A DNA stretch of 64,000 nt, taken from assembly GCF_000279145.1 (NCBI RefSeq), contig NC_018178.1, forward strand, positions 3,047,688 to 3,111,687, read 5' to 3'. The translations under genes and the position numbers were made by a program. The notes beneath the pieces are model-generated. The model was not told the origin of the DNA, did no database searches, and saw nothing but the letters and a program-made list of their open reading frames with translations. The stretch is from Melioribacter roseus P3M-2. Its GTDB lineage: Bacteria; Bacteroidota; Ignavibacteria; Ignavibacteriales; Melioribacteraceae. Positions 1 through 64,000 of the stretch are shown piece by piece; positions within the stretch are counted from its first letter, which is position 1, and each line of letters opens with the position of its first letter.

Positions 1-96
1 TACCAAAACGGAAATCATCAAATAATTGAAGGTATAAGGAAGGTTTTTCTTAAAAAAGAGAAATATAAAAGTCGTTATTCTATATTTGCGATAAAA

Positions 97-1038
97 TCAG
101 ACTACGCCGCTTTCTGGTATTTCAATAAAACCTCTCGAACCGTTAACGATACATTGCAATCCGAAAGGGATTGTTATATTTTCTTTAATATGCCCGTGTT
201 TGACGTTGTAAATAACCGGTATTTTCATTTTTTCGAAATATTCGAGGATCACTTCATTTAGAGTAAATGAAGATTTGCTGTTATCCGTTTCGTAACAGTT
301 GACAAATCTGCCCAAAATTATAGCCTGAGCGTTTTTAAAAAGTTTAGCCAGACGTATTTGATTAAACATCCGGTCAATTTTATACGGCGGTTCGTTAATT
401 TCTTCGAAAATAAAAACAGGGGTTTTAAATGGCGGTAAATATTCGGTTCCGACAAGAGATGTAAAAATACTCAGATTTCCTCCGATTAAATTACCGACTC
501 CGCGACCTTTCCGGAGCACGAAGAATTTTTCATCCGAAGGATTTTTCAGACGACCGATTTTCTTATTTGACGTAATAGTACGCCAGAAAATCTCTTCGGT
601 AAATTCGCTCACCTGCTCATGGAAATCGACTGCAACCATCGGTCCTGCAAAAGTAACGAGCCCGCACTTTTTCAAAAAAGCCAGTTGCAGGGCGTTAATA
701 TCGCTGTATCCGACGAAAATTTTCGGATTTCTTTTTATCAAATTATAATTAATTTTATCGAGCAATCGCGTTGATCCGTATCCTCCGCGAATCGAAAAAA
801 TAGCTTTTACATGCTTGCTTTCGAACATATAATGAAGGTCTTCCAGCCGTTGTTCGTCTGTTCCGGCTAAATACCCTTCCTGGAGTCCGACATTTTTACC
901 GAGTTCCACGCGATAACCGATGCTCTCGAGATAACTGACGCCTTTATTGATTTTATTAAGGTCGTCGGGCGATGATGCAGGCGAGATTAACCCTATCACG
1001 TCTCCTGCATTTAATTTGGGAGGTTTTATCAACTTCAT
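97..1038 (-). CDS. LD-carboxypeptidase, peptidase family S66
   Basis: 313 residues, the normal length for S66 (MccF/LdcA) serine peptidases that trim the tetrapeptide of murein or related amide-linked substrates. The nucleophile motif G-Y-S-D is at residues 110-113 (Ser112), followed by the glutamate of the triad in F-E-E-I-N-E-P-P (212-213 region) and the histidine in V-K-H-G-H (281 or 283). The N-terminal P-P-K-L-N-A-G-D-V-I-G and S-I-R-G-G-Y-G-S elements are also typical. No signal peptide is visible, so it is probably cytoplasmic and acts in cell-wall recycling. It is the last minus-strand gene after the glycoside hydrolase cluster and is separated from it by a hairpin at 1115-1139, so co-transcription is uncertain. 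Assignment to the family is seen in sequence; the substrate is inferred. Confidence 0.93.
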   Translation of the reverse strand: MKLIKPPKLNAGDVIGLISPASSPDDLNKINKGVSYLESIGYRVELGKNVGLQEGYLAGTDEQRLEDLHYMFESKHVKAIFSIRGGYGSTRLLDKINYNLIKRNPKIFVGYSDINALQLAFLKKCGLVTFAGPMVAVDFHEQVSEFTEEIFWRTITSNKKIGRLKNPSDEKFFVLRKGRGVGNLIGGNLSIFTSLVGTEYLPPFKTPVFIFEEINEPPYKIDRMFNQIRLAKLFKNAQAIILGRFVNCYETDNSKSSFTLNEVILEYFEKMKIPVIYNVKHGHIKENITIPFGLQCIVNGSRGFIEIPESGVV

Positions 1039-1114
1039 TAAGATTTATAGTTTTGTCAGAAGTTTTTTACAATATAAAAAAAGTTTGCTCCAATGCAAAA
1101 TAATTTTTTGATTT

Positions 1115-1139
1115 ATGCGGCTCAATTTCTGAGCCGCAT
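1115..1139 (-). terminator. Hairpin between GH26 and S66 genes
   Basis: A perfect 10-bp stem (ATGCGGCTCA with TGAGCCGCAT) and 5-base loop begins 6 bp downstream of the GH26 stop codon. On the minus strand the following tract is A-rich rather than a clean U-run (the U-rich side is on the plus strand), so it may be a weak terminator or an mRNA 3'-end stabiliser for the hydrolase operon. Confidence 0.6.
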
Positions 1140-1144
1140 TTGTT

Positions 1145-2191
1145 TTATTTCAACACCGGATAATGAACTTTGATTGTGTCGATATCCGTCCAAGGTAATT
1201 CGTCCAAAGTAATAACTTTTTCGTCTCTATATATTTCGAAAAATTGGCGATTCGATTGAATTCCGCCAAACGGATCGCCCCAGAGCATAAACCAGACCCA
1301 GCGCGGTTGTTCTTCCAATATTTTACTTGAAGGAACAGCGCCAACTTCCCCTAACGCTATGGGTTTATCCTTGGCTAATTCGAGCAGTTCATCGTAATTT
1401 TCCCGATTAAATCCTTCAGAATAGACGTCGGTGGCAAGTATGTCCACCACATCGTCGCCGGGATAATACTCAGCATAAGAGTCGACGCCCGGTTTAACTT
1501 CGTTGGCGTTGTATACCCAGAGCAGATTATTAAGGCCGTGAAAATTCACCAACCTGTCGAAGAGCATCCGATAAAGCTTTTTATAGCCGTTTTCGCCTTT
1601 TTTCTTTCCCCACCAGAACCATCCCCCGTTCATTTCATGATACGGTCTCCACAGTACAGGCACTCCCGCATATTTAAGTTGTTTTAAGAACCAGGCAATT
1701 ACGTCAACCTGAGATTTCCATCTTTCGTTTAATTCCGTTCCTTCGGTAATCAGGTCATTCCACTCATCATCCGAAAGCCGGCTTTGGATTGCCGAGCTGA
1801 AGTCGACGGGTTCTTCCATATTCGGAGGTACGGCGTGCCACATTAACGTAATTATAAAACCCTGTTCATGGCGTTTAATCGCTTCGTCAACTATTTGTTG
1901 TCTGTAGTTTATACCGTCCCACGTTCCGGGTTCGCTAAATCCGAAATCCTGTCCGAAAAGAGCGGGATACTTACCCGTGGCTTTATGGACTGCCGGCAGC
2001 CTTAAAGAACCGAGCAAAGGCACGGAATGCTGTCCCGCTAATATTTTTTTGCCGGAAATCGAATAAAGATAATTCAGCAATTCCACTGCTTCAGGAGAAG
2101 CATCCGGAGTTACTGGTAAAACCAAACTTGAATCTTGTTGCGCGTTTATGGTTATAGCAATAAGAAGCGCTGAAAATATTTTTTTCAACAT
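1145..2191 (-). CDS. Glycoside hydrolase family 26, endo-beta-1,4-mannanase-like
   Basis: 348 residues with a signal peptide (MLKKIFSALLIAITINAQ). The catalytic pair of GH26 is visible: acid/base Glu186 in W-R-P-Y-H-E-M-N-G and nucleophile Glu282 in I-A-L-G-E-V-G. Other GH26 landmarks are L-A-G-Q-H (51-55), M-W-H-A-V-P-P (117-123) and the W-V-Y-N-A-N segment (225-230). Members of this family mostly cleave beta-1,4-mannan, some cleave beta-1,3-xylan or lichenan. It is exported, and lies 12 bp downstream of the GH105 gene as the last gene of a hydrolase operon. The presence of a mannobiose/cellobiose 2-epimerase-like gene upstream in the same region favours mannan as substrate; that is inference. 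Confidence 0.93.
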   Translation of the reverse strand: MLKKIFSALLIAITINAQQDSSLVLPVTPDASPEAVELLNYLYSISGKKILAGQHSVPLLGSLRLPAVHKATGKYPALFGQDFGFSEPGTWDGINYRQQIVDEAIKRHEQGFIITLMWHAVPPNMEEPVDFSSAIQSRLSDDEWNDLITEGTELNERWKSQVDVIAWFLKQLKYAGVPVLWRPYHEMNGGWFWWGKKKGENGYKKLYRMLFDRLVNFHGLNNLLWVYNANEVKPGVDSYAEYYPGDDVVDILATDVYSEGFNRENYDELLELAKDKPIALGEVGAVPSSKILEEQPRWVWFMLWGDPFGGIQSNRQFFEIYRDEKVITLDELPWTDIDTIKVHYPVLK

Positions 2192-2203
2192 AACTACTCC
2201 ACT

Positions 2204-3265
2204 TTAATTATTTAATTCTTTATATGCAGTTTCCATAAGAATAAAGAACGCCTGCCTTTCCGTAGCAGTGCCCGGATGATCGAACTCAGGCGAACCGCAT
2301 ACTCCTTGGATAAGTCCATAATTATCGAATTTAGAATGCGCCGCTTTTCTCATCAGTTCTGCTTTTTCAAGATATTTACCGTCGAGCCAACCGCCTTTGA
2401 CACCCCGAAAGATGGAATATGAAAGCATCTGAGATAAGTTTGTTTCTACGAAGGAATTAGGGTCGTCAACTATATTATGATATAAGCCGTCAGATCGCAT
2501 ATGCTTCAGGCAGCCATCCAATAAATCGATTAGTCTCCTTATCAGCAGATTGCGTTCCTGCTTCATAGAATCGGGCAATCTTGGAATTATGCGCGTAAAC
2601 CCTGCCGCAGTCCATCCGTTTCCTACGCCCCAGCAATCTTTTCTTGCAAACTGATTCTTTTCAAAATCCCACATGTGCGATAACAATTTTTTATCCTCAT
2701 TCCAGAGGACTTTCCAAACTCCGTTAATTTGCTTTATAGCTTCATCGTATTTGTCTGCGACAACCAGAAACGGGGGCAGCATATAATTAATATCACTCCA
2801 TACCTGCGGAATATTCGTAAAATGATAAATAATCCCGTCTTTATTCCTGGGAGCATTATACAAAATATAATTCAAAAGCCTGTTAAATCCTTCGAATAAA
2901 TTCTCATCTCCCGTTTTTCTTGCAGCCCAGAGTACGGCTTCGCCGGGCGAAGCCGCATCGCTAAGTGCGAATTCCTCTCCCAACATTGCCAATCTGCCGT
3001 CCGGCGATTGTCTTAAAACGGCTTCTTTTGCCATTAGAATTACCAATTCTTCTTCTCCGTATTCCAGAAGAGCCTGCATTGCCACACCTTGCTCCCATGT
3101 TGCTCTTTGCATAGTAAGCATCGCCAGTATGGCTTTTTCAATTTTATCGTCGCTTTTCCTAAACATTGTCTCGTTTTTCTTTTCCGCATTAAGAATATCG
3201 TTTTTTAACAAACCGCTTCCCAAAACAGCAAGCGGAAAAATACTTAAAAATTGTTTCCTTTCCAT
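2204..3265 (-). CDS. Glycoside hydrolase family 105/88-like unsaturated glucuronyl/rhamnogalacturonyl hydrolase
   Basis: 353 residues of alpha/alpha-barrel type. Visible family landmarks are T-W-E-Q-G-V-A-M (56-63), W-S-D-I-N-Y-M-L-P-P-F (156-166, with the probable catalytic Asp158) and W-G-V-G-N-G-W (212-218), the latter equal to the W-G-R-G-N-G-W signature. These enzymes remove the 4,5-unsaturated uronic acid left by pectin or glycosaminoglycan lyases. The N-terminus (MERKQFLSIF followed by a hydrophobic stretch) looks like a signal or Tat-like leader, so it is probably periplasmic. It sits between GH5 (88 bp upstream) and GH26 (12 bp downstream). Its presence implies that lyase products reach this pathway although no clear lyase is in the cluster except possibly the beta-helix protein at 7058-9598. 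Confidence 0.85.
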   Translation of the reverse strand: MERKQFLSIFPLAVLGSGLLKNDILNAEKKNETMFRKSDDKIEKAILAMLTMQRATWEQGVAMQALLEYGEEELVILMAKEAVLRQSPDGRLAMLGEEFALSDAASPGEAVLWAARKTGDENLFEGFNRLLNYILYNAPRNKDGIIYHFTNIPQVWSDINYMLPPFLVVADKYDEAIKQINGVWKVLWNEDKKLLSHMWDFEKNQFARKDCWGVGNGWTAAGFTRIIPRLPDSMKQERNLLIRRLIDLLDGCLKHMRSDGLYHNIVDDPNSFVETNLSQMLSYSIFRGVKGGWLDGKYLEKAELMRKAAHSKFDNYGLIQGVCGSPEFDHPGTATERQAFFILMETAYKELNN

Positions 3266-3353
3266 TTTATACCTGCTATTATTTTATTTAAGTAAATAAT
3301 TTTAACTCATTGTCAAAGAATTAATAAATCGACGCTCTCGAAAGCATAAAATA

Positions 3354-4463
3354 TCAGAAATATTTTTTAACCAATTCGAGCATTTTTCTGTCGAGTTTAT
3401 GTCCTTTATAATTTTCGTACTTTACATCCTTTCTGCCGCTGTTTAGGATTCCGAAATCCCCTTTCAAATTCCACATAGCATGTCCCCATCCGGCTTCCTT
3501 CCAAAGCGAGAGTACATCTTCCATCCATCTAAGGCAAACATCGTGAGGAGTTTTATTGTAGCATCCCCATTCTCCTACATGAACCAACGACCCTTGCTCC
3601 ACAAGCGGCATCCAGGAATCGATCAATTTTGCCCTGAGGGCTTCTTTATCCCATATTTTTCCGTCGTCGGCTTTAAGCGGCCATGTGGGCGGATTAAAGG
3701 TCTCAAATTCGTCTTCAGGCACCCAGGTTGCCGTGTAATGACTTAAACTCATCGGGTCGTATCCCCTTGTACTTTGCATCGGCACTACCTCCGCCAATTC
3801 CATCACGGGATATCTTCCGATTTCTCTGCCGTCGGCAATAATCAGTCGTTCAGGGTCTTCTTCTTTTATGCCCGCCACGAGCGCTTTAACGATTTCCACA
3901 TATCTCTTTACATTTGTATTTTTGGGCGGCTCGTTAATCAAGTCGAAACTCAATTGAGAATTCGGTATTCCGCTATACCTCCGGGCAATATACTTCCAGT
4001 GATAGACAGCGGCATTAAGGGCTTTTTCCATGTTCTCCGGCGTGTCATCGAACAAATCGTACGGTTCCATTTCCCTTCTGTTAATACAATATCCCGGAAT
4101 ACGATGTAAATTGAGGTTGATATGAATATTATATTGTTTGCCGAATTCGATCAATTCATCTATGTCGTTAAATACGTCCTCGTTTATTTCGTACCAATTA
4201 TCTTTCGAAGCCCAATTCCAATACGACATTGGTATTCTGGCAAAATTAAACCCCCACTCCGCCATTATTTCAAAATCTTCTTCATTGAATTTTCTACGGG
4301 GTCCCATGCCGCCTGTTTTTTCGGTGAGGTTAAAACCGATATAACGTGGAATGTCAATTTTTTTATTCTTCTTTAAGTTTGAGGCTAATATTTCAGGTAA
4401 CCCGCTTAAGAGCGATCCCGCTCCAAGCATGCCGGTATACTTAATAAATTCCCTTCTGTCCAT
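3354..4463 (-). CDS. Glycoside hydrolase family 5 endoglucanase/mannanase-like
   Basis: 369 residues with a Tat-like leader (MDRREFIKYTGMLGAGSLLS). The GH5 acid/base is Glu178 in F-D-L-I-N-E-P-P and the nucleophile is Glu298 in H-V-G-E-W-G. R-I-P-M-S-Y-W (76-82), N-L-N-L-H-R-I-P-G-Y (116-125) and S-H-Y (241-243) fit the clan A TIM barrel. GH5 covers cellulases, mannanases and others; the subfamily cannot be fixed by eye. The gene starts 13 bp after the GH9 stop and 88 bp before GH105, so it is part of the same minus-strand operon. Acts in the periplasm or at the outer membrane. Confidence 0.92.
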   Translation of the reverse strand: MDRREFIKYTGMLGAGSLLSGLPEILASNLKKNKKIDIPRYIGFNLTEKTGGMGPRRKFNEEDFEIMAEWGFNFARIPMSYWNWASKDNWYEINEDVFNDIDELIEFGKQYNIHINLNLHRIPGYCINRREMEPYDLFDDTPENMEKALNAAVYHWKYIARRYSGIPNSQLSFDLINEPPKNTNVKRYVEIVKALVAGIKEEDPERLIIADGREIGRYPVMELAEVVPMQSTRGYDPMSLSHYTATWVPEDEFETFNPPTWPLKADDGKIWDKEALRAKLIDSWMPLVEQGSLVHVGEWGCYNKTPHDVCLRWMEDVLSLWKEAGWGHAMWNLKGDFGILNSGRKDVKYENYKGHKLDRKMLELVKKYF

Positions 4464-4476
4464 AGATAAAATTCCT

Positions 4477-6926
4477 TTATTTATTATTCAAAATTTTATC
4501 CGCTCCTAATGAGAGCAAAATATAATCAACCGTTCCTCCTCCCAGAACATATTCTGTCTGCTGCCATAAATAAGGCCATATTTTAAGTTCCGGTAAATCC
4601 GGTCGAATTAGAGCCGTACCGCTCCCGATACCGCCGGGTATGTAAGACCAGTCCGCGCGGTTAAATCCGTACGCGGTAGTAAGCGAATTTACGCCGATAC
4701 CGGAAACAAACGACGCGTTGTTTTTTCCCGGATGAACGCCCAGAATGAAATTTAATGAGTTGAGCAGATAATCAGACTCGAACGCATCCGGAAAATAGAG
4801 ATGCAGGAATAATTGCGACACTCCGAAAGCTTGAATTCCCCAACCCGCTCCCCAGATATACGGTTTATAGGGAACTCCGAAAGGCGTTTCCCGTTGAAGT
4901 TTAGTTACATTATTGTATAATTTTTTAACCGCGTTTTCGACTTCTATTTTGAAATCATCTCCGAATTTATACGTAATTCTTCCTATGACGAGAGTATGTG
5001 CAAATATATTTTCAACCAGTTTCTCACGATTTTCGAAAAGAATTTTTTTATAATTTTCGTTTTGAGTCGATAAGTAAAGCTCGGCTGCCGTATTTAATTT
5101 TTCGGTAGTAATTCCCGAAGTATCCCGTTCGAAAAGTTCCGCTGAAATTTTCAAACATTTATCGGCAAGGACTGGATTAAAATTTTTCATTACTCGATAG
5201 GCTGCCGCAAGCGCTTGCGCGGTTCCGAGCTCGTGTCTGTAATTGTTTTCGGTAAAAACCCATCTGTCGTCTTCGCCGGGAATATTGTCTGTCATGTTTA
5301 CCGGATCCCCCAGTAAAACATATTGCCTCAAATCACGGCATATTATTCCTCTGTAAAGCCTGCCCATCGATTCATAAGCGCCAACGATAGAGAGCAATCC
5401 GTGTTCAATTTGCTGAAGAATATCGTTTTTGCCGTCGGGGATATGGATTTCTACCGTTTGACTCTTCTGGTCGATTGTTGTGACGTCAATTTGCGGGCGG
5501 AATAATTCGTACGCCAGAGACAGTTTATAAACTGTTTCAGACTGCGATTCAATTCTCAGGTCGAAATCCCCGGCGTCGTGCCATCCCCCCTTATTTAATC
5601 CCGGCACGCGCGAACCCGATTCGAATCTCGTCAGAGTCGATTCGCTCTGCACGTATCCGTCGAAATGATTATGATTTACGGGAGCCATGACCGCGTCGTC
5701 CATATGGCAGCGACCGTGCCACACTCTGTAATTTTCGTTTACTCTCATGTGGCACATTTGTATCGGCAGAAAATATTCAACTGTAGGCTGCCAGATATAT
5801 TCGGAAAAAATCTCGTTATCGATCAAAAAAATATTTGAAGAAATATTCTTGTCCTTATCAAAATAAACGAACCTGTAAAGTCCTTCGTTTCTAATATTAG
5901 TAAAATCCCAAGTGTAATAATTGTAACGTAAAAACCTGCCCCAGTATTCGGGATTAATATTATCTTCAATAATAATTACCGATTCTTTTTCTATTCTTTG
6001 GAGCTGCAATTTTCCGTTTAACTCATGATCCTTTGCGGTTTCTATAATTACCTGTTTCTTCTGCGCTGGGTGGTATCCCACCTGCGACACCTTGATTACC
6101 GGTTTATACATATTTTCAGAATCGGAAGGGTCGATATGAGGAGTAATCACCCACTTAACAGCTTCTTCGGGATTGGAAGAATCGATAATGGTTCGGAGAA
6201 TAAACCAGCCGTTATTATGGGTAATTCTTCCGTCGTATAATTCGATATCTTTCGTAAGACTTTTGATAGCTATTCTGTTTGCAGTTCCCGGTTCCAATAC
6301 AAATTCGGTGCATTTTACCAGAGGGCTGTCAACGGAGGAATCTTTTAAAATCGGATCTCTAGGGAAGGCTCCCGGTTTACCATCAGCCAGATAGTATTTA
6401 CCAAAAAAGTAGCCGGGAAAGAGTTCTAGATTAAATCCTATTTTGCCATCCCATTGAGAAGGCAGCGGTTCGTCCATTTTAACAGTTACAAGTATGGAAG
6501 CCCCCTCGTTTATCGGTTCGGTTTGAATTTTATATTTAAGTTTAAGGTCGGGATATACAATCGGATTGAATCCTTTACAATTTTTCGATGAATCCGGAAA
6601 CCAGAGTTCAACACTGATTAATTGTTTTTCATTATCTACGATTTTCTCGCCCATTTTAGGAACGGGCGACCATTGCCCGGGAGTCGGCTCCAATCTTAAA
6701 TCGCCGTTAGCCGCAATTCTTTCGTCGTTGCGAATGATAGTGATTCCCCCCTGATGTCCTTCGGGGTAGAAGTCGTCGAATACGGTAAGATTGAATCCGG
6801 GAGCTTCATAATATTTTTCGGAATTAAGATATATTTTCGACGAATCCGTTTTAACAATATTCAGTTGAGCTGAAATGTTGACAGTTAGCAGGAAGATAAA
6901 AAAAGAAAAAGTTTATTCGAACGCAT
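4477..6926 (-). CDS. Glycoside hydrolase family 9 with N-terminal beta domain; signal peptide out of frame
   Basis: The GH9 barrel carries G-G-W-H-D-A-G-D-F, the family's D-A-G-D catalytic-base motif, and ends with a probable acid glutamate in W-Q-Q-T-E-Y. An Ig-like CelD_N-type domain precedes it (V-S-Q-V-G-Y-H-P near the junction), and before that is another beta-rich region. An uninterrupted frame begins only at a TTG at 6693, inside this N-terminal domain, but the same frame continues upstream without a stop to a hydrophobic F-L-L-T-V-N-I-S-A-Q segment. A start ATG at 6924-6926 encodes M-R-S-N-K-L-F-L in a frame that is off by one; adding one T to the seven-T run (plus-strand A7, 6898-6904) joins them into a normal signal peptide and gives 816 residues. 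So either the sequence lacks one base or the gene is frameshifted. First gene after the terminator at 7009-7032; followed 13 bp later by GH5. Likely secreted endo- or exo-glucanase, substrate not certain. Confidence 0.85.
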
Positions 6927-7008
6927 ACGGACTCATGATTTAATGAAAAAATGACTTTATTGCAGATGTTTTAATGTCCCCCTATAATTTCTCACCCGAA
7001 AATAAAGA

Positions 7009-7032
7009 GACAGCCGGTTAAAGCCGGCTGTC
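7009..7032 (-). terminator. Rho-independent terminator of the beta-helix gene
   Basis: Perfect 9-bp stem (GACAGCCGG with CCGGCTGTC) and 6-base loop, 26 bp beyond the stop codon of the 7058-9598 gene. On the minus strand it is followed by a T-rich tract (TCTCTTTATTTT). It separates the TonB receptor/beta-helix pair from the glycoside hydrolase operon. Confidence 0.85.
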
Positions 7033-7057
7033 CCAATATAACAATATGAAGTTTAAT

Positions 7058-9598
7058 TTACTTGAGAAGAATCATCTTCTTGAATGTTTTGAAGTTGCCT
7101 GCTTCGATACCGTAGAAATAAATTCCCGAAGCCAGATTAGAAGCGTTGAAATGAACGAGGTGCTGTCCCGCAGTCATAGGACCGTTAACGAGGGTAGCTA
7201 CTTTCTGTCCGAGTATGTTGTAGACTGTCAATTTAACCACTTCGGGTTTTGCCAAAGTAAATCTGATTGAAGTAGTCGGGTTAAACGGATTCGGGAAGTT
7301 TTGTTCGAGAGCATAACCGTTCGGTATTTCGTTTTCGTTTACCGACGTGATTGTGACTTTTACCAGTTGAGCCATATCAAGATTAATATTGCTTGCTTCG
7401 ACAGTAATCTGATGCGAACCTTGAGTCAACTCAAATTTATCTGTTAATACAGTAAGTCCGGTTGAATCGTCTTTACTTGCAAAAGATATCGTAGAAACGA
7501 CGGCTCCGTCTATTTTAAGAACGCCGTTTTGAGGTCCGCTGTAATTTTGATAGAGTAAATTCAAAGCATAAGTACCATTGCCAGGCGCCTCAACAGTAAA
7601 TGTAACGCTACCGTTAGAATTCATAGCAACTGATTTCAATCCGCTCGGCACCCACACAGCTCCTTCTACCATTATTTTAACTAAATCAGATGTAGCGTCC
7701 GGCACACCAAGTTCGACGACCGGAGTAGTTGTTCCTGCCGGTATAAGTTGTATACCTGCAAAGTTCTGATAACCCCATGATGATTCAATTCGGATTGTAT
7801 TTTTACCCGCAGGTAAAGTTAAAGCGCCTGCTTCAAGAATTTCTTCCTGTTTTATTAATGTCCATACCCATTCATTAGGATCGAATTTACCGTACCAGAT
7901 ATTTGCTTCCTGTTCTTTGGGACTCCAGATATATTCACCCCAACCCATCGGATCGTGAATACTTACGCCGTTGACAATGATTCTTTGTCCTCTTGTGCCA
8001 TTTCCTCTTAAGTTCGTATATATATTCAAATCATATTGTCCAGCCTCAGCCAAATCGAATTCCCACTGAATATAACCGCCGCCGTCCATCTGGAAGTACA
8101 TAAAGCCGGCAACGTCTTTTATTTCCGCATCACCGCCTAGTACGGCCTCTTCGGCTTCATATTCGGCAATTGTTTCCAATTCAATTCTCGGACCTGCCAT
8201 AGCTTCTAGTTGTGCTACGTACTGATCTTTGTTCTGTTCAAAAATAGCTTTTTTATCCGGGAACCAATTTAAGTCGCCAAGGGGCAATCCGTCGGTACCG
8301 GCAGTCATAAGTGCAGCGTCGGTATATGAGAAATCTTCGGGTAGAGGCCAACTTGGACATACATTACATACATCGCCGGTAATATTGTCTATTGGTAATT
8401 TCCAGAAATATTCAGTAGCCGGTAAAGTGTTGGAACGAATGTCTTTAATGTTTTGGATCATATTCTCTACAATCTCAGAAGGATATGTGCCTACCGACGG
8501 CATACTGCTCAACCAAACAGTGTCTTTAATTACCATATTCTCGTATACATCGAAATAATCTTCTCTGGTCATCGGACCTGCAAAAGGCTGAGCCACAATA
8601 GTGTCGCCGTAGTAAGCTGCGAATGCAGGGTCTCTCCAAGCATACGCGTTCGAAAATAATATACGGCGTCCTTCTTCGGGGCCGTATTTAGTCGGTAATG
8701 CGCCTACGCTGAATATTGAAGCGGGTATAGTGCGAGGATCGCGTCCGGTGGCTGTAATATCCGCATGTCCTTCGCCGTGCCAGAAAGGATTAATAAAGAG
8801 GTTATTGGTAAAGTATGCTTCTTTCCACCAGTTTCCGGCATTGAGCGCGCGTCCCATATTGACAATAGTATTGTGGTTAAATCTGATATAATTAGCCGCG
8901 CCGCCTTCGAGCTGAAATACGGTCATATTAATATTGAAAAAGGTATTGTTTTCAACAATTACAGTATCCTGATCCGCCCAAATTGAAATTCCGCGTCCTT
9001 GCCATTGCTGATCGGCCGGATGGCCCTGAATATTACGGAAAACGCAATTGGTAACAAATATGTCGTTATTTTTACCCGTAAACGCAATTGGCGCAAAGTT
9101 TGTACGCTCGAAAATACATCCGTCAAAAACAAATCTCGAATCGTTAGCGTCGAGCTGAATCGGTTGATAATAAGTTTGTGAACCAAATTCATCGCAACCG
9201 ATTACATAAATATTCTTCATAGTAAGGGATGCGCTCGGCTGCATTAAACGGTCAGCGTGCGTACCGTCTTCTCTTCCAACCAATTGCAATACAGGCGGAT
9301 TATCAAATTCCGTCGGTCCGCCTTTCTCGCCTACAAGTCTCAAATGAAAATCGGAATAAGTAATTTTTTCGGAAATCCAATAAAATCCTCCGCGTAATAA
9401 TTTGTAAACGCGTCCTTCGGGACGGTTTGTATCGTTTTCAATGGCATTACGGAGAGCGTCGGTAATAACTTCGCCCGTAACTGGGTCCTGCCATTCTACA
9501 ACTAATGTATCCCCCGCTTGTGCGCTTATTTTTTCAACAGGCATAAAGAAGCCTGCAATCAGCAGCGCCAAGATTAGAAAACGGTAATTGAACTTCAT
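7058..9598 (-). CDS. Secreted right-handed beta-helix protein with two CBM-like domains and type IX sorting domain
   Basis: 846 residues. I start at the ATG at 9598 because a strong GGAGGAG ribosome site lies 5 bases before it; the GTG four codons upstream overlaps that site. Order of parts: signal peptide ending near S-A-Q; a parallel beta-helix region with repeated N-N-x-F and I-x-V-x-N-x-x-F turns (about 90-330); a linker; a CBM6/35-like domain beginning Y-E-A-E-E-A (about 465-625); a second beta-sandwich (about 640-760); and a C-terminal type IX sorting domain beginning Q-N-F-P-N-P-F-N-P and ending K-K-M-I-L-L-K. Beta-helix proteins of this architecture are often polysaccharide lyases or esterases, but I see no catalytic motif that fixes the activity. 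It follows the TonB receptor by 54 bp. Predicted cell-surface or released protein. Confidence 0.85.
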   Translation of the reverse strand: MKFNYRFLILALLIAGFFMPVEKISAQAGDTLVVEWQDPVTGEVITDALRNAIENDTNRPEGRVYKLLRGGFYWISEKITYSDFHLRLVGEKGGPTEFDNPPVLQLVGREDGTHADRLMQPSASLTMKNIYVIGCDEFGSQTYYQPIQLDANDSRFVFDGCIFERTNFAPIAFTGKNNDIFVTNCVFRNIQGHPADQQWQGRGISIWADQDTVIVENNTFFNINMTVFQLEGGAANYIRFNHNTIVNMGRALNAGNWWKEAYFTNNLFINPFWHGEGHADITATGRDPRTIPASIFSVGALPTKYGPEEGRRILFSNAYAWRDPAFAAYYGDTIVAQPFAGPMTREDYFDVYENMVIKDTVWLSSMPSVGTYPSEIVENMIQNIKDIRSNTLPATEYFWKLPIDNITGDVCNVCPSWPLPEDFSYTDAALMTAGTDGLPLGDLNWFPDKKAIFEQNKDQYVAQLEAMAGPRIELETIAEYEAEEAVLGGDAEIKDVAGFMYFQMDGGGYIQWEFDLAEAGQYDLNIYTNLRGNGTRGQRIIVNGVSIHDPMGWGEYIWSPKEQEANIWYGKFDPNEWVWTLIKQEEILEAGALTLPAGKNTIRIESSWGYQNFAGIQLIPAGTTTPVVELGVPDATSDLVKIMVEGAVWVPSGLKSVAMNSNGSVTFTVEAPGNGTYALNLLYQNYSGPQNGVLKIDGAVVSTISFASKDDSTGLTVLTDKFELTQGSHQITVEASNINLDMAQLVKVTITSVNENEIPNGYALEQNFPNPFNPTTSIRFTLAKPEVVKLTVYNILGQKVATLVNGPMTAGQHLVHFNASNLASGIYFYGIEAGNFKTFKKMILLK

Positions 9599-9652
9599 AT
9601 ACTCCTCCACTTATTGGTTTGGTTTAAGTTGCTTAAGTGATTACTCACTATT

Positions 9653-12600
9653 TTATAAATTATATCTAATTCCCACATCCATCGAGAAACCATAATATTC
9701 AATATACGTGGGGTTTCGCAAAGACGAACCACGGAATGACTCGTCGGGTCTGTTATTCAGGTTTGTAAAGTTTGCAAAGACCTGAATACCGTTGTCAAGT
9801 TTTTGTTGCACGGTAAAATCCCATCTCGAATAGGGTCCTGTGAAATTATCCAATGCTGATTCTGACGAGATATATGTAACTTTATCCGTTTGATAGAGAT
9901 AGGACAAGCGCGCCGAGAAACCCTTATAATCGTAACCCAATGTAACATTTACAATGTGCTTAGGCTGGTCGGGCATACGGGCGACACGGAAACTGTCTAC
10001 GAGTATCGGTTGCCTTCTGGGCGGTCTTGTTCCGGGAATTAAATCGCCTAATTTATTATAAAAGAGCTGCTTTTTAATTTCAGAATGAATGTATGTATAA
10101 TTTACATTGAGTACTACACCTTTCAAAATGCTCGGCAAATACCAGAAATTGGTTTGCCATTCCAATTCAACGCCTTTGTAGTATGCCGGTTCGGGATTAT
10201 TTATGTATGTATCGATTTGCGGCGCCGATTTCAACCAACTGTTGGGTATGTTCAAACCGGATACAAATGCAGTATCCTCGAATGTGTATGCAAGCCCGGG
10301 CTGTAAAATATACGAAGCGTAAAATGCCAGATCATCGATTTTTTTGTAGAAGCCTGTAACGCTGAAAAGTCCTACATAATTTTCATAAACCGATACTGAA
10401 AGGTCATAATTTGTAGAATGGGAAGGTTTTATTTTGGAATTGGCTGCTTTAATATAGCTTTGGTAAGAATTGACCCAAGTTATTGGAGCATATTGGATAA
10501 AATCGGGACGGGTCAAAGTTTCGGTGCGAGCCAATCTAATTTTCATCCAATCGACAGGTTTTACAATAAGATGAATCATAGGCAGGAAGAATTCATTATC
10601 GCGTTCGATTTCCAGGTCTTCGAAATCCGCGGGCGCCGCTTCGACATTGTTCGGGGTCACCTGGCGGAATCTTTGTCCGTTGTAAACAGTATGTTCTTTT
10701 TCCCACCTCATACCGCCGATCAAGGTAAGATATTTTGTAAGGTTTAACTCACCCATGAAATAGGCGGCTTGAATCGATTCTTTACCGTCGTAATCATTCC
10801 CCAGGGATCCGATAGAATAACGTCTTGCGATTGCCGCAGTATCTCCTTCAATTTTGTCTTTTGCAAAAATTGCTTCCATTACTTTATTCATAAGATCATT
10901 ATCCACTACAAATCCGAGAGGATAATCGCCGTTCAAAAAGTCGTCTCTGTTATAATCGCTAAGAAATCTCGAAATCGGTAAAACGGCATTTTCTCTGACC
11001 AATATAGAGTCGCTCTGGAAATTAAACTGTTCGGGATATTTCTGAGCGAGATAGAGTAAAATTCTTCTCAATTCACGGCTTAACCCCGTACCGGCGCCGT
11101 ATTGCAGACTGCCGCGTCCGTTCTGCTCCTGATCGTAAAGACGTTTCAGCCATTTGAATTTTGTGCCTGCTTTTATGTAGCCGTTAATATCTTTACTTAG
11201 AGTAAAAGGCATTTGTAAGTTAAGCTGAAAAGCAGTTTCGTCTTCGTTAAGTTTTGTGCCGTAGATATAAGCCGATTCCAATCCTGTAGCATTCGTGTCG
11301 AGCGTAACAAACGAAGGCACTTCAGTCGGATGCGTATCGGGCGTAATTTTTCCGGTTTCGAATGAAGCGTTTTCTTGTACGAATGTCCATGTTCTGTCGC
11401 TCGGATTGTCATTTCTGGATGACGTATGCGAAACGCTGAAATCATATTTTATCCAGTTGAAATCCTGTTCCATACCGACGGCGCCTGTAAAAATGGAAGT
11501 TGTACCGCCACGGTCTTCCAGATCATAAAAATGTCTGTTTTCGCTCAACAGCATCCTGTTTATTCGATACAACCCGTCCCAAGTTAATTTGTTGTAGAAC
11601 GAATTTGCTGTAATTTTTCCGTTAGATAGCTTGTAGTCGAGGAGCAAACTTCCGCCTGTCCTCTGTCTTTTTACGTTTTCTTCACGAAGGCGTAATTGCG
11701 AGATATAAACTTGCGTTTCACCTGTGGTAACATCCGTAGTTCTTAAATACTCGCCTTGAAATTTATCGGCGCTTCTGTCGTAATTATCGGTATTGAAACT
11801 GGCAATAACTCCCAGTTTGTTATTCAAGAAACGGTTGCTAAGATTTGCCGATAAATTGTAATTACCGTAATAATTTTGAAGTTTGTTGTATCCGCCTTGA
11901 ATATTGGTATTCAGATGGAAACCTTCGGGAGCTTCTCTCAATTTAAGGTCGACAGTTCCGCCTAAAGCGTCGGCATCCATATCCGGAAGATTTGCTTTCT
12001 TAACTTCTATACCGTCAAGAATATTGGAAGAAATTAACGATAGATCGACGCTTCGGTCATTTCCACCCGTTGCTGGCAAGCGCACACCGTTTACCGTAAC
12101 GGCATTATATTTGGGAGAAAGACCTCTAATTTCAACTTTTGTGGCTTCGCCTCCGTATCTCTGAATCGATACGCCGGGTAAACGTCCAATCGATTCTGCC
12201 GCGTTGACATCGGGTAATTCTTTGATGCGGCTCTTGGATACTACATTTGCAATGGTGTTTGAAGAGAACTGTTGATTGATTGCCTGCACCTGACCTTCAA
12301 CCTGAGCGGTAATGACAATTGTTTCGCCTTCGAGAGTAATAAATTCGAGGTAGAAATCCTGCTGGACTGTCCTGTTATCTAATATCTCTATTTCCGTAGA
12401 TTCCTGACGATAGCCGATATACGAAACAACTATAGTGTGCTTACCCGCAGGAATTCCAACAATGCTGTACCTTCCTTCCAGGTCGGTTGCGGAGCCAAGG
12501 CTCGTACCCTGTACAATAACATTTGCGCCAATCAGCGGTTCATTAGTGGTTTTATCGAACACTCTGCCCCTAAGACCGCCGGCAGCAAACAGCGTCTCAT

Positions 12601-12670
12601 TGAAACTTAAAAACAATAAAACTAAAATTATTAGTTTACTGCAGAAATTACTTAATGTAGAAGTTTTCAT
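9653..12670 (-). CDS. TonB-dependent outer-membrane receptor with CarboxypepD_reg-like N-terminus
   Basis: 1005 residues. A signal peptide (to about residue 29) is followed by a carboxypeptidase-regulatory-like Ig domain (G-R-V-F-D-K-T-T-N-E-P-L-I-G-A-N at 35-50), a plug domain (L-P-D-V-N-A-A-E-S-I-G-R-L-P-G-V and V-E-I-R-G-L-S-P-K-Y-N), and a 22-strand-type barrel ending in an aromatic strand (V-G-I-R-Y-N-L). This is the oligosaccharide-importing type seen in Bacteroidetes/Proteobacteria carbohydrate loci. No SusD partner is present. It heads the transcript with the beta-helix protein, and about 290 bp of non-coding DNA lies upstream for its promoter. Role in importing glucan, mannan or pectin fragments is inferred from the neighbouring hydrolases. 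Confidence 0.92.
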   Translation of the reverse strand: MKTSTLSNFCSKLIILVLLFLSFNETLFAAGGLRGRVFDKTTNEPLIGANVIVQGTSLGSATDLEGRYSIVGIPAGKHTIVVSYIGYRQESTEIEILDNRTVQQDFYLEFITLEGETIVITAQVEGQVQAINQQFSSNTIANVVSKSRIKELPDVNAAESIGRLPGVSIQRYGGEATKVEIRGLSPKYNAVTVNGVRLPATGGNDRSVDLSLISSNILDGIEVKKANLPDMDADALGGTVDLKLREAPEGFHLNTNIQGGYNKLQNYYGNYNLSANLSNRFLNNKLGVIASFNTDNYDRSADKFQGEYLRTTDVTTGETQVYISQLRLREENVKRQRTGGSLLLDYKLSNGKITANSFYNKLTWDGLYRINRMLLSENRHFYDLEDRGGTTSIFTGAVGMEQDFNWIKYDFSVSHTSSRNDNPSDRTWTFVQENASFETGKITPDTHPTEVPSFVTLDTNATGLESAYIYGTKLNEDETAFQLNLQMPFTLSKDINGYIKAGTKFKWLKRLYDQEQNGRGSLQYGAGTGLSRELRRILLYLAQKYPEQFNFQSDSILVRENAVLPISRFLSDYNRDDFLNGDYPLGFVVDNDLMNKVMEAIFAKDKIEGDTAAIARRYSIGSLGNDYDGKESIQAAYFMGELNLTKYLTLIGGMRWEKEHTVYNGQRFRQVTPNNVEAAPADFEDLEIERDNEFFLPMIHLIVKPVDWMKIRLARTETLTRPDFIQYAPITWVNSYQSYIKAANSKIKPSHSTNYDLSVSVYENYVGLFSVTGFYKKIDDLAFYASYILQPGLAYTFEDTAFVSGLNIPNSWLKSAPQIDTYINNPEPAYYKGVELEWQTNFWYLPSILKGVVLNVNYTYIHSEIKKQLFYNKLGDLIPGTRPPRRQPILVDSFRVARMPDQPKHIVNVTLGYDYKGFSARLSYLYQTDKVTYISSESALDNFTGPYSRWDFTVQQKLDNGIQVFANFTNLNNRPDESFRGSSLRNPTYIEYYGFSMDVGIRYNL

Positions 12671-12961
12671 TCTGCCTCCTGTTACTGAACAATTTACAAA
12701 AGTTATAAAATTGGAATTTTGTAGTATAGTTTATGATACAGGACAGGTTACTCCTCTTAAATTCAGAATTAAGCCCCCCATGCTTAATTATTATATACCG
12801 CCCTATATAATTATTATTCATATCTAATTTAATAACCAATTATAATGCCATAGACCAACGACTAATTAAACACGTAAAAGCTGCAAATTCATATTATTAC
12901 GGATTATCAATTCAATAAAATTTTATAAAAATAATAAAGTAAAAAAGGATTACCGGCTATT
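12671..12961. other. AT-rich intergenic region upstream of the TonB receptor
   Basis: About 290 bp with no gene, tRNA or hairpin that I can support. It must hold the promoter of the minus-strand TonB receptor gene. An open frame that reads rightward through 12435-12827 lies mostly over the receptor's coding start and is not a gene. Confidence 0.5.
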
Positions 12962-14281
12962 TTAATCATTATCTAAGTGATTTAAACAGTTAATGAGCGC
13001 TCTGGTAGTATGGTAATTTCCTTTCCAAATCGTAGCCTTCGGGTAAAATTCCATATTTTCAACCGAGTCTTTACCCCAAAAATACCATCCGCCGTATTTT
13101 CCATCGACGAGGTAATTTTCGATATGGTTTATCTGTTTTTCAAAATATGAGTAATAATCAATATTATCAACCGGAAAAAGAATTGCAAAGAGAAGAGCGG
13201 AATTAAGAGCTTCTGCCTGCGCCCACCACTCTTTACTCTTGCGAATAATTGTTATTTTATCCTTGCCTTTGAAGTAGTATCCCCTGTCGTAAATGCCGCC
13301 CTTATCGGAATCCCATCCGTTTAGCAGCGTATGATCCACTAATTTTTTTGCGATTCCGAGGGTTTTCTCTTTATCCGATAAATCCATTGCATCCGAAGCC
13401 TCCAGCAGCAAGTACGCCACTTCAATATCGTGCCCGAACGAAACATGGTCGAATTCAAAGTTTCGGCTTCTGACCTGATCGCTCGAATCGCGGTATGAAA
13501 TCGGTTTCATATCCCGCGTAAAGAAAAGGCGCATATAACCCTTTTCCGATACAATTTTATCTCTTACAAGGTAAAATACCGATTCGAGCCGTCGCCTCAA
13601 ATGATCGTCTTTCCATACTTTGTACAATTCCGTAAAAGCTTCCAAAAGATGAATCGAGCTGTTCTGGTCTTTAGGAGGAACTTCATTATAACCTTCCGTA
13701 AAAGGAGCGCCGTTGCTATCCATAAATTGGAAATAGCCGCCGTACTGTTCGTCGTAACTGTGTCGATCGAGCCATTCGAATGTTTTTATCGCTAATTTCA
13801 GCGCGCTCGAATCGCCCGTGGCTCTGAAATAAGCCGACAATCCGTAAATAGCGAAAGCATTTCCGTATGCTTTTTTAATAATTTTTCCGTTCTCTTTTAT
13901 CGGCTTGCCTTTACGATCGACAAGGTCGTAAAAGCCGCCGTATTTATCGTCCCACATAACGCGCGAAAGAAAATCGACGCCGTGTTTTGCATACTTCAGG
14001 TATTGTCTGTATTTCGGGAATTTCAATGCGGCGTTCGATATCGACCAGATATGACGAGCTTGCGTCACAATCATTTTGTTCTGAGCGCCTTCCAATTCCC
14101 ATTTATAATTAATGTCGCTGTAATATCCTCCGTAAAGAGTATCGACGCAAAGCGGATACCAGAGAGAAATCTCCCGCTCCAGAAGGGTATTCAATCTTTC
14201 GATATAATTTTCTTTATCGCTTTGGATTCCCGCAGAAATTACGACGGCGTTGATGAATAACAGAATGATAAACTTTTTCAT
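12962..14281 (-). CDS. Exported AGE-family sugar 2-epimerase (mannobiose/cellobiose 2-epimerase-like)
   Basis: 439 residues, an N-acylglucosamine 2-epimerase (AGE) family alpha/alpha barrel. The catalytic histidine segment S-F-G-H-D-I-E-V-A-Y-L-L matches the S-Y-G-H-D-I-E of cellobiose and mannobiose 2-epimerases, and a second histidine is in W-K-G-N-Y-H-T. W-D-D-K-Y-G-G-F-Y and D-E-Q-Y-G-G-Y-F are the repeated barrel elements. The N-terminus MKKFIILLFINAVVISAG is a signal peptide, unusual because characterised family members are cytoplasmic. Mannobiose 2-epimerase converts mannobiose to mannosyl-glucose in mannan pathways, which fits the GH26 gene downstream. It starts 16 bp after the RraA-like gene, so they are likely co-transcribed. 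Confidence 0.87.
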   Translation of the reverse strand: MKKFIILLFINAVVISAGIQSDKENYIERLNTLLEREISLWYPLCVDTLYGGYYSDINYKWELEGAQNKMIVTQARHIWSISNAALKFPKYRQYLKYAKHGVDFLSRVMWDDKYGGFYDLVDRKGKPIKENGKIIKKAYGNAFAIYGLSAYFRATGDSSALKLAIKTFEWLDRHSYDEQYGGYFQFMDSNGAPFTEGYNEVPPKDQNSSIHLLEAFTELYKVWKDDHLRRRLESVFYLVRDKIVSEKGYMRLFFTRDMKPISYRDSSDQVRSRNFEFDHVSFGHDIEVAYLLLEASDAMDLSDKEKTLGIAKKLVDHTLLNGWDSDKGGIYDRGYYFKGKDKITIIRKSKEWWAQAEALNSALLFAILFPVDNIDYYSYFEKQINHIENYLVDGKYGGWYFWGKDSVENMEFYPKATIWKGNYHTTRALINCLNHLDND

Positions 14282-14297
14282 TTGACAGTCTTCCGGC

Positions 14298-15128
14298 TTA
14301 TTTAACGGTTTTGTCGAGCTCCATATTCAAGCTTTTATATAAATCTTTTCTGCCTGCTTTGTCTTTTTCAAGAATTTCCCTGGCGTATTTTGCAACATCT
14401 TCGGCAACATAGCGCGGAACTACTACCACTCCGTCGCCGTCGGCTACAATTACGTCACCCGGGCATACGAGCACACCGCCGATTACAACCGGACGATTGA
14501 TCGATTCGATTTCATTTCTGCCGGGACGAATGCCTCTGCCTTTCTTTCTCAAATAGAGCGGCACGCCTTGTATTTCAATTTCGTCGGTGTCTCTGGAAGC
14601 GGCGTCTGTAACAACGCCTACGGCGCCCAGTTTTTTCCAGGCAAGAATATTATAAGAACCGATTGTGCCGATATCCTTGTCTTCCACGTCGTCAATTACT
14701 ATAGCCGTACCGGGACGAATCAGTTTAGCAAATTCTTCGTGCGAATATTTGCTGTAAAAATTTCCTTCCCATTCCTGAAATTTCTCGCCCGGAGCAGGAC
14801 GGTCAGGCTTTTGAGTCGGCACATATCTGACTGTTACTGCAATTCCTCTGAACTGATGCGTTAAGTTTTTTGGGTCTTTCCAGCAGGCTTGAATTGCAGG
14901 GTCTACCAACCCAGTGTTTGGCAGCCCCACCATATCCAATCCGTCCGACACGTCTGCCACGCGAAGCCCTTCAAATAATTTCAGAATCCTTGCGTCTTCT
15001 TCCGCCGAATAAACTTTAGTGGGGATGTAATTATAACCCTTTTGCAATTGTTCTTTTGTTACTTCCTGCGCAAAAAGCGTTACGGAAAAAATGACTGACA
15101 TGCTCAAAAAGTAAAATAATTTTTTCAT
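14298..15128 (-). CDS. Exported RraA-like (HMG/CHA aldolase fold) protein
   Basis: 276 residues from the ATG at 15128, chosen because GGAG precedes it and because it opens a clean signal peptide (MKKLFYFLSMSVIFSVTLFA); the longer frame upstream is not needed. The body is RraA-like: V-A-D-V-S-D-G-L-D near the start, G-T-A-I-V-I-D-D, G-S-Y-N-I-L-A-W-K-K-L-G-A-V-G-V-V-T-D-A-A-S-R-D and C-P-G-D-V-I-V-A-D-G-D-G-V-V-V-V-P. This family includes 4-hydroxy-4-methyl-2-oxoglutarate aldolase and the RNase E inhibitor RraA, all cytoplasmic; an export signal is odd. Function probably in sugar-acid or keto-acid breakdown, not resolvable here. Partner gene: the AGE epimerase 16 bp downstream. Confidence 0.85.
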   Translation of the reverse strand: MKKLFYFLSMSVIFSVTLFAQEVTKEQLQKGYNYIPTKVYSAEEDARILKLFEGLRVADVSDGLDMVGLPNTGLVDPAIQACWKDPKNLTHQFRGIAVTVRYVPTQKPDRPAPGEKFQEWEGNFYSKYSHEEFAKLIRPGTAIVIDDVEDKDIGTIGSYNILAWKKLGAVGVVTDAASRDTDEIEIQGVPLYLRKKGRGIRPGRNEIESINRPVVIGGVLVCPGDVIVADGDGVVVVPRYVAEDVAKYAREILEKDKAGRKDLYKSLNMELDKTVK

Positions 15129-15275
15129 CGATAACTCCGATTTATTTAACGTTCTATTAAATAGACGAACATAAATTTTATTTAATCTCCCGGTCAACAA
15201 GAGAAAACCTGACTGTATTAAGTCTTTTTTGCCGTTTAAAAATTGCTCTTCTTATAACATCAAACAAAGAACCGA

Positions 15276-15330
15276 CAAACCCCAAACCCCTAATCCCTAA
15301 TCCCTACACTCTACTCCCTAATCCCTATTT
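15276..15330 (-). repeat. GGGATTAGGG tract at the 3' end of the NAD-epimerase gene
   Basis: Read on the minus strand the segment contains GGGATTAGGGAG, then TAGGGATTAGGGATTAGGGG and GTTTGGGGTTT. It belongs to the same composite repeat family as copies at 44750, 55310, 56335 and 57790, and it supplies the last codons (I-G-I-R-E) and stop of the gene at 15311-16309. No open gene is in the rest of 15129-15310. Confidence 0.75.
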
Positions 15331-16309
15331 TAATATACTCCCCAATAATTCTGTCGATCATTTCGTTGGTTTCTTTTTTAACGATCATTCTTTCGGGTTT
15401 TTCTTCGAACCATTTTAATGTTTTTTTAATCCCTTCCTGGAAAGGAATCGTCGCTTTGAATTCCGGCACGAATGATTTTATTTTAGAATTATCGAAAATT
15501 GCAGTCCATGTTTTATCGCCCAACAAGCTCCCTTCCAATGAAGGTTCGCACTTTACAATAAAATCCGAAGGGATATGAACTATATTAGCTGCAGCCCCAA
15601 CCGCATCGGCAATATAATAATGAATTTGATCCCACGAGAGAGCTTCGTCGGAAGTAATGTGAAATGCGTGTCCGATTGTTTTCAGATTTCCGATTAATCC
15701 GGTAAATCCGATTGCAAAATCGTCGGCATGAGTAACAGTCCAGAGCGAAGAGCCGTCGCCGTGAACGATAATCGGAAGACCTTTTTTTATTCTATCGACA
15801 ATTGTATATTCCGTCCACCCGCCAATCGGAACGGGGATAACGTTTGAATATGTATGAGAAGGCCTTACGACTACGGCAGGGAAACTCTTGTCGCGGTACG
15901 CTTTATTCAATAATTCTTCGCATGCGATTTTATTGCGCGAGTAATCCCAGTAAGGATTACGCAAAGGAGTCGATTCGGTAATGACCGGATTCAAAGGCGG
16001 TTTCTGGTATGCCGAAGCCGAACTGATAAAAATATATTGTTTTGTTTTTCCTTCGAACAGCTCAATATCTCTTTCAACGTCTTTCGGATCGAACGCTATC
16101 CAATTTACTACCGAATCCCAATAATGTTCTTTAAGCAATTCTTTCATCCTGTCGAGATTATTGATATCGCATTTGATATGTTTTGCCCCGTCGATATTAA
16201 CACTGTTTTGCCCCCTGTTCAGCAGATAGAGTTCATAACCTTTTTTTATACACTGTCTGCTGACGCTGGCGCTAATATTACCGGCGCCGCCGATAAAAAG
16301 AATTTTCAT
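15311..16309 (-). CDS. NAD-dependent epimerase/dehydratase (extended SDR)
   Basis: 332 residues. A Rossmann motif begins the protein (I-L-F-I-G-G-A-G-N-I-S, G-x-x-G-x-x-x type), then F-I-S-S-A-S-A-Y-Q-K (serine of the triad) and W-D-Y-S-R-N-K-I-A-C-E-E, which carries the Y-x-x-x-K pair as Y-S-R-N-K. V-V-R-P-S-H-T-Y follows. No signal peptide, so it is cytoplasmic. Genes of this class near sugar-isomerase-like proteins often act on sugar or sugar-acid substrates; the substrate is unknown. It starts 5 bp after the TIM-barrel gene. The final codons come from the GGGATTAGGG repeat, so the native C-terminus may have differed. Confidence 0.88.
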   Translation of the reverse strand: MKILFIGGAGNISASVSRQCIKKGYELYLLNRGQNSVNIDGAKHIKCDINNLDRMKELLKEHYWDSVVNWIAFDPKDVERDIELFEGKTKQYIFISSASAYQKPPLNPVITESTPLRNPYWDYSRNKIACEELLNKAYRDKSFPAVVVRPSHTYSNVIPVPIGGWTEYTIVDRIKKGLPIIVHGDGSSLWTVTHADDFAIGFTGLIGNLKTIGHAFHITSDEALSWDQIHYYIADAVGAAANIVHIPSDFIVKCEPSLEGSLLGDKTWTAIFDNSKIKSFVPEFKATIPFQEGIKKTLKWFEEKPERMIVKKETNEMIDRIIGEYIKIGIRE

Positions 16310-16314
16310 AAATA

Positions 16315-17181
16315 TTAACCTCTTTTTTGATTGACGAATTTTGAAAGATAATCAGAACTTTCTTTTATTCCTTCAAAAATATCACCATTATATTCGTCAA
16401 ATTCAATAATAAGCCAGTCGGCAGTTTCGCCGCAAGCTTCCAGAATCGGGGGAAAATTCATAGCTCCTTTGCCAATAGGCGTCTGTTTGTATGCTTCTTC
16501 GCCCTTTACTGTTGTGCCGTCTTTAATATGCAGCAGCGGAACTCTTTTACCGAAATCTTTGAGCGCCTTTACAGGATTGAACCCTGCCGTCGTTGCCCAA
16601 TAAGTATCTATCTCGAAGAGGATATTATCGTTTAGGTTTTCGAACAACCAGTAAAACGGATAGTAACCGTTCTGTTTCTCAAATTCCCACCAATGATTAT
16701 GCAACGCAAATTTGAGACCTTCTTTTTTCAATTTATACGAAATATTATTGTAGAGTTCAGCCGTCTTCTTCATAGAATCGAGCGAACTGTACTTATCATC
16801 CTGAGGCCAGCCGTGATAGACAATTATATCGGATTTGTAAGCTTCCGCCATTTTCAGCGATAGATCAAAATTTTCTCCGACCGGAAGTTCACTATGCATT
16901 GCCAGGACTTCGAGTTCATAATCGCTTAATATGGCGGCGGCTTTTTTCAGAGTAATATTTTCCGGGAGCTTATAGGTTTCTACGCCGCGAATTCCCGTAG
17001 TGGAAATTTTGGCGATAGTATCCTGGAAATTGTTTTCGAGGTAATTTCGTACCGAATATAATTGCAAACCGACTTTAGGCGTTTTTCCGAAAGCAAGAGC
17101 CAACGAACTGCCGCCGAGCGCAAATGCGGCGCTTCCCAATCCGAGTATTTTAATAAATTCTTTACGCGATATACGCTTCAT
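16315..17181 (-). CDS. Tat-exported sugar phosphate isomerase/epimerase-like TIM barrel
   Basis: 288 residues, xylose-isomerase-like TIM barrel (AP endonuclease family 2 fold). G-L-Q-L-Y-S-V-R (37-44), V-Y-H-G-W-P-Q, A-L-H-N-H-W-W-E-F (metal histidines), E-I-D-T-Y-W-A and L-L-H-I-K-D-G give the usual set of metal ligands. The leader MKRISRKEFIKILGLGSAAF resembles a Tat signal, consistent with export of a folded metal enzyme. Many such exported homologues sit in Bacteroidetes polysaccharide loci with unknown substrate, and related proteins act in 3-keto-glycoside breakdown. It lies 8 bp downstream of the PD40 gene and 5 bp upstream of the epimerase. Confidence 0.87.
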   Translation of the reverse strand: MKRISRKEFIKILGLGSAAFALGGSSLALAFGKTPKVGLQLYSVRNYLENNFQDTIAKISTTGIRGVETYKLPENITLKKAAAILSDYELEVLAMHSELPVGENFDLSLKMAEAYKSDIIVYHGWPQDDKYSSLDSMKKTAELYNNISYKLKKEGLKFALHNHWWEFEKQNGYYPFYWLFENLNDNILFEIDTYWATTAGFNPVKALKDFGKRVPLLHIKDGTTVKGEEAYKQTPIGKGAMNFPPILEACGETADWLIIEFDEYNGDIFEGIKESSDYLSKFVNQKRG

Positions 17182-17189
17182 GTTTCAAC

Positions 17190-18638
17190 TCAATAAATTA
17201 GCCTGTAACTTACAAATGCAAATCTTTTACCGTCAGGCGACCAGGAAGGAACATTGATTGTGCCCTGCCCGCCGAACAATTCCGCAATCGTCTCGATAGA
17301 ACCGTCCTGAAGATTCAGTAATCGCAACAACACATTTTTATTCGGCGGATGCCCTGTTACGTCAGGGGCATACGAAAGGAAAACTATATATTTATTATCG
17401 GGAGAAGGATGCGGGAACCAGTCATTAAACTCGTCGGCCGTAATTTGAGTTTGATTTCCTCCGTCGGCATCCATACGCCAAATTTTCATCTTGCCTGTCC
17501 TTTCGGAATTAAAATAGATATATTTTCCGTCGGGTGAAAATTCCGGTCCGTCGTCAAGTCCTTCTGCGTCCGTAAGTCTTATTTCATTTTTTCCGTCTAT
17601 ATCGATTTTATAAATATCGAAATTTCCGTTTCTTTCGGCGCAATATACAAGGTATTTCGAATCGGGGGACCAGCCGTGCCAGTATGACGGTCCTTTCCGG
17701 GTCACTAATTGGGGAATCCCCCCATCCCCCGGTAAAACATAGATACGCGAAAGTCCGTCTTTATCGTGATTACTGATTGCCAGCATTTTACCGTCAGCCG
17801 ACAAACCGTGGTCGTTGTTGCAGTGAATTGCAAAATCCGTATTGACCGCTTCGGGTATTTTTCCGTCGAGAGCTATTCTGTAGATTTTGCCTTCTTTATT
17901 AAAATAAATAAATTTATTGTCGGGACTCCAATTAGGCGCTTCGAAATGTTCCCGACTTCTGTAAAAAATTTTTCTTGTGCGCGTTTCCAGGTCGAATATT
18001 TCAATTGTACTTTCCACTTTTCTTTCTCTGTTTAATGGTTTTTGAAACTTAAGATTAACATTCCGGAAAACCGCTTTCTCCGAGACGGTCGAATCGTGAG
18101 AGCATACTACGATTCCCGCATAGAGGCTATCGGATAAATTAAGAGAGATTGTTCCTACAGGATAAATAATACTTCCTTTCAGCAAAGAGGCTGTGTATTG
18201 GTCTGCATTTTTTTCAAGCATTAATTTGACCGGAGGTTTGACGTTCGATTTAATTTCCGAAGTTTCACCGCCTTTTTCTTTTCTGAATTGCATTGAAATC
18301 AGACCGTCGCCGTGAACTACAATATCGACATACGGGTCGTTTTCCGAAAGTCCCGCACGGAACATCAATCCGCCTTTCCTGTGCGGGTGTTTACCTTCGC
18401 CTATCCATTCGATATCCGTTTCCATAAAAATATCGCCCTCGACTTTTTCCCATACAAAATGAAATGCGTCTTCGTAACCCCAGATATTTTCCCCGCTTCC
18501 TGTAATTACGTATGCCTTTTTAATACTGTCGTAAAGCGATTCGCCTTTAATATTAACCTTACCGACATCCGAGGATTGCCCGATAAAGTTCTGGGAATAA
18601 ATCATTATCGGTATAAAAAACAGAAATAAATATTTCAT
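17190..18638 (-). CDS. Secreted TolB-like PD40 beta-propeller with N-terminal concanavalin-like domain
   Basis: 482 residues with signal peptide (MKYLFLFFIPIMIYSQ). Residues about 25-190 resemble a DUF1349-type lectin-like sandwich (F-H-F-V-W-E-K, G-G-L-M-F-R-A-G). From about 205 to the end there are repeated W-S-P-D-x-K and F-S-P-D-G-K-Y-I-Y-F blades of PD40/TolB propellers (A-P-N-W-S-P-D-N-K, H-G-W-S-P-D-S-K, P-E-F-S-P-D-G-K, V-P-S-W-S-P-D-G-K). No peptidase domain is attached. Likely a periplasmic carbohydrate- or protein-binding scaffold; the role is not known. It follows the unknown secreted gene by 11 bp and precedes the TIM barrel by 8 bp. Confidence 0.85.
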   Translation of the reverse strand: MKYLFLFFIPIMIYSQNFIGQSSDVGKVNIKGESLYDSIKKAYVITGSGENIWGYEDAFHFVWEKVEGDIFMETDIEWIGEGKHPHRKGGLMFRAGLSENDPYVDIVVHGDGLISMQFRKEKGGETSEIKSNVKPPVKLMLEKNADQYTASLLKGSIIYPVGTISLNLSDSLYAGIVVCSHDSTVSEKAVFRNVNLKFQKPLNRERKVESTIEIFDLETRTRKIFYRSREHFEAPNWSPDNKFIYFNKEGKIYRIALDGKIPEAVNTDFAIHCNNDHGLSADGKMLAISNHDKDGLSRIYVLPGDGGIPQLVTRKGPSYWHGWSPDSKYLVYCAERNGNFDIYKIDIDGKNEIRLTDAEGLDDGPEFSPDGKYIYFNSERTGKMKIWRMDADGGNQTQITADEFNDWFPHPSPDNKYIVFLSYAPDVTGHPPNKNVLLRLLNLQDGSIETIAELFGGQGTINVPSWSPDGKRFAFVSYRLIY

Positions 18639-18649
18639 TTCCTTCGCCT

Positions 18650-19843
18650 TTATTTTTCGGTATTAAAATAGATACAGGGAACGTTGATGTTATTTTCCGA
18701 AGCATAAAACGATGCGACAACGGAACCGAGAGGTTTGATTACAATTCCTTTTGTTTTACCGTCCAAAAGTCGCTGCATTACAGGTCTGGAAATAACAAAA
18801 TAGTTTTTTTCGCCCCGAAGTTTATTGACTTCGCAATCGATAATCATCTGACTGTTAAAAACTTCCGATATTGTTTTACCTTCGGTCAATGCTTCGAATG
18901 TAATATTTTCGTCCAACCAGTTATCCTTGCCGTCGAGAATTTCGACCACCCTTATCATTCCGAAATCTTTTTTATAATCGGGCGAATTTTGAAGCGAGTA
19001 AGTGGTCAGTTCGAGTACCGCGGGTCCTGTTACCTTCATATTTTTATAATTCTCAAAATTCCATTTCAGAATTACATATTGATTTCCGCTTACGGTAAGC
19101 AATTTTACGATATTTCCCTTTTCGTCGGTAGCGCTCCAGTTATTAAAATTATAATCGGTAAATTCCAGGTCGATAGTGGCATCTTCCGCAACGGGCAATC
19201 GATGCTCGAAGGAAGAAATTTCCGGAACTGGGGGATGATAAGGAATCGGTTCGCCGAGGTCGTTGCCTATTGTATCGACTCTTACGATGTCAACCTTAAA
19301 ATAATCGATATCGACGCGATATTTATCGAAACCCCAATCCATCAGAGCCATCTGAGCAAAGACATTATCTCCCGGACGCGCATCAAAATTTTTGGTAGTC
19401 ATGCTTATAACATGCCAGTTCGACGTATCAGGTATATCGTATTCCATTAGATGCGTATGGAAGTCGGTTGTGCGTTGTGTATTTAGATGAAGATTCACTC
19501 TTTTGGGGGCGCTGCTGACTTTAATTTTTGCTTCGATTCGAAATTCATAATTCGGTTTTTGGATAAGCGACAGGTCCATACCTTCCGAAATTCTTCTTCG
19601 GATTAGAGCCCACCAGAGGCCTCGTTTATCTTTAGAGGCGTCAACACGGACGGAAGCATATCCGTCCTTCTGAATAAATTTTACTTCGGCATTGCCGTCG
19701 CCCGAAAAAAAAGTCCAGCCGTTTAAGCCGTCCGGGTCATATTGCAATTCTTTTCCGTTAAACTCGTCGATAAATTGAGCGTTCATTTGACTTACCGTAA
19801 CAAAGATAAAAAATATTAATAGATTCGGAATTCTTTTTATCAT
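18650..19843 (-). CDS. Secreted protein of unknown function, polysaccharide-locus associated
   Basis: 397 residues with a signal peptide (MIKRIPNLLIFFIFVTVSQM...). I do not recognise a family. The first half looks like a beta-sandwich of carbohydrate-binding type (F-x-D-E-F-N-G-K-E-L near residue 26, W-T-F-F-S-G-D-G, and a W-W-A-L-I-R-R-R core). The second half is also beta-rich (E-L-T-T-Y-S-L, W-N-F-E-N-Y-K) and ends with a short alpha/beta segment containing V-I-S-R-P-V-M-Q-R-L-L-D-G. It heads a four-gene operon with PD40 propeller, TIM-barrel isomerase and NAD-dependent epimerase, which suggests binding or hydrolysis of a glycan. About 510 bp of non-coding DNA separates it from phoU. Confidence 0.75.
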   Translation of the reverse strand: MIKRIPNLLIFFIFVTVSQMNAQFIDEFNGKELQYDPDGLNGWTFFSGDGNAEVKFIQKDGYASVRVDASKDKRGLWWALIRRRISEGMDLSLIQKPNYEFRIEAKIKVSSAPKRVNLHLNTQRTTDFHTHLMEYDIPDTSNWHVISMTTKNFDARPGDNVFAQMALMDWGFDKYRVDIDYFKVDIVRVDTIGNDLGEPIPYHPPVPEISSFEHRLPVAEDATIDLEFTDYNFNNWSATDEKGNIVKLLTVSGNQYVILKWNFENYKNMKVTGPAVLELTTYSLQNSPDYKKDFGMIRVVEILDGKDNWLDENITFEALTEGKTISEVFNSQMIIDCEVNKLRGEKNYFVISRPVMQRLLDGKTKGIVIKPLGSVVASFYASENNINVPCIYFNTEK

Positions 19844-20355
19844 AGTTCCTGTATCCCTGCTTTAATTAATCCGGGTTCTTTATGTTTTTGATAAAAATTT
19901 ATTCTTTTAATAATGCTCTACTGCCGGATAAATCCGCCCAATTATAAGAATCAGCAACTTATAACGATTTTTTTTAACAATTAAGACTCAATATATATGC
20001 CAGAAAATACGATACGCAGAGAAACTTATTTAAAGATATTATCAAGATTACCAAGATTTCAAGATTACCAAATTACCAAGATTGCAAGATTGGCAAATTG
20101 GCTGATTTTTTTTTAGTTGTTAATTCTGGCGCAGGCGTGTTTTGGAGTACTGGAGTTCACAGAGTTGAGGTTCTGTGTCTTCGTAAAAATGTCATTTTAT
20201 ATGCTAAAAGGATATGCCATTGTCTATCAACTAAGAATAAAAAAATTAAATACTTCTAACCACTAATCCCTACCGACGAACATTGAATACCAAAACGTTG
20301 AACATTGAACTCCCAAACGACAAACATTTAACTCCGGAAACGAAAATATAAGTTC
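19844..20355 (-). repeat. Intergenic region downstream of phoU with degenerate composite repeats
   Basis: No gene. Read on the minus strand, directly after the phoU stop there is GTTTGGGAGTTCAATGTTC and CGGTAGGGATTAGTGGTTAG, and further on a run of TTGCAATCTTGGTAATTTGG/TAATCTTG units (about 20030-20105). These match the repeat family found at 44.9, 55.3 and 56.4 kb. The part nearest 19844 must contain the promoter of the downstream four-gene operon; I see no clear box. Confidence 0.6.
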
Positions 20356-21051
20356 TCAGCTGTCTTCATCCGGTTTGTTCTTTTCCAGTTTTTGCAATTT
20401 CTTTTTATGAGAAATTATTTTTGCTTCCACATAAAACACCAGGTCTTCGGCAATGTTTGTAGCATGGTCGGCAAGACGTTCGATATGTTTGGTCATTACA
20501 ATAAGATGAGAGCACGGTTCAATTAATTCCGGCTGGGACTTCATTTTAGAAACTAGAAATTTGAATGCCTGTTTATTGTATTTATCCACAATTTCGTCTT
20601 CTTTCATGACGGTTTCAGCCAGCTGGCTGTCGTTATAGATAAAAGAATTGATAGCTTCTTTCAACATTTTACGCGCTTGCTTGCCCATCTCGTTAATTTG
20701 AGCTTCTACAATTAACGGGTAGTTATCGGCGGTTTTTTTGACGCGCTTGGCGATGTTCACCGCAATATCTCCGCAGCGTTCGAGTTGATTGTTAATCATC
20801 ATAGCGGAAATAATAAAACGGAGGTCGGCGGCAAAGGGCTGAAAGAGCGCTAAAATGTTTTCGCATTGCGCCTGGATTAAATTGTCGTAAGCGTCCACTT
20901 CAATGTCGCGGGCTTTTACTCCCTTGCACAATTCGACTTTGCCCGTTTCGAGCGCTTCGATTACCCTTTCTACCTGTTCGTCGACAATCGACGCCATTTT
21001 AATGAGATTATTTTTCAAACTTTCCACTTCGGCGTTAAAATGTTCCTGCAT
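20356..21051 (-). CDS. phoU: Phosphate transport system regulatory protein PhoU
   Basis: 231 residues from the ATG at 21051; CGGAG lies 5 bases upstream of it, and the GTG two codons earlier is inside the ribosome site. Two three-helix PhoU repeats are visible, each with the metal-binding E/D-x-x-x-D pattern (A-R-D-I-E-V-D-A-Y-D-N and C-G-D-I-A-V-N-I-A-K-R; M-K-E-D-E-I-V-D-K-Y and A-D-H-A-T-N-I-A-E-D). PhoU links the Pst transporter to the PhoR sensor kinase and represses the Pho response in phosphate-rich medium. It is the last gene of the pst operon, 16 bp after a pstB. Cytoplasmic and membrane-associated. Confidence 0.95.
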   Translation of the reverse strand: MQEHFNAEVESLKNNLIKMASIVDEQVERVIEALETGKVELCKGVKARDIEVDAYDNLIQAQCENILALFQPFAADLRFIISAMMINNQLERCGDIAVNIAKRVKKTADNYPLIVEAQINEMGKQARKMLKEAINSFIYNDSQLAETVMKEDEIVDKYNKQAFKFLVSKMKSQPELIEPCSHLIVMTKHIERLADHATNIAEDLVFYVEAKIISHKKKLQKLEKNKPDEDS

Positions 21052-21067
21052 AATCACTCCGTTTTGA

Positions 21068-21820
21068 TTAACCGAATCTACCGCTTATATAAGCTTCCGT
21101 TTTTTCATTTTCGGGCGCGGTAAATAATTTTTTTGTATCGTTAAATTCAATCAGGTCGCCCATATAGAAGAACGCCGTTTGGTCGCTCACACGGGCTGCC
21201 TGCTGCATATTATGTGTAACAATAACAATAGTATAATTTTTTTTCAACTCAAAAATCAGGTCTTCTATTTTTGTCGTGGATATCGGATCCAATGCGCTTG
21301 CCGGCTCGTCCATTAAGATTATTTCCGGTTCCACGGCTAAAGCTCGCGCAATACAAAGCCTCTGCTGCTGCCCGCCGCTGAGCGACAGCCCGCTCTTTTT
21401 CAGATCGTCTTTTACTTCTTCCCAGAGCGCAGCCTTTTTTAGACTGTTTTCGACAATCTCTTCAAGCCGTTTTTTGTCGCGTATACCGTTGATTCTGGGA
21501 CCGTAAGCCACATTGTCGAAAATAGACATCGGAAAAGGATTCGACTTCTGGAAAATCATTCCCACATTTTTTCTCAATTCAACTATATCGACCCTGTCTT
21601 TATAAATGTTCCTGCCGTTAATAATAACGTCGCCTTTGATTTTTACGCCGTCGATCAAATCGTTCATTCTGTTCAGGCATCTGAGGAATGTCGATTTGCC
21701 GCAGCCCGAAGGACCGATCAGTGCCGTGACCTTCTTTTCTTTAATGTCCATCGAAATATCTTTCAATGCCTGAAATTTGCTGTAAAAAAGGTTCAGATTT
21801 TTTACTTCAATAATATTCAT
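21068..21820 (-). CDS. pstB: Phosphate ABC transporter ATP-binding protein PstB (second copy)
   Basis: 250 residues, full length. Walker [11 protein letters not shown]-loop [11 protein letters not shown] signature L-S-G-G-Q-Q-Q-R, Walker [14 protein letters not shown] and H-loop V-T-H-N-M-Q-Q-A are all intact. It lies 4 bp downstream of a closely similar pstB, so the pair is a tandem duplication. The two proteins share the [10 protein letters not shown] segment and the C-terminal Y-I-S-G-R-F-G. Energises phosphate import through PstA/PstC at the inner membrane. Confidence 0.95.
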
Positions 21821-21824
21821 AATA

Positions 21825-22628
21825 TCAGCCGAAACGTCCGGAAATATATTCTTCAGTTTGTTTATTAGAAGGATTTGTAAATATTTTTTTTGTATTGTCG
21901 TATTCGATCAGTCTGCCCATATAAAAGAAAGCCGTATAGTCGCTTACGCGCGCGGCTTGCTGCATATTGTGAGTTACAATAACAATCGTATATTCTTTTT
22001 TCAATTCATAAATCAAGTCTTCGATTTTAGCGGTTGCAATCGGATCCAGCGCGCTGGTCGGCTCGTCCATTAAAATTACTTCGGGATTCAGAGCGATTGT
22101 CCGGGCAATACACAATCTTTGCTGCTGCCCTCCGGATATACTGGCGCCGGAGCGGTTTAGATTGTCTTTAACTTCGTCCCATAATCCGACTTTCTTTAAA
22201 TTTTCTTCGGCGATTTCGTTCAATAATCTTTTGTCGCGCATTCCGTTTAATTTCAATCCGGCAACGACATTATTCATTATCGACATAGTCGGAAACGGAT
22301 TCGGCTTTTGAAAAACCATACCGACCCTCTTTCTGAGTTCGACCGGATTGATATTTTTTATATCTTCGCCGTCGAATAAAATACTCCCGGAATATGTCCC
22401 GCCAATCACTTCGTGCATTCTGTTCAGGCATCTGAGGAATGTCGATTTGCCGCAGCCCGAAGGACCGATTATGGCCGTAACCTGATTTTTGGGTATGTTG
22501 AGATTGACTTCAAAAAGCGCCTGCTTTTCGCCGAAATAAGCCGATAAGTTTTTTGTTGAAACAACCGCCTCTTCTTCGGTTACTTTGCGGCTTTCGTAAA
22601 TTATATTTGTGACTGGTATTTGGCTCAC
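21825..22628 (-). CDS. pstB: Phosphate ABC transporter ATP-binding protein PstB (first copy)
   Basis: 267 residues, with about 20 extra N-terminal residues compared with its tandem neighbour. Walker [11 protein letters not shown]-loop F-Q-K-P-N-P-F-P-T, signature I-S-G-G-Q-Q-Q-R (a common PstB variant), Walker [14 protein letters not shown] and the H-loop are present. It begins 8 bp after pstA. Because both copies keep every catalytic motif, they may form a heterodimer or be differentially used, as in Bacillus subtilis, which also carries two adjacent pstB genes. Confidence 0.95.
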
Positions 22629-22636
22629 GGGTCAAT

Positions 22637-23503
22637 TCAGTTGGTTTTGTATTTAGAACGAGTAATTATTTTGAACGTTAAACTTAATAAAGAAATCAAA
22701 ATTATTAATACTAAAGCCGCAGTCCATGCCTGTGCGTTCCAATCTTCAAAAGGCGCTCGCGCGTAGTCGTAGATATAAACCGTAAGAGAAGCAATCGGTT
22801 CGAATACATTTGTAGACCAGAATCTGTTGCCGAGCGCGGTAAATAACAACGGAGCGGTCTCGCCTGCGGCTCTCGACAAACCGAGCAGTACGCCCGTAGC
22901 AATCCCTTTCCATGCAGTTCTTAGTATAATGAACAATGAAGTTTTCCATTTCGGTATTCCGAGTCCTAAACCGGCTTCGCGATAACTGTGAGGCACCAAT
23001 TTAATCATTTCTTCCGTAGTTCTCGTAATAGTTGGAATCATCAGGATTGCCAATGCCACTCCCCCTGCAAGAGCCGAGAACTGTTTCATCGGGATAACGA
23101 CTAGCGTATAAGCCACAACGCCGACTACAATCGAAGGTATGCCGCTGAGAACGTCGGTAAGAAATCTCAATAATTGTCCGAATTTATTTTTTCCGAATTC
23201 GGCAAGATAGATGCCCGACATAATTCCAACGGGCAGTCCGATAGCACCGCCGATGCCGACCAATATCAATGTGCCTACAATCGCATTAGCCATTCCGCCT
23301 CCGGGCTCGCCTACGGGTTTGGGCATCTCGACAAAAAACTCCAGATTCAATCTGCCGATGCCTTTCGAGACCGTATAGTAAAAGATTAAGAAGAGCGGCA
23401 ATATGGCGATCAATGCGGCAAGAAAAGTCAATGAATTTACCGCTAAGTTTACCGCTTTGCGGTATTTAAGTCTTCGTTTATATTTTTTTAATTCTGTTTC
23501 CAC
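22637..23503 (-). CDS. pstA: Phosphate ABC transporter permease PstA
   Basis: 288 residues, six predicted membrane segments. The binding-protein-dependent transport motif is visible (Y-R-E-A-G-L-G-L-G-I-P-K-W-K-T, the EAA loop) together with L-S-R-A-A-G-E-T-A-P-L-L, typical for PstA. Its start codon overlaps the end of pstC by 16 bp, consistent with translational coupling. It forms the inner-membrane phosphate channel with PstC. Confidence 0.95.
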   Translation of the reverse strand: METELKKYKRRLKYRKAVNLAVNSLTFLAALIAILPLFLIFYYTVSKGIGRLNLEFFVEMPKPVGEPGGGMANAIVGTLILVGIGGAIGLPVGIMSGIYLAEFGKNKFGQLLRFLTDVLSGIPSIVVGVVAYTLVVIPMKQFSALAGGVALAILMIPTITRTTEEMIKLVPHSYREAGLGLGIPKWKTSLFIILRTAWKGIATGVLLGLSRAAGETAPLLFTALGNRFWSTNVFEPIASLTVYIYDYARAPFEDWNAQAWTAALVLIILISLLSLTFKIITRSKYKTN

Positions 23504-24441
23504 TGCTTTTCCAGACTCCAGACTAATAATCGTGCGGCAATATTAATAATAATAGTAATTACGAACAGGATTAACGCCAATTCGATTAATGCGCTTAAAT
23601 AGAGTTCCGTAGTAGCTTCGGTAAACTCGTTGGCAATAATGCTTGCCATGGTATATCCGGGATCGAAGAGCGATTCCGAAATAATCGGGCGATTGCCGAT
23701 TACCATTGTAACTGCCATAGTTTCGCCGATGGCTCTTCCCAATCCGAGCATTACGGCGCCGAGAATACCCGATTTAGAATTTTTCAGAACAATTTTAATA
23801 GCTTCCCATTTAGTGGCGCCCAAAGCGAGAGCCGCTTCCTTTTGAACCGACGGCACCGATTTCATTATATCCCGCGATATCGAAGTTATAATCGGCAGCA
23901 CCATAATCGATAGAATTATTGCCGCGGCCAGCATACCGAATCCGTACATCGGTCCGTCGAAAAAGGGCAGATATCCGAAATGTTCGTTGAGAAAGGGTTC
24001 CACTTCTTCGCGCAGCCATGGAACCAGCACGAATATGCCCCATAAACCATAGACAATGCTCGGTACGCCGGCTAGTAATTCGACCATAAAAGACAGCGGT
24101 TTTTCGAGCCATCCGGGCGCCGACTCGGCCAGATAAACGGCAACCGCAAGACTCAAAGGAACGGCAATCATTAAAGCCAGGAAAGATGAAACGAGCGTGC
24201 CGTAGATCGAAGGGAGCGCTCCGTAAATTTCTTCCACCGGGTCCCAGGTAGTCTCGGTTATAAAATCCCATCCGAATTTATCGATCGACAATTTCGAATT
24301 GATATACATTTCGTATCCCATCAGGATTATCATCGCGAATACAATGACGGCAAATATTAACGTCAACTTTTCATAGATGAAATCGCCGATATTGATTCGG
24401 GACGATTTAACGGATTTTTTAACGGACTTCGTTTTTTCCAT
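23488..24441 (-). CDS. pstC: Phosphate ABC transporter permease PstC
   Basis: 317 residues with a basic cytoplasmic N-terminus and six membrane segments. E-L-L-A-G-V-P-S-I-V-Y-G-L-W-G and the EAA loop K-E-A-A-L-A-L-G-A-T-K-W-E-A, followed by L-G-R-A-I-G-E-T-M-A-V, are hallmarks of PstC. It begins 7 bp after pstS and overlaps pstA by 16 bp. Confidence 0.95.
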   Translation of the reverse strand: MEKTKSVKKSVKSSRINIGDFIYEKLTLIFAVIVFAMIILMGYEMYINSKLSIDKFGWDFITETTWDPVEEIYGALPSIYGTLVSSFLALMIAVPLSLAVAVYLAESAPGWLEKPLSFMVELLAGVPSIVYGLWGIFVLVPWLREEVEPFLNEHFGYLPFFDGPMYGFGMLAAAIILSIMVLPIITSISRDIMKSVPSVQKEAALALGATKWEAIKIVLKNSKSGILGAVMLGLGRAIGETMAVTMVIGNRPIISESLFDPGYTMASIIANEFTEATTELYLSALIELALILFVITIIINIAARLLVWSLEKQWKQN

Positions 24442-24447
24442 AAAGTT

Positions 24448-25497
24448 TTATTTTACCTTAATCGGTTTGCCGTTAACTGTCAACATATCGATTTTTTTCA
24501 TGCACAATTTAACAACCGAAGTCGGCAAAGGAGCGTAATAAAGACTTTCGGCATACGATTCGCCTTTTGTCAAAGCCCACTTTAAGAATTTAACCAACGC
24601 TTCGGCTTTCTTTTGATCTTTCATATCTTTATAAATCAAAAGCCATGTAAAGCCCGAAATAGGATAGGAGTCTTTTCCGTCGGCGTTTGTAATCATGGCT
24701 CTGAGATCATCGGGCATATCTTTGGCGGCTCCGTCGGAAGCCGCGGAAACCGTCTTAAAATTCGCTTCGATGAAATTTCCCGCGCGGTTTTTAATTGCAA
24801 CGTGAGGAAGTTTATTCTTTACGGCATAAGCAAGTTCCACGTATCCGATTGCTCCTTTAGTTTGTTTGATCATCCCCGCCACGCCTTCGTTGCCTTTGCC
24901 GCCCAGTCCGATCGGCCAGTTAACCGAAGTGTTGTATCCGACTTTCTTAGCCCATTCTTTACTTACATTTGAAAGATAATGAGTAAAGATGAACGTAGTA
25001 CCGCTGCCGTCCGAACGATGCACCACAATTATGCTTCTGTTTGGGAGTTTAACGCCCGGATTTAATTTGGCAATCCTTTTATCGTTCCACTTATAAATTT
25101 TACCCAGAAAAATATTTGCTATAGTCTCCCCGTCAAGTTTAATCGTTTCTTTAACTTCCGGTAAATTGTAACTCAGAACAACGGCGCCCAAAACCGTCGG
25201 GATATGAATTACATCCGTGCCCTGTTTAGCTTTTGCTTCTTTAAGCTGTTCGTCGCTCATCGGTCCGTCGCTGGCTCCGAAATCGACCGTGCCTTCGATT
25301 ACCTGTTTAATACCGCCGCCGCTTCCAATAGACTGATAATTAATTTGAACGCCCGTTTGTTTATGAAACTCGTCGAACCATTTGGAATAAATCACGTAAG
25401 GGAAAGTCGCTCCGGCTCCGTTGAGTTTAACCTGCGCCGGGAGATTTATTAAACCGGCAATCATGAACATCATTAAATAAATTATTTTTCTGTACAT
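24448..25497 (-). CDS. pstS: Phosphate-binding protein PstS
   Basis: 349 residues with a signal peptide (cleavage near P-A-Q). The phosphate-binding segments are present: N-G-A-G-A-T-F-P-Y at the start, S-I-G-S-G-G-G-I-K, F-G-A-S-D-G-P-M and H-R-S-D-G-S-G-T-T-F-I-F. The absence of a lipobox cysteine suggests a soluble periplasmic form. It follows the porin gene by 18 bp and feeds phosphate to PstC/PstA. Confidence 0.96.
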   Translation of the reverse strand: MYRKIIYLMMFMIAGLINLPAQVKLNGAGATFPYVIYSKWFDEFHKQTGVQINYQSIGSGGGIKQVIEGTVDFGASDGPMSDEQLKEAKAKQGTDVIHIPTVLGAVVLSYNLPEVKETIKLDGETIANIFLGKIYKWNDKRIAKLNPGVKLPNRSIIVVHRSDGSGTTFIFTHYLSNVSKEWAKKVGYNTSVNWPIGLGGKGNEGVAGMIKQTKGAIGYVELAYAVKNKLPHVAIKNRAGNFIEANFKTVSAASDGAAKDMPDDLRAMITNADGKDSYPISGFTWLLIYKDMKDQKKAEALVKFLKWALTKGESYAESLYYAPLPTSVVKLCMKKIDMLTVNGKPIKVK

Positions 25498-25514
25498 CTT
25501 TTCTCCTTTTTAAA

Positions 25515-26531
25515 TTAAAATTTCCAGTAAAACGAAATGCGCGGGACTATATCCGGGTCGCCGCTGCCGTACGTAACTATTTCGATATTGGGAGCTATAT
25601 GAACGGATTTATCTGGAACAAAATCCGCCGCTGCAAGAATCAAAGTGTTTTCGTCTTTTGATAGATCCGAGTTAGGCTCGTAATAATCAATGCGAAATAC
25701 GAATTTCAATTTTTCATTCAACCGAAAATGGCTCCATGCCGAAACGCCGTATGAATTTTGATCTGCAAGAGGAGACGTTGACGACTTATAGAAATTATTT
25801 TCGATTTTACGGTAAAACGACTCAATTCCAAAATTCAATTCTTTATACGAATAACCGACAAAAGCGGATGTTACAATACTGTTGTTGTTTTTGTAAGAAT
25901 TCGTAAACCCGTCTTCAATCATTCCGGAAGAAGAGTAATCGAAGTATGCGGTTAATGTTAAATTTTTCGCAGGACTAAATTGCAACAGTGAATAATACCT
26001 TTTGAATTTGTCGTTTTCCAGTCCGCTTTTTGAATTGTTGCCAATTTTAAGCCAATATTTGATTTTGCCCTTTGAGGTCAGATTGCCTTTCAGGTCGAGT
26101 CCCATGTCCCTGCTCGATACGATTTTGTTGTAATCGAGAATCGTTTTTTCAAGAAATCGATAGCCCCACGATTCTTCCGAAATACTGAAAGCCGGAGTCG
26201 GCGACAAACCGATCATCGCATCCGAACCTTCGAAAATGCCGTTCCACTTCAACCATGCGTCCTTTACATCCGTAGTAAAATTTGAACCTTGCCAGCTCGA
26301 TTCGAGACGGAAACGCGTGCTGAACTTTTCGGATATTTTAAAGTCGGTAGTAAAATAGATTCTCCTGAATTGAAATCCGTTAATGTCGTTTTTCCCGTTG
26401 TCATTTTGTTGAACGTTGTAAAAATAATCTCCAAAAACGAGTCCGCTTAATTTTGGAAGGTTTTGCGCTGATATTTGAAATGAAATCATTAAAAAGAACG
26501 TAATTATTGGCAAAACAATTTTCTTGCTCAC
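25515..26531 (-). CDS. Outer-membrane beta-barrel porin, phosphate-uptake associated
   Basis: 338 residues, signal peptide ending near I-S-A-Q, then alternating aromatic/polar strands throughout and a terminal strand I-S-F-Y-W-K-F with C-terminal Phe, as in outer-membrane porins. The pattern (F-G-D-Y-F-Y-N, F-Q-F-R-R-I-Y-F-T-T-D, W-G-Y-R-F-L-E-K-T) is like the OprP/OprO-type phosphate-selective porin family, but exact membership is not certain. It is the first gene of the porin-pst-phoU operon and lies about 70 bp downstream of a Pho-box-like pair, so it is likely induced by phosphate limitation. Confidence 0.82.
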   Translation of the reverse strand: MSKKIVLPIITFFLMISFQISAQNLPKLSGLVFGDYFYNVQQNDNGKNDINGFQFRRIYFTTDFKISEKFSTRFRLESSWQGSNFTTDVKDAWLKWNGIFEGSDAMIGLSPTPAFSISEESWGYRFLEKTILDYNKIVSSRDMGLDLKGNLTSKGKIKYWLKIGNNSKSGLENDKFKRYYSLLQFSPAKNLTLTAYFDYSSSGMIEDGFTNSYKNNNSIVTSAFVGYSYKELNFGIESFYRKIENNFYKSSTSPLADQNSYGVSAWSHFRLNEKLKFVFRIDYYEPNSDLSKDENTLILAAADFVPDKSVHIAPNIEIVTYGSGDPDIVPRISFYWKF

Positions 26532-26600
26532 TCTCTCCTCTCTCTCCGGTTTGCAAAAAAAATGAGTTACACAATAATAAGAATTAAAAAAATCCGCAGT

Positions 26601-26616
26601 GTTAAGAAATTGTTAA
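26601..26616 (-). promoter_or_regulatory. Pho-box-like direct repeat upstream of the pst operon
   Basis: GTTAAGAAATTGTTAA on the plus strand: two GTTAA units starting exactly 11 bp apart (26601 and 26612), i.e. TTAAC-type repeats on the coding strand, about 70-85 bp before the porin start. The 11-bp period and the TTAAC core are those of PhoB/PhoP-family direct-repeat sites. The same unit is present four times at 32135-32172. Confidence 0.65.
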
Positions 26617-26681
26617 ATCATAGAGCAGGCAAAAAACGAAAAATTTTCCTTCAAATAATATTAATAATTAACCGAATGAAA

Positions 26682-27419
26682 TTATCGCAGCAGTATCATT
26701 TTTTTGGTTTCAATAAAGTCGTTTATTTTCACTTGACAAAAGTAAACTCCGGACGGTAAATCCGATGCGTCAAAGTCGAGAGTATAACGTCCAACAGACT
26801 TAAATTCATTTACCGGCGCGCTGATTACTCTGCCGAGAATGTCGTACACAATTATCCGCACTATACCCGGTTTATAAACCTCATACGAGATGCGAGTATG
26901 CGGATTGAACGGATTCGGATAGTTCTGTTCGAGCGAATAGTCTTTTTCGGGCAGCGGGTTTTCTTCTACGCCAACATACCCTTCGCCGTCGATATAAATC
27001 GTATACACCGGATAATTACGGGCGTTACTTATGAAATATAAAGTATCAGAAAAATTTTGAAACGGCGTAGCGCCTTCGCAAATAGGACACAGGTCGGGCG
27101 TATAAAAAATTAATTTGACCGAGTCCCCAGGAAAGATAATAATGTCTTTAAAGATCTTATCAAACCCGAGATAAAACAAATAAGATGTATCCCTTGAATA
27201 AATTTCTACTGGATATCCGTAGATTTTATTTGAGTAGATACTGTCGATTATCAGATCCGATGCGCCGGCGTTGTATAAAAACAAACTGTCGTAAATATCG
27301 CCGAACGCTCCGTCGCCCGAAATATGAAGGGAATCCTTGCTGAATTCAATACTCTGCGAAAAAATTACATTTTGCAGAGTAATTAGAAACGCCGCGACAA
27401 GAAAAAAGCGCTTTTTCAT
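26682..27419 (-). CDS. Secreted protein with HYDIN-like Ig domain and type IX sorting domain
   Basis: 245 residues. Signal peptide MKKRFFLVAAFLITLQNVIF, a single Ig-like domain of the ASPM/HYDIN sort (F-L-Y-N-A-G-A-S-D-L-I-I-D-S-I, about 48-62; a C-P-I-C pair near 115) and a C-terminal type IX sorting domain beginning Q-N-Y-P-N-P-F-N-P and ending K-K-M-I-L-L-R. Probably a cell-surface protein; function unknown. It lies between the Pho-box-like site of pst and the TonB receptor locus, and may be part of the phosphate-stress response by position only. Confidence 0.8.
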   Translation of the reverse strand: MKKRFFLVAAFLITLQNVIFSQSIEFSKDSLHISGDGAFGDIYDSLFLYNAGASDLIIDSIYSNKIYGYPVEIYSRDTSYLFYLGFDKIFKDIIIFPGDSVKLIFYTPDLCPICEGATPFQNFSDTLYFISNARNYPVYTIYIDGEGYVGVEENPLPEKDYSLEQNYPNPFNPHTRISYEVYKPGIVRIIVYDILGRVISAPVNEFKSVGRYTLDFDASDLPSGVYFCQVKINDFIETKKMILLR

Positions 27420-27582
27420 TTTTTTATTTATAACCGATTTTTCAAACTCTCAATAACCCGTGTAGCCCTACAAACGGATTTTGCCCTTTTGACAATATTT
27501 GATACTGAAAATAACGGTAACATAAAAATAATGTCAATAAAAAATATAAATCAGAGAAATAGTTAAAAACGGTAAAATAAAT

Positions 27583-27612
27583 AAGGCGTTCCGCCGGAGA
27601 ACGGAACGCCTT
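27583..27612 (-). terminator. Rho-independent terminator of the TonB receptor/type IX protein operon
   Basis: Perfect 11-bp stem (AAGGCGTTCCG with CGGAACGCCTT) with an 8-base loop, 23 bp after the stop codon at 27635, followed on the minus strand by ATTTATTTT. Confidence 0.88.
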
Positions 27613-27634
27613 CTGGAAGAGAGGAGAGAGAAGT

Positions 27635-29272
27635 TTATTTCAATAATGTCATTTTTTTCGACACGACATAATTCTCGGTTTCCAATCGGTAGAGATAGAG
27701 ACCTGAAGGCAGGTTATTTGCGCTCCAGGTAATATTATACTTTCCCGCTTCTTTATAACCGTTAATCAATTTTTCTACCTCCTGCCCGAGCGTATTGTAC
27801 ACGGTCAATTTTACGTTGCCCGATTTCGGCAGTACGAATGAAATTGTTGTAGTCGGATTGAAGGGATTGGGATAATTTTGACTCAACTCGTAAGCGGCGG
27901 GAATTATGTTTGTATATTCTTCGTCAACGCCTGTGAGCGTATAATCGGTATTTTGCGGATCGTAATTTGTCCAACCTTCGTCCCATCTGGCGCCCGAAGG
28001 ATCGAAAGCTCCTATAAATTCGACGGACTCGAAAAATCCTCCGCTCAAACGGGGATTGTCGAAATTTGCGCCGCTTGCAGCAGGCGAGTCGCTCATCGGC
28101 GTCGCATTCGGAGCGCTCTGATTAAACGGGTCGGTTAACTTGACTTCCACGCTCGTCTCAAATTCCTGATTCGAGTAGGACGAAGTTTTGAACCACGAGA
28201 CGACGTCAAAGCTCTCGACGTTGGTCGTCAGGTTCTTTCCGCTCTGAGCGCCGGCTATAATAGTATTGCGTATTTGTAAACTGTCGGACTGAGCTCCCGC
28301 TACGCTGTTCTCTCCGTCAAGGTATAATCCCACAGGATAACCCATAATTATCGAATTATATACCGACGTCAATGTCGATCTGCGCAAATGCATTCCGCGT
28401 TTGAAGTTCGGATTAAATTCCGTATAGTCCGGATTTACAAGAGGTCCTATTAATGTTACGTTTGAAAATATCGGACGTGTTCGAGGCTCGTTCAATGTTC
28501 CCGTTCCGTCGTTGTCGGATTCGAAACCGTTGCTGCCGCTTATGTCCGCTATATTGAAATCCCTGTAACCCGCTAAAAATTGCAGATTGCCTCTGTATCC
28601 GAAGTCCGTATCGAATTCATCGTCGACGCCTTTGTAAGCTATCAAATACTTGGCGTTCACGGTCCCTCCGAAGAATTCATAGGAATCGTCGCCCGAATAA
28701 CTTACCTGTATGTGGTCGAGCGTTGTACCTCTGCCCACTCCCGCCAACGTCAACCCGTTTATTTCGTTGTCGGGTAAATAAGCTATGCCCGGAAATTCAA
28801 TGCGCACATAACTCATTATACCGCTGTTGTCGTTATCGTCCGGATTTTCTCCGCCGCCGTAGATTGTGCCGGTGCCGCCTTCTATTACTGCAGTTCCCCC
28901 GGGTACGTTTATGCTTGCTCTACCTGCGATGATAATACCGCCCCAGTCCCCTGCCGCTCTTTGCCCCGCAGGCTGCTGACTTGTAAATACAATCGGATTG
29001 TTCGGAGCGCCCACTGCATTTATCTTCGCCCCGCGATTAATGATGAGTGTGCCTTTTGACGATTTTTCTCCGTAGATAATTGTACCTGCGGGTATTGTCA
29101 ATGTAGCGCCCTCGTTAACATTTACAAATCCTTTTAACAAATATTTTTTATTTGCATCCAATGTTAAATCCGAATTGATATCTCCCTCGAGCGCTTCATC
29201 GTATTGAGCAAGCTGAGCATAGAGATTAATGCCGGATAAAATGAATATTAGCAGTAAAATACGTTTGCACAT
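27635..29272 (-). CDS. Secreted beta-helix-like protein with type IX sorting domain, TonB receptor partner
   Basis: 545 residues. Signal peptide to about residue 20 (G-I-N-L-Y-A-Q), then a region of repeated glycine-rich turns (I-P-A-G-T-I-I-Y-G-E-K, T-L-I-I-N-R-G-A-K-I, G-D-W-G-G-I-I-I-A-G) of a long beta-solenoid found in many Bacteroidetes surface proteins, often placed next to a TonB receptor. The C-terminus is a type IX sorting domain (Q-N-Y-P-N-P-F-N-P to K-K-M-T-L-L-K). The asparagine/aspartate-rich segment around G-D-D-S-Y-E-F-F-G-G and D-D-E-F-D-T-D-F-G is characteristic of the family and could bind calcium. It follows the TonB receptor gene by 17 bp and ends at a strong terminator, so the two form an operon. 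A role in capture of a phosphorus-containing substrate is inferred only from the Pho-box-like repeats upstream. Confidence 0.83.
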   Translation of the reverse strand: MCKRILLLIFILSGINLYAQLAQYDEALEGDINSDLTLDANKKYLLKGFVNVNEGATLTIPAGTIIYGEKSSKGTLIINRGAKINAVGAPNNPIVFTSQQPAGQRAAGDWGGIIIAGRASINVPGGTAVIEGGTGTIYGGGENPDDNDNSGIMSYVRIEFPGIAYLPDNEINGLTLAGVGRGTTLDHIQVSYSGDDSYEFFGGTVNAKYLIAYKGVDDEFDTDFGYRGNLQFLAGYRDFNIADISGSNGFESDNDGTGTLNEPRTRPIFSNVTLIGPLVNPDYTEFNPNFKRGMHLRRSTLTSVYNSIIMGYPVGLYLDGENSVAGAQSDSLQIRNTIIAGAQSGKNLTTNVESFDVVSWFKTSSYSNQEFETSVEVKLTDPFNQSAPNATPMSDSPAASGANFDNPRLSGGFFESVEFIGAFDPSGARWDEGWTNYDPQNTDYTLTGVDEEYTNIIPAAYELSQNYPNPFNPTTTISFVLPKSGNVKLTVYNTLGQEVEKLINGYKEAGKYNITWSANNLPSGLYLYRLETENYVVSKKMTLLK

Positions 29273-29289
29273 AGATTTTTCCTCCTTAA

Positions 29290-32088
29290 TTATAGTTTGT
29301 AAGAAATACTTATTGAAATAGCGGATTCCCTGCCGTTCAGGCGGGCTCTTTTATCTCCCTGCTTGAATATCTGATCCTTTCCGAGAATATCTTTGGCGGA
29401 AAATTTCAACGACAAGCTTTCTGTCAATGATTTATTGATTACAAAATCGATAACGTCCCTCGGCTCTTCTATTATATCTTCCTGATATGCCGTGGCTACT
29501 TCGATAATTCTCTCCCCGATTCTGTTATAGAGCAGACTCACTGTTGCGCCGTTATCGTCGCTGTTATAAGACAATCCTATATTAATAGTATAAGGCGACT
29601 GCCCCTGCAGAGGTCTGCCGTTACGCGCTATTGTTGTTTCCGTACCTTTAACAGTAACGGAAGATTTAACGCGAGTGTAATTGCCATTTAAGAAGAAATT
29701 CGAAAGCATACCGGTAATTCGTCCCAAACCGAATCTGCCTTCGAGTTCGAGTCCGTAGACTTCCGCTTTATCGGAATTTCTGAATGTTCTTTCGGAGCCC
29801 AATGCGCTTCCGGTAACCACAACCTGCTCGATTGCGTCTTTCATATCTTTATAGAATAGACTTGCCGATATCATTTCTCCGATTCCGAAATACGATTCGT
29901 ATCTGAGGTCGTAATTTTTAATGACAGCTCGTTTCAGATCGCTATTGCCCCGTATTGAGGTTTGAGTATAAAAATCGAAATAAGCAAACGGAGCCAATTC
30001 TCTCAGTTCCGGACGATTAACGGTTTGATTTGCCGACAATCTCAGGTTTGCATTTTCGTTCAGTTTATAAATTAGATTCAAAGACGGCAGAAGATCGTTA
30101 TTAGTAAGTTCAATAAAAATATCTTCCCTGTCGGAAAGGTCGCGCGAATTGACAGTTTGTCTCGAATTTTCAAGTCGGGTGCCGCCGACCAATTTAAGTT
30201 CCTTTCCCAGAAAGTCTAAGCTGTATTCTGCCATAAAATAGAAAGCCGATATAGTCTGACCTGCATTGTAATTATTGGTTCCGTTGAGATATTCCTGAAT
30301 AGAAAATCCGTTGCGTCGGTAATTATCCGGACTGAAAATTTGATCGAGCGGCAGATATAAAAGTTTGAAATCGGTATAACCGTTGCCCGGCGCATTGATT
30401 ATCGTACCGATCAAACGGGAACTGAATTCCCTGTTTTTGTCCTCGTAAAGTCCTCCAAGTTTGAGATTAACCGCTTTCAAGGGAATTTTGAAATCGGCTG
30501 CAAAACCGGTAGTAGTCTCGTCGAGATTCGAATAAAAGCGTCCTCCGTTTTTAAGATTGACCTGCGGTCCCAGCAAAGCCGCAAATTGATTGTCGCTGCC
30601 GAGGTCCCGCGAATAAATTACACGCCTGTAGTCGGGCTCGTTGCGCTTCGATATTGAATTGTACAAACGCCATTCAGTTTGAAGCAGACTACCAAAGTAA
30701 TGCTCGCCCGATAACTGTCCCAGATAAACTTCGCGCGAAGTAAATCTGAAGGCGCTTTGAATTTGTTCCGTTCCCGAATCGGTAAATTGAGCGCCTCTCA
30801 GCTCCGACACCTCGTCGTCGGAAGTATGGCTGTATGTATTTTTGAAACTCAATTTATGATTGTTGCCGAGTTTATAACTGAGATTGAGCAATCCCCCCCA
30901 TAAAGTGGAATATTTATATTGCCGCCCACCGTAGCTGAAACGGGTTTCTCCGCTCGATTCGTACTCGTTGCGTTCTAGATTTGTCCTATTAAAATTATTC
31001 TTGTACGAAATGGCCGCTACGAAACCGAAACGCGGTCCGAGGAGCGTAACTCCGTCGCCGAGAGAAATCATAAATCCGCCGTTGAGAGGCGCTTTCTTAG
31101 TGCGGGTAGACCAGTTGTTGGGCAGTGTTTGGGCAAATTGCAATATTTCTTCGGACGAATAATTCCCTTTGCTCAAGTCGGAAGGAATTGAAGACGGGAG
31201 ACTACGCGAACCGTCGTCGATTCCCAGAAAATCGAGTTTGCCGCCGTTATAAGTTTTGAAGTCCTCCAGCGACGTATTGTTCGAAAACGAACCGTTGATT
31301 GTTATATTAAATTTAAGTTTGTCGGGAAAATCGATCGTGTTCAGATTTACAAGACCGCCGGCAAAGTCACCCGGCTTGTCGGGCGTATACGATTTATCGA
31401 TGACCGTATTTGCCAGGAGATTCGAGGGGATCAAATCAAAAGCGAACGATTTTTTGTCGGGTTCGGCGCTCGACAGAGGCGAATTGTTCAAAAGAGCATT
31501 GCTGTAACGTTCGCTTGTGCCTCTTACGAAAATAAATTTATTGTCGACTACGGAAATTCCCGTAATGCGTTTCAAAGCGTCGCTCGACGTGGCGTCGGGC
31601 GATCTTTTTATCTGTTCGGCGCTGATACCGTCGCTAATCGAAATTGAATTTTTTTGTTTGTTCAACAGAGCCGCCTCGTAAGATTCATCGGCTTTACTGG
31701 TTACAACCACTTCGTCGACAGCTATGGCTTCGCTTCTCAAAGCTACGTTTCGTATTACGATTTCACCGCCCTTAACAATAACATTTGATATTTTCGTTTT
31801 GGCATACGATATATAGCTGACAATCATTTCGTAATTACCGGCGGGAACGTTTTCGATAGCATAATTGCCTTCTATATCGCTTGCCGCGCCGAGCGTTGTT
31901 CCGGAAAGGAAAACATTCGCACCGATGATAGCCTCTCCGCTCGCTGCGTCTACCACTTTCCCTTTTATTGTGCCTTTATTCGTCTGCGCATTCGTATGAA
32001 TAGAAATCACCGCGGCTATTAATAAGATTAACCGAATTGTTTTTATCAATTTCGACGACCTCGTTTTGGTTGCAGTAAATAAATTCAT
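29290..32088 (-). CDS. TonB-dependent outer-membrane receptor, likely phosphate-starvation regulated
   Basis: 932 residues. After a signal peptide (to about residue 34, T-N-A-Q) comes a CarboxypepD_reg-like domain (G-K-V-V-D-A-A-S-G-E-A-I-I-G-A-N), then a plug domain (S-P-D-A-T-S-S-D-A-L-K-R-I-T-G-I-S-V-V, F-V-R-G-T-S-E-R-Y-S-N) and a large barrel ending S-I-S-Y-K-L. The plug has the K-S-Y-T-P-D-K-P-G-D-F-A-G-G insertion common in this receptor subgroup. It is followed 17 bp later by the secreted type IX solenoid protein. Four 11-bp-spaced GTTAA repeats lie about 47-84 bp upstream of the start, as in the upstream region of the pst operon. Substrate unknown; organic phosphate or a metal-phosphate complex is a hypothesis. 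Confidence 0.9.
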   Translation of the reverse strand: MNLFTATKTRSSKLIKTIRLILLIAAVISIHTNAQTNKGTIKGKVVDAASGEAIIGANVFLSGTTLGAASDIEGNYAIENVPAGNYEMIVSYISYAKTKISNVIVKGGEIVIRNVALRSEAIAVDEVVVTSKADESYEAALLNKQKNSISISDGISAEQIKRSPDATSSDALKRITGISVVDNKFIFVRGTSERYSNALLNNSPLSSAEPDKKSFAFDLIPSNLLANTVIDKSYTPDKPGDFAGGLVNLNTIDFPDKLKFNITINGSFSNNTSLEDFKTYNGGKLDFLGIDDGSRSLPSSIPSDLSKGNYSSEEILQFAQTLPNNWSTRTKKAPLNGGFMISLGDGVTLLGPRFGFVAAISYKNNFNRTNLERNEYESSGETRFSYGGRQYKYSTLWGGLLNLSYKLGNNHKLSFKNTYSHTSDDEVSELRGAQFTDSGTEQIQSAFRFTSREVYLGQLSGEHYFGSLLQTEWRLYNSISKRNEPDYRRVIYSRDLGSDNQFAALLGPQVNLKNGGRFYSNLDETTTGFAADFKIPLKAVNLKLGGLYEDKNREFSSRLIGTIINAPGNGYTDFKLLYLPLDQIFSPDNYRRNGFSIQEYLNGTNNYNAGQTISAFYFMAEYSLDFLGKELKLVGGTRLENSRQTVNSRDLSDREDIFIELTNNDLLPSLNLIYKLNENANLRLSANQTVNRPELRELAPFAYFDFYTQTSIRGNSDLKRAVIKNYDLRYESYFGIGEMISASLFYKDMKDAIEQVVVTGSALGSERTFRNSDKAEVYGLELEGRFGLGRITGMLSNFFLNGNYTRVKSSVTVKGTETTIARNGRPLQGQSPYTINIGLSYNSDDNGATVSLLYNRIGERIIEVATAYQEDIIEEPRDVIDFVINKSLTESLSLKFSAKDILGKDQIFKQGDKRARLNGRESAISISISYKL

Positions 32089-32134
32089 TTTTCCTCTCCC
32101 CTTGAATGTTACACTGCAAACCTACGAGACTAAT

Positions 32135-32172
32135 GTTAACGTAATGTTAAGCGAGCGTTAAGGTAATGTTAA
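32135..32172 (-). promoter_or_regulatory. Four-copy Pho-box-like direct-repeat array
   Basis: GTTAA occurs at 32135, 32146, 32157 and 32168 on the plus strand, an exact 11-bp period over four copies; on the coding strand this reads TTAAC(A/G) every 11 bp, which resembles the TTAACA repeats of Bacillus PhoP sites and the 11-bp period of E. coli Pho boxes. It lies 47-84 bp upstream of the TonB receptor start codon. The shared unit with 26601-26616 upstream of pst makes a common phosphate regulator likely. The rest of 32089-32272 has no gene. Confidence 0.75.
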
Positions 32173-32272
32173 TATTGAAGGGCGAGGCGTAAATGAAAAT
32201 TGATCTTAGAAATTTTCTTACTCAAAGCGGAAAGAATACCGATTTTATATTTCCGCGGGTTTTACCGAAAAT

Positions 32273-32983
32273 TCAATAGATACGATAATAAACGGTAAAT
32301 TCGACATTAAGCGTATTCATTTTTTCTTCCGAGGAAGGATGTAATTCGTCGGCAGGATCAACTTTTCTCCTGTTCCACAAATTCATATAATTATAATTCG
32401 ATTCGATTTCACACAATACATTTTTCATTATTTCATAACTGACGCCCAGCCCGAAATTCAGACCGAATCGCATACCGTTTTTATAGCTCCTGCCCAGTAC
32501 GATTTGATCGAAAAACTCAAACCTGAACCATGTGTCTCCCCAGTAATTCATAAGTAAAGAAACTGCGGCGTAAGGCTTGAATTTATCTATATCAATTATA
32601 TATCTGCCCCCGAATCCGAAAGACCAGACATCGATAATCGTGGTAACGTCTTCCTTTATAGTTTGCATGTAGAGGAGGTTATAAATCTCTGCGCTCTGAC
32701 GTCCGCGAAACGGAATGTAACGCGCTTGAGCAATAATCCCGAAAGACGATAATTCGTATTTGAATTTAATAGAGGCAAAATAATTTTTTCTAAAGGCAAG
32801 ACCTCCGAACATTGTTAATGTTCCGTTTACGTAATGCGCTCCGGGATATCCCAAGTCCCGGGTATAATAATTATTTTTTTGTACTTTTGCCATACCGCCG
32901 CCGATACCCAAGTATAAAGATTGACTGTAAGTATTCACTGACAGTAAGAATAATGAAATAATAATAATTTTTTTTGTAAGCAT
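32273..32983 (-). CDS. Putative outer-membrane beta-barrel protein
   Basis: 236 residues, signal peptide MLTKKIIIISLFLLSVNTYS, then alternating strands of an OmpA/OprF-size barrel (L-Y-L-G-I-G-G-G-M, F-G-F-G-G-R-Y-I-I, F-G-L-N-F-G-L-G-V-S-Y) with an aromatic C-terminal strand V-E-F-T-V-Y-Y-R-I-Y. I do not recognise a specific family. It is separated by 31 bp from the upstream type IX secreted gene (33015-33763) and could be co-transcribed with it. Confidence 0.75.
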   Translation of the reverse strand: MLTKKIIIISLFLLSVNTYSQSLYLGIGGGMAKVQKNNYYTRDLGYPGAHYVNGTLTMFGGLAFRKNYFASIKFKYELSSFGIIAQARYIPFRGRQSAEIYNLLYMQTIKEDVTTIIDVWSFGFGGRYIIDIDKFKPYAAVSLLMNYWGDTWFRFEFFDQIVLGRSYKNGMRFGLNFGLGVSYEIMKNVLCEIESNYNYMNLWNRRKVDPADELHPSSEEKMNTLNVEFTVYYRIY

Positions 32984-33014
32984 TTTATTTGACTATTATT
33001 ATATATATCAGTTT

Positions 33015-33763
33015 CTACTTTATAAGAGCGATTTTTTTTGAATACACACGTTCGGATGCAGTAAACACAATATAATAAACGCCCGAAGCAAGAGCGCCAG
33101 CCTGATAAATCAACTCGTATCTTCCGGGCAATTTATAATTTTGTTCTATTAATTCTACAAGTTCTCCCAGCAAATTATAAACGCCGATTTTAACATAAGC
33201 CCTTCTATTCAGTTCATATATAATTTTTGTCGAGAGATTGAACGGATTCGGATAGACGGAAAGAATTTCAAAATTATCCGGTATTTTCCCGGGTTCATCT
33301 TCCACTCCCAGACCCAAAGAAATTCCCAGAAATAGTTGAGAAAGCGAGTCGATATAAACGTCGTTTCTTTTTACTTTTAGCATTACGTCAAACAATCCTA
33401 TCAAATAATTTTCATACAAAGAATCGAGCGGCGCAATTTCCGGAAAGTTTTGCCCGTCGTATAGCGACCGAAAATGCAATTCATATAAATCGTCTTCATT
33501 TTTAGAATTACAAATAAATCCGACGGTTTCGTTTTGCATTACCGGATTTTCAGATTCGTCATAAAAGATCATAGTGTTGAAACCCGCGATTACTTTTATT
33601 GTATCGCTTAGATTTCCGCGACGCAATTTAAAAATCACATTAGGCGGCGTGCATCCGCTTACCAACTTTATTGTGTCGGCTTCTGGCACAAATACAATGC
33701 TCTGCGCACGAACGCCTGGAATAAACAGAATGAAGAGAAAAATATGCTGAATAATTTTTTCAT
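33015..33763 (-). CDS. Secreted type IX sorting-domain protein; signal peptide out of frame by one base
   Basis: The open frame from the first ATG-like codon lacks a signal peptide, yet upstream in the same frame there is I-F-L-F-I-L-F-I-P-G-V-R-A-Q, a normal signal-peptide core and cleavage site, ended upstream by a stop. An ATG at 33761-33763 with GGCGGATAAG before it reads M-K-K in another frame. Adding one base to the six-T run at 33755-33760 (A6 on the coding strand) joins them and gives 249 residues. The C-terminus is a type IX sorting domain (V-Y-P-N-P-F-N-L-S-T to K-K-I-A-L-I-K). The central region (V-S-G-C-T-P-P-N-V-I-F) is of unknown fold. A surface protein of unknown function; the frameshift is probably a sequence error. 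Confidence 0.75.
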
Positions 33764-33850
33764 CTTATCCGCCCCCTAACGAAAAATGCATTCTATCAAT
33801 AATCAATAGTAAATAGTAAATAGTAAATAACTAAAAAAATCAACGCCCGT

Positions 33851-34636
33851 TTATTCAATTGCCGTTAAATGAGAGTCGACCAACCGCCATTCGCCGTCAT
33901 TTCTTTCGAGATATGCTTCCCCGAATTGATAAAATACCCGGAAGATTACAAAAGCATTCGATAATTTATTATCGACATAGATTTTAAATACTATCGGCAT
34001 CGTGGCTTTATGATAATCGCTTATCCAGTGATGATGAGTCAATTGGATTGCCTGACGCAGAAAAGCGACTCGTTCCGAATGGTCGGATTTCCTTTCGCCG
34101 TCGAGCTCGTAAAGAAACCGATATATCATAGAGTCGGCTTCCGAAGAGAGATAAACTACCGGAAAACTTACCGGAGGCGTCGGTCGAAAATCGGATATTT
34201 TACGTTCCAGAGTCTCGACTCCCTTATAATAATAAAAACGAGGATTGGTATCGGTTATAGCATACTCGATACTGTTTTGTATAACGACGTATCTGAAATC
34301 GGTTTCGAAGTTTTCATGGTAGCCGCCCGTAATCCGATTCAAATCTTCAGGGGTATAAAATTCTTCGAATATCCCGTAGATATTTCTTACCGTATCGTTC
34401 AGGGAACTCCGTTGACTTTTCGTAAAAGAAGGTATCGCATTCCGCCACATTGCAAAAACCGAATCCAGTTTTGCTTGAGAGTCGCTTTGATATGCCTTTT
34501 CCAACTTAGCGCCGATTTCATCGAAACCGTATTTAATCGCAGGTTCTTCAAATTCGACAATTTTGTCCCTGCATCCGGCTAAGGATATAATGGCGGCAGT
34601 AAAAGCAATTGTTAATATTCGTAAGCGTTTGTTCAT
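33851..34636 (-). CDS. Putative lipoprotein of unknown function
   Basis: 261 residues. The N-terminus MNKRLRILTIAFTAAIISLA is followed by G-C-R-D at 21-24, a lipobox (L-A-G-C, Cys22), so it is probably lipid-anchored in the periplasm. The body is helical in the middle and ends with a beta-rich stretch (P-I-V-F-K-I-Y-V-D, F-V-I-F-R-V-F-Y-Q-F-G, W-R-L-V-D-S-H-L) resembling NTF2-like sheets. No family recognised. It is followed on the minus strand by the acyltransferase gene region, but the neighbours differ in type. Confidence 0.75.
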   Translation of the reverse strand: MNKRLRILTIAFTAAIISLAGCRDKIVEFEEPAIKYGFDEIGAKLEKAYQSDSQAKLDSVFAMWRNAIPSFTKSQRSSLNDTVRNIYGIFEEFYTPEDLNRITGGYHENFETDFRYVVIQNSIEYAITDTNPRFYYYKGVETLERKISDFRPTPPVSFPVVYLSSEADSMIYRFLYELDGERKSDHSERVAFLRQAIQLTHHHWISDYHKATMPIVFKIYVDNKLSNAFVIFRVFYQFGEAYLERNDGEWRLVDSHLTAIE

Positions 34637-34710
34637 TTGGCGAAATATTAAAATATTTGTCTAATGCATCAAATTAATCTGCTCTCAAACCACAAAAACG
34701 GCTGCCGAAT

Positions 34711-35496
34711 TTATTCCCGTATCAGCTCCGCTCTTCCCCATTCGATAAATTTATTCTTGATGAATTCGACTGTTTGCATGTGTTCTTCGTTGCCGTTTGA
34801 TTTAATTTCGATCGGTTCGCCGAAGCTGATTTTAACTTCTTTGGAAGGATCGATTTTGCCGAAGTCTTTCAAGAATTTTCCGTTTGCCCACGCGTCTGAG
34901 ATTAAAGCCACGGGTATGACGGGAACGTTATTTTTCTTCGCCAGTTTAATTCCGAGCGTATTGAACGATTTGACGTCGAGATAAAGCGAACGGGTGCGTT
35001 GAGGAAAGATAATAATCGATTTGCCGGCTTTGATTTTTTCCGCCCCCTGATTCAAAACGGCCATCAAATCCTCGCGCGGATTTTTACGCGATACCAGAAT
35101 CGGATCGCGAGCCGCGGAAACCGGTCCGAACAACGGAAACCGCACTAGTTCCTCTTTCATTACGAAAACCACTTTTTTGACCGGATGTATTATGCACGGG
35201 AATACGAACGTTTCGAGTATGCTCATATGATTCGATACGAAAATTACGGGGCCCTCGACTTTTTTGATATTACTCATCCCGCTGATGTGAAAACGGATTC
35301 CGGTCTTTTCCAATCCCTTCAAAATATTGTACGAAGCTTCAATCCATTTTTCGTCGTCGTACATGCCTTTAACAGCCAGGCGGTTGGATGTATAAACGAC
35401 TTTGAGAAGTCTCAATAAATAAAATCCAAACGACGGGAAAATTGATTTTCTGCTTTTTGGGGTAACATATTCGTCTTTCTCGGCTAAATAATTCAT
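34711..35496 (-). CDS. plsC: 1-acyl-sn-glycerol-3-phosphate acyltransferase (PlsC-like)
   Basis: 261 residues from the ATG at 35496, preceded by CGGAATAAGT; the longer frame upstream begins with an unlikely start. The acyltransferase block I is N-H-M-S-I-L-E (His90, Glu95), an H-x4-E variant of the usual H-x4-D, block II is V-S-A-A-R-D-P-I-L-V, block III F-P-Q-R-T-R-S in place of F-P-E-G-T-R-S, and block IV V-I-P-V-A. This variant class is known for PlsC-like proteins. It transfers acyl groups to lysophosphatidate at the inner membrane in phospholipid synthesis. It lies just before the tRNA cluster. Confidence 0.88.
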   Translation of the reverse strand: MNYLAEKDEYVTPKSRKSIFPSFGFYLLRLLKVVYTSNRLAVKGMYDDEKWIEASYNILKGLEKTGIRFHISGMSNIKKVEGPVIFVSNHMSILETFVFPCIIHPVKKVVFVMKEELVRFPLFGPVSAARDPILVSRKNPREDLMAVLNQGAEKIKAGKSIIIFPQRTRSLYLDVKSFNTLGIKLAKKNNVPVIPVALISDAWANGKFLKDFGKIDPSKEVKISFGEPIEIKSNGNEEHMQTVEFIKNKFIEWGRAELIRE

Positions 35497-35649
35497 ACTT
35501 ATTCCGAATAAATTATACCGATAATTTAAGAAAAACAATTTTCAAGGGGAAATCAGCAAAAAGCGGGAAATTATCGGCAAAAAGAGTACCGGCTGATTTG
35601 CCTGCAAAATTCATTGATTAGATTTATGATATAGATAGGTTTGGTGTTG

Positions 35650-35721
35650 TGACCCCAACGGGAATCGAACCCGTATTTTCACCTTGAAAGAGTGATGTCC
35701 TAACCGTTAGACGATGGGGCC
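35650..35721 (-). tRNA. tRNA-Glu (anticodon UUC)
   Basis: 72-nt cloverleaf: acceptor GGCCCCA with TGGGGTC and discriminator A, D-arm TCGTCTAACGGTTAGGA, anticodon loop CTTTCAA (UUC), T-arm GGGTTCGATTCCC. CCA is not encoded. Identical in sequence to the copy at 35754. Confidence 0.97.
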
Positions 35722-35753
35722 TCAATAAAATAAAGAGCATAAATTAAAAGTAG

Positions 35754-35825
35754 TGACCCCAACGGGAATCGAACCCGTATTTTCACCTTGAAAGAGTGAT
35801 GTCCTAACCGTTAGACGATGGGGCC
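35754..35825 (-). tRNA. tRNA-Glu (anticodon UUC), second identical copy
   Basis: Same 72 nt as 35650-35721, 32 bp away: a tandem duplicate. Anticodon loop CTTTCAA. Confidence 0.97.
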
Positions 35826-35832
35826 GGAACCG

Positions 35833-35907
35833 GGTGAGCAATGGGACTTGAACCCACGACCTCCTGGGCCACAACCAGGTGCTCTAACCAACTGAGCTAT
35901 GCTCACC
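35833..35907 (-). tRNA. tRNA-His (anticodon GUG)
   Basis: Cloverleaf beginning GGTGAGCA with the extra G-1 opposite C73 typical of tRNA-His, D-arm TAGCTCAGTTGGTTAGAGC, anticodon stem CCTGG/CCAGG around TTGTGGC (GUG), T-arm GTGGGTTCAAGTCCCAT. Coordinates of the 3' end within one base. Confidence 0.95.
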
Positions 35908-35946
35908 ATTTAGCATTTCCAAAAGAACGAATATATAAAAAAATTG

Positions 35947-36020
<74 letters not shown>

Positions 36021-36069
36021 ACTTAAAATCACCAATCAAAATAAGAACATTATTTCGATTGTACCAGCG

Positions 36070-36144
36070 TCGGGGAGACAGGATTCGAACCTGCGACTTC
36101 TTGGTCCCAAACCAAGTGCTCTAGCCGGGCTGAGCTACTCCCCG
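36070..36144 (-). tRNA. tRNA-Pro (anticodon UGG)
   Basis: Acceptor CGGGGAG with CTCCCCG, D-arm TAGCTCAGCCCGGCTAGAGC, anticodon stem CTTGG/CCAAG around TTTGGGA (UGG), T-arm GCAGGTTCGAATCCTGT. First gene of the five-tRNA minus-strand cluster. Confidence 0.96.
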
Positions 36145-36277
36145 TTACGTTCAATCTTTAAAGAGCTCCACACAATTACGGCTTACAAAAATAAGCGTTT
36201 GTTATTGAAATGTCAATTTCCGGGTCATTTTCTTGATTATTTTCTCTATCTTTGATTATAAAAAAATTTTGGGTTTT

Positions 36278-37492
36278 ATGTTCTCCTTCTTCGTCGCCGG
36301 CAAATATATAAAATCTTACCGTAAATCGAGATTTATTTCCTCGATTTCAGTTATTGCTTCGGCGGGTATCGCAGTCGGTATGGCGGTAGTAATTATTGCG
36401 CTGACTGTTCTCGACGGATTCGAAAAAGTGGTCTCCGAGAAAATTGTAACTCTCAATGCGCACGTAAAAATTACCGGCTTCGGGAACAGAAATCTGCCTT
36501 CTCCGGAATCTCTTATTCCCGAGATCGAAATAAAATTCGGCGACAGAATCAATAAAATCGAGCCGTTCATATCGAAATTGGTTTTAATTAAATCGAAAAA
36601 TTTTTCTGACGGTATTACCGTAACGGGAATGGATTTCGACGGTCTTCGCAGAAATATCGGCGCTTATTTAATCGAAGGCTCGATTGACAGTCTGGGAGAA
36701 AACGATATAATCATCGGCAGAAAGCTTTCGGAAAAACTGCGGGTAAAATTAAACGACAAATTAACTCTTTTTACGGTCTACGGAGAAGAAATTCCCTCTC
36801 CCGCCTCGCCGCCCGCTATTGATGTTTTCAGAGTCGCAGGAATTTTCGAAAGCGGCATGTCGGAATACGACGACCTGAACGCCTACATCCGTTTCGACAA
36901 GGCGTCGGAATTTTTCGGTATGTTCGGCAGAATCTCGGGCTACAATATTCAATTGAAAAAGATCGACGACATCGAACCGATTACGGAAGAATTACAGGAT
37001 TACTTGGGATATCCGTACTATGTCCGTTCGGTATTCCAAATTTACCAGAGCATTTTTACGTGGATTGATCTCCAGAAAGAACCGATTCCGATTGTACTGG
37101 GCTTAATCATTTTCGTGGCGGTTTTCAATATTGTAGGAACTCTTTTGATGATTGTGCTGGAAAAAACCAAAAGTATCGGTATTTTGAGAACGCTCGGCGC
37201 AACGAGAGCTAAAGTCACGTCGATTTTTCTTTTGCACGGATTTTATCTGACTTTGATCGGAATTTTATTCGGCAATTTTTTGGCGTACATGCTTACGCTG
37301 CTACAGATGAAATTCGATATCATCAAACTGCCGGAAAATGTCTATTTTGTCGCTCACGTTCCTCTCCATATCGATATTAATAATTATTTGATGATAAGCC
37401 TTATAACCGCGCTGATATCTCTTATTGCTTCATTTATACCGGCGTATATTTCGTCAAAAATAGAAATTATTTCGGCAATTAAATTCGACTGA
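36278..37492 (+). CDS. LolC/LolE-type ABC transporter permease (FtsX-like)
   Basis: 404 residues from the ATG at 36278; the upstream in-frame TTG at 36233 adds a non-conserved segment. The opening F-V-A-G-K-Y-I-K-S-Y-R-K-S-R-F-I-S, then membrane segment 1 with G-I-A-V-G-M-A-V-V-I-I-A-L, a large periplasmic domain, and three C-terminal membrane segments including L-E-K-T-K-S-I-G-I-L-R-T-L-G-A are the LolC/E layout. It is 2 bp before a second permease of the same kind and followed by lolD, forming a LolCDE-like lipoprotein-release or related export system at the inner membrane. Confidence 0.9.
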   Translation: MFSFFVAGKYIKSYRKSRFISSISVIASAGIAVGMAVVIIALTVLDGFEKVVSEKIVTLNAHVKITGFGNRNLPSPESLIPEIEIKFGDRINKIEPFISKLVLIKSKNFSDGITVTGMDFDGLRRNIGAYLIEGSIDSLGENDIIIGRKLSEKLRVKLNDKLTLFTVYGEEIPSPASPPAIDVFRVAGIFESGMSEYDDLNAYIRFDKASEFFGMFGRISGYNIQLKKIDDIEPITEELQDYLGYPYYVRSVFQIYQSIFTWIDLQKEPIPIVLGLIIFVAVFNIVGTLLMIVLEKTKSIGILRTLGATRAKVTSIFLLHGFYLTLIGILFGNFLAYMLTLLQMKFDIIKLPENVYFVAHVPLHIDINNYLMISLITALISLIASFIPAYISSKIEIISAIKFD

Positions 37493-37494
37493 GA

Positions 37495-38720
37495 ATGATT
37501 GAATATTTCATAGCAAAACGATATTTGAAAGCCAAGCACAAATTTAATCTTATTACGGTTATTTCCGCTCTTTCCGTCGGAGGAATAACGATCGGCGTGG
37601 CGGCTTTGATAATTGTGCTGTCGGTTTTTAACGGTTTCGGCTCGCTGGTAAAATCTATATTGATAAGTTTCGACCCGCATCTTAGAATTGTTGTTACCGG
37701 CGACGACATGCGCGACAAAATAGAAGAAATTAATTCTTATCTGAAAAGCAATTCGGAAGTTAAAATTTTCTTTCCCTACGTCGAAAGTAAAGTTATTGCA
37801 TACAACAAAAGAAGTTACGAAATAATAAATCTCAAAGGAATTCCCGCCGAAAATCAGAGTCAAAATTGGGGGCTCAAAGAAAAAATCATCAGCGGTAATT
37901 ATGATTTGAAGAGCGACGGTCTTGGTAAAATTATTATCGGACTCCCCCTTTCATTGAGATTGTCGTTACGGGTTGGAGATACTGTGACCGTAACCTCGGC
38001 GCGGAACATCGAAAGGATGATTACGAGTTTTTCGCCGCCCCGGTCGCAAAAATTTGTAGTCGCCGGACTCTTTGAAACAAACAACAGGGATTACGACGTT
38101 TCTTACGCATTTACTTCGATCGGAGAAGCAAAAAGACTTTTAGGATACGGCGAAGAAATATCGGGTATCGACGTGCGACTCGGAAATATCGAAAATGCCG
38201 AAGCTTTGAAGAAGGAATTGACCGACAAATTCGGCGTCGATAATTTTTCATATTATACTTGGTACGATCTCCACAAAGACCTCTACAGCATAATGTCCGT
38301 CGAACGTTGGTCGGCTTACATTCTATTGAGTCTAATTATAGCCGTAGCAACTTTCAATATTTTCGCCTCGCTTACAATGACCGTCCTCGAAAAGAAAAAG
38401 GATATAGCTATTTTGCGTTCGATGGGAGCCGATGCAAACACTGTCAGACGAATATTTATGTATGAAGGTTTACTGGTCGGTTTAATCGGAACCGTTGCGG
38501 GAATAATTCTGGGACTGACGGTTTGTTATTTGCAAATTCAGTACAATTTTTATCCGCTTGATCCGACAAAATATATCATAAACGCGATGCCGGTAAAAGT
38601 AATGATAACGGACATAATCGCAATCGGAGGCATGTCTTTGTTTTAACTTTTTTGGCTTCGATTTATCCGGCAAAACGCGCTTCTAAAACAAACATTATAG
38701 AGTCAATTAAATATGAATGA
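37495..38720 (+). CDS. Second LolC/LolE-type ABC transporter permease, one-base frameshift near the 3' end
   Basis: Opens M-I-E-Y-F-I-A-K-R-Y-L-K-A-K-H-K-F-N-L, has the same layout as its neighbour and the L-E-K-K-K-D-I-A-I-L-R-S-M-G-A loop. The frame meets a stop at 38644-38646 inside the fourth membrane segment. One base later in the next frame the missing C-terminus continues as T-F-L-A-S-I-Y-P-A-K-R-A-S and ends N-I-I-E-S-I-K-Y-E with a stop at 38718-38720 that overlaps the lolD start, exactly as expected for an operon. Adding one T to the run at 38641-38644 gives 408 residues. Either sequence error or genuine truncation. Confidence 0.87.
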
Positions 38721-39411
38721 AAAAATCATTGTAGCCGAAGGAATTCGAAAATCTTTCAGAATTTCGAAAGATAAAAGTCTGGAAATATTAAAAGGAATAT
38801 CGCTCGAAATCGAATCGCTTAAGATTACCGTAATAGTGGGAGCTTCGGGCGCGGGCAAAAGCACGCTGCTCCATATTCTGAGCGGATTGGACAAACCTGA
38901 CAATGGTAAAATTTTAATCGACGGAAAAGACATCTCGAAAATGAGCGACGCTCAATTATCGAAATTCAGAAATAAAAGAATCGGTTTTATATTTCAATTT
39001 CATCACCTGCTGCCCGAATTTACGGCGGAAGAAAATGTTGCAATTCCGATAATGCTCGACGGCGCCTCTTACGGAAAAGCCCTCGAGCGGAGCCGGGAAT
39101 TATTAAAAATTGTGGGTTTAGCCGACCGCTCGGCGCATAAACCCGCCGAGCTTTCCGGCGGCGAGCAGCAACGGGTTGCCGTAGCTCGCGCTCTGGCCAA
39201 TAATCCTTCGATAATATTTGCCGACGAACCTACAGGAAATCTCGATTCTGCCAACGGCGAAATTATTCATTCTCTCTTCACCGAATTGAAGAATAATCAC
39301 GGCTATACGTTTCTCGTCGTAAGCCATAATCCGGAATTAATAAAACTTGGCGACGTAGTCCACGAAATCAAAGACGGAACGATAATCGACGGAAATTTAA
39401 GTTCCAGATAA
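38713..39411 (+). CDS. lolD: LolD-type ABC transporter ATP-binding protein
   Basis: 232 residues. Walker [11 protein letters not shown]-loop [15 protein letters not shown] (the H-H-L-L-P-E-F-T stretch is diagnostic for LolD), signature L-S-G-G-E-Q-Q-R, Walker [13 protein letters not shown] and H-loop V-V-S-H-N. It overlaps the reconstructed end of the second permease by 8 bp. Provides energy to the LolCE-like permease pair. Confidence 0.92.
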
Positions 39412-39503
39412 TTTCCCCGAAAATAAGACATCGACATTTGCTTTTTTATCGGCAAGTAAGTAATTTTATATAGACTTAATCTAAATTATATGCAAAAAAT
39501 ATT

Positions 39504-39962
39504 ATGTCCGTAAATTTAAACGAAGCGCACGAAGTTTTTCGTAAGTACCTTAAGCAGGAAAAGCACAGGGTAACTCCTGAAAGATTCGAAGTTCTCGATT
39601 TCGCATTGAAATACGAAGGACATTTCGGAGCCGACGAGCTCTATCTGAGGATGAAAAACAACAAATCGAACGTATCGAGAGCCACGGTTTATAACACACT
39701 CGAGCTGCTCGCAGCATGCGAACTATTGGCTAAAAGAAACTTCGGAGAAAACAAAACCCGTTACGAGTCGAACTACGGGAGAAAATCGCACGACCATCTG
39801 ATATGCATTAATTGCGGAGCAATCAAAGAATTTACGGAACCCGAAATCGAAGAGATTGTAGCTCAGGTGGCGAAGAAACTCGGTTTCAAACCGCAAGGTC
39901 ATTCATTTAATATTTTCGGAAAGTGCAATAATGCAAACTGCAAACATAAAGACAATGAATAA
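39504..39962 (+). CDS. fur: Fur-family metal-responsive repressor
   Basis: 152 residues, within Fur length. DNA-binding half: R-V-T-P-E-R-F-E-V-L-D-F-A and S-R-A-T-V-Y-N-T-L-E-L-L. Metal half: H-D-H-L-I-C-I-N-C-G (regulatory site ligands and the first Cys pair, C-x2-C) and a C-terminal C-N-N-A-N-C-K-H. Sits directly upstream of feoA/feoB, its stop overlapping the feoA start, so iron regulation of the operon is likely; Fur versus PerR cannot be decided by eye. Confidence 0.92.
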   Translation: MSVNLNEAHEVFRKYLKQEKHRVTPERFEVLDFALKYEGHFGADELYLRMKNNKSNVSRATVYNTLELLAACELLAKRNFGENKTRYESNYGRKSHDHLICINCGAIKEFTEPEIEEIVAQVAKKLGFKPQGHSFNIFGKCNNANCKHKDNE

Positions 39963-40182
39963 TATTACTCTCGACAAAGCTCGAAAAGGTAATTTGATTA
40001 CAATCGTCAACCTTCCCGGAGGAGAAATCAACGCTCAGTTGATTCGAATCGGTATTTCCGAAGGCGAAACGTTGGCGTGCCTTCAAAGACTTCCGGGCGG
40101 CACGATTATTCTTCAGAAAAACAGACAGGAAATTGCCGTCGGCTACGACCTGGCAAAAAATATTAAAATTATTCTGCGGTAA
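39955..40182 (+). CDS. feoA: Ferrous iron transport protein FeoA
   Basis: 75 residues from the ATG at 39955, which overlaps the end of fur; an upstream in-frame start is less likely because it reads through fur. SH3-like fold with L-D-K-A-R-K-G near the start, R-I-G-I-S-E-G-E-T-L and V-G-Y-D-L-A-K-N-I at the end. Modulates FeoB at the inner membrane. Followed 2 bp later by feoB. Confidence 0.9.
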   Translation: MNNITLDKARKGNLITIVNLPGGEINAQLIRIGISEGETLACLQRLPGGTIILQKNRQEIAVGYDLAKNIKIILR

Positions 40183-40184
40183 AT

Positions 40185-42208
40185 ATGAAATCTGATAATA
40201 TCGTTAATATTAATTCTCAACTTTCGAACGTAGATATCGATATAAAAAACGTCAAGACCGAAAAGGTGGTTCTAGTAGGAAATCCTAACGTCGGCAAATC
40301 GTGCGTATTCAATTATCTTAGCGGAAAATATGTGGACGTTTCGAATTACCCCGGCACAACCGTCTCGATTACAAGATGCAATTATAAAGGTAAAAAATCT
40401 ACGACACCCCAGGCATCTACGGCGTTTCTTCTTTCAACGAAGAAGAAAAAGTAGCGCGGGATATTATTCTGGAAGGCGACGTAGTAATAAACGTAGTAAA
40501 CGCACTCCACCTCGAACGCGACCTGTTCCTTACGCTTCAATTAATCGATATGGGAAAAAAAGTTTCTCTTATTCTTAACTTTGCCGACGAACTCAAAAAA
40601 AGAAAAATTAAGATCGACACGCAAAAGTTATCCGATTTACTTGGAATCGATGTTTACGAAACGACTGCTGTTAACAAAGCGGGACTCGACCAGATCGATA
40701 AAGCCATTGAGAATGCGCGCGTTGGCAATCAGCGGCTCGATTTACACTTCATGTTGCAGCAGTTTGTAGACGAAGGAATTCCGCAGGCTGAAGCTTTATT
40801 GATACTCGAAGGCGACGAGTTTACGGCAAATAAATACAACAAACCGATTAATAAAGACGAGCGCGAGAAAATTTATATAACGCGTCGAAACCGCGTAAAC
40901 GAAATTATCGATATTGTAGAACACGAAGATTCCAGAAAAGGCGAAATCTCCAATCTGATTGGAAGATTGTCGCTTAATCCGATAACAGGCATTCCGATTT
41001 TGTTGGCAATTTTAACGCTCGTTTACTTCTTTATCGGAGATTTCATTTCTCAGCGCGTAGTGGATTTTACCGAAAATACGGTCGGCGTCGGAATTGTAGA
41101 ATACAATATAAAGTCTTTCGTTTCCAATTATACGTCGTCGCTTATCGACGTGGAAATTCTGGATGAGAATGAAAATCTTATCGACAAAAAAATTTATAAT
41201 TTTCCCGACGGCATGAACGCCAATCCCGACTTAAAAGCGGACTTCGAGAACTTTTCTTCTCAGCCCGGAGCTCAAACTACATTTCATTATTCCAATCCGA
41301 TAGTAAAATTGTTCTTCGGCGAATTCGGCGTTATAACTATGACTACTACATACCTCCTATTCCTTTTGTTGCCGCTCGTCATCGGATTCTATTTTGTAAT
41401 GGCTCTGTTGGAAGACAGCGGTTATCTGCCGCGTCTGGCAACAATGCTCGACAGAACATTTAATAAAATCGGATTAAACGGAAAAGCTGTAATTCCGATA
41501 ATACTCGGATTCGGCTGCATTACAATGGCAAATATTACAACCCGCCTTCTCGGTTCGGAACGAGAAAAGTCGATAGCTACGGCAATCTTGCAATTCGTTA
41601 TACCCTGCTCGGCGCAGCTTGCGGTTATTACGGTTCTTTTAAGCGGAGCCGGGTTAACCCCGTTATTGATTTTTATCGGCGTAATCGGCTCGGTGTTAAT
41701 AATATTGTCTACGGTTTTGAATAAATTGATTCCCGGTCAAAGTTCGCCTCTTCTAATCGATCTTCCCATCATGCGGTTACCCAGAATTTCGAACGTATTT
41801 AAAAAGATGACATACAGAAGTTACGGCTTTATGAAAGAAGCCGGATTCTGGTTCTTCGTCGGGGCTCTGGCAGTCGGCGTAATGGATATTACCGGACTAT
41901 TGCTTCTATGGCAGGATATCCTTGCGCCTTTGACAACTCACTGGCTCAAGCTTCCCAAAGAAGCTGCCAATGCATTCGTTATGGGTATGGTAAGACGTGA
42001 TTTCGGAGCCGCCGGACTTTTTGCGATGAATCTTACCGTTATGCAAATTACAGTCGCTATTATAACAATAACTCTTTTTACGCCCTGCATTGCGTCTTTC
42101 GTTGTAATGCTAAAAGAACGAGGCTGGAAAGAAGGATTGACAATCTGGTTGGGTACCTGGGTTACAGCATTCTTTATCGGCGGTCTGGTAGCTCAGTTTA
42201 TAGTATAA
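40185..42208 (+). CDS. feoB: Ferrous iron transporter FeoB, one-base frameshift in the G domain
   Basis: The first 70 codons give G-N-P-N-V-G-K-S (G1), Y-P-G-T-T (G2) and R-C-N-Y-K-G-K-K, then run off frame. Shifting by one base at the six-A run at 40392-40397 restores I-Y-D-T-P-G-I-Y-G-V (G3), then E-E-E-K-V-A-R-D, V-V-I-N-V-V-N-A and V-S-L-I-L-N (the G4 region). The rest (from about 40550) has the spacer helices, Gate domains and eight or so membrane segments with G-C-I-T-M-A-N-I and I-P-C-S-A-Q-L-A-V-I, ending G-L-V-A-Q-F-I-V. With one extra A the product is 674 residues, normal for FeoB. It transports Fe(II) across the inner membrane; the G4 motif N-x-x-D appears as N-F-A-D. Confidence 0.9.
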
Positions 42209-42218
42209 GAGAAAAAAT

Positions 42219-42941
42219 ATGAAGCAAAAGAACCTACATCAATATCCGTTGGTATGGCGTAAAGACGATTTCTTTATTAAAATTTACAGCTCCATACCGA
42301 ACGTTTCGACGGGAATACTTCTCACAACCAGCAAAACCGCATTCATAGTCGATCCGGGCGACGGCATTTTGCGCGATCTGACTAAAGACGTGGGGCCGGA
42401 AACTATCTTGAGAGTATCGGATATTTTCATCAGTCACGGTCATCACGACCACGTAGGAGGCGTCTGGTCTTTATTGACATACTGGTCGGTTCTGCGCCGG
42501 AAAACTCCCCTTTCGATCTATTATCCCGAAGGTTGCGTCGAAATAGAGAGCATTTATAAAGCTTTCAACGAAGTCTACGGCAAAGAGCTTTCTTATAAAA
42601 TTACGCTCAAACCGATTTCCGATCAAAAAGCATTTACGCGAAATTCCGTAAGAATCAAACCCTTTAAAGTTAACCACAGGGAACTAAATCCCGACGGGAC
42701 AAGCGCCGAAATTCCGTCTCTCGGTTTTAAATATTATTACGATTCGAAGTCAATCTGTTACGGAGGCGACACTGCATATTGCGAAAATCTTGTTAAGATG
42801 GCTAAAGGGAGCGACCTGGCAATAATCGAAGCCGGAGCGCTCGACGAAGAATCGACCGACTTGCATATGACGGTAGCGCAAGCTAAAGAGATAGGCAAAA
42901 CCGCAAAGGAATTTTTCCTTGTCCACGTACCCGATGAATAA
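42219..42941 (+). CDS. Metallo-beta-lactamase-fold hydrolase
   Basis: 240 residues. Zn motif S-H-G-H-H-D-H-V-G-G (H-x-H-x-D-H) near residue 70, a later histidine in V-N-H-R-E, Y-G-G-D-T-A-Y in the core, and H-V-P-D-E at the C-terminus. Related to the RNase Z/glyoxalase II fold, but the exact activity is not clear. It starts 10 bp after feoB and ends 14 bp before the M28 peptidase, so it may be part of the same transcript. No signal peptide, hence cytoplasmic. Confidence 0.85.
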   Translation: MKQKNLHQYPLVWRKDDFFIKIYSSIPNVSTGILLTTSKTAFIVDPGDGILRDLTKDVGPETILRVSDIFISHGHHDHVGGVWSLLTYWSVLRRKTPLSIYYPEGCVEIESIYKAFNEVYGKELSYKITLKPISDQKAFTRNSVRIKPFKVNHRELNPDGTSAEIPSLGFKYYYDSKSICYGGDTAYCENLVKMAKGSDLAIIEAGALDEESTDLHMTVAQAKEIGKTAKEFFLVHVPDE

Positions 42942-42955
42942 TAACGAGGTATGAT

Positions 42956-44743
42956 ATGAAAAAGATTTTCCTCCTCTTCCTGCTCCTCTTCACAGTTATC
43001 AACGCGCAAAAGAAATGGTCTGATCCATCAATCTCGGTTAAAGATTTAAAGGCTCATCTGTTTTATCTGGCATCCGACGATATGAAAGGCAGATTTTCCG
43101 GATCGCCGGAAGAAAGAATTGCCGCCGATTATATCAAGAATCAATTCGAATCGTACGGTCTGGAACCGCTGTTCGATGGAAATTATTTTCAGGATTTTCC
43201 GTTTATCGAACGGCTTGAGCTAACATCGAACAACAGCGCGGAAATCCTTATTAATGACGAAAAATTGACATTAAAAATCCGAGACGATTTTATTACCGTC
43301 CCTTTTTCCGGTAAAGCCGAATTAAAAGCTCGGCTTGTTTTTGCGGGTTACGGCATCTCCTCAGAAAATCTCGAATACGACGATTACGAATCGATCGACG
43401 TTAAGGATAAAATCGTAATAATATTAAGAGATCACCCAGAACATGATTCCGCTCATTCCGATTTCGACAGGTACGCCTCGTTGAGAAGCAAGGCTTCGAC
43501 CGCACGGGACAAAGGCGCGGCGGGCATTATTTTCGTCAACGGATATTTTCCGTCGGACGACGATAATCTTGTAGAATTGAGATACGACGGCGCCCCCGCT
43601 ATAAACGACTTTCCTGTTATTCAGGTAAAAAGAGATATCATTGAGAAAATATTCAAAGCGCATAATCTCGACTTTAAAGAGATTCAGAAGAAAATCGATT
43701 CGACCAAACACGGCAATCCGGTAGAATTCCAAAATTGTTTTGCAGAAATTCATACAGAAGTAAAAGAAATTGTAAGCAACGCCAGAAACGTCGGCGGCTT
43801 ATTAAAATGTAATTCAGGCAGCGACGAATATATCGTAGTCGGCGCCCATTTCGATCACCTTGGCATCGACCAGTTGAAATCTTCTTCGATGTACAGGGGC
43901 GGCGACAGTCAGATTCATAACGGAGCCGACGACAATGCATCGGGAACGTCGGCTATGCTCGAACTAGCCGAAGCTCTTGCAGCTTCCAGATCGGAACTTA
44001 AAAGAAATATTATATTCCTCGCATTTTCAGGAGAAGAACTCGGAATTCTCGGTTCGACTTATTTTACAAATAATTCGCCCGTATCCCTCGACAAAATCAT
44101 TGCAATGGTCAATATGGATATGGTAGGCAGACTGAACGAAGAAAATTCATTGACAGTTATCGGCGCAGGAACGTCGTCCGCCTGGAAACCTCTGCTAAAC
44201 GAAAAAAATAAATACGATTTAAAACTTACTTTCGACGACGCCGGAACGGGCGGAAGCGACCATCAGGCATTTTCTAACAAAAATATTCCCGTCCTCTTTT
44301 TCTTTACGGGAACACACTCCGATTACCACAAACCTTCAGACGATCCTGACAAAATTAATTACGAAGGCGAAAAGAAAATCGCGAGCTACATTCTCGACGT
44401 GATTAAAGGCATCGACCGGCTGGAAGAAAAACCCGATTATGTAAAAGTGGAAGCCCCGACTAACAGACGCATCGGCAAATCGAGAGTTTATGTGGGAACC
44501 GTACCGGAATTCGGGTATAACGGCGAAGGTTATAAATTATCCGGTGTTACGGACGGAAGTCCCGCTGCCAAAGCGGGCTTAATGAGCGGCGATATAATAA
44601 TTCGATTCGGCGACAAAAAAGTCGGCAATATTTACGATTTTATGCATGCCATGGCTGAATATAAACCGGGCGATAAAGTGGAAGTCGCCGTCCTCAGAGA
44701 CGGAAAGGAAATGAAATTTACTATTGATCTGACAGCAAAGTGA
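42956..44743 (+). CDS. Secreted M28 zinc aminopeptidase with PA and PDZ domains
   Basis: 595 residues, signal peptide ending V-I-N-A-Q. A PA (protease-associated) insert, then M28 ligands: G-A-H-F-D-H (H and D), N-G-A-D-D-N-A-S-G, F-S-G-E-E-L-G, M-V-N-M-D-M-V-G and G-G-S-D-H-Q-A-F; C-terminal PDZ domain (S-P-A-A-K-A-G-L-M-S-G-D-I-I-I). Start is preceded by GAGGTATGAT. Members remove N-terminal amino acids from peptides, in the periplasm or outside. Its stop is immediately followed by the composite GGGATTAGG repeat. Confidence 0.93.
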   Translation: MKKIFLLFLLLFTVINAQKKWSDPSISVKDLKAHLFYLASDDMKGRFSGSPEERIAADYIKNQFESYGLEPLFDGNYFQDFPFIERLELTSNNSAEILINDEKLTLKIRDDFITVPFSGKAELKARLVFAGYGISSENLEYDDYESIDVKDKIVIILRDHPEHDSAHSDFDRYASLRSKASTARDKGAAGIIFVNGYFPSDDDNLVELRYDGAPAINDFPVIQVKRDIIEKIFKAHNLDFKEIQKKIDSTKHGNPVEFQNCFAEIHTEVKEIVSNARNVGGLLKCNSGSDEYIVVGAHFDHLGIDQLKSSSMYRGGDSQIHNGADDNASGTSAMLELAEALAASRSELKRNIIFLAFSGEELGILGSTYFTNNSPVSLDKIIAMVNMDMVGRLNEENSLTVIGAGTSSAWKPLLNEKNKYDLKLTFDDAGTGGSDHQAFSNKNIPVLFFFTGTHSDYHKPSDDPDKINYEGEKKIASYILDVIKGIDRLEEKPDYVKVEAPTNRRIGKSRVYVGTVPEFGYNGEGYKLSGVTDGSPAAKAGLMSGDIIIRFGDKKVGNIYDFMHAMAEYKPGDKVEVAVLRDGKEMKFTIDLTAK

Positions 44744-44749
44744 TTTTTT

Positions 44750-45020
44750 TTAGGGATTAGGTATTTGGGACTAGCGATTAGGGATCAGGGATTAGTGAAC
44801 TGTCATACTGCTCAGTCAGAGTCTGATGAATCAGTCAGAGTCTGATGAATCAGTCAAAGTCTGATGAATCAGTCAGTGTCTGATGAAGTATCTCCTAGTC
44901 AGTTAAGTAAACCAAATAGTCTCTCAGATTCTTCGTCGTCTCTTAGGGGCCTTGGTTTTGAGGTTCTTAGTTCTTGGTAATTTGCAAATTTTGTAATCTT
45001 GGTAATTTGTAAATTCCCAA
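44750..45020 (+). repeat. Composite repeat with four-copy 19-bp palindromic tandem
   Basis: Begins with GGGATTAGG tracts 7 bp after the M28 stop, then GTCATACTG, four copies of CAGTCAGAGTCTGATGAAT (44813-44831, 44832-44850, 44851-44869, 44870-44888, with a few mismatches), GAAGTATCTCC, a CAGATTCTTCGTC segment, and TTGGTAATTTGCAAA-type units to about 45020. Each 19-mer contains TCAGAGTCTGA, a perfect palindrome around a central base. No coding potential. Confidence 0.85.
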
Positions 45021-45033
45021 AGATCTACCAATC

Positions 45034-45867
45034 TCACAGCATCGGCTTCTTTCTTTTAACAAATTGAAGCGGAAATCCTTCTTTATTTCTAAGAACCATT
45101 ATTTTATCGCCTGAATCCGTAGTAAACAAATCCTGCGCTACCTCGCAATCAGTTAATTTTTCTTTTAACATTTCGATTTTATCAGTCGAAAAAGCAATAT
45201 GGAATTGAGCGGGCAGAATATCATTCAGATTCAATACCGGGACTTCGCTTTTCTGATATAATTCGAGCATCATATTTTTTTCCGTATCCGCGACGAATCT
45301 GCCGTAATCCGGAGCGCCTTCCTCTTTCACTACCGTCATATTTAATTTATCTGCGAACCATTTCCCTGCTCCCATAGCATCATTCACGTTAAAGGCAATA
45401 TGCTCCGCATAAATCCCTTCGAAACGGAGCATTGGATTTTTTCTTTCGACAAACTGAAGCGGAACGCCCCACGGATCGCGTAAAATCATAATTTTATCGC
45501 CCGAATCCGTTGTCGTTAAATCCGATTCGATCGTTGCGCCGTCTTCTATCAATTTATTTTTCAACTCTTCCGCATCTTCAACATGGAATGCAATGTGAAG
45601 ACTTAATACGTTCATTTTTCTGAAGTTAAGCGGCGTCGCTTCACGGTTTATCAAAAATTCGAGCATTATATTTTTTGCGGAGTCCGTTACAAATATTGAA
45701 CCGGCGCCTTTATTTACGATTTTTATATCGAGATTCGAGCAATACCATTCTGCCGCTTTTTCAGCGTCCGGCAAAAGAAGAGCGATATGTTCGAAGTTAA
45801 TTTTGTTTTCTTGTCCGACCACAACGGTTGAGAAAAAGAGGGCTATCGAGACTATTAGTTTTTTCAT
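45034..45867 (-). CDS. Secreted protein with two VOC (glyoxalase-fold) domains
   Basis: 277 residues, signal peptide MKKLIVSIALFFSTVVVG. Two glyoxalase/bleomycin-resistance modules, about 24-146 and 152-277. Both end with almost the same block, T-T-D-S-G-D-K-I-M-I/V-L-R and P-L-Q-F-V-E/K-R-K, so the second arose by internal duplication. Each has an H-I-A-F-type strand with a candidate metal histidine (F-E-H-I-A-L-L and A-E-H-I-A-F-N). An exported VOC protein is unusual. Its start overlaps the stop of the GlcG-like gene by 4 bp, so the two are translationally coupled, and a TonB receptor lies divergently beyond. Confidence 0.87.
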   Translation of the reverse strand: MKKLIVSIALFFSTVVVGQENKINFEHIALLLPDAEKAAEWYCSNLDIKIVNKGAGSIFVTDSAKNIMLEFLINREATPLNFRKMNVLSLHIAFHVEDAEELKNKLIEDGATIESDLTTTDSGDKIMILRDPWGVPLQFVERKNPMLRFEGIYAEHIAFNVNDAMGAGKWFADKLNMTVVKEEGAPDYGRFVADTEKNMMLELYQKSEVPVLNLNDILPAQFHIAFSTDKIEMLKEKLTDCEVAQDLFTTDSGDKIMVLRNKEGFPLQFVKRKKPML

Positions 45868-46337
45868 TTTGCCACCTCCTCTAAAATTTTAGCGCCTGCT
45901 TCCGCAATTATGCCGTCTTGCTCCGGGGTTCCCCCGCTTACTCCTATGGCTCCGATATAATTATTTTCATATACGAGCGGCGCTCCGCCTTCGAAAGGCA
46001 GAATTTCATCTACCGACAGTAATGCATTGTTGCCCCCTGCGACTCGCTCTTGGTATGCTTTAGTGGGTCTTTTGAAAAAGATAGCCGATACGGCTTTTTT
46101 CTTGGCAACTTTGATACTTCCCAATTGAGCCCCGTTCATTCTTTCAAAATAGACCAGATTGCCTCCGTCGTCCACAATAGCAATTACTACGTCGATATTC
46201 ATCTGATTTGCTTTATTTTCAGCTGCTACAGCAATCTTTTTTGCAAGTTCGAGCGTTATGGCATGCTTTGTAGCTACCTGACCGTATATTGCCCCCGTAA
46301 AAAGAATTGCTAATGACAATAGTTTAATTATTTTCAT
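45864..46337 (-). CDS. Secreted GlcG/HbpS-like heme-binding-fold protein
   Basis: 157 residues, signal peptide MKIIKLLSLAILFTGAIYG. Landmarks of GlcG/HbpS/PduO-C proteins: V-V-I-A-I-V-D-D-G-G-N-L-V-Y-F-E-R-M, A-K-K-K-A, and the C-terminal G-G-A-P-L-V-Y and I-G-V-S-G-G-T-P-E-Q-D. HbpS of Streptomyces binds haem outside the cell; other members bind cobalamin or act in glycolate oxidation. First gene of a two-gene minus-strand operon with the tandem VOC gene; divergent to the TonB receptor gene, which hints at haem, cobalamin or a related ligand. Confidence 0.88.
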   Translation of the reverse strand: MKIIKLLSLAILFTGAIYGQVATKHAITLELAKKIAVAAENKANQMNIDVVIAIVDDGGNLVYFERMNGAQLGSIKVAKKKAVSAIFFKRPTKAYQERVAGGNNALLSVDEILPFEGGAPLVYENNYIGAIGVSGGTPEQDGIIAEAGAKILEEVAK

Positions 46338-46413
46338 TTTGCCTCCGCCTCAATTACTTAACCGTTTAATCTGCAAAATAAAGAATTTTTTGGAATATAT
46401 ACAGGATATTTTT

Positions 46414-46431
46414 TTAAGTTTGTTAACTTAA
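46414..46431. promoter_or_regulatory. Candidate operator between divergent GlcG-like and TonB receptor genes
   Basis: A perfect inverted repeat TTAAGTT-TGTT-AACTTAA, 20 bp before the TonB receptor start codon and about 77 bp from the GlcG-like start. Position between divergent genes suggests a repressor or activator site. It does not match the classic Fur box well. Confidence 0.45.
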
Positions 46432-46451
46432 TTTTTACTGAAAGGGCAAAT

Positions 46452-48260
46452 ATGAAAAACTTACTCTATGCTTGTATAATTTTTACGCAAGTTATCTTTT
46501 CGCAGCAAGATTCAGTTAAGACTTACGAATTAAATGAAATCACAGTTCGATCGGGAAAATACAATTCGTTAATAAAACATCTCAATCCGTCATTGCAATC
46601 TATTGAAATTAAAGAAGTTAATTTGTCGGTTAACAAAAACCTTATAGCTACTCTCAAAAATAATACGGCCGGCGTTTTCGTCACAGAATACGGTAATAAC
46701 GGTTTCGGTATAGGTCAATTATCCGCGGGAAAAATGTCCGTCAGAGGCTTCAACGGACAACAGCAATTCATCGTTTTTATCGACGGACATCCGGAATACG
46801 CCGGAATTTTCGGGCACCCTGTTTCCGACCTGTACAATACAGACGCAGCTTCCGATTTAATCATAATTAAAGGACCGTCGTCTTTGATTTACGGTTCGGG
46901 AGCAATGGCGGGCGTTATCGATATTCGCACGTTAAATAAACATTCCAAAGGAGTTTCTTTGGGAAGCGATATTTCGTACGGCTCATTCAATACTTATAAC
47001 ATTTCGCTGAAATCAGGCTACAGCGCGGAGTCTTTTGCTGCGGCTATTAATCTCTTTAATTATCATTCGGACAATCATCGGCCGTCTTCGAATTACGACT
47101 CGAAAGGACTAGGCGTAACATTAAGTTATAAAATAAGTAACGAGTGGTCTGCTAATATCAAATCGAACATCAGATATGCTAAAATTTTAAATCCGGGCGC
47201 TATAAATAATCCTTATCTGAATGATTCCGTTTGGACGGAATTTACGCGTTCAAACATATCTTTAACCTTCGACGGCAGGCACAAGACGACCGAAGGAACT
47301 TATTCGTTTTACTTAAATTCGGGCGTGCACGACTTTTTCGACGGATTTCATTCGACGGATTACGTGGCGGGATTTAATGCGAGACAAACATTCGAATTAT
47401 CGGAAAGCTTTCTTTTTACGGCAGGAAACGATACTCGTATTTACGGAGGCAATGCAAGAAATAATCGTAGATTAATCGATACGACTCTATACGAAACAGG
47501 GTTTTATTTCGTAACAGAAACGGATATTTATCAAAGACTGAAGTTCATTGCCGGAGCGCGTTTGAACTATCACGAAGTGTACGGCTCCGAATTCGTCCCC
47601 CAATTATCTCTTAATTACACCCTGACGGAGAATGCCGGTTTTTACATATCGGCGGCAAAAGGATTCAGGAATCCCACATTGGCTGAATTTTTCATATTCG
47701 GAGCAAATATCGATTTGCTCCCGGAAAAATTATGGAATTACGAAGCCGGATTTAATCTGCGGCTTTTAAATGAAAGAACCGGTCTTTCAGGCGCAATTTA
47801 TATTTCCGAAGGAAAAGATTTTATAGCCGTTACCGGGCAGTTCCCAAATATTAAAAATCAAAATGTGGGGAGCGTTCAAAACAAGGGTTTCGAAATCAAT
47901 TTGAAGCTTGCTCCCGTTACAAATCTTGCGCTGAACGCAGGTTTTAATTATACCGATATGAAAACTAAAATTCCCGGTGCGCCCGGACTCCACGCTCTAT
48001 TCAATGCAAGTTATTCTGTAAATAAAATTGAATTCGGATTGAATTTAGTATCGGCAGCTAAACTTTATCTCTTAGACCGCAATAATCAATTAACCGAGGA
48101 GAAATTTTTATTGCTTAACGCGTCTGCCGGGTATGACATAGCACGTAATGCTAAGTTATATATCAGAGTAAATAATCTTTTGGATACCGATTATCAAACG
48201 GTTTACGGATATCCGATGCCGGGAATTAATTTTCTTGCAGGAATAAAGACGGAATTTTAA
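46452..48260 (+). CDS. TonB-dependent receptor (small-ligand type)
   Basis: 602 residues, without the CarboxypepD_reg domain seen in the two larger receptors. Signal peptide ends near V-I-F-S-Q. Plug: I-A-T-L-K-N-N-T-A-G-V-F-V, M-S-V-R-G-F-N-G-Q, I-I-K-G-P-S-S-L-I-Y-G-S-G. Barrel ends L-A-G-I-K-T-E-F with terminal Phe. Size and order suit cobalamin, siderophore, haem or copper receptors. Divergent to the GlcG-like/VOC pair; followed by a 45-residue membrane protein. Confidence 0.92.
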   Translation: MKNLLYACIIFTQVIFSQQDSVKTYELNEITVRSGKYNSLIKHLNPSLQSIEIKEVNLSVNKNLIATLKNNTAGVFVTEYGNNGFGIGQLSAGKMSVRGFNGQQQFIVFIDGHPEYAGIFGHPVSDLYNTDAASDLIIIKGPSSLIYGSGAMAGVIDIRTLNKHSKGVSLGSDISYGSFNTYNISLKSGYSAESFAAAINLFNYHSDNHRPSSNYDSKGLGVTLSYKISNEWSANIKSNIRYAKILNPGAINNPYLNDSVWTEFTRSNISLTFDGRHKTTEGTYSFYLNSGVHDFFDGFHSTDYVAGFNARQTFELSESFLFTAGNDTRIYGGNARNNRRLIDTTLYETGFYFVTETDIYQRLKFIAGARLNYHEVYGSEFVPQLSLNYTLTENAGFYISAAKGFRNPTLAEFFIFGANIDLLPEKLWNYEAGFNLRLLNERTGLSGAIYISEGKDFIAVTGQFPNIKNQNVGSVQNKGFEINLKLAPVTNLALNAGFNYTDMKTKIPGAPGLHALFNASYSVNKIEFGLNLVSAAKLYLLDRNNQLTEEKFLLLNASAGYDIARNAKLYIRVNNLLDTDYQTVYGYPMPGINFLAGIKTEF

Positions 48261-48324
48261 AAAAGGAGACTAAACATTTTAAATAAATTTTCGATAATAG
48301 AGTAACTATAGCTATAGGTGTGTT

Positions 48325-48462
48325 ATGTTACTCTATGCAATTATCGGTTATTTCATTCTTTTTGCCCTTTTCATAATTCTTTCGTTCAAATACGCCCCTT
48401 TCGGATACGAGGACAAAAGCGGCTTTCATTATATCAAAAAACAGAATAAAAAAGCCGCCTGA
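48325..48462 (+). CDS. Small single-pass membrane protein (45 residues)
   Basis: Short gene 64 bp after the TonB receptor stop, ATG preceded by AGGTG at a 5-base spacing. MLLYAIIGYFILFALFIILS is a hydrophobic segment, followed by F-K-Y-A-P-F-G-Y-E-D-K-S and a basic tail ending N-K-K-A-A. Could be an accessory or regulatory small protein of the receptor. Evidence rests on start, ribosome site and composition only; I do not recognise a family. Confidence 0.55.
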   Translation: MLLYAIIGYFILFALFIILSFKYAPFGYEDKSGFHYIKKQNKKAA

Positions 48463-48521
48463 TTCGTGCATTCGCTGCTAATTAATTATTCCGTGTATAA
48501 TTGGTTATAAAAGAAAGGAAA

Positions 48522-48552
48522 GCAGAGGAGAAATTACCCGATTCCCCTCTGC
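48522..48552 (-). terminator. Terminator downstream of the PyrD-like gene
   Basis: GCAGAGG pairs with CCTCTGC (7-bp core, extended by weak pairs) around a 17-base loop, 12 bp beyond the stop codon of the minus-strand gene at 48564; on the minus strand it is followed by TTTCCTTTCTTTT. Confidence 0.65.
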
Positions 48553-48563
48553 CGTCAAAAAAA

Positions 48564-49562
48564 TCAGATAAGCGTTTTATAGCTCTGAAGCATTTTCATA
48601 TAATTGGCTCTTTCAAAGGAGGCGGGTTCGGCAACCGATTTTTGACTCATACTTCCTTTCATCATAGAAATCGAATCATATTCATTTTCTTCCATCCAAT
48701 TTTCAATACCTTTCAAAATTTCGGTAATTCTGCCGACACCGTTAGTCAATAATTCGGAACAAACCATTGCCACATCGGCTCCTGCCATAATAACTTTGAT
48801 AGCGTCTTCGTGCGAATGGATTCCGCTTGTTGCGGCAAGGCTGGCTTTAATATGTCCGTAAAGAATGGCTATCCATCTCAGAGGTAAACGCATTTCCCAG
48901 TTTGTGCTCAGCACCAGATTCGGCACGACTTCCAATTTTTCAAGGTCGAAATCGGGCTGATAGAAACGATTAAAGAGAACCAACGCGTCGGCGCCGGCTT
49001 CGTCGAGCTGCTTAGCCATATTTGCCATCGAAGTGAAATAAGGGCTCAGTTTAACTGCGACGGGAATTTTCACCTGGCTTTTTACTTCTTTAACAGTTTC
49101 TATATACATTTTTTCCACGTCTGCCGAGGTCATATTCGGATTGGCGGCTACGTAATAGATATTCAGTTCCAGAGCGTCGGCGCCGGCTTGTTCGATATTT
49201 TTTGCATATTGAATCCAGCCGCCTTTGCTAACGCCGTTCAAACTTCCGATAACCGGAATACTGACGGATTTTTTAAGATTTGCAATATGATCGAGATATT
49301 GATACGGAGTCAGATTGAATTTGTCCGGTTCCGGGAAATAATTGAGAGCTTCGGCATAACTTTCCGTATGGTGCGAAAGGTAATGGTCCAATTCGCCGCT
49401 TTCGTGAATAATTTGCTCTTCAAACAAAGAATAAACCACCACAGCGGCGGCTCCCGCATCTTCGAGTTGCTTAACGCTGTCGACCGTATGAGAAAGAGGC
49501 GACGCCGAAGGCACAATAGGATTCTTCAGTTCCAATCCCATATATTTTGTTGTTAAATCCAT
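48564..49562 (-). CDS. Dihydroorotate dehydrogenase-like flavoprotein, nifJ partner
   Basis: 332 residues, a PyrD-family FMN TIM barrel: [37 protein letters not shown] and A-A-T-S-G-I-H. It lacks a clear Cys or Ser base in the expected loop, and this group is usually annotated as dihydroorotate dehydrogenase-like and found next to pyruvate:ferredoxin oxidoreductase genes, as here (69 bp downstream of nifJ, with a strong hairpin between). Its role is not known; not likely to be the pyrimidine enzyme. Cytoplasmic. Confidence 0.85.
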
Positions 49563-49591
49563 AATAAACTCCTCTAATTTTTTTAAATACG

Positions 49592-49622
49592 GGGGCGTCC
49601 GAAATAATTTTCAGACCGCCCC
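49592..49622 (-). terminator. Hairpin between nifJ and the PyrD-like gene
   Basis: GGGGCG pairs with CGCCCC, and the inner TCTGAAA pairs with TTTCGGA (one wobble and one bulge), giving a long stable stem 9 bp after the nifJ stop. The minus-strand sequence after it is CGTATTT, then A-rich, so it may attenuate rather than fully terminate. Confidence 0.65.
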
Positions 49623-49630
49623 ACCATATA

Positions 49631-52600
49631 TTAATTAACTGTTTCTTTATCCTCTCCGTTTGGCGAAAAATCCATCTGCGACATCTGTTCGTACAATTTC
49701 CAGCGTTTCTTCACTTCTTCCTGAGCCTGAGTCAACAATTCCTTGGCAATTTCCGGATGGGATTTTGTCAACATCTTATAACGAGTTTCGCGATAGATAT
49801 ATTCGTCGAGTTTTATTTTCGGAGCTTTCGAGTCGAGTTTCATCGGATTTTTACCTTCTTTCAGATTTTCCGGATTGAATCTGAAGAGCGGCCAGTAGCC
49901 GCTGTCTACGGCAAGTTTCTGGTTTTCGAGTCCTTTTGCCATATTGATGCCGTGAGCGATACAATGGCTGTATGCAATTATAATCGAAGGACCGTCGTAA
50001 GCTTCAGCTTCAAGGAAGGCACGTACGGTTTGAGCGTCGTTGGCTCCCATTGCAACTCGCGCCACATAAACGTTGCCGTAATTTACAGCCATCATTGCCA
50101 GGTCTTTTTTCGGAGTCGGCTTGCCTGCGGCTGCGAATTTGGCGACAGCGCCCATTCCGGTAGCCTTCGACATTTGACCGCCCGTATTCGAATAGACTTC
50201 CGTGTCGAGCACCAATATATTAACGTTCTTTCCTGAAGCTATTACGTGGTCTAAGCCGCCGTAACCGATATCGTAAGCCCAGCCGTCGCCGCCAATAATC
50301 CAGACGGATTTTTTGACAAGATAATCGGCAATGTTATGGAGCGTTTTAGCTTCCGGCGTATCAATCGATTCGAGTTTCTTTTTGAGTTCGGCTACTCTTT
50401 CGCGTTGTGCTTTAATACCGGCTTCGTCTTTCTGATCCGCATTTAGAATTGCGTCGCATAATTCAGCGCCCACTTTATCGCGGAGTCCCTGTAATAACTC
50501 TTTTGCATATTCATTTTGTTTGTCGACGGCGAGGCGCATACCGAGTCCGAATTCGGCATTGTCTTCGAAAAGTGAATTCGACCATGCAGGACCTCTTCCT
50601 TCTTTATTCTTAGCCCAGGGCGTTGTGGGCAGGTTGCCGCCGTAGATAGACGAGCAGCCGGTTGCATTGGCAATCAATGCGCGGTCGCCGAACAGTTGCG
50701 ATACAAGTTTCACATAGGGAGTTTCGCCGCAGCCGGAACATGCGCCGGAAAATTCAAACAACGGTTCGAGAAGCTGATTGCTCTTTATCAAAGAGGGATT
50801 GACCTGAGTTCTGTCGATTTCCGGCAATTCGAGGAAGAAATCGAAATTGGCTCTTTCTTGCTCTCTTATAGGAATCTGAGGCGCCATATTAAGAGCTTTC
50901 AGTTTTGTTTCGCGTTTGTTCTTTGCCGGACATACTTCGTAGCAGAGTTCGCATCCGGTGCAATCTTCCACTGCGACCTGAATAGTATAGGCGCTGTTTT
51001 CCGGGAATTCTTTTCCTTTTGCATCAGTAAATTTGAAAGCGGCCGGCGCTTTTTCCAGATATTTCTTGTCGTATACTTTAATTCTGATTGCTGCATGAGG
51101 ACATACAAGAGCGCATTTGCCGCATTGGATACACCACTCGGGGTCCCATTCTGGCACTTCGAGGGCGATATTGCGTTTTTCCCAGCGCGTTGTGGCGGAA
51201 GGGAATGTTCCGTCAACCGGCATTTCGCTTACTTTAACTTCGTCGCCTTTGCCTGCCATTATTTTTGCCAGCACATTTTTCACATAATCCGGAGCTTTGT
51301 CCGATACTACTGGCGGCAATTCGATTGTGCTCGTTACATGGTCGGGAACGTCAACTTTGTACAAATGTTCGAGAGTCTGATCTACTGCCGCAAAGTTTTT
51401 CTTAACAATTTCCTCGCCTTTAGCGCCGTAAGTCTTTTTGATTGCATTTTTGATTTGTTCTATTGCTTCGTCTTTCGGCAAGATACCCGAAATTGCAAAG
51501 AAGCAGGTCTGCATGATTGTATTTATACGGCTTCCCATTCCTGTTTGAGCGGCTACGGAATAACCGTCGATTACATAAAAGTTGAGTTTCTTGTCGATAA
51601 TCTGCTGCTGAACTTTTTTGGGCAATTTATCCCATGTTTCTTCTTTGCTGTAAGGCGAATTAAGCAGGAACGTACCGCCTTCTTTAATATTGCCCAAGAC
51701 ATCGAATTTTTCGAGCAGATTAAACTGGTGACAGCCTACAAAACTTGCAGTCTGTATTAAATAAGTGGAATGAATCGGTTTCTTTCCGAAACGAAGATGC
51801 GATACCGTTGTGGAACCCGACTTTTTAGAATCGTAAACAAAATAACCCTGAGCGTAATTGTCGGTTTCTTCGCCGATAATCTTAATAGAGTTTTTATTGG
51901 CTCCAACCGTACCGTCGGCGCCCAGTCCGTAGAAGAGGCATCTTGTAACATCTTCGCCTTCAATAACAAATGAAGGATCATAATCGAGGTTTGTAAACGT
52001 AACGTCGTCGATAATTCCGACTGTAAAATGATTTTTCGGATTTTCTTCTTTCAGATTATCAAAGACAGCTTTGACCATGGCGGGAGTAAATTCTTTCGAC
52101 GATAATCCGTATCTGCCGCCTACTATCTTCGGCATTTTTTCAAACGGAGGATTGTCGGAATTCATTGCATCGCTGATTACCGATACAACGTCGAGATAGA
52201 GAGGTTCGCCGAAAGCGCCCGGTTCTTTTGTACGGTCGAGTACCGCGATTTTTTCCACCGTTTTCGGAAGCGCAGCGAGAAAATGTTTTGCAGAGAAAGG
52301 ACGATAGAGACGTACTTTGAGAATTCCGACTTTTTCTTCCATTCTCTGAGTCATATACTCGACAGTTTCTTCGGCGGTCTCTGCGCCGGATCCCATTAAA
52401 ATAACAACGCGTTTTGCATCCGGAGCTCCGTAGTAATCGAAGAGATTATATTGTCTGCCTGTCAATTTTGCAAATCTGTTCATCGCATCCTGAACGATAT
52501 CGGGGCATGCGTTATAGAATTTATTTACCGCTTCTCTGCCCTGGAAATAGACGTCGGGATTCTGAGCGGTTCCTCTGATAAACGGATTGTCCGGATTGAG

Positions 52601-53221
52601 CGCGCGTTTTTTAAAGGCTTTCACATAATCGTCGTTAATCATAGCGCGGATATCGTCGTCGCTCAATTTTTCAATTTTCATTACTTCGTGCGAAGTTCTG
52701 AAACCGTCGAAGAAATGGACAAAAGGAATGCGCGATTCCAAAGAAGCTGCATGAGCAATTAAAGCGGTATCCATAACTTCCTGAACGGAATTCGACGCTA
52801 TCAAACCGAAACCGGTTTGACGAGTCGCCATAACATCCGAATGGTCGCCGAAAATCGAAAGCGCCGAGGCAGCAATGGAGCGGGCGCTAACATGGAAAAC
52901 CGCCGGGGTCAATTCGCCAGCGATTTTGTACATATTCGGGATCATCAAGAGAAGACCCTGAGACGCTGTAAATGTGGTAGTAAGAGCGCCGGCTTGCAAA
53001 GAACCGTGAACGGCTCCCGCTGCTCCTCCTTCGCTCTGCATTTCTGTTACGTTCGGAACCGAACCCCAGATATTTTTCACTTTTGCCGCAGCCCATGCAT
53101 CCGACAATTCTCCCATCGGGGACGACGGCGTTATCGGATAAATAGCAATTACTTCGCTCAGACGGTAAGCCACGTGCGCTGCGGCTTCATTCCCGTCAAT
53201 TGTTATTTTTTCCCTATTCAT
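49631..53221 (-). CDS. nifJ: Pyruvate:ferredoxin (flavodoxin) oxidoreductase
   Basis: 1196 residues from the ATG at 53221, which follows AAGGTGGATTG; the nine-residue upstream extension lacks a ribosome site. Domains in order: I (pyrimidine-binding, P-I-T-P-S-S-P-M-G-E near residue 30), II, III, a 2x[4Fe-4S] ferredoxin domain (C-I-Q-C-G-K-C-A-L-V-C-P and C-T-G-C-E-L-C-Y-E-V-C-P), and a C-terminal TPP domain with the proximal cluster (G-A-C-S-G-C-G-E, C-S-S-I-Y-G-G) and G-G-D-G-W-A-Y-D-I-G. Cleaves pyruvate to acetyl-CoA, CO2 and reduced ferredoxin; marks anaerobic or facultative metabolism. A PyrD-like gene follows. Confidence 0.96.
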   Translation of the reverse strand: MNREKITIDGNEAAAHVAYRLSEVIAIYPITPSSPMGELSDAWAAAKVKNIWGSVPNVTEMQSEGGAAGAVHGSLQAGALTTTFTASQGLLLMIPNMYKIAGELTPAVFHVSARSIAASALSIFGDHSDVMATRQTGFGLIASNSVQEVMDTALIAHAASLESRIPFVHFFDGFRTSHEVMKIEKLSDDDIRAMINDDYVKAFKKRALNPDNPFIRGTAQNPDVYFQGREAVNKFYNACPDIVQDAMNRFAKLTGRQYNLFDYYGAPDAKRVVILMGSGAETAEETVEYMTQRMEEKVGILKVRLYRPFSAKHFLAALPKTVEKIAVLDRTKEPGAFGEPLYLDVVSVISDAMNSDNPPFEKMPKIVGGRYGLSSKEFTPAMVKAVFDNLKEENPKNHFTVGIIDDVTFTNLDYDPSFVIEGEDVTRCLFYGLGADGTVGANKNSIKIIGEETDNYAQGYFVYDSKKSGSTTVSHLRFGKKPIHSTYLIQTASFVGCHQFNLLEKFDVLGNIKEGGTFLLNSPYSKEETWDKLPKKVQQQIIDKKLNFYVIDGYSVAAQTGMGSRINTIMQTCFFAISGILPKDEAIEQIKNAIKKTYGAKGEEIVKKNFAAVDQTLEHLYKVDVPDHVTSTIELPPVVSDKAPDYVKNVLAKIMAGKGDEVKVSEMPVDGTFPSATTRWEKRNIALEVPEWDPEWCIQCGKCALVCPHAAIRIKVYDKKYLEKAPAAFKFTDAKGKEFPENSAYTIQVAVEDCTGCELCYEVCPAKNKRETKLKALNMAPQIPIREQERANFDFFLELPEIDRTQVNPSLIKSNQLLEPLFEFSGACSGCGETPYVKLVSQLFGDRALIANATGCSSIYGGNLPTTPWAKNKEGRGPAWSNSLFEDNAEFGLGMRLAVDKQNEYAKELLQGLRDKVGAELCDAILNADQKDEAGIKAQRERVAELKKKLESIDTPEAKTLHNIADYLVKKSVWIIGGDGWAYDIGYGGLDHVIASGKNVNILVLDTEVYSNTGGQMSKATGMGAVAKFAAAGKPTPKKDLAMMAVNYGNVYVARVAMGANDAQTVRAFLEAEAYDGPSIIIAYSHCIAHGINMAKGLENQKLAVDSGYWPLFRFNPENLKEGKNPMKLDSKAPKIKLDEYIYRETRYKMLTKSHPEIAKELLTQAQEEVKKRWKLYEQMSQMDFSPNGEDKETVN

Positions 53222-53499
53222 CAATCCACCTTTATTTTGATTGTTCAAAATTTATTTCTTCTTCTTTATTTATGATTTTTTACGAGTGTGTCTAATAATT
53301 TAATACATCAAATTCCCTGCCACATTAATTTCTTATTTTTTACTTTTTTTCATTAAAAATCGGTCTCAATATCCTATTGTTTGGGAAATTAACTCTTATT
53401 TGTAAGAAATTTTTCCGAATCTAAACGGTAATAATAGAAATATTTTTCGAATAAATAAAGACACGAATGTCTAAATAATCTGGTTTTCTGCCGTTTATT

Positions 53500-53750
53500 A
53501 TGTCACCCCTTGGGGGGCTTTTGCTCTGTTTGTTGCGTATTCTACAAATATTACACCCCTCCGGGGTTTTTATTTTCTGCTTGACACCTGTGCTATAATA
53601 ATATCACTCCTTCGGAGTTATATTCAAAAACCGAGACACGGAATGATTTTGTAAACAATGGATAAACGCCGGAGGCGTGACATTATTATAACAAAATCGT
53701 CGACATTAAAACCCACCCCCGCAGGGGTGACATGATTATTTGACGCCATA
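53500..53750. repeat. Array of five short palindromic units (REP/BIME-like)
   Basis: Between nifJ and the histidine kinase are TGTCACCCCTTGGGGGGCTTT (about 53500), ACACCCCTCCGGGGTTTTTA (53550), TATCACTCCTTCGGAGTTATA (53600), then in the inverted sense CGCCGGAGGCGTGACATTAT (53668) and CCCGCAGGGGTGACATGATT (53715). Each has a GC stem flanked by GTCA- or TATTA-like ends. The set of three forward and two reverse units is like clustered REP sequences. The flanking 53222-53499 and 53751-53833 hold no gene; the nifJ promoter must be there. Confidence 0.75.
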
Positions 53751-53833
53751 TCGAAAACCCGAGTGTAGTAGATCTAAGTATTTGATTTAAATTAAGATTT
53801 ATTTATTTTACGTAGAAATTCAAGCGAGGGATT

Positions 53834-55327
53834 ATGCCGACAGCCGAAACAAAACTATTCAACAGAGCGTTTGCTCTTAACAAATCGTCTTTTTTTATTA
53901 TCGACTCGGAGTTTATTATAACCGATTGTCCCGCTTCGGTTAAAGATATACTAGGCTTCGATCATAGAAAATTGATCGGAAAAAAATTTCTCGATTTATT
54001 CGACGCCGAATTGCATAAGACGGTTAAAACAAAAATCAATAAATTAAACAATACCAAGAATACCGTTGAACTTAAATGCGAGCTAAATACGGCTAAAAAG
54101 AAAAAAATAGCGGCCGTCTGCGCCGTTACTCTTTTGTCGTCAGCAAAGAAAAATAAAAAGTATTTGTTTGCATTCAGGGATGAAACTTCTCATATAAACA
54201 AGTTGGAGCGGTACGAGCGGGAACACAATTTTTTCAAGGTATTGATGGACAATATGCCCGATACAATTTATTTCAAGGATAAAGATTCGCGATTTACGAT
54301 GATAAATGAAGCCCAGTCAAAATTGCTGGGATTAAAAAATCCTAATGAAGCGATTGGCAAAACCGATTTCGACTTCTTCACAAAAGAACACGCCGAGGCT
54401 GCATACGCCGACGAACAGGAAATTATACGGAGCGGAAAACCGTTAATTTATAAAGTGGAAAAGGTAAGACGCGGTTCGGACAATCAGTTTATTTGGGTAT
54501 CGGCGACCAAAGTTCCCGTCTTCGACAAGAAAGGGAATGTCAAAGGGATAGTAGGAATTTCGAGAGACATCACTCAGTTTAAAGAGGCGGAAGACCAACT
54601 TAAATCCCTTACCGAAGAATTGAAAGAATTGAATGAAACCAAAGACAAACTCTTTTCAATTATTGCTCACGACCTGAGGAATCCGTTTATCTCTTTACTC
54701 GGTATTTCAAATATAATTTTAGAAGAATATAACGATTTAAGCGAAGACGAGAAACTGGAATATTTGGCGGAAATCGAAAACTCCGCCAAATCCGCTTACG
54801 ACTTGCTCGAAAATCTGCTCTATTGGTCGCGAGCCCAAACGAACAACATTTCTTACACACCTCAGAAATTCAATCTCTCCGACGTCATTTCGAGAAACAT
54901 TCGATTACTGAGTATTGCCGCATCGTCTAAAAAAATCAATTTGATTAACAATACGGGCGAAAACCTGTGGGCATACGGCGATCCCGACCTGGTCGATATA
55001 ATAATCCGGAATCTGATTTCGAACGCCGTTAAATTTACTCCCGAAAGCGGCAAAGTAGAAGTGATTTCGGAAAGCGTCAACAACGAAATAAAAATTACAG
55101 TTGCGGATTCCGGCGTCGGAATGAGTCAGGACAAAATCAATAATCTTCTCAATAATAACAAAGTGGAATCCTCATTAGGCACTAACAAAGAAAAAGGCAC
55201 GGGACTCGGATTGATTCTTTGCAAAGATTTTATCGAAATGAATAACGGAAATATGGAAATTGAAAGCGAGCCCAATAAAGGCACTCGGATTTCGTTTACG
55301 ATAAAACAGGGATTAGGGGGTTCTTAG
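53834..55327 (+). CDS. PAS-domain sensor histidine kinase
   Basis: 497 residues without membrane segments. PAS 1 about 14-118, PAS 2/PAC about 133-252 (F-K-V-L-M-D-N-M-P-D-T-I-Y, V-G-I-S-R-D-I-T), short coiled coil, HisKA with phospho-acceptor His279 in F-S-I-I-A-H-D-L-R-N-P, and HATPase with N-L-I-S-N-A-V-K-F-T, D-S-G-V-G-M and G-T-G-L-G-L. The last codons (Q-G-L-G-G-S) are contributed by the GGGATTAGGG repeat that starts within the gene end. No response regulator nearby, so its partner is elsewhere. Cytoplasmic sensor of unknown signal. Confidence 0.92.
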   Translation: MPTAETKLFNRAFALNKSSFFIIDSEFIITDCPASVKDILGFDHRKLIGKKFLDLFDAELHKTVKTKINKLNNTKNTVELKCELNTAKKKKIAAVCAVTLLSSAKKNKKYLFAFRDETSHINKLERYEREHNFFKVLMDNMPDTIYFKDKDSRFTMINEAQSKLLGLKNPNEAIGKTDFDFFTKEHAEAAYADEQEIIRSGKPLIYKVEKVRRGSDNQFIWVSATKVPVFDKKGNVKGIVGISRDITQFKEAEDQLKSLTEELKELNETKDKLFSIIAHDLRNPFISLLGISNIILEEYNDLSEDEKLEYLAEIENSAKSAYDLLENLLYWSRAQTNNISYTPQKFNLSDVISRNIRLLSIAASSKKINLINNTGENLWAYGDPDLVDIIIRNLISNAVKFTPESGKVEVISESVNNEIKITVADSGVGMSQDKINNLLNNNKVESSLGTNKEKGTGLGLILCKDFIEMNNGNMEIESEPNKGTRISFTIKQGLGGS

Positions 55328-55715
55328 TTTTGGGGTTTTGAGGTTTTGATGTTCTTGGTAATTTGCAATATAGATAATAGACAAATCAATGGCGAAAAGA
55401 CTGTTTTGTGGTTTTATCTTTGTAATCCCGCATTATACAGTGAAAGCAAACTCTTCAATATTGCTTAACCGCGAAGCGCGCAAAGAGCGCCAAGGCATTG
55501 CAGTATATTGTCATACTGACCCCGACGCAGGCGGGGGAAGTATCTCAATCACTAATCATTTGTAAATATTATTCAAATGTTATACGCAGATTATTCGTCG
55601 GTCATCCTTTAGTGAATTCGTGCATTCGTGGTTTTGGGGTGCTTGGGTTTGGGAGTTTTGAGGTTTTGACGTTCTTGATAATTTGCAATTTTGACGATAA
55701 ACAAAATCGAGGGCG
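55308..55715 (+). repeat. Composite repeat region after the histidine kinase
   Basis: CAGGGATTAGGGGGTTCTTAG straddles the kinase stop, followed by GGGTTTTGAGGTTTTGATG and TTGGTAATTTGCAAT, then CCGCGAAGCGCGCAAAGAGC, a GTCATACTGA-(GC hairpin)-GGGGGAAGTATCTC module (55509-55545), and a second GAGGTTTTGACGTTCTTGA tract up to the next gene. No gene in the 388 bp between. Confidence 0.8.
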
Positions 55716-56348
55716 ATGATGGCATTATATTCCCCTCTTTATAAAATTCACAACAAATGCCTAAAACACGCAATCGACATAGTAATTTCTTTGCTTGTAA
55801 TAATATTTATCCTGCCGTTTTTCTATCTGTTTATTTTTATTTACAATATCATCTTCGACCGCGGGCCTGTAATTTATAAACAATTGAGATACGGATATAA
55901 ACGAATACCTTTTTACATTTATAAATTCCGCACAATGAAATATCCGCCGAAGGAATATGATATAAACGGCAAACTGATACAAACTGATAATTCAGATGAA
56001 AGGCTAACGGCTCTCGGAAGATTTTTACGCAATCGATTTCTCGATGAGCTGCCTCAATTCGTCAATGTACTCAAAGGAGAAATGAGTATTGTAGGTCCCC
56101 GTCCGCACGAAATAAATCACGACAATGAATATTCGGGTTCAATCGAAAATTACCGGTTGAGATATACGGCGCTCCCGGGAATTACGGGACTCGCTCAAGT
56201 CAACGGTTTGCACGGCGCTGTGAAAGGACACGGCAAAATGGCGGAGCGTCTCGAACTCGATCTGTATTATATCGAAAACTGGTCGCTGCATTTAGATATA
56301 AAAATTATGATTAAGACTGGCAGGATGATGATGGGGGTTAGGGGTTAG
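55716..56348 (+). CDS. Bacterial sugar transferase (undecaprenyl-phosphate glycosyl-1-phosphate transferase)
   Basis: 210 residues, the WcaJ/WbaP catalytic domain alone. One N-terminal membrane hairpin (D-I-V-I-S-L-L-V-I-I-F-I-L-P), then G-P-V-I-Y-K-Q-L-R-Y-G, K-F-R-T-M, L-D-E-L-P-Q-F-V-N-V-L-K-G-E-M-S-I-V-G-P-R-P and A-L-P-G-I-T-G-L-A-Q-V-N-G. It loads the first sugar on undecaprenyl phosphate to begin a surface polysaccharide. Its C-terminus M-M-M-G-V-R-G and stop come from a GGGGTTAGGGGTTAG repeat tract. Inner membrane. Confidence 0.9.
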   Translation: MMALYSPLYKIHNKCLKHAIDIVISLLVIIFILPFFYLFIFIYNIIFDRGPVIYKQLRYGYKRIPFYIYKFRTMKYPPKEYDINGKLIQTDNSDERLTALGRFLRNRFLDELPQFVNVLKGEMSIVGPRPHEINHDNEYSGSIENYRLRYTALPGITGLAQVNGLHGAVKGHGKMAERLELDLYYIENWSLHLDIKIMIKTGRMMMGVRG

Positions 56349-56985
56349 GGAGTTTTGAGGTTCGTAGTTTTGGGGTTCAAGTTCTTGGTTTTGGAGTTCT
56401 TGGTTTTGGGGTTTTGATGTTCTTGGCAATTTGAAAATCTTGCAATCTTGGTAATTTGCAATCTTGTAATCTTGCTAACTTGCAATTTTGGTAATTTGCA
56501 ATCTTGTAATCTTGGTAATTTGGCAATAGACAAAATCGAAACCGACTGTTATGCATCGTCTTTGCAACTCTTCAGTATGCGGAAGAAGCGAACTCTCAAA
56601 TTTATCAACCGCTAGGGGCGCGAAGAACGCTAAGGCATTGTAGAATAGTGTCATACTGAGTCCCGCTTTAGCGGGGGAAGTATCTCTTAGTCAATTAAGC
56701 AAAGCAAAAAGTCATCAGCAGATTCTTCGTCAATCCGTTTATGCCGGGATTCCTCAAAGTGAGGGGTTAGGGATTAGGGAACAGGGATTAGGGATCTGTC
56801 ATACTGATCAGTCAGAGTCTGATGAATCAGTCAGTGTCTGATGAATCAGTCAGTGTCTGATAAAGTATTTTCAATTCGATTAAAAACATGTGAATTCCTT
56901 TCCCGCAGGCGCCGTCGGATATGCTAAGAAAACATTTGCCCGGAAGTATCCGGTTCAATATGACTAAAGTCATACTTACTTTTCA
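56335..56985 (+). repeat. Composite repeat region after the sugar transferase
   Basis: Contains GGGGTTAGGGGTTAGGGAG at the gene end, tandem GTTTTGGGGTTC/TTCTTGGTTTTGGGG units, TTGCAATCTTGGTAATTTGC runs (to 56530), GCGCGAAGAACGCTAAGGC, GTCATACTGAG-(CCCGCTTTAGCGGG)-GGAAGTATCTC (56658-56695), CAGATTCTTCGTCAATCC, more GGGATTAGGG, and GTCATACTGA followed by three copies of the 19-bp CAGTCAGAGTCTGATGAAT unit (56809-56865). No gene between 56349 and 57079 besides the terminator at 56994. Confidence 0.85.
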
Positions 56986-56993
56986 TAATAAAA

Positions 56994-57014
56994 ACCCCCT
57001 TAATATTCGGGGGT
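56994..57014 (-). terminator. Rho-independent terminator of hicBA
   Basis: ACCCCC pairs with GGGGGT over a 9-base loop, and on the minus strand is followed by TTTTTATTAT; it lies 66 bp downstream of the hicA end. Confidence 0.82.
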
Positions 57015-57079
57015 ATTATATAATTCGAGTCATTTGTTTTTTTGTCTTCTCGTAAAACTCACATAACGATAAAGTACTT

Positions 57080-57305
57080 TTATTCAAATAATTTTTTAAC
57101 TATATCTTTTTTATCTATTCTATGAACTTTAGACAAATCGCTCAAAATATTATTAAGAGTTCCTATTTTTTATAGAATTATGATTTGGAATTGTTATATG
57201 ATGCAGCCTACCTCCTAAATCAACTGTTAATCTTATATGACTTCCCTTTTGACGCTTTATATTATATCCAAATTTCTCCGCTGAGATATCTCGTGGAATT
57301 TTCAT
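57080..57305 (-). pseudogene. hicA: HicA-like toxin gene, one-base frameshift
   Basis: Starts with an ATG overlapping the hicB stop (ATGA). Reads M-K-I-P-R-D-I-S-A-E-K-F-G-Y, R-Q-K-G-S-H-I-R-L (the catalytic-His G-S-H core of HicA mRNA interferases) and H-H-I-T-I-P-N-H-N, then hits a stop at about 57157. Removing one base from the six-T run at 57166-57171 continues G-T-L-N-N-I-L-S-D-L and ends K-K-L-F-E at 57080, 74 residues in all. So the C-terminal helix is lost unless the frame is restored. Whether a sequence error or an inactivated toxin cannot be told. Confidence 0.78.
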
Positions 57306-57511
57306 GCGGATAACAATTCTTCTTTTATATAATGGAGCCTTATAATTAACGGCTTTTCTTCTTCATCGAAATGGCAATTGACCGCTTCAACAATATTTTT
57401 CTTTAGTTCTTCCATTGTTTCAGCTTCTGTAAAAATAGAGTAATCCAATGCTTTCGCTTCATATCCTCCGTCCAGCGAATCTTCAACAACAAAAATAATT
57501 TCATTTTTCAT
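57302..57511 (-). CDS. hicB: HicB-like antitoxin
   Basis: 69 residues of the HicB/DUF1902-like RNase-H-derived fold: V-E-D-S-L-D-G-G-Y-E-A-K-A-L near the start, I-F-T-E-A-E-T-M-E-E-L-K-K-N-I-V-E-A-V and a C-terminal basic-acidic tail. No DNA-binding domain is added. Its stop overlaps the hicA start by 4 bp, the typical order when the antitoxin comes first. Neutralises the HicA toxin by direct binding; with hicA frameshifted it may be an orphan. Confidence 0.82.
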   Translation of the reverse strand: MKNEIIFVVEDSLDGGYEAKALDYSIFTEAETMEELKKNIVEAVNCHFDEEEKPLIIRLHYIKEELLSA

Positions 57512-57960
57512 TTTGCAGCTCGTTTGTTAATTATTACTCTAAAAATATATAAAACTTAATATCCGAGACAATGACTGAAATAATATGACCGTCTGGCAAG
57601 TCTGGCTATCGGTAGTAAGTCTATGTCTTTGCGAGGAATGAGCTGGTATGCGAATGACGAAGCAAACTCCCAGGGCGTAATTCTGAGCCATCCATAGATT
57701 GGCATAGATGCTCATACCGATCATTTAAATTTTAAAAAAGCAGATTTTTCGTCGTCCTGTCTGCGTCGGGATTCATCAAAGTGAGGGATTAGGGGTTAGG
57801 GATCAGGGATTAGTGACTGTCATATGATCCGCCAACGGCGGGGGAAGTATCTCAGAAAAAATTTTCACGTTAATAAAACACACCGTCAGATTCTTCGTCA
57901 ATCCTTCTAGGTCGGACTTCCTCAGAAAAAGACACAATACTGCATTTCTTGTACTTAATA
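57512..57960 (-). repeat. Composite intergenic repeats upstream of hicB
   Basis: Contains TTTGCGAGGAATGAGC and ATGACGAAGCAAACTC (a degraded form of the common GCGAGG-GACGAAGCAA repeat), GTGAGGGATTAGGGGTTAGG, GTCATATGATC-(CGCCAACGGCG)-GGGGAAGTATCTC (57813-57853) and CGTCAGATTCTTCGTCAATC. The promoter for hicB must be in its right-hand part. No gene supported. Confidence 0.75.
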
Positions 57961-57975
57961 TATGCGCGCTATCAA

Positions 57976-58662
57976 TCAAAGCGCGAAGCTAAAAGAAATG
58001 CCGCCGCTGAAATCTTTGAAGTTCATCATTCCGGCGAGAAGATGGATATGTTTGAAGAAGTGGATGCGGAGGGCGCCGTTGAATCGTTCGGCGTCGTTTT
58101 CCACAATAAATTCTACAAAATCATACGGCTTATACGAAATCCCGCCGAACAGACCGATGAATTGATAATCGGCGGCTTTGATAATATCTTTACCGTATCC
58201 CAAAACCGCTGAAACCTGTCCTAAACTTGTTCGAATTTGTTTGGCAACTACTATAAATGTCGAGTTAAAATGATTGGCGCTTTGAACCGAACTGTAGGGA
58301 TTATTGAATCCCACAGACAGCGCAGGCAAATATTTATCTTCCTCAATTAATTGTATTTTTATATTAAACATTCGATCTACCGTATGGCTATTCCCCTGAT
58401 AATTCAACTGACGAGTCGCTCGTACGCCAAGTTCGACAAATGGCAAATAATTAATCGAAACAAATATATTTAGCAAATCACGCTTACCTTGGGAATAATC
58501 CGTGTATTTACGATCTATAAAATTCACTCCCGAAGTAACCTTTGCATCTTCACCGATATAAGGCACGGGAATCGAAAGCAAACCGTTCATGCCTGTCAGG
58601 GATTGCGAGAGTACGGGAAAGTTAAATAAGCATAACGCCAACGGGAATATAAATTTTTTCAC
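57976..58662 (-). CDS. YjbH-like outer-membrane exopolysaccharide protein
   Basis: 228 residues, signal peptide ending V-L-S-Q. G-M-N-G-L-L-S-I-P-V-P at the mature start (compare the G-G-x-G-L-L-x-x-P-T start of YjbH-type proteins), then alternating amphipathic strands of a beta-barrel and a C-terminal F-S-F-A-L strand. It overlaps nothing and lies 1 bp after the sugar transferase gene at 58664-60595, so both are co-transcribed. Members accompany exopolysaccharide export genes; the function is not settled. Confidence 0.78.
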   Translation of the reverse strand: MKKFIFPLALCLFNFPVLSQSLTGMNGLLSIPVPYIGEDAKVTSGVNFIDRKYTDYSQGKRDLLNIFVSINYLPFVELGVRATRQLNYQGNSHTVDRMFNIKIQLIEEDKYLPALSVGFNNPYSSVQSANHFNSTFIVVAKQIRTSLGQVSAVLGYGKDIIKAADYQFIGLFGGISYKPYDFVEFIVENDAERFNGALRIHFFKHIHLLAGMMNFKDFSGGISFSFAL

Positions 58663-58663
58663 T

Positions 58664-60595
58664 TTAAGCTGAACGCGCTTTTTTAATTAATATATTATAG
58701 GCAATAACGCAAAAATACTTAATATCCGTCCAAATCGGGTGTCTGTCGTAAGAGTCAAGGTATTTTTTCTCGGATTCCATAATTTCTTCGAGTGTTTTCG
58801 GCAAGTCGTAATAATACGGAGGGAATAATCCGGGTTTATATTTAATCCTGCGATTGCGCAATTCTTCTTTATACAAATAAAAATACTGCAAACTAATAGG
58901 TCTTACGCCAACAATTTTTAATTCTCCCCTTAAGAAATTAATTAACATCGGTAGTTCGTCTAGCCAGAGTTTGCGAAGCACTTTCCCCCAACTCGTTATT
59001 CTAAGGTCATTCTTAAATTTACCGCCTTCCTGTAGATTAGCCTTTTCGTAAATAAATCTCTGCAAATATTCAGAATACGGATACATTGTTCTGAACTTAT
59101 AAACTTTTATAATATTTCCGTCTTTGCCTACTCGCTTCAATTTAATCAAAGGTCCGTAAGAAGGCGATTCGTCCGAAAGGGGGTTTTTAATTTTTTTGGC
59201 GACAAAGTAGACGTTTGTACCGATAGATTTCAAGTTAATTACTTCAAAGCCGCAGTAATAGAGTCTTCCCAGCGTTTCGGACAACGAAATTACCCTTCTC
59301 TTTCCCTTTGTCAATGAGAAATAAATTTGTTTAAATACGGAGATTTTGGGTATGACCCGGTTAAAAACAAAATCCAGGAAGTAGAAAGCAAGCGCCATGT
59401 AGTAAGGATATTTTTCCATAAACTTTTTACGCCGCAGATTTATCGGCTCGACGCAACCGACAAATACGCCGCCGTCGATTAGTTTCTTATTTACCTGAAT
59501 CAAATAATTATTTATTCTGCGCATATCATTAATTTCGTGCAGATTCATATAGAGTTCGATCGTATCCTCAGGCAACACTTCCACATTGTAAGTATCCGAG
59601 GAGCGATGCACTACGGATTTTCTGAAATCAACTCTGAATAGATCGATAGCATCGTTAACAAATTCGAGCACTGCAGGAAATTTCTTTAAAAAAATATTAG
59701 CCAATTCGTCATAGAAATAAGGATTGTATGGATTTTCTTCCGGCGCATACTTCCCTTCGCTTCGTTCAACATATTTCAATAGCGGTTCGTCATAAATTTC
59801 AGAAGCGCGCATTAATTTGTAATTAATAATGTCTTCTCCGGGTTTTTTAAATATAATGAAAAGAAACGTATTAACTATTATCGAAGAGATACCGAAAACA
59901 TAACCGATACTGTATGATTCGGAAGTAATATTAATAACCGGCTCAAGAAATAAGAATAATGTCGTCACAAATACTATTAAAATTAAGTTGGATTTAATAT
60001 GCGTCCAAATAAATCTCCAGAAGTTACTATAACTGCCCCATCGATTGAATCCGTGAATCAATAAACCGGTAATAAACCAGAGCGAAATAAATATTGTAAT
60101 TGCCAGCAAGTCGCTTTTTCCGAGACTGCCGTTTCCGCGTATTAAATGAGCATACGAAATAATTGCGCCAATCAGCAGAATGTCTGCAATTAACAGCATA
60201 GGCGAAAAATTTACGGCTATATTTTGTTTCTTTTCCTTGAAAAGAAAATCGAAAACGAGCAGAAATAATTTGAGAGAAAAAACAAGGGCTATTGTTCCGA
60301 TTAAAATTATCCTGATTTCCGGAACTGAAATATTTGTAAGATTCACAAGGAGAGTTACGGTGACTAAAATTACAGACGTAGTAAGCAAAAGTTGTTTTGC
60401 ATATTCGTAAAATTTTTTATTATTGGCGGTAGAATATTGCCGCGTCAAGAGGGAACTTATTAAAACCGAAGCTAAAAGTATAAGAATGACAAGAGGGTCG
60501 CCCGCAAAAGGTTTTAGTTTACTTGTCAAAAAGAAACCGAATGAAAAATAGATAAATAAGTAAGTAAACAGGTCAAAAACAATTTTTGAGCCCAT
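58664..60595 (-). CDS. Multidomain sugar transferase: membrane N-terminus, methyltransferase-like middle, transferase C-terminus
   Basis: 643 residues. Five to seven membrane segments fill about 1-250; about 270-460 resembles a class I methyltransferase C-terminal part (L-H-E-I-N-D-M-R-R-I-N-N-Y, D-G-G-V-F-V-G-C-V-E-P, S-L-S-E-T-L-G-R-L-Y-Y-C-G-F-E-V); the C-terminal 165 residues have sugar-transferase motifs K-V-Y-K-F-R-T-M, L-W-L-D-E-L-P-M-L-I-N-F-L-R-G-E and G-V-R-P. The usual catalytic membrane hairpin before K-F-R-T-M is missing, so the first membrane part may serve instead. Starts 26 bp from the divergent O-antigen-ligase-like gene. Role: initiation or modification of a surface polysaccharide, by inference. 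Confidence 0.8.
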   Translation of the reverse strand: MGSKIVFDLFTYLFIYFSFGFFLTSKLKPFAGDPLVILILLASVLISSLLTRQYSTANNKKFYEYAKQLLLTTSVILVTVTLLVNLTNISVPEIRIILIGTIALVFSLKLFLLVFDFLFKEKKQNIAVNFSPMLLIADILLIGAIISYAHLIRGNGSLGKSDLLAITIFISLWFITGLLIHGFNRWGSYSNFWRFIWTHIKSNLILIVFVTTLFLFLEPVINITSESYSIGYVFGISSIIVNTFLFIIFKKPGEDIINYKLMRASEIYDEPLLKYVERSEGKYAPEENPYNPYFYDELANIFLKKFPAVLEFVNDAIDLFRVDFRKSVVHRSSDTYNVEVLPEDTIELYMNLHEINDMRRINNYLIQVNKKLIDGGVFVGCVEPINLRRKKFMEKYPYYMALAFYFLDFVFNRVIPKISVFKQIYFSLTKGKRRVISLSETLGRLYYCGFEVINLKSIGTNVYFVAKKIKNPLSDESPSYGPLIKLKRVGKDGNIIKVYKFRTMYPYSEYLQRFIYEKANLQEGGKFKNDLRITSWGKVLRKLWLDELPMLINFLRGELKIVGVRPISLQYFYLYKEELRNRRIKYKPGLFPPYYYDLPKTLEEIMESEKKYLDSYDRHPIWTDIKYFCVIAYNILIKKARSA

Positions 60596-60621
60596 GATAT
60601 AATTTGCCCTTTACAATTAAA

Positions 60622-61758
60622 ATGAACAGAAAGAGAATAACGGAAACAGTATTAGTTTTTTTGTTTATACTTCAGGTCGGCTGTGCTCAGATATCTAATT
60701 ACTTGCCCTACAGTTTTATCCTTAAAGCTGCCCTATTTATTGTTATCTTACCCTTTGCGGTTGTTAGTATAAAATTAAATAATATCAAGTACGCTACAAT
60801 AATAACGAAAGATAAAATTAAATTCAAATATCTGGTTATAATATTTTTGGTTTTTGCATTAAACTTAACATATTCGTGCAATAAGGAGTTTGGAGCGCTA
60901 AAGCTGTCGAATTTCGTTATCGGCACGCTGCCATCGATTTTAATACTGATTTACATTAAAGAGATTTTCGATGATTCATTGATTCTCCTTATAACGCCGT
61001 TCCTGCTCGTCGGTAGCGTTTTATTAATGACGGTTTTATTATTTACGGGAAGTTTTACTTATGCGGGTTCTTATAAAATACTCAACCTGGAATACAGTCA
61101 TGTAATTGCCTCCAGGATACTATCGCCAATAATTCTGTGGTTCAACTATTTGATTTCAACCGAGGAAAATAAAAATACAATTTATAAGATATTCTTCCCG
61201 GTTCTGTATTTAAATACGGGGTTGATTTTCATTGCGCATAGGGCGAGTGTGACAGGAGTTATTCTAATTACCATCTATTTTATCTTTACATGTAAGAATC
61301 GATTAATAACCGGCTGTTTATTGATTTCGTCATTAGTAATTGCCTTCCTTTTATTCCCTCAAAAGACGGAGAGGCACAAGAATCTTTTTTCCGCCGGAAA
61401 TAAAAACGATTATTCGATAGAAAGCAGACTCGATCTCTGGGAAACGGCTATTGAAAAAATAAGGGAGAAACCCTTAACGGGTTACGGACTGGGAGGATTT
61501 AAATGCCCGGCGGATAAACCGTTTGTTCATATTTACAAATACCCTCATAATATATTTCTGGAAGCGGGGAGCGAAATGGGATTGACGGGAATAATACTGT
61601 TGATTTTTCTTCTTTATAAAATATTGATTTCCGCTTATCGAAAATCAAAATTCCTATTTTCGATTGCTCTTCTCGCTTTCTGGTGGTCGCTTTTCTCCAA
61701 AGACATTTCCACGCAGACGGTCTTGTGGATGTATGCGGGAATGATTGAGGAAAGGTAA
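60622..61758 (+). CDS. O-antigen ligase/polymerase-like membrane protein
   Basis: 378 residues from the ATG at 60622 (M-N-R-K-R-I-T-E-T); the TTG at 60604 has no ribosome site. About ten membrane segments. The Wzy_C/ligase signature region is S-I-E-S-R-L-D-L-W-E-T-A followed by G-Y-G-L-G-G-F, then Y-P-H-N-I-F-L-E (His and Glu of the ligase family). It joins or polymerises O-antigen/polysaccharide units on the periplasmic side. Its end lies on the antisense side of the deacetylase pseudogene; the next plus-strand open frame (61745-61930) is not real. Confidence 0.83.
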   Translation: MNRKRITETVLVFLFILQVGCAQISNYLPYSFILKAALFIVILPFAVVSIKLNNIKYATIITKDKIKFKYLVIIFLVFALNLTYSCNKEFGALKLSNFVIGTLPSILILIYIKEIFDDSLILLITPFLLVGSVLLMTVLLFTGSFTYAGSYKILNLEYSHVIASRILSPIILWFNYLISTEENKNTIYKIFFPVLYLNTGLIFIAHRASVTGVILITIYFIFTCKNRLITGCLLISSLVIAFLLFPQKTERHKNLFSAGNKNDYSIESRLDLWETAIEKIREKPLTGYGLGGFKCPADKPFVHIYKYPHNIFLEAGSEMGLTGIILLIFLLYKILISAYRKSKFLFSIALLAFWWSLFSKDISTQTVLWMYAGMIEER

Positions 61759-61770
61759 AAAAGTTTTAGA

Positions 61771-62486
61771 TTATTTGGCATATATAACAATAATTCTCTT
61801 AATTATATTTTTAGCGTTTTGCGAGATCAATTCGTTAATCCATAAAAAAGGATTATTATGCCATCTCTCAGGATGGATTGTAAACATTATTTTATCAGGT
61901 AATAAATTAATATTATCAATTATTTCTTGAGTAGATTTGAAGTTAAATTTGTACTTTGAATTTACTTTGTCCAGAATACTTACATTATTCCTGTTCCACT
62001 TTCTACCTGCCTATGTAAAATATGCTACTTCATTAAAAGTAACATCAAAATAAGGCTCACCGAAAATTCCCAAGTTCCGATAATCATATTTCGTCCAGAT
62101 CAATTTATTATCATATTTTGATTTTGGCGAGCTATGCATACAAATTGTTTTAATATCAAAATTTTTTCGCAACATCTCTAAATTCTTACAAAAACTTTCA
62201 TAGGCCAAATCGACTAAGTCATCCAAGACTAGGGATGCGTAACGTGTAACGTGTAATGAGAAAAGCTTTTTAAACTCATCACGTGTCAGTTGTAATACTT
62301 TACGAAAAGGTCCACATCCTCATAATTATACCCTATCTCATGCCCTAAAAGGGCAATCTTTTACATTATATTCATGTCATAACTTTCACGTACAATACAG
62401 AAATAATAGGTTTCATATATTTGTAGTTTATTCACTAAGCTCATTAAATTTATATAAAAACTTTCATCCTTTACTCTATTAATCAT
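61771..62486 (-). pseudogene. Decayed polysaccharide deacetylase-like gene
   Basis: Minus-strand remnants of one protein can be read across several frames: Y-E-T-Y-Y-F-C-I-V-R-E-S-Y-D (the usual G-T-Y-Y-F-R-I-V-P-E-S-Y-D), then past a stop, G-H-E-I-G-Y-N-Y-E-D-V-D (the NodB-like G-H-E-I-G-Y-H-Y-E-D motif, H replaced by N), a stop at 62286-62288, a segment of acgtgtaac-type repeat, then I-C-M-H-S-S-P-K-S-K-Y-D-N, F-G-E-P-Y-F-D-V-T-F-N-E-V (62011-62226) and, beyond one more stop at 62011-62013, D-K-I-M-F-T-I-H-P-E-R-W and a tail to 61771. At least three stops and a frame change; the N-terminal part is also missing. Non-functional. Belongs to the polysaccharide locus. Confidence 0.85.
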
Positions 62487-62496
62487 AAATTTATTT

Positions 62497-63660
62497 TTAT
62501 AAATTAACATTAAAATATTTATTATAAACCGTATCCGGTACAACACCGATGGAATTTCCCCATTTTATTGGCTTCTGGAGGGCTTTTACAAGCGGATAAT
62601 AGGTATTAAAATCAAGGAAAGTTTTGGGTGGAGTTGACATTATCCTTTCAAAATCTTCATAACTTAAATCGAGCTTTTTTAAACAATATTCCAGAAGTTC
62701 TTCGCCACCTGTAAATGGATCTTGCTTAATAATTTCTAATGCTTCATCACGACTTATCTGACCGTTTCTGATTTTGGCTGAATAATGTAATTTCCTCTTA
62801 TCTATGTTAAATTTTCTCGTCAAAATATAAGATTGAAAAAATGCAGTATATTTTGATTCATGATGCTTATCCCCATAATTTTTCCACCCTAACTCATTTT
62901 CCAGTATTTTAAACACTTCTTTTTCGTTATAAGGGATATAATATAAGATGCGAATTTGTTTAATTCTCTTAATGAAAGAATAATGAAGGTATTTCGTTAA
63001 ATTCAAATTCGGGAAGCTTCTCAGATTTTTTGTACCAAACCTTTTCTGGATACCCTTGACATATCTGCCATCCATATAAGTCCAGAAAAGAGGTGCAGTT
63101 CCTTCAGTGCGAAATGAATGTCCATGGACAATGTATTTAACTTTATTTTTTGCAGCCTCATTATACAATACAGAAAATATAATCCAATCAGTTGGTACTT
63201 CCGCATCCGGAACAGAAGCAAAGAGAAAACTTCTTTGCAAATCTTTAAATTCTTCCCAATCCGCTACATGGGTATGCAGATCCACACCCAGTTTTCTGCA
63301 GGCATTTTCAATATTCTGAACTGCGATTTCAGTATCCCATCCATTATCAAAATGGATTGCAAGAGGCCTTAAGCCCAGCTTAGCCGCGTTGTACAAGGTA
63401 TATGTACTATCTCGCCCGCCACTCACCCCTACAATGCAATCGTACTTTTTCCCTTTACCATCTTTTTTGATTTTGTCAACTATTTGAAGCAGTTTTTTAT
63501 GTGATTCTTCATTTAAAGGATATTTTCTTTCTAGTTCATCGTGTATTTTGCAATAAGTACAAATACCGTTTTCATCAAATTTAATTCCTGGCACTGAATC
63601 GTCCATTACGCATCTAGTACAAACTTTACTAATTTCATATTTAAACGGTACTATTTTCAT
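62497..63660 (-). CDS. N-acetyl sugar amidotransferase (WbpG/PseA/LegG-type, PP-loop ATPase)
   Basis: 387 residues from the ATG at 63660 (GAGGG two bases after the preceding gene's stop region; the longer frame begins without a site). N-terminal Zn-like C-T-R-C-V-M-D and C-T-Y-C pairs, PP-loop V-G-V-S-G-G-R-D-S-T-Y-T near residue 85, H-F-D-N-G-W, H-G-H-S-F-R-T. These enzymes, with a glutaminase partner (HisH-like) not in the window, add an amidino or amino group to a surface sugar in LPS/O-antigen or legionaminate-type pathways. Overlaps nothing; starts 1 bp before the end of the epimerase gene and ends beside the pseudogene. Confidence 0.9.
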   Translation of the reverse strand: MKIVPFKYEISKVCTRCVMDDSVPGIKFDENGICTYCKIHDELERKYPLNEESHKKLLQIVDKIKKDGKGKKYDCIVGVSGGRDSTYTLYNAAKLGLRPLAIHFDNGWDTEIAVQNIENACRKLGVDLHTHVADWEEFKDLQRSFLFASVPDAEVPTDWIIFSVLYNEAAKNKVKYIVHGHSFRTEGTAPLFWTYMDGRYVKGIQKRFGTKNLRSFPNLNLTKYLHYSFIKRIKQIRILYYIPYNEKEVFKILENELGWKNYGDKHHESKYTAFFQSYILTRKFNIDKRKLHYSAKIRNGQISRDEALEIIKQDPFTGGEELLEYCLKKLDLSYEDFERIMSTPPKTFLDFNTYYPLVKALQKPIKWGNSIGVVPDTVYNKYFNVNL

Positions 63661-63661
63661 T

Positions 63662-64000
63662 TTAACCCTCAATATTATTAATAATTTCAACCATTTTATT
63701 AGTTACATCGTCTCCAAATATCGGAGGATGATTAAAGGGTGGTAAAAATTTTTTGATCTTTTCATGATAATCCTCATTAGTATATGGATTAACTAATAGA
63801 TTCCAACCTGATTCAACTGTTTCGATCCATTCAGTCTCAGAACGTAATGTAATGCATATTTTTTCAAGTATATATGCTTCTTTCTGAACACCCCCGGAAT
63901 CTGTTATTATTTTTTTACAATTAGATAAAAGATTAATAAAATCGAAATAACCCACTGGTTTAACTAAGACAATATTTGGAGGAATACTGATACTATTATC
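63662..64000 (-). CDS. wecB: UDP-N-acetylglucosamine 2-epimerase, C-terminal part (cut by the window)
   Basis: 113 codons visible, still open at the right edge. The segment N-I-V-L-V-K-P-V-G-Y-F-D-F, then T-D-S-G-G-V-Q-K-E-A and T-L-R-S-E-T-E-W is the C-terminal Rossmann half of non-hydrolysing UDP-GlcNAc 2-epimerases (D-S-G-G-x-Q-E-E with R-x-x-T-E-W-P-E-x). The product, UDP-ManNAc, feeds enterobacterial-type or capsule sugars. Overlaps the amidotransferase by nothing; operon spacing is 1 bp. Confidence 0.9.
   Translation of the reverse strand, partial: DNSISIPPNIVLVKPVGYFDFINLLSNCKKIITDSGGVQKEAYILEKICITLRSETEWIETVESGWNLLVNPYTNEDYHEKIKKFLPPFNHPPIFGDDVTNKMVEIINNIEG

Follow-up and report, generated by a model that had tools for sequence, protein, structure and literature searches.

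Direct binding of PhoB to a pst promoter has been reported by EMSA in Bacteroides fragilis, in a paper whose main text uses neither the term "binding site" nor "consensus" (PMC3547664). No definition of a Bacteroidota Pho operator was found in the open-access literature searched. For Flavobacterium johnsoniae, PUSIV is described as phoBR, the TBDT Fjoh_0545 and the lipoprotein FII Fjoh_0546, and PUSIII as Fjoh_3857/3856; the TBDT/FII and TBDT/FI pairs are strongly induced on phosphate depletion, and FI is the most abundant exoprotein (PMC8115612). The main text of that report makes no mention of a Pho box, motif or promoter. In Caulobacter crescentus, the lipoprotein ElpS is made in phosphate starvation and released in a T2SS-dependent manner, and its neighbour Cc0171, a TonB receptor encoded next to T2SS genes, is reported to be constitutive (PMC2996285). 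Here we describe a locus of Melioribacter roseus P3M-2 in which a TonB-dependent receptor and a secreted beta-helix protein lie next to a pst operon, behind a tandem repeat that we regard as a putative operator.

The locus and its predicted promoters

The DNA analysed is a stretch of 64,000 nucleotides (the window). The features of interest all lie on its minus strand, and positions are those of the window unless a genome position is stated:

32135..32172, minus strand: putative operator array of four TTAAC units with an 11-bp period (from the sequence and from 33 of 34 receptor-family promoters)
32117..32124, minus strand: predicted -7 element TAGGTTTG (10 bases past the last TTAAC; phase test; consensus TAnnTTTG)
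29290..32088, minus strand: TonB-dependent receptor of 932 aa with an N-terminal CarboxypepD_reg-like domain (PF00593, PF13715, PF07715)
27635..29272, minus strand: secreted right-handed beta-helix protein of 545 aa with a T9SS type A sorting domain, ElpS/FII-like (PF18962, TIGR04183)
26682..27419, minus strand: small T9SS-sorted protein of 245 aa (PF18962)
26601..26616, minus strand: putative operator of the pst operon, a pair of clean TTAAC units (from the sequence; weak, profile score 7.5)
26572..26579, minus strand: predicted -7 element TATTATTG, differing from TAnnTTTG at one position (21 bases, or 10+11, past the last TTAAC)
25515..26531, minus strand: outer-membrane porin-like protein, first in the pst operon (40% identity to a porin with PF07642 from this genome)
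24448..25497, minus strand: PstS (TIGR00975, 410 bits, cut-off 205)
23488..24441, minus strand: PstC (TIGR02138, 326.9 bits, over the cut-off)
22637..23503, minus strand: PstA (PF00528 and position)
21825..22628, minus strand: PstB-type ATPase (PF00005 and position)
21068..21820, minus strand: second PstB-type ATPase (PF00005 and position)
20356..21057, minus strand: PhoU (PF01895)

The preliminary description of this DNA had drawn attention to four exact GTTAA repeats spaced by 11 bp upstream of a TonB receptor, and to the same unit and spacing in a pair before the porin-pst-phoU operon. Both observations are confirmed when the sequence is read back, with starts at 32135, 32146, 32157 and 32168 for the array and at 26601 and 26612 for the pair. 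On the minus strand, which is the sense strand of TTAAC and of the downstream genes, the units of the array read TTAACATTACC TTAACGCTCGC TTAACATTACG TTAAC, and the leader continues through ATTAGTCTCG to the predicted -7 element TAGGTTTG, with the ATG 28 bases further on. Head-to-tail direct repeats of 11 bp, as seen at 32135-32172, are a trait of Pho boxes.

In the window, TTAACN6TTAAC occurs four times against an expectation of 0.30 (sd 0.64), and none of 100 dinucleotide shuffles reaches that count. The exact three-unit array is unique to the receptor site in the single-contig genome of 3,300,414 bp, and TTAACN6TTAACN10TAnnTTTG, allowing no or one mismatch, finds the receptor promoter as its sole site. 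Scored with a three-unit profile, the receptor array reaches 36.0, and no other place in the window scores at least 12. Looser patterns are not enriched in the same genome: the triple with up to two mismatches gave 15 matches against 40 in the reversed control, and the full array plus -7 pattern with up to three mismatches gave 77 against 138. The pair was expected by the preliminary description to be enriched at phosphate genes, and in its own genome it is not enriched at all (12 matches against 32 reversed); the expectation is borne out by the exact triples of 58 relatives, described below. Six of the eight pair matches outside the window lie within long ORFs (L001, L002, L005-L008), L003 lies between ORFs, and L004 is a site at genome position 1244238. 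The TTAAC pair by itself proves nothing. A single genome cannot decide on the array, and relatives were therefore compared.

At the pst promoter, a degenerate third unit, GATTT, stands in register at 26590-26594. The profile score of the pair is 7.5, and the highest among the 20 control promoters, 11.6, exceeds it. Its position, the near-consensus -7 element in phase and the arrays before the pst operons of relatives suggest that it may act as a weak operator. The operon runs porin-PstS-PstC-PstA-PstB-PstB-PhoU, and the porin-like ORF has no Pfam match of its own.

The best PhoB candidate (L117) is encoded at genome positions 2713999-2714676, adjoined by a PhoR/PnpS-like kinase. Its best family is NF053854, the Bacteroides-type PhoB (249 bits, cut-off 270), and it scores 225.9 bits for PhoB (cut-off 296.2) and 225.5 for YycF/WalR, so that the name PhoB is provisional. 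No array was found within 300 bases upstream of it, the best score there being -12.4.

Arrays and their phase in related genomes

A protein search for the receptor in 58 related genomes recovered 33 full-length family members, including that of M. roseus, and one partial member, all well apart from paralogues by search score. Members were picked by protein, and arrays lie upstream of 33 of the 34. The first 30 loci all carry an array within about 250 bases upstream, with 12 to 15 matches among the 15 core letters of three units (shuffle p 0 to 0.04); four further loci yielded three arrays, the exception being the family member of G015, which has none upstream. At two loci (L106 and L115), the antisense strand outscores the sense strand. 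Twenty paralogous receptors, taken as controls, have raw scores of 8 to 12 of 15, so that raw receptor and control scores touch at 12 (L115 and L419 against L200 and L202). The profile separates them, at -17.9 to 11.6 for the controls and 18.5 to 39.4 for the 30 receptor loci, which are also the loci on which the array profile was trained (the unit profile was built from 122 units). Three later array-positive receptor loci, outside that training, score 18.0, 31.9 and 34.0. The number of units in a receptor array ranges from 3 to 6, four being the commonest (21 of 30), and their consensus is TTAACATTnnC.

The distance from the array to the promoter is fixed in helical terms. TAnnTTTG is the -7 consensus described for Bacteroides (PMC4747536). 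In the receptor set, searched 27 to 107 bases past the array start, all 19 exact TAnnTTTG elements lie 10+11k bases past a TTAAC; the binomial probability of 1.6e-20 assumes independence, and relatives are not independent. The exact elements of the later loci are placed alike (3 of 3). When one mismatch is allowed, an in-phase -7 element is present in 27 of 30 sequences and any other phase in at most 10. The same tendency is weaker in the pst set described below, where three of five exact elements are in phase and, with up to one mismatch, 11 of 20 sequences have one in phase, against at most four for other phases. The receptor set thereby displays a further trait of Pho boxes, a fixed spacing to a promoter element. 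By analogy, such phasing would be expected if regulator subunits bound once per turn, on one helix face and in place of a -33 element.

For pst operons, 37 pstC regions were collected with TIGR02138, one per genome, from 38 genomes with a separate pstC above cut-off; the genome of M. roseus, second copies and fused forms (G008, G009, G013, G015, G029, G046) were left out. A sense array above threshold is present in 20 of the 37 regions and absent from 17, and antisense clusters number three. Reversed sequence gave four clusters, a control that is probably inflated because the sense arrays of those four regions hold TTAACAATT, which carries the core both ways. One of the 20 arrays (L218) belongs to a phosphoesterase promoter.

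Exact three-unit arrays gave 46 matches at 33 sites in 25 of the 58 related genomes, against four matches in the reversed control. By reading of the loci, 30 of the 33 sites were classed at receptor, pst/phosphonate/porin, phosphoesterase/glycosyltransferase or CHAD genes. Receptor family members account for 17 sites, one of them at a fragment, and pst, porin or phosphonate-transport operons for ten; the array before pstS in G040 is inverted, the first ORF at the G042 site has no family match and pstC lies 2.6 kb downstream, and the phosphonate-type gene of G044 was recognised by its likeness to the G050 counterpart. Two sites serve one divergent phosphoesterase/glycosyltransferase pair (G014), and one, an exact four-unit array (L414:2520-2557, G025), stands at a gene for a CHAD domain, a domain with a link to polyphosphate. 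The three sites outside these classes are in G053, where the array overlaps an ORF end, at G024:C47, with a carbonic anhydrase gene further downstream, and at G008:C113, before a 65-aa ORF. Conservation upstream of pst and other phosphate genes is thus shared with Pho boxes, with the reservation that the window's own pst site is weak.

The full array plus -7 pattern is a poor screen. With up to one mismatch it gave 51 matches in 34 of the 58 relatives against 55 reversed, the control covering exact and one-mismatch matches together, and it was rejected for this use; since the relaxed pattern matches its control, only exact or longer arrays carry signal. Inspection covered 18 of 30 loci. The eight exact matches fall at receptors (G000, G002, G046, G050), at pst-type operons (G042, G048), at a histidine kinase gene (G043) and at the 65-aa ORF of G008.

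How far does the arrangement extend? At phylum scale the strict triple is present in 54 of 296 genomes, with 43 matches against 15 reversed outside the class and 5 against 4 in the same class outside the order. The case for breadth therefore rests on the phased promoters of distant Bacteroidota. In 31 of the 35 receptor loci from the partner search that were used for a phase scan, a scorable TAnnTTTG was found in 11 (12 elements) and none in 20. Over the 12 elements the mean unit score is highest (3.22 to -0.31) at offsets -15, -26, -37 and -48, and it is -7.0 or lower at all other offsets from -10 to -59. Seven of the 11 loci score above 10 over three in-phase units, and three (L242, L243, L265) are negative. 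The seven of the 11 with clear arrays are from Chitinophaga, Prevotella, Spirosoma, Dyadobacter, Rudanella, Arcticibacter and Chloroherpetonaceae.

Several further sites were recorded in passing. In G050 and G044 (L020, L219, L238), arrays precede genes for a phosphonate-binding protein and an ABC ATPase, and pstC follows some 3.9 kb downstream; family matches were checked in L020. In M. roseus, back-to-back degenerate arrays at genome positions 1723917-1724105 (L080, L081, L147; profile 27.5 and 12.4) separate a calcineurin-like phosphoesterase gene from a glycosyltransferase-like gene. Exact arrays occur in a like divergent layout in G014 (L024), and in G040 (L412) a phosphoesterase gene is followed by an MGDG-synthase-like gene. 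These arrays suggest that phosphate-sparing lipid remodelling may be under the same operator. At genome positions 1244198-1244264 (L075, L148), a four-unit degenerate array (profile 23.6), with TATTTTCG in phase, precedes an ORF of 131 aa, probably secreted and without Pfam matches. A homologue in G007 (L404; 46% over 81 aa) has an array too, and the 131-aa ORF is possibly a conserved further member of the regulon. The phylum search also returned a different conserved-looking triple, TTAAC..GCATTAACCT..ATTAAC, in G080, G213, G217, G248, G262 and G284, all from a single genus in a different family.

The receptor and its beta-helix partner

In the beta-helix partner, a hydrophobic N-terminus is combined with a right-handed beta-helix (AlphaFold2 pLDDT 90.4) and a T9SS sorting domain. 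Past the hydrophobic stretch there is no cysteine, as a lipoprotein signal would have, and the protein is called ElpS-like rather than ElpS because a T9SS tail takes the place of that signal. VIA-align matched the model to NosD, AlgE4, pectate lyases, polygalacturonases and tailspikes, with Z 16.5-23.2 among the 50 matches listed; these are beta-helix folds in general, and the function of the partner is not fixed by them. A PDB sequence search with the partner gave no match, a profile search two T9SS tails only, and Foldseek weak matches only. Residues D195, D196, E199, D217 and D221, within the helix domain, are invariant in 42 sequences. The 245-aa T9SS protein is possibly co-transcribed with the pair.

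A receptor-type ORF lies beside the partner in 23 of 30 loci and, in a second set, in 35 of 40 (some loci end at contig ends); the second set is 40 of 80 loci, the other 40 matching mainly by the T9SS tail. An adjacent TonB receptor is a trait of ElpS/FI-FIII proteins, and it is present here; in Marinobacter H10, none is annotated beside the partner homologue. phoR-phoB is adjacent and divergent to the pair in Flavobacterium fontis, F. luminosum, Chryseobacterium luteum and two MAGs (L260, L261, L267, L274, L278). In F. fontis an array (score 20.2) stands between phoB and the receptor, and the phoBR-side protein is 36% identical to the partner over 475 aligned residues. In a Latescibacterota MAG (L258), the pair is followed directly by two permease genes, pstB and phoU. 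Plasmids of Sphingomonas and Indioceanicola carry genes for a TonB receptor and gsp (type II secretion) genes after that of the partner; the Sphingomonas pair, in an elpS-type locus, matches at 41% over 282 aa for the partner and 27% over 862 aa for the other member of the pair. To judge by gene context, the receptor and its T9SS-sorted beta-helix partner form a widespread module.

Other assignments of the receptor were tried and rejected. As a TonB-Xanth-Caul member (TIGR01782) it scores 249.8 bits against a cut-off of 310. SusCD/PusCD membership fails on the SusC model (64.4 bits against 368.25) and on the partner, as no SusD family match was found among the 20 window ORFs scanned. Elsewhere in the window, at 39504-42208, a FUR-family regulator lies ahead of a FeoB-like protein. 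The GTPase domain at the N-terminus of the latter looks cut short in the ORF as called, only positions 104-156 of PF02421 being matched.

A probable Pho-type operator and its relation to known systems

We consider it likely that the array is a Pho-type operator that switches on a phosphate-starvation receptor/beta-helix pair. It is probably a true switch because the same phased array stands before the receptor in nearly all the relatives checked and before many of their pst operons. Array, conservation and phase together are, as far as sequence can tell, the anatomy of a PhoB-type operator. The 11-bp sites (consensus TTAACATTnnC) would form a tandem operator for a response regulator of the PhoB/PhoP family. 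When phosphate runs short, subunits of the phosphorylated regulator would occupy the array head to tail, each on one 11-bp unit and all on one helix face, and would keep RNA polymerase at the -7 element TAGGTTTG; by analogy with PhoB, the array would take the place of a -33 element. E. coli PhoB is the model for this arrangement of operator and polymerase. The operon switched on would encode the TonB-dependent receptor and the T9SS-exported beta-helix surface protein; the neighbouring porin-pstSCAB-phoU operon is probably switched on too, through its weaker site. An organic molecule carrying phosphorus is the most likely substrate for capture and import by the receptor and its partner. Both low-phosphate induction and the identity of the regulator, for which the PhoB/PhoR pair at 2713999 is the candidate, are what we infer from this picture.

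That the array is a chance or low-complexity repeat with no regulatory function is hardly credible. The genome is AT-rich, pairs are no commoner than in reversed sequence and the relaxed full pattern does not rise above its control, but chance would not be expected to place arrays at 33 of 34 receptor promoters, fix their phase to the -7 element and yield 46 exact matches against 4. A more substantial question is which regulator binds. Sites predicted for YycF in Staphylococcus epidermidis read TTAACA-N5-TTWACA and include pstS, phnD and murE (PMC5405149), and our PhoB candidate scores nearly equally for PhoB (225.9) and YycF (225.5). The array might then be bound by another OmpR-family protein, WalR/YycF-like or concerned with envelope stress, with the phosphate genes as part of a wider regulon. 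We regard this as improbable in view of the 30 of 33 exact triple sites that we class at receptor, pst/phosphonate/porin, phosphoesterase/glycosyltransferase or CHAD genes, none being assigned to cell-wall genes, and of the phoBR genes that adjoin the pair in five Flavobacteriales-type loci.

The operator may also be phosphate-related while the receptor imports a cargo without phosphorus, such as a metal or an acidic polysaccharide, that is needed when phosphate is short. The partner folds like pectate lyases, alginate epimerases and polygalacturonases (among the 50 matches listed, Z is 16.5-23.2), and a FUR-family regulator and a FeoB-like protein share the window. Against this, the module recurs beside pst or phoBR, and in F. 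johnsoniae three TBDTs are reported as induced by phosphate depletion only, in work that also included nitrogen and iron limitation (PMC8115612). Import of a non-phosphorus cargo is thus a serious but rather unlikely reading, and a Pho-type operator serving phosphorus capture is the one we prefer.

How do the earlier proposals stand in this light? The preliminary description took the repeat for a lineage-specific Pho box. The Pho box part holds for the operator-like arrays at the receptor and at the pst operons of relatives and is doubtful for the window's own pst pair (7.5); "lineage-specific" has to be given up because promoters of more distant Bacteroidota show a like phased architecture. 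Its core idea, that the TonB receptor and the T9SS surface protein belong together in a phosphate-starvation system, is probably right, given the conserved array and the gene context. Such a role had been thought unusual for this receptor type, and it is not new: low-phosphate induction of a TonB receptor/beta-helix pair is in print for F. johnsoniae (PMC8115612), as is that of a related secreted protein beside a TonB receptor in Caulobacter (PMC2996285). The phosphate link of the pair is already published; novelty seems to lie in the operator rule and in how far it extends.

More tentatively, and as a nearly even call, the rule may be a Bacteroidota-wide cis-code for phosphate starvation: 3-6 tandem 11-bp [TG]TAAYAT units phased at 10+11k bp with TAnnTTTG. 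The receptor/beta-helix pair would be among the most constant targets, an ancient module for capturing phosphorus in which the receptor is retained while the export route varies (in Proteobacteria T2SS; in Bacteroidota a lipoprotein or T9SS). If true, the Bacteroidota phosphate regulon could be read with a simple sequence rule, counting 11-bp units and checking the step to the -7 element. The receptor would take its place among phosphate-starvation genes, its import cargo would become directly testable, and the Caulobacter and Flavobacterium reports would be joined into one module.

With SusC/SusD (PusCD) systems the locus has in common a TonB receptor and a surface partner, but no SusD-family match was found among the 20 window ORFs scanned. 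The Sphingomonas and Indioceanicola homologue loci match the arrangement of elpS-cc0171 in Caulobacter, ElpS being likened by description (PMC2996285). The likeness to PUSIV of F. johnsoniae, also by description, is that a surface protein with the pectin-lyase fold comes after a TonB receptor (PMC8115612). Where PUSIV has a lipoprotein and lies with phoBR, the partner here carries a T9SS tail, lacks a lipoprotein signal and, with its receptor, lies beside pst. Pho boxes are likewise described as tandem 11-nucleotide direct repeats upstream of pst and other phosphate genes (PMC4415409). The core here is TTAAC(A), whereas that of the E. coli Pho box is CTGTCAT. The E. coli Pho box stands about 10 bp from the -10 element, much like the array-to--7 spacing found here. 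Unlike the E. coli Pho box, the array holds 3-6 units in receptor promoters and is paired with the Bacteroidota -7 element TAnnTTTG.
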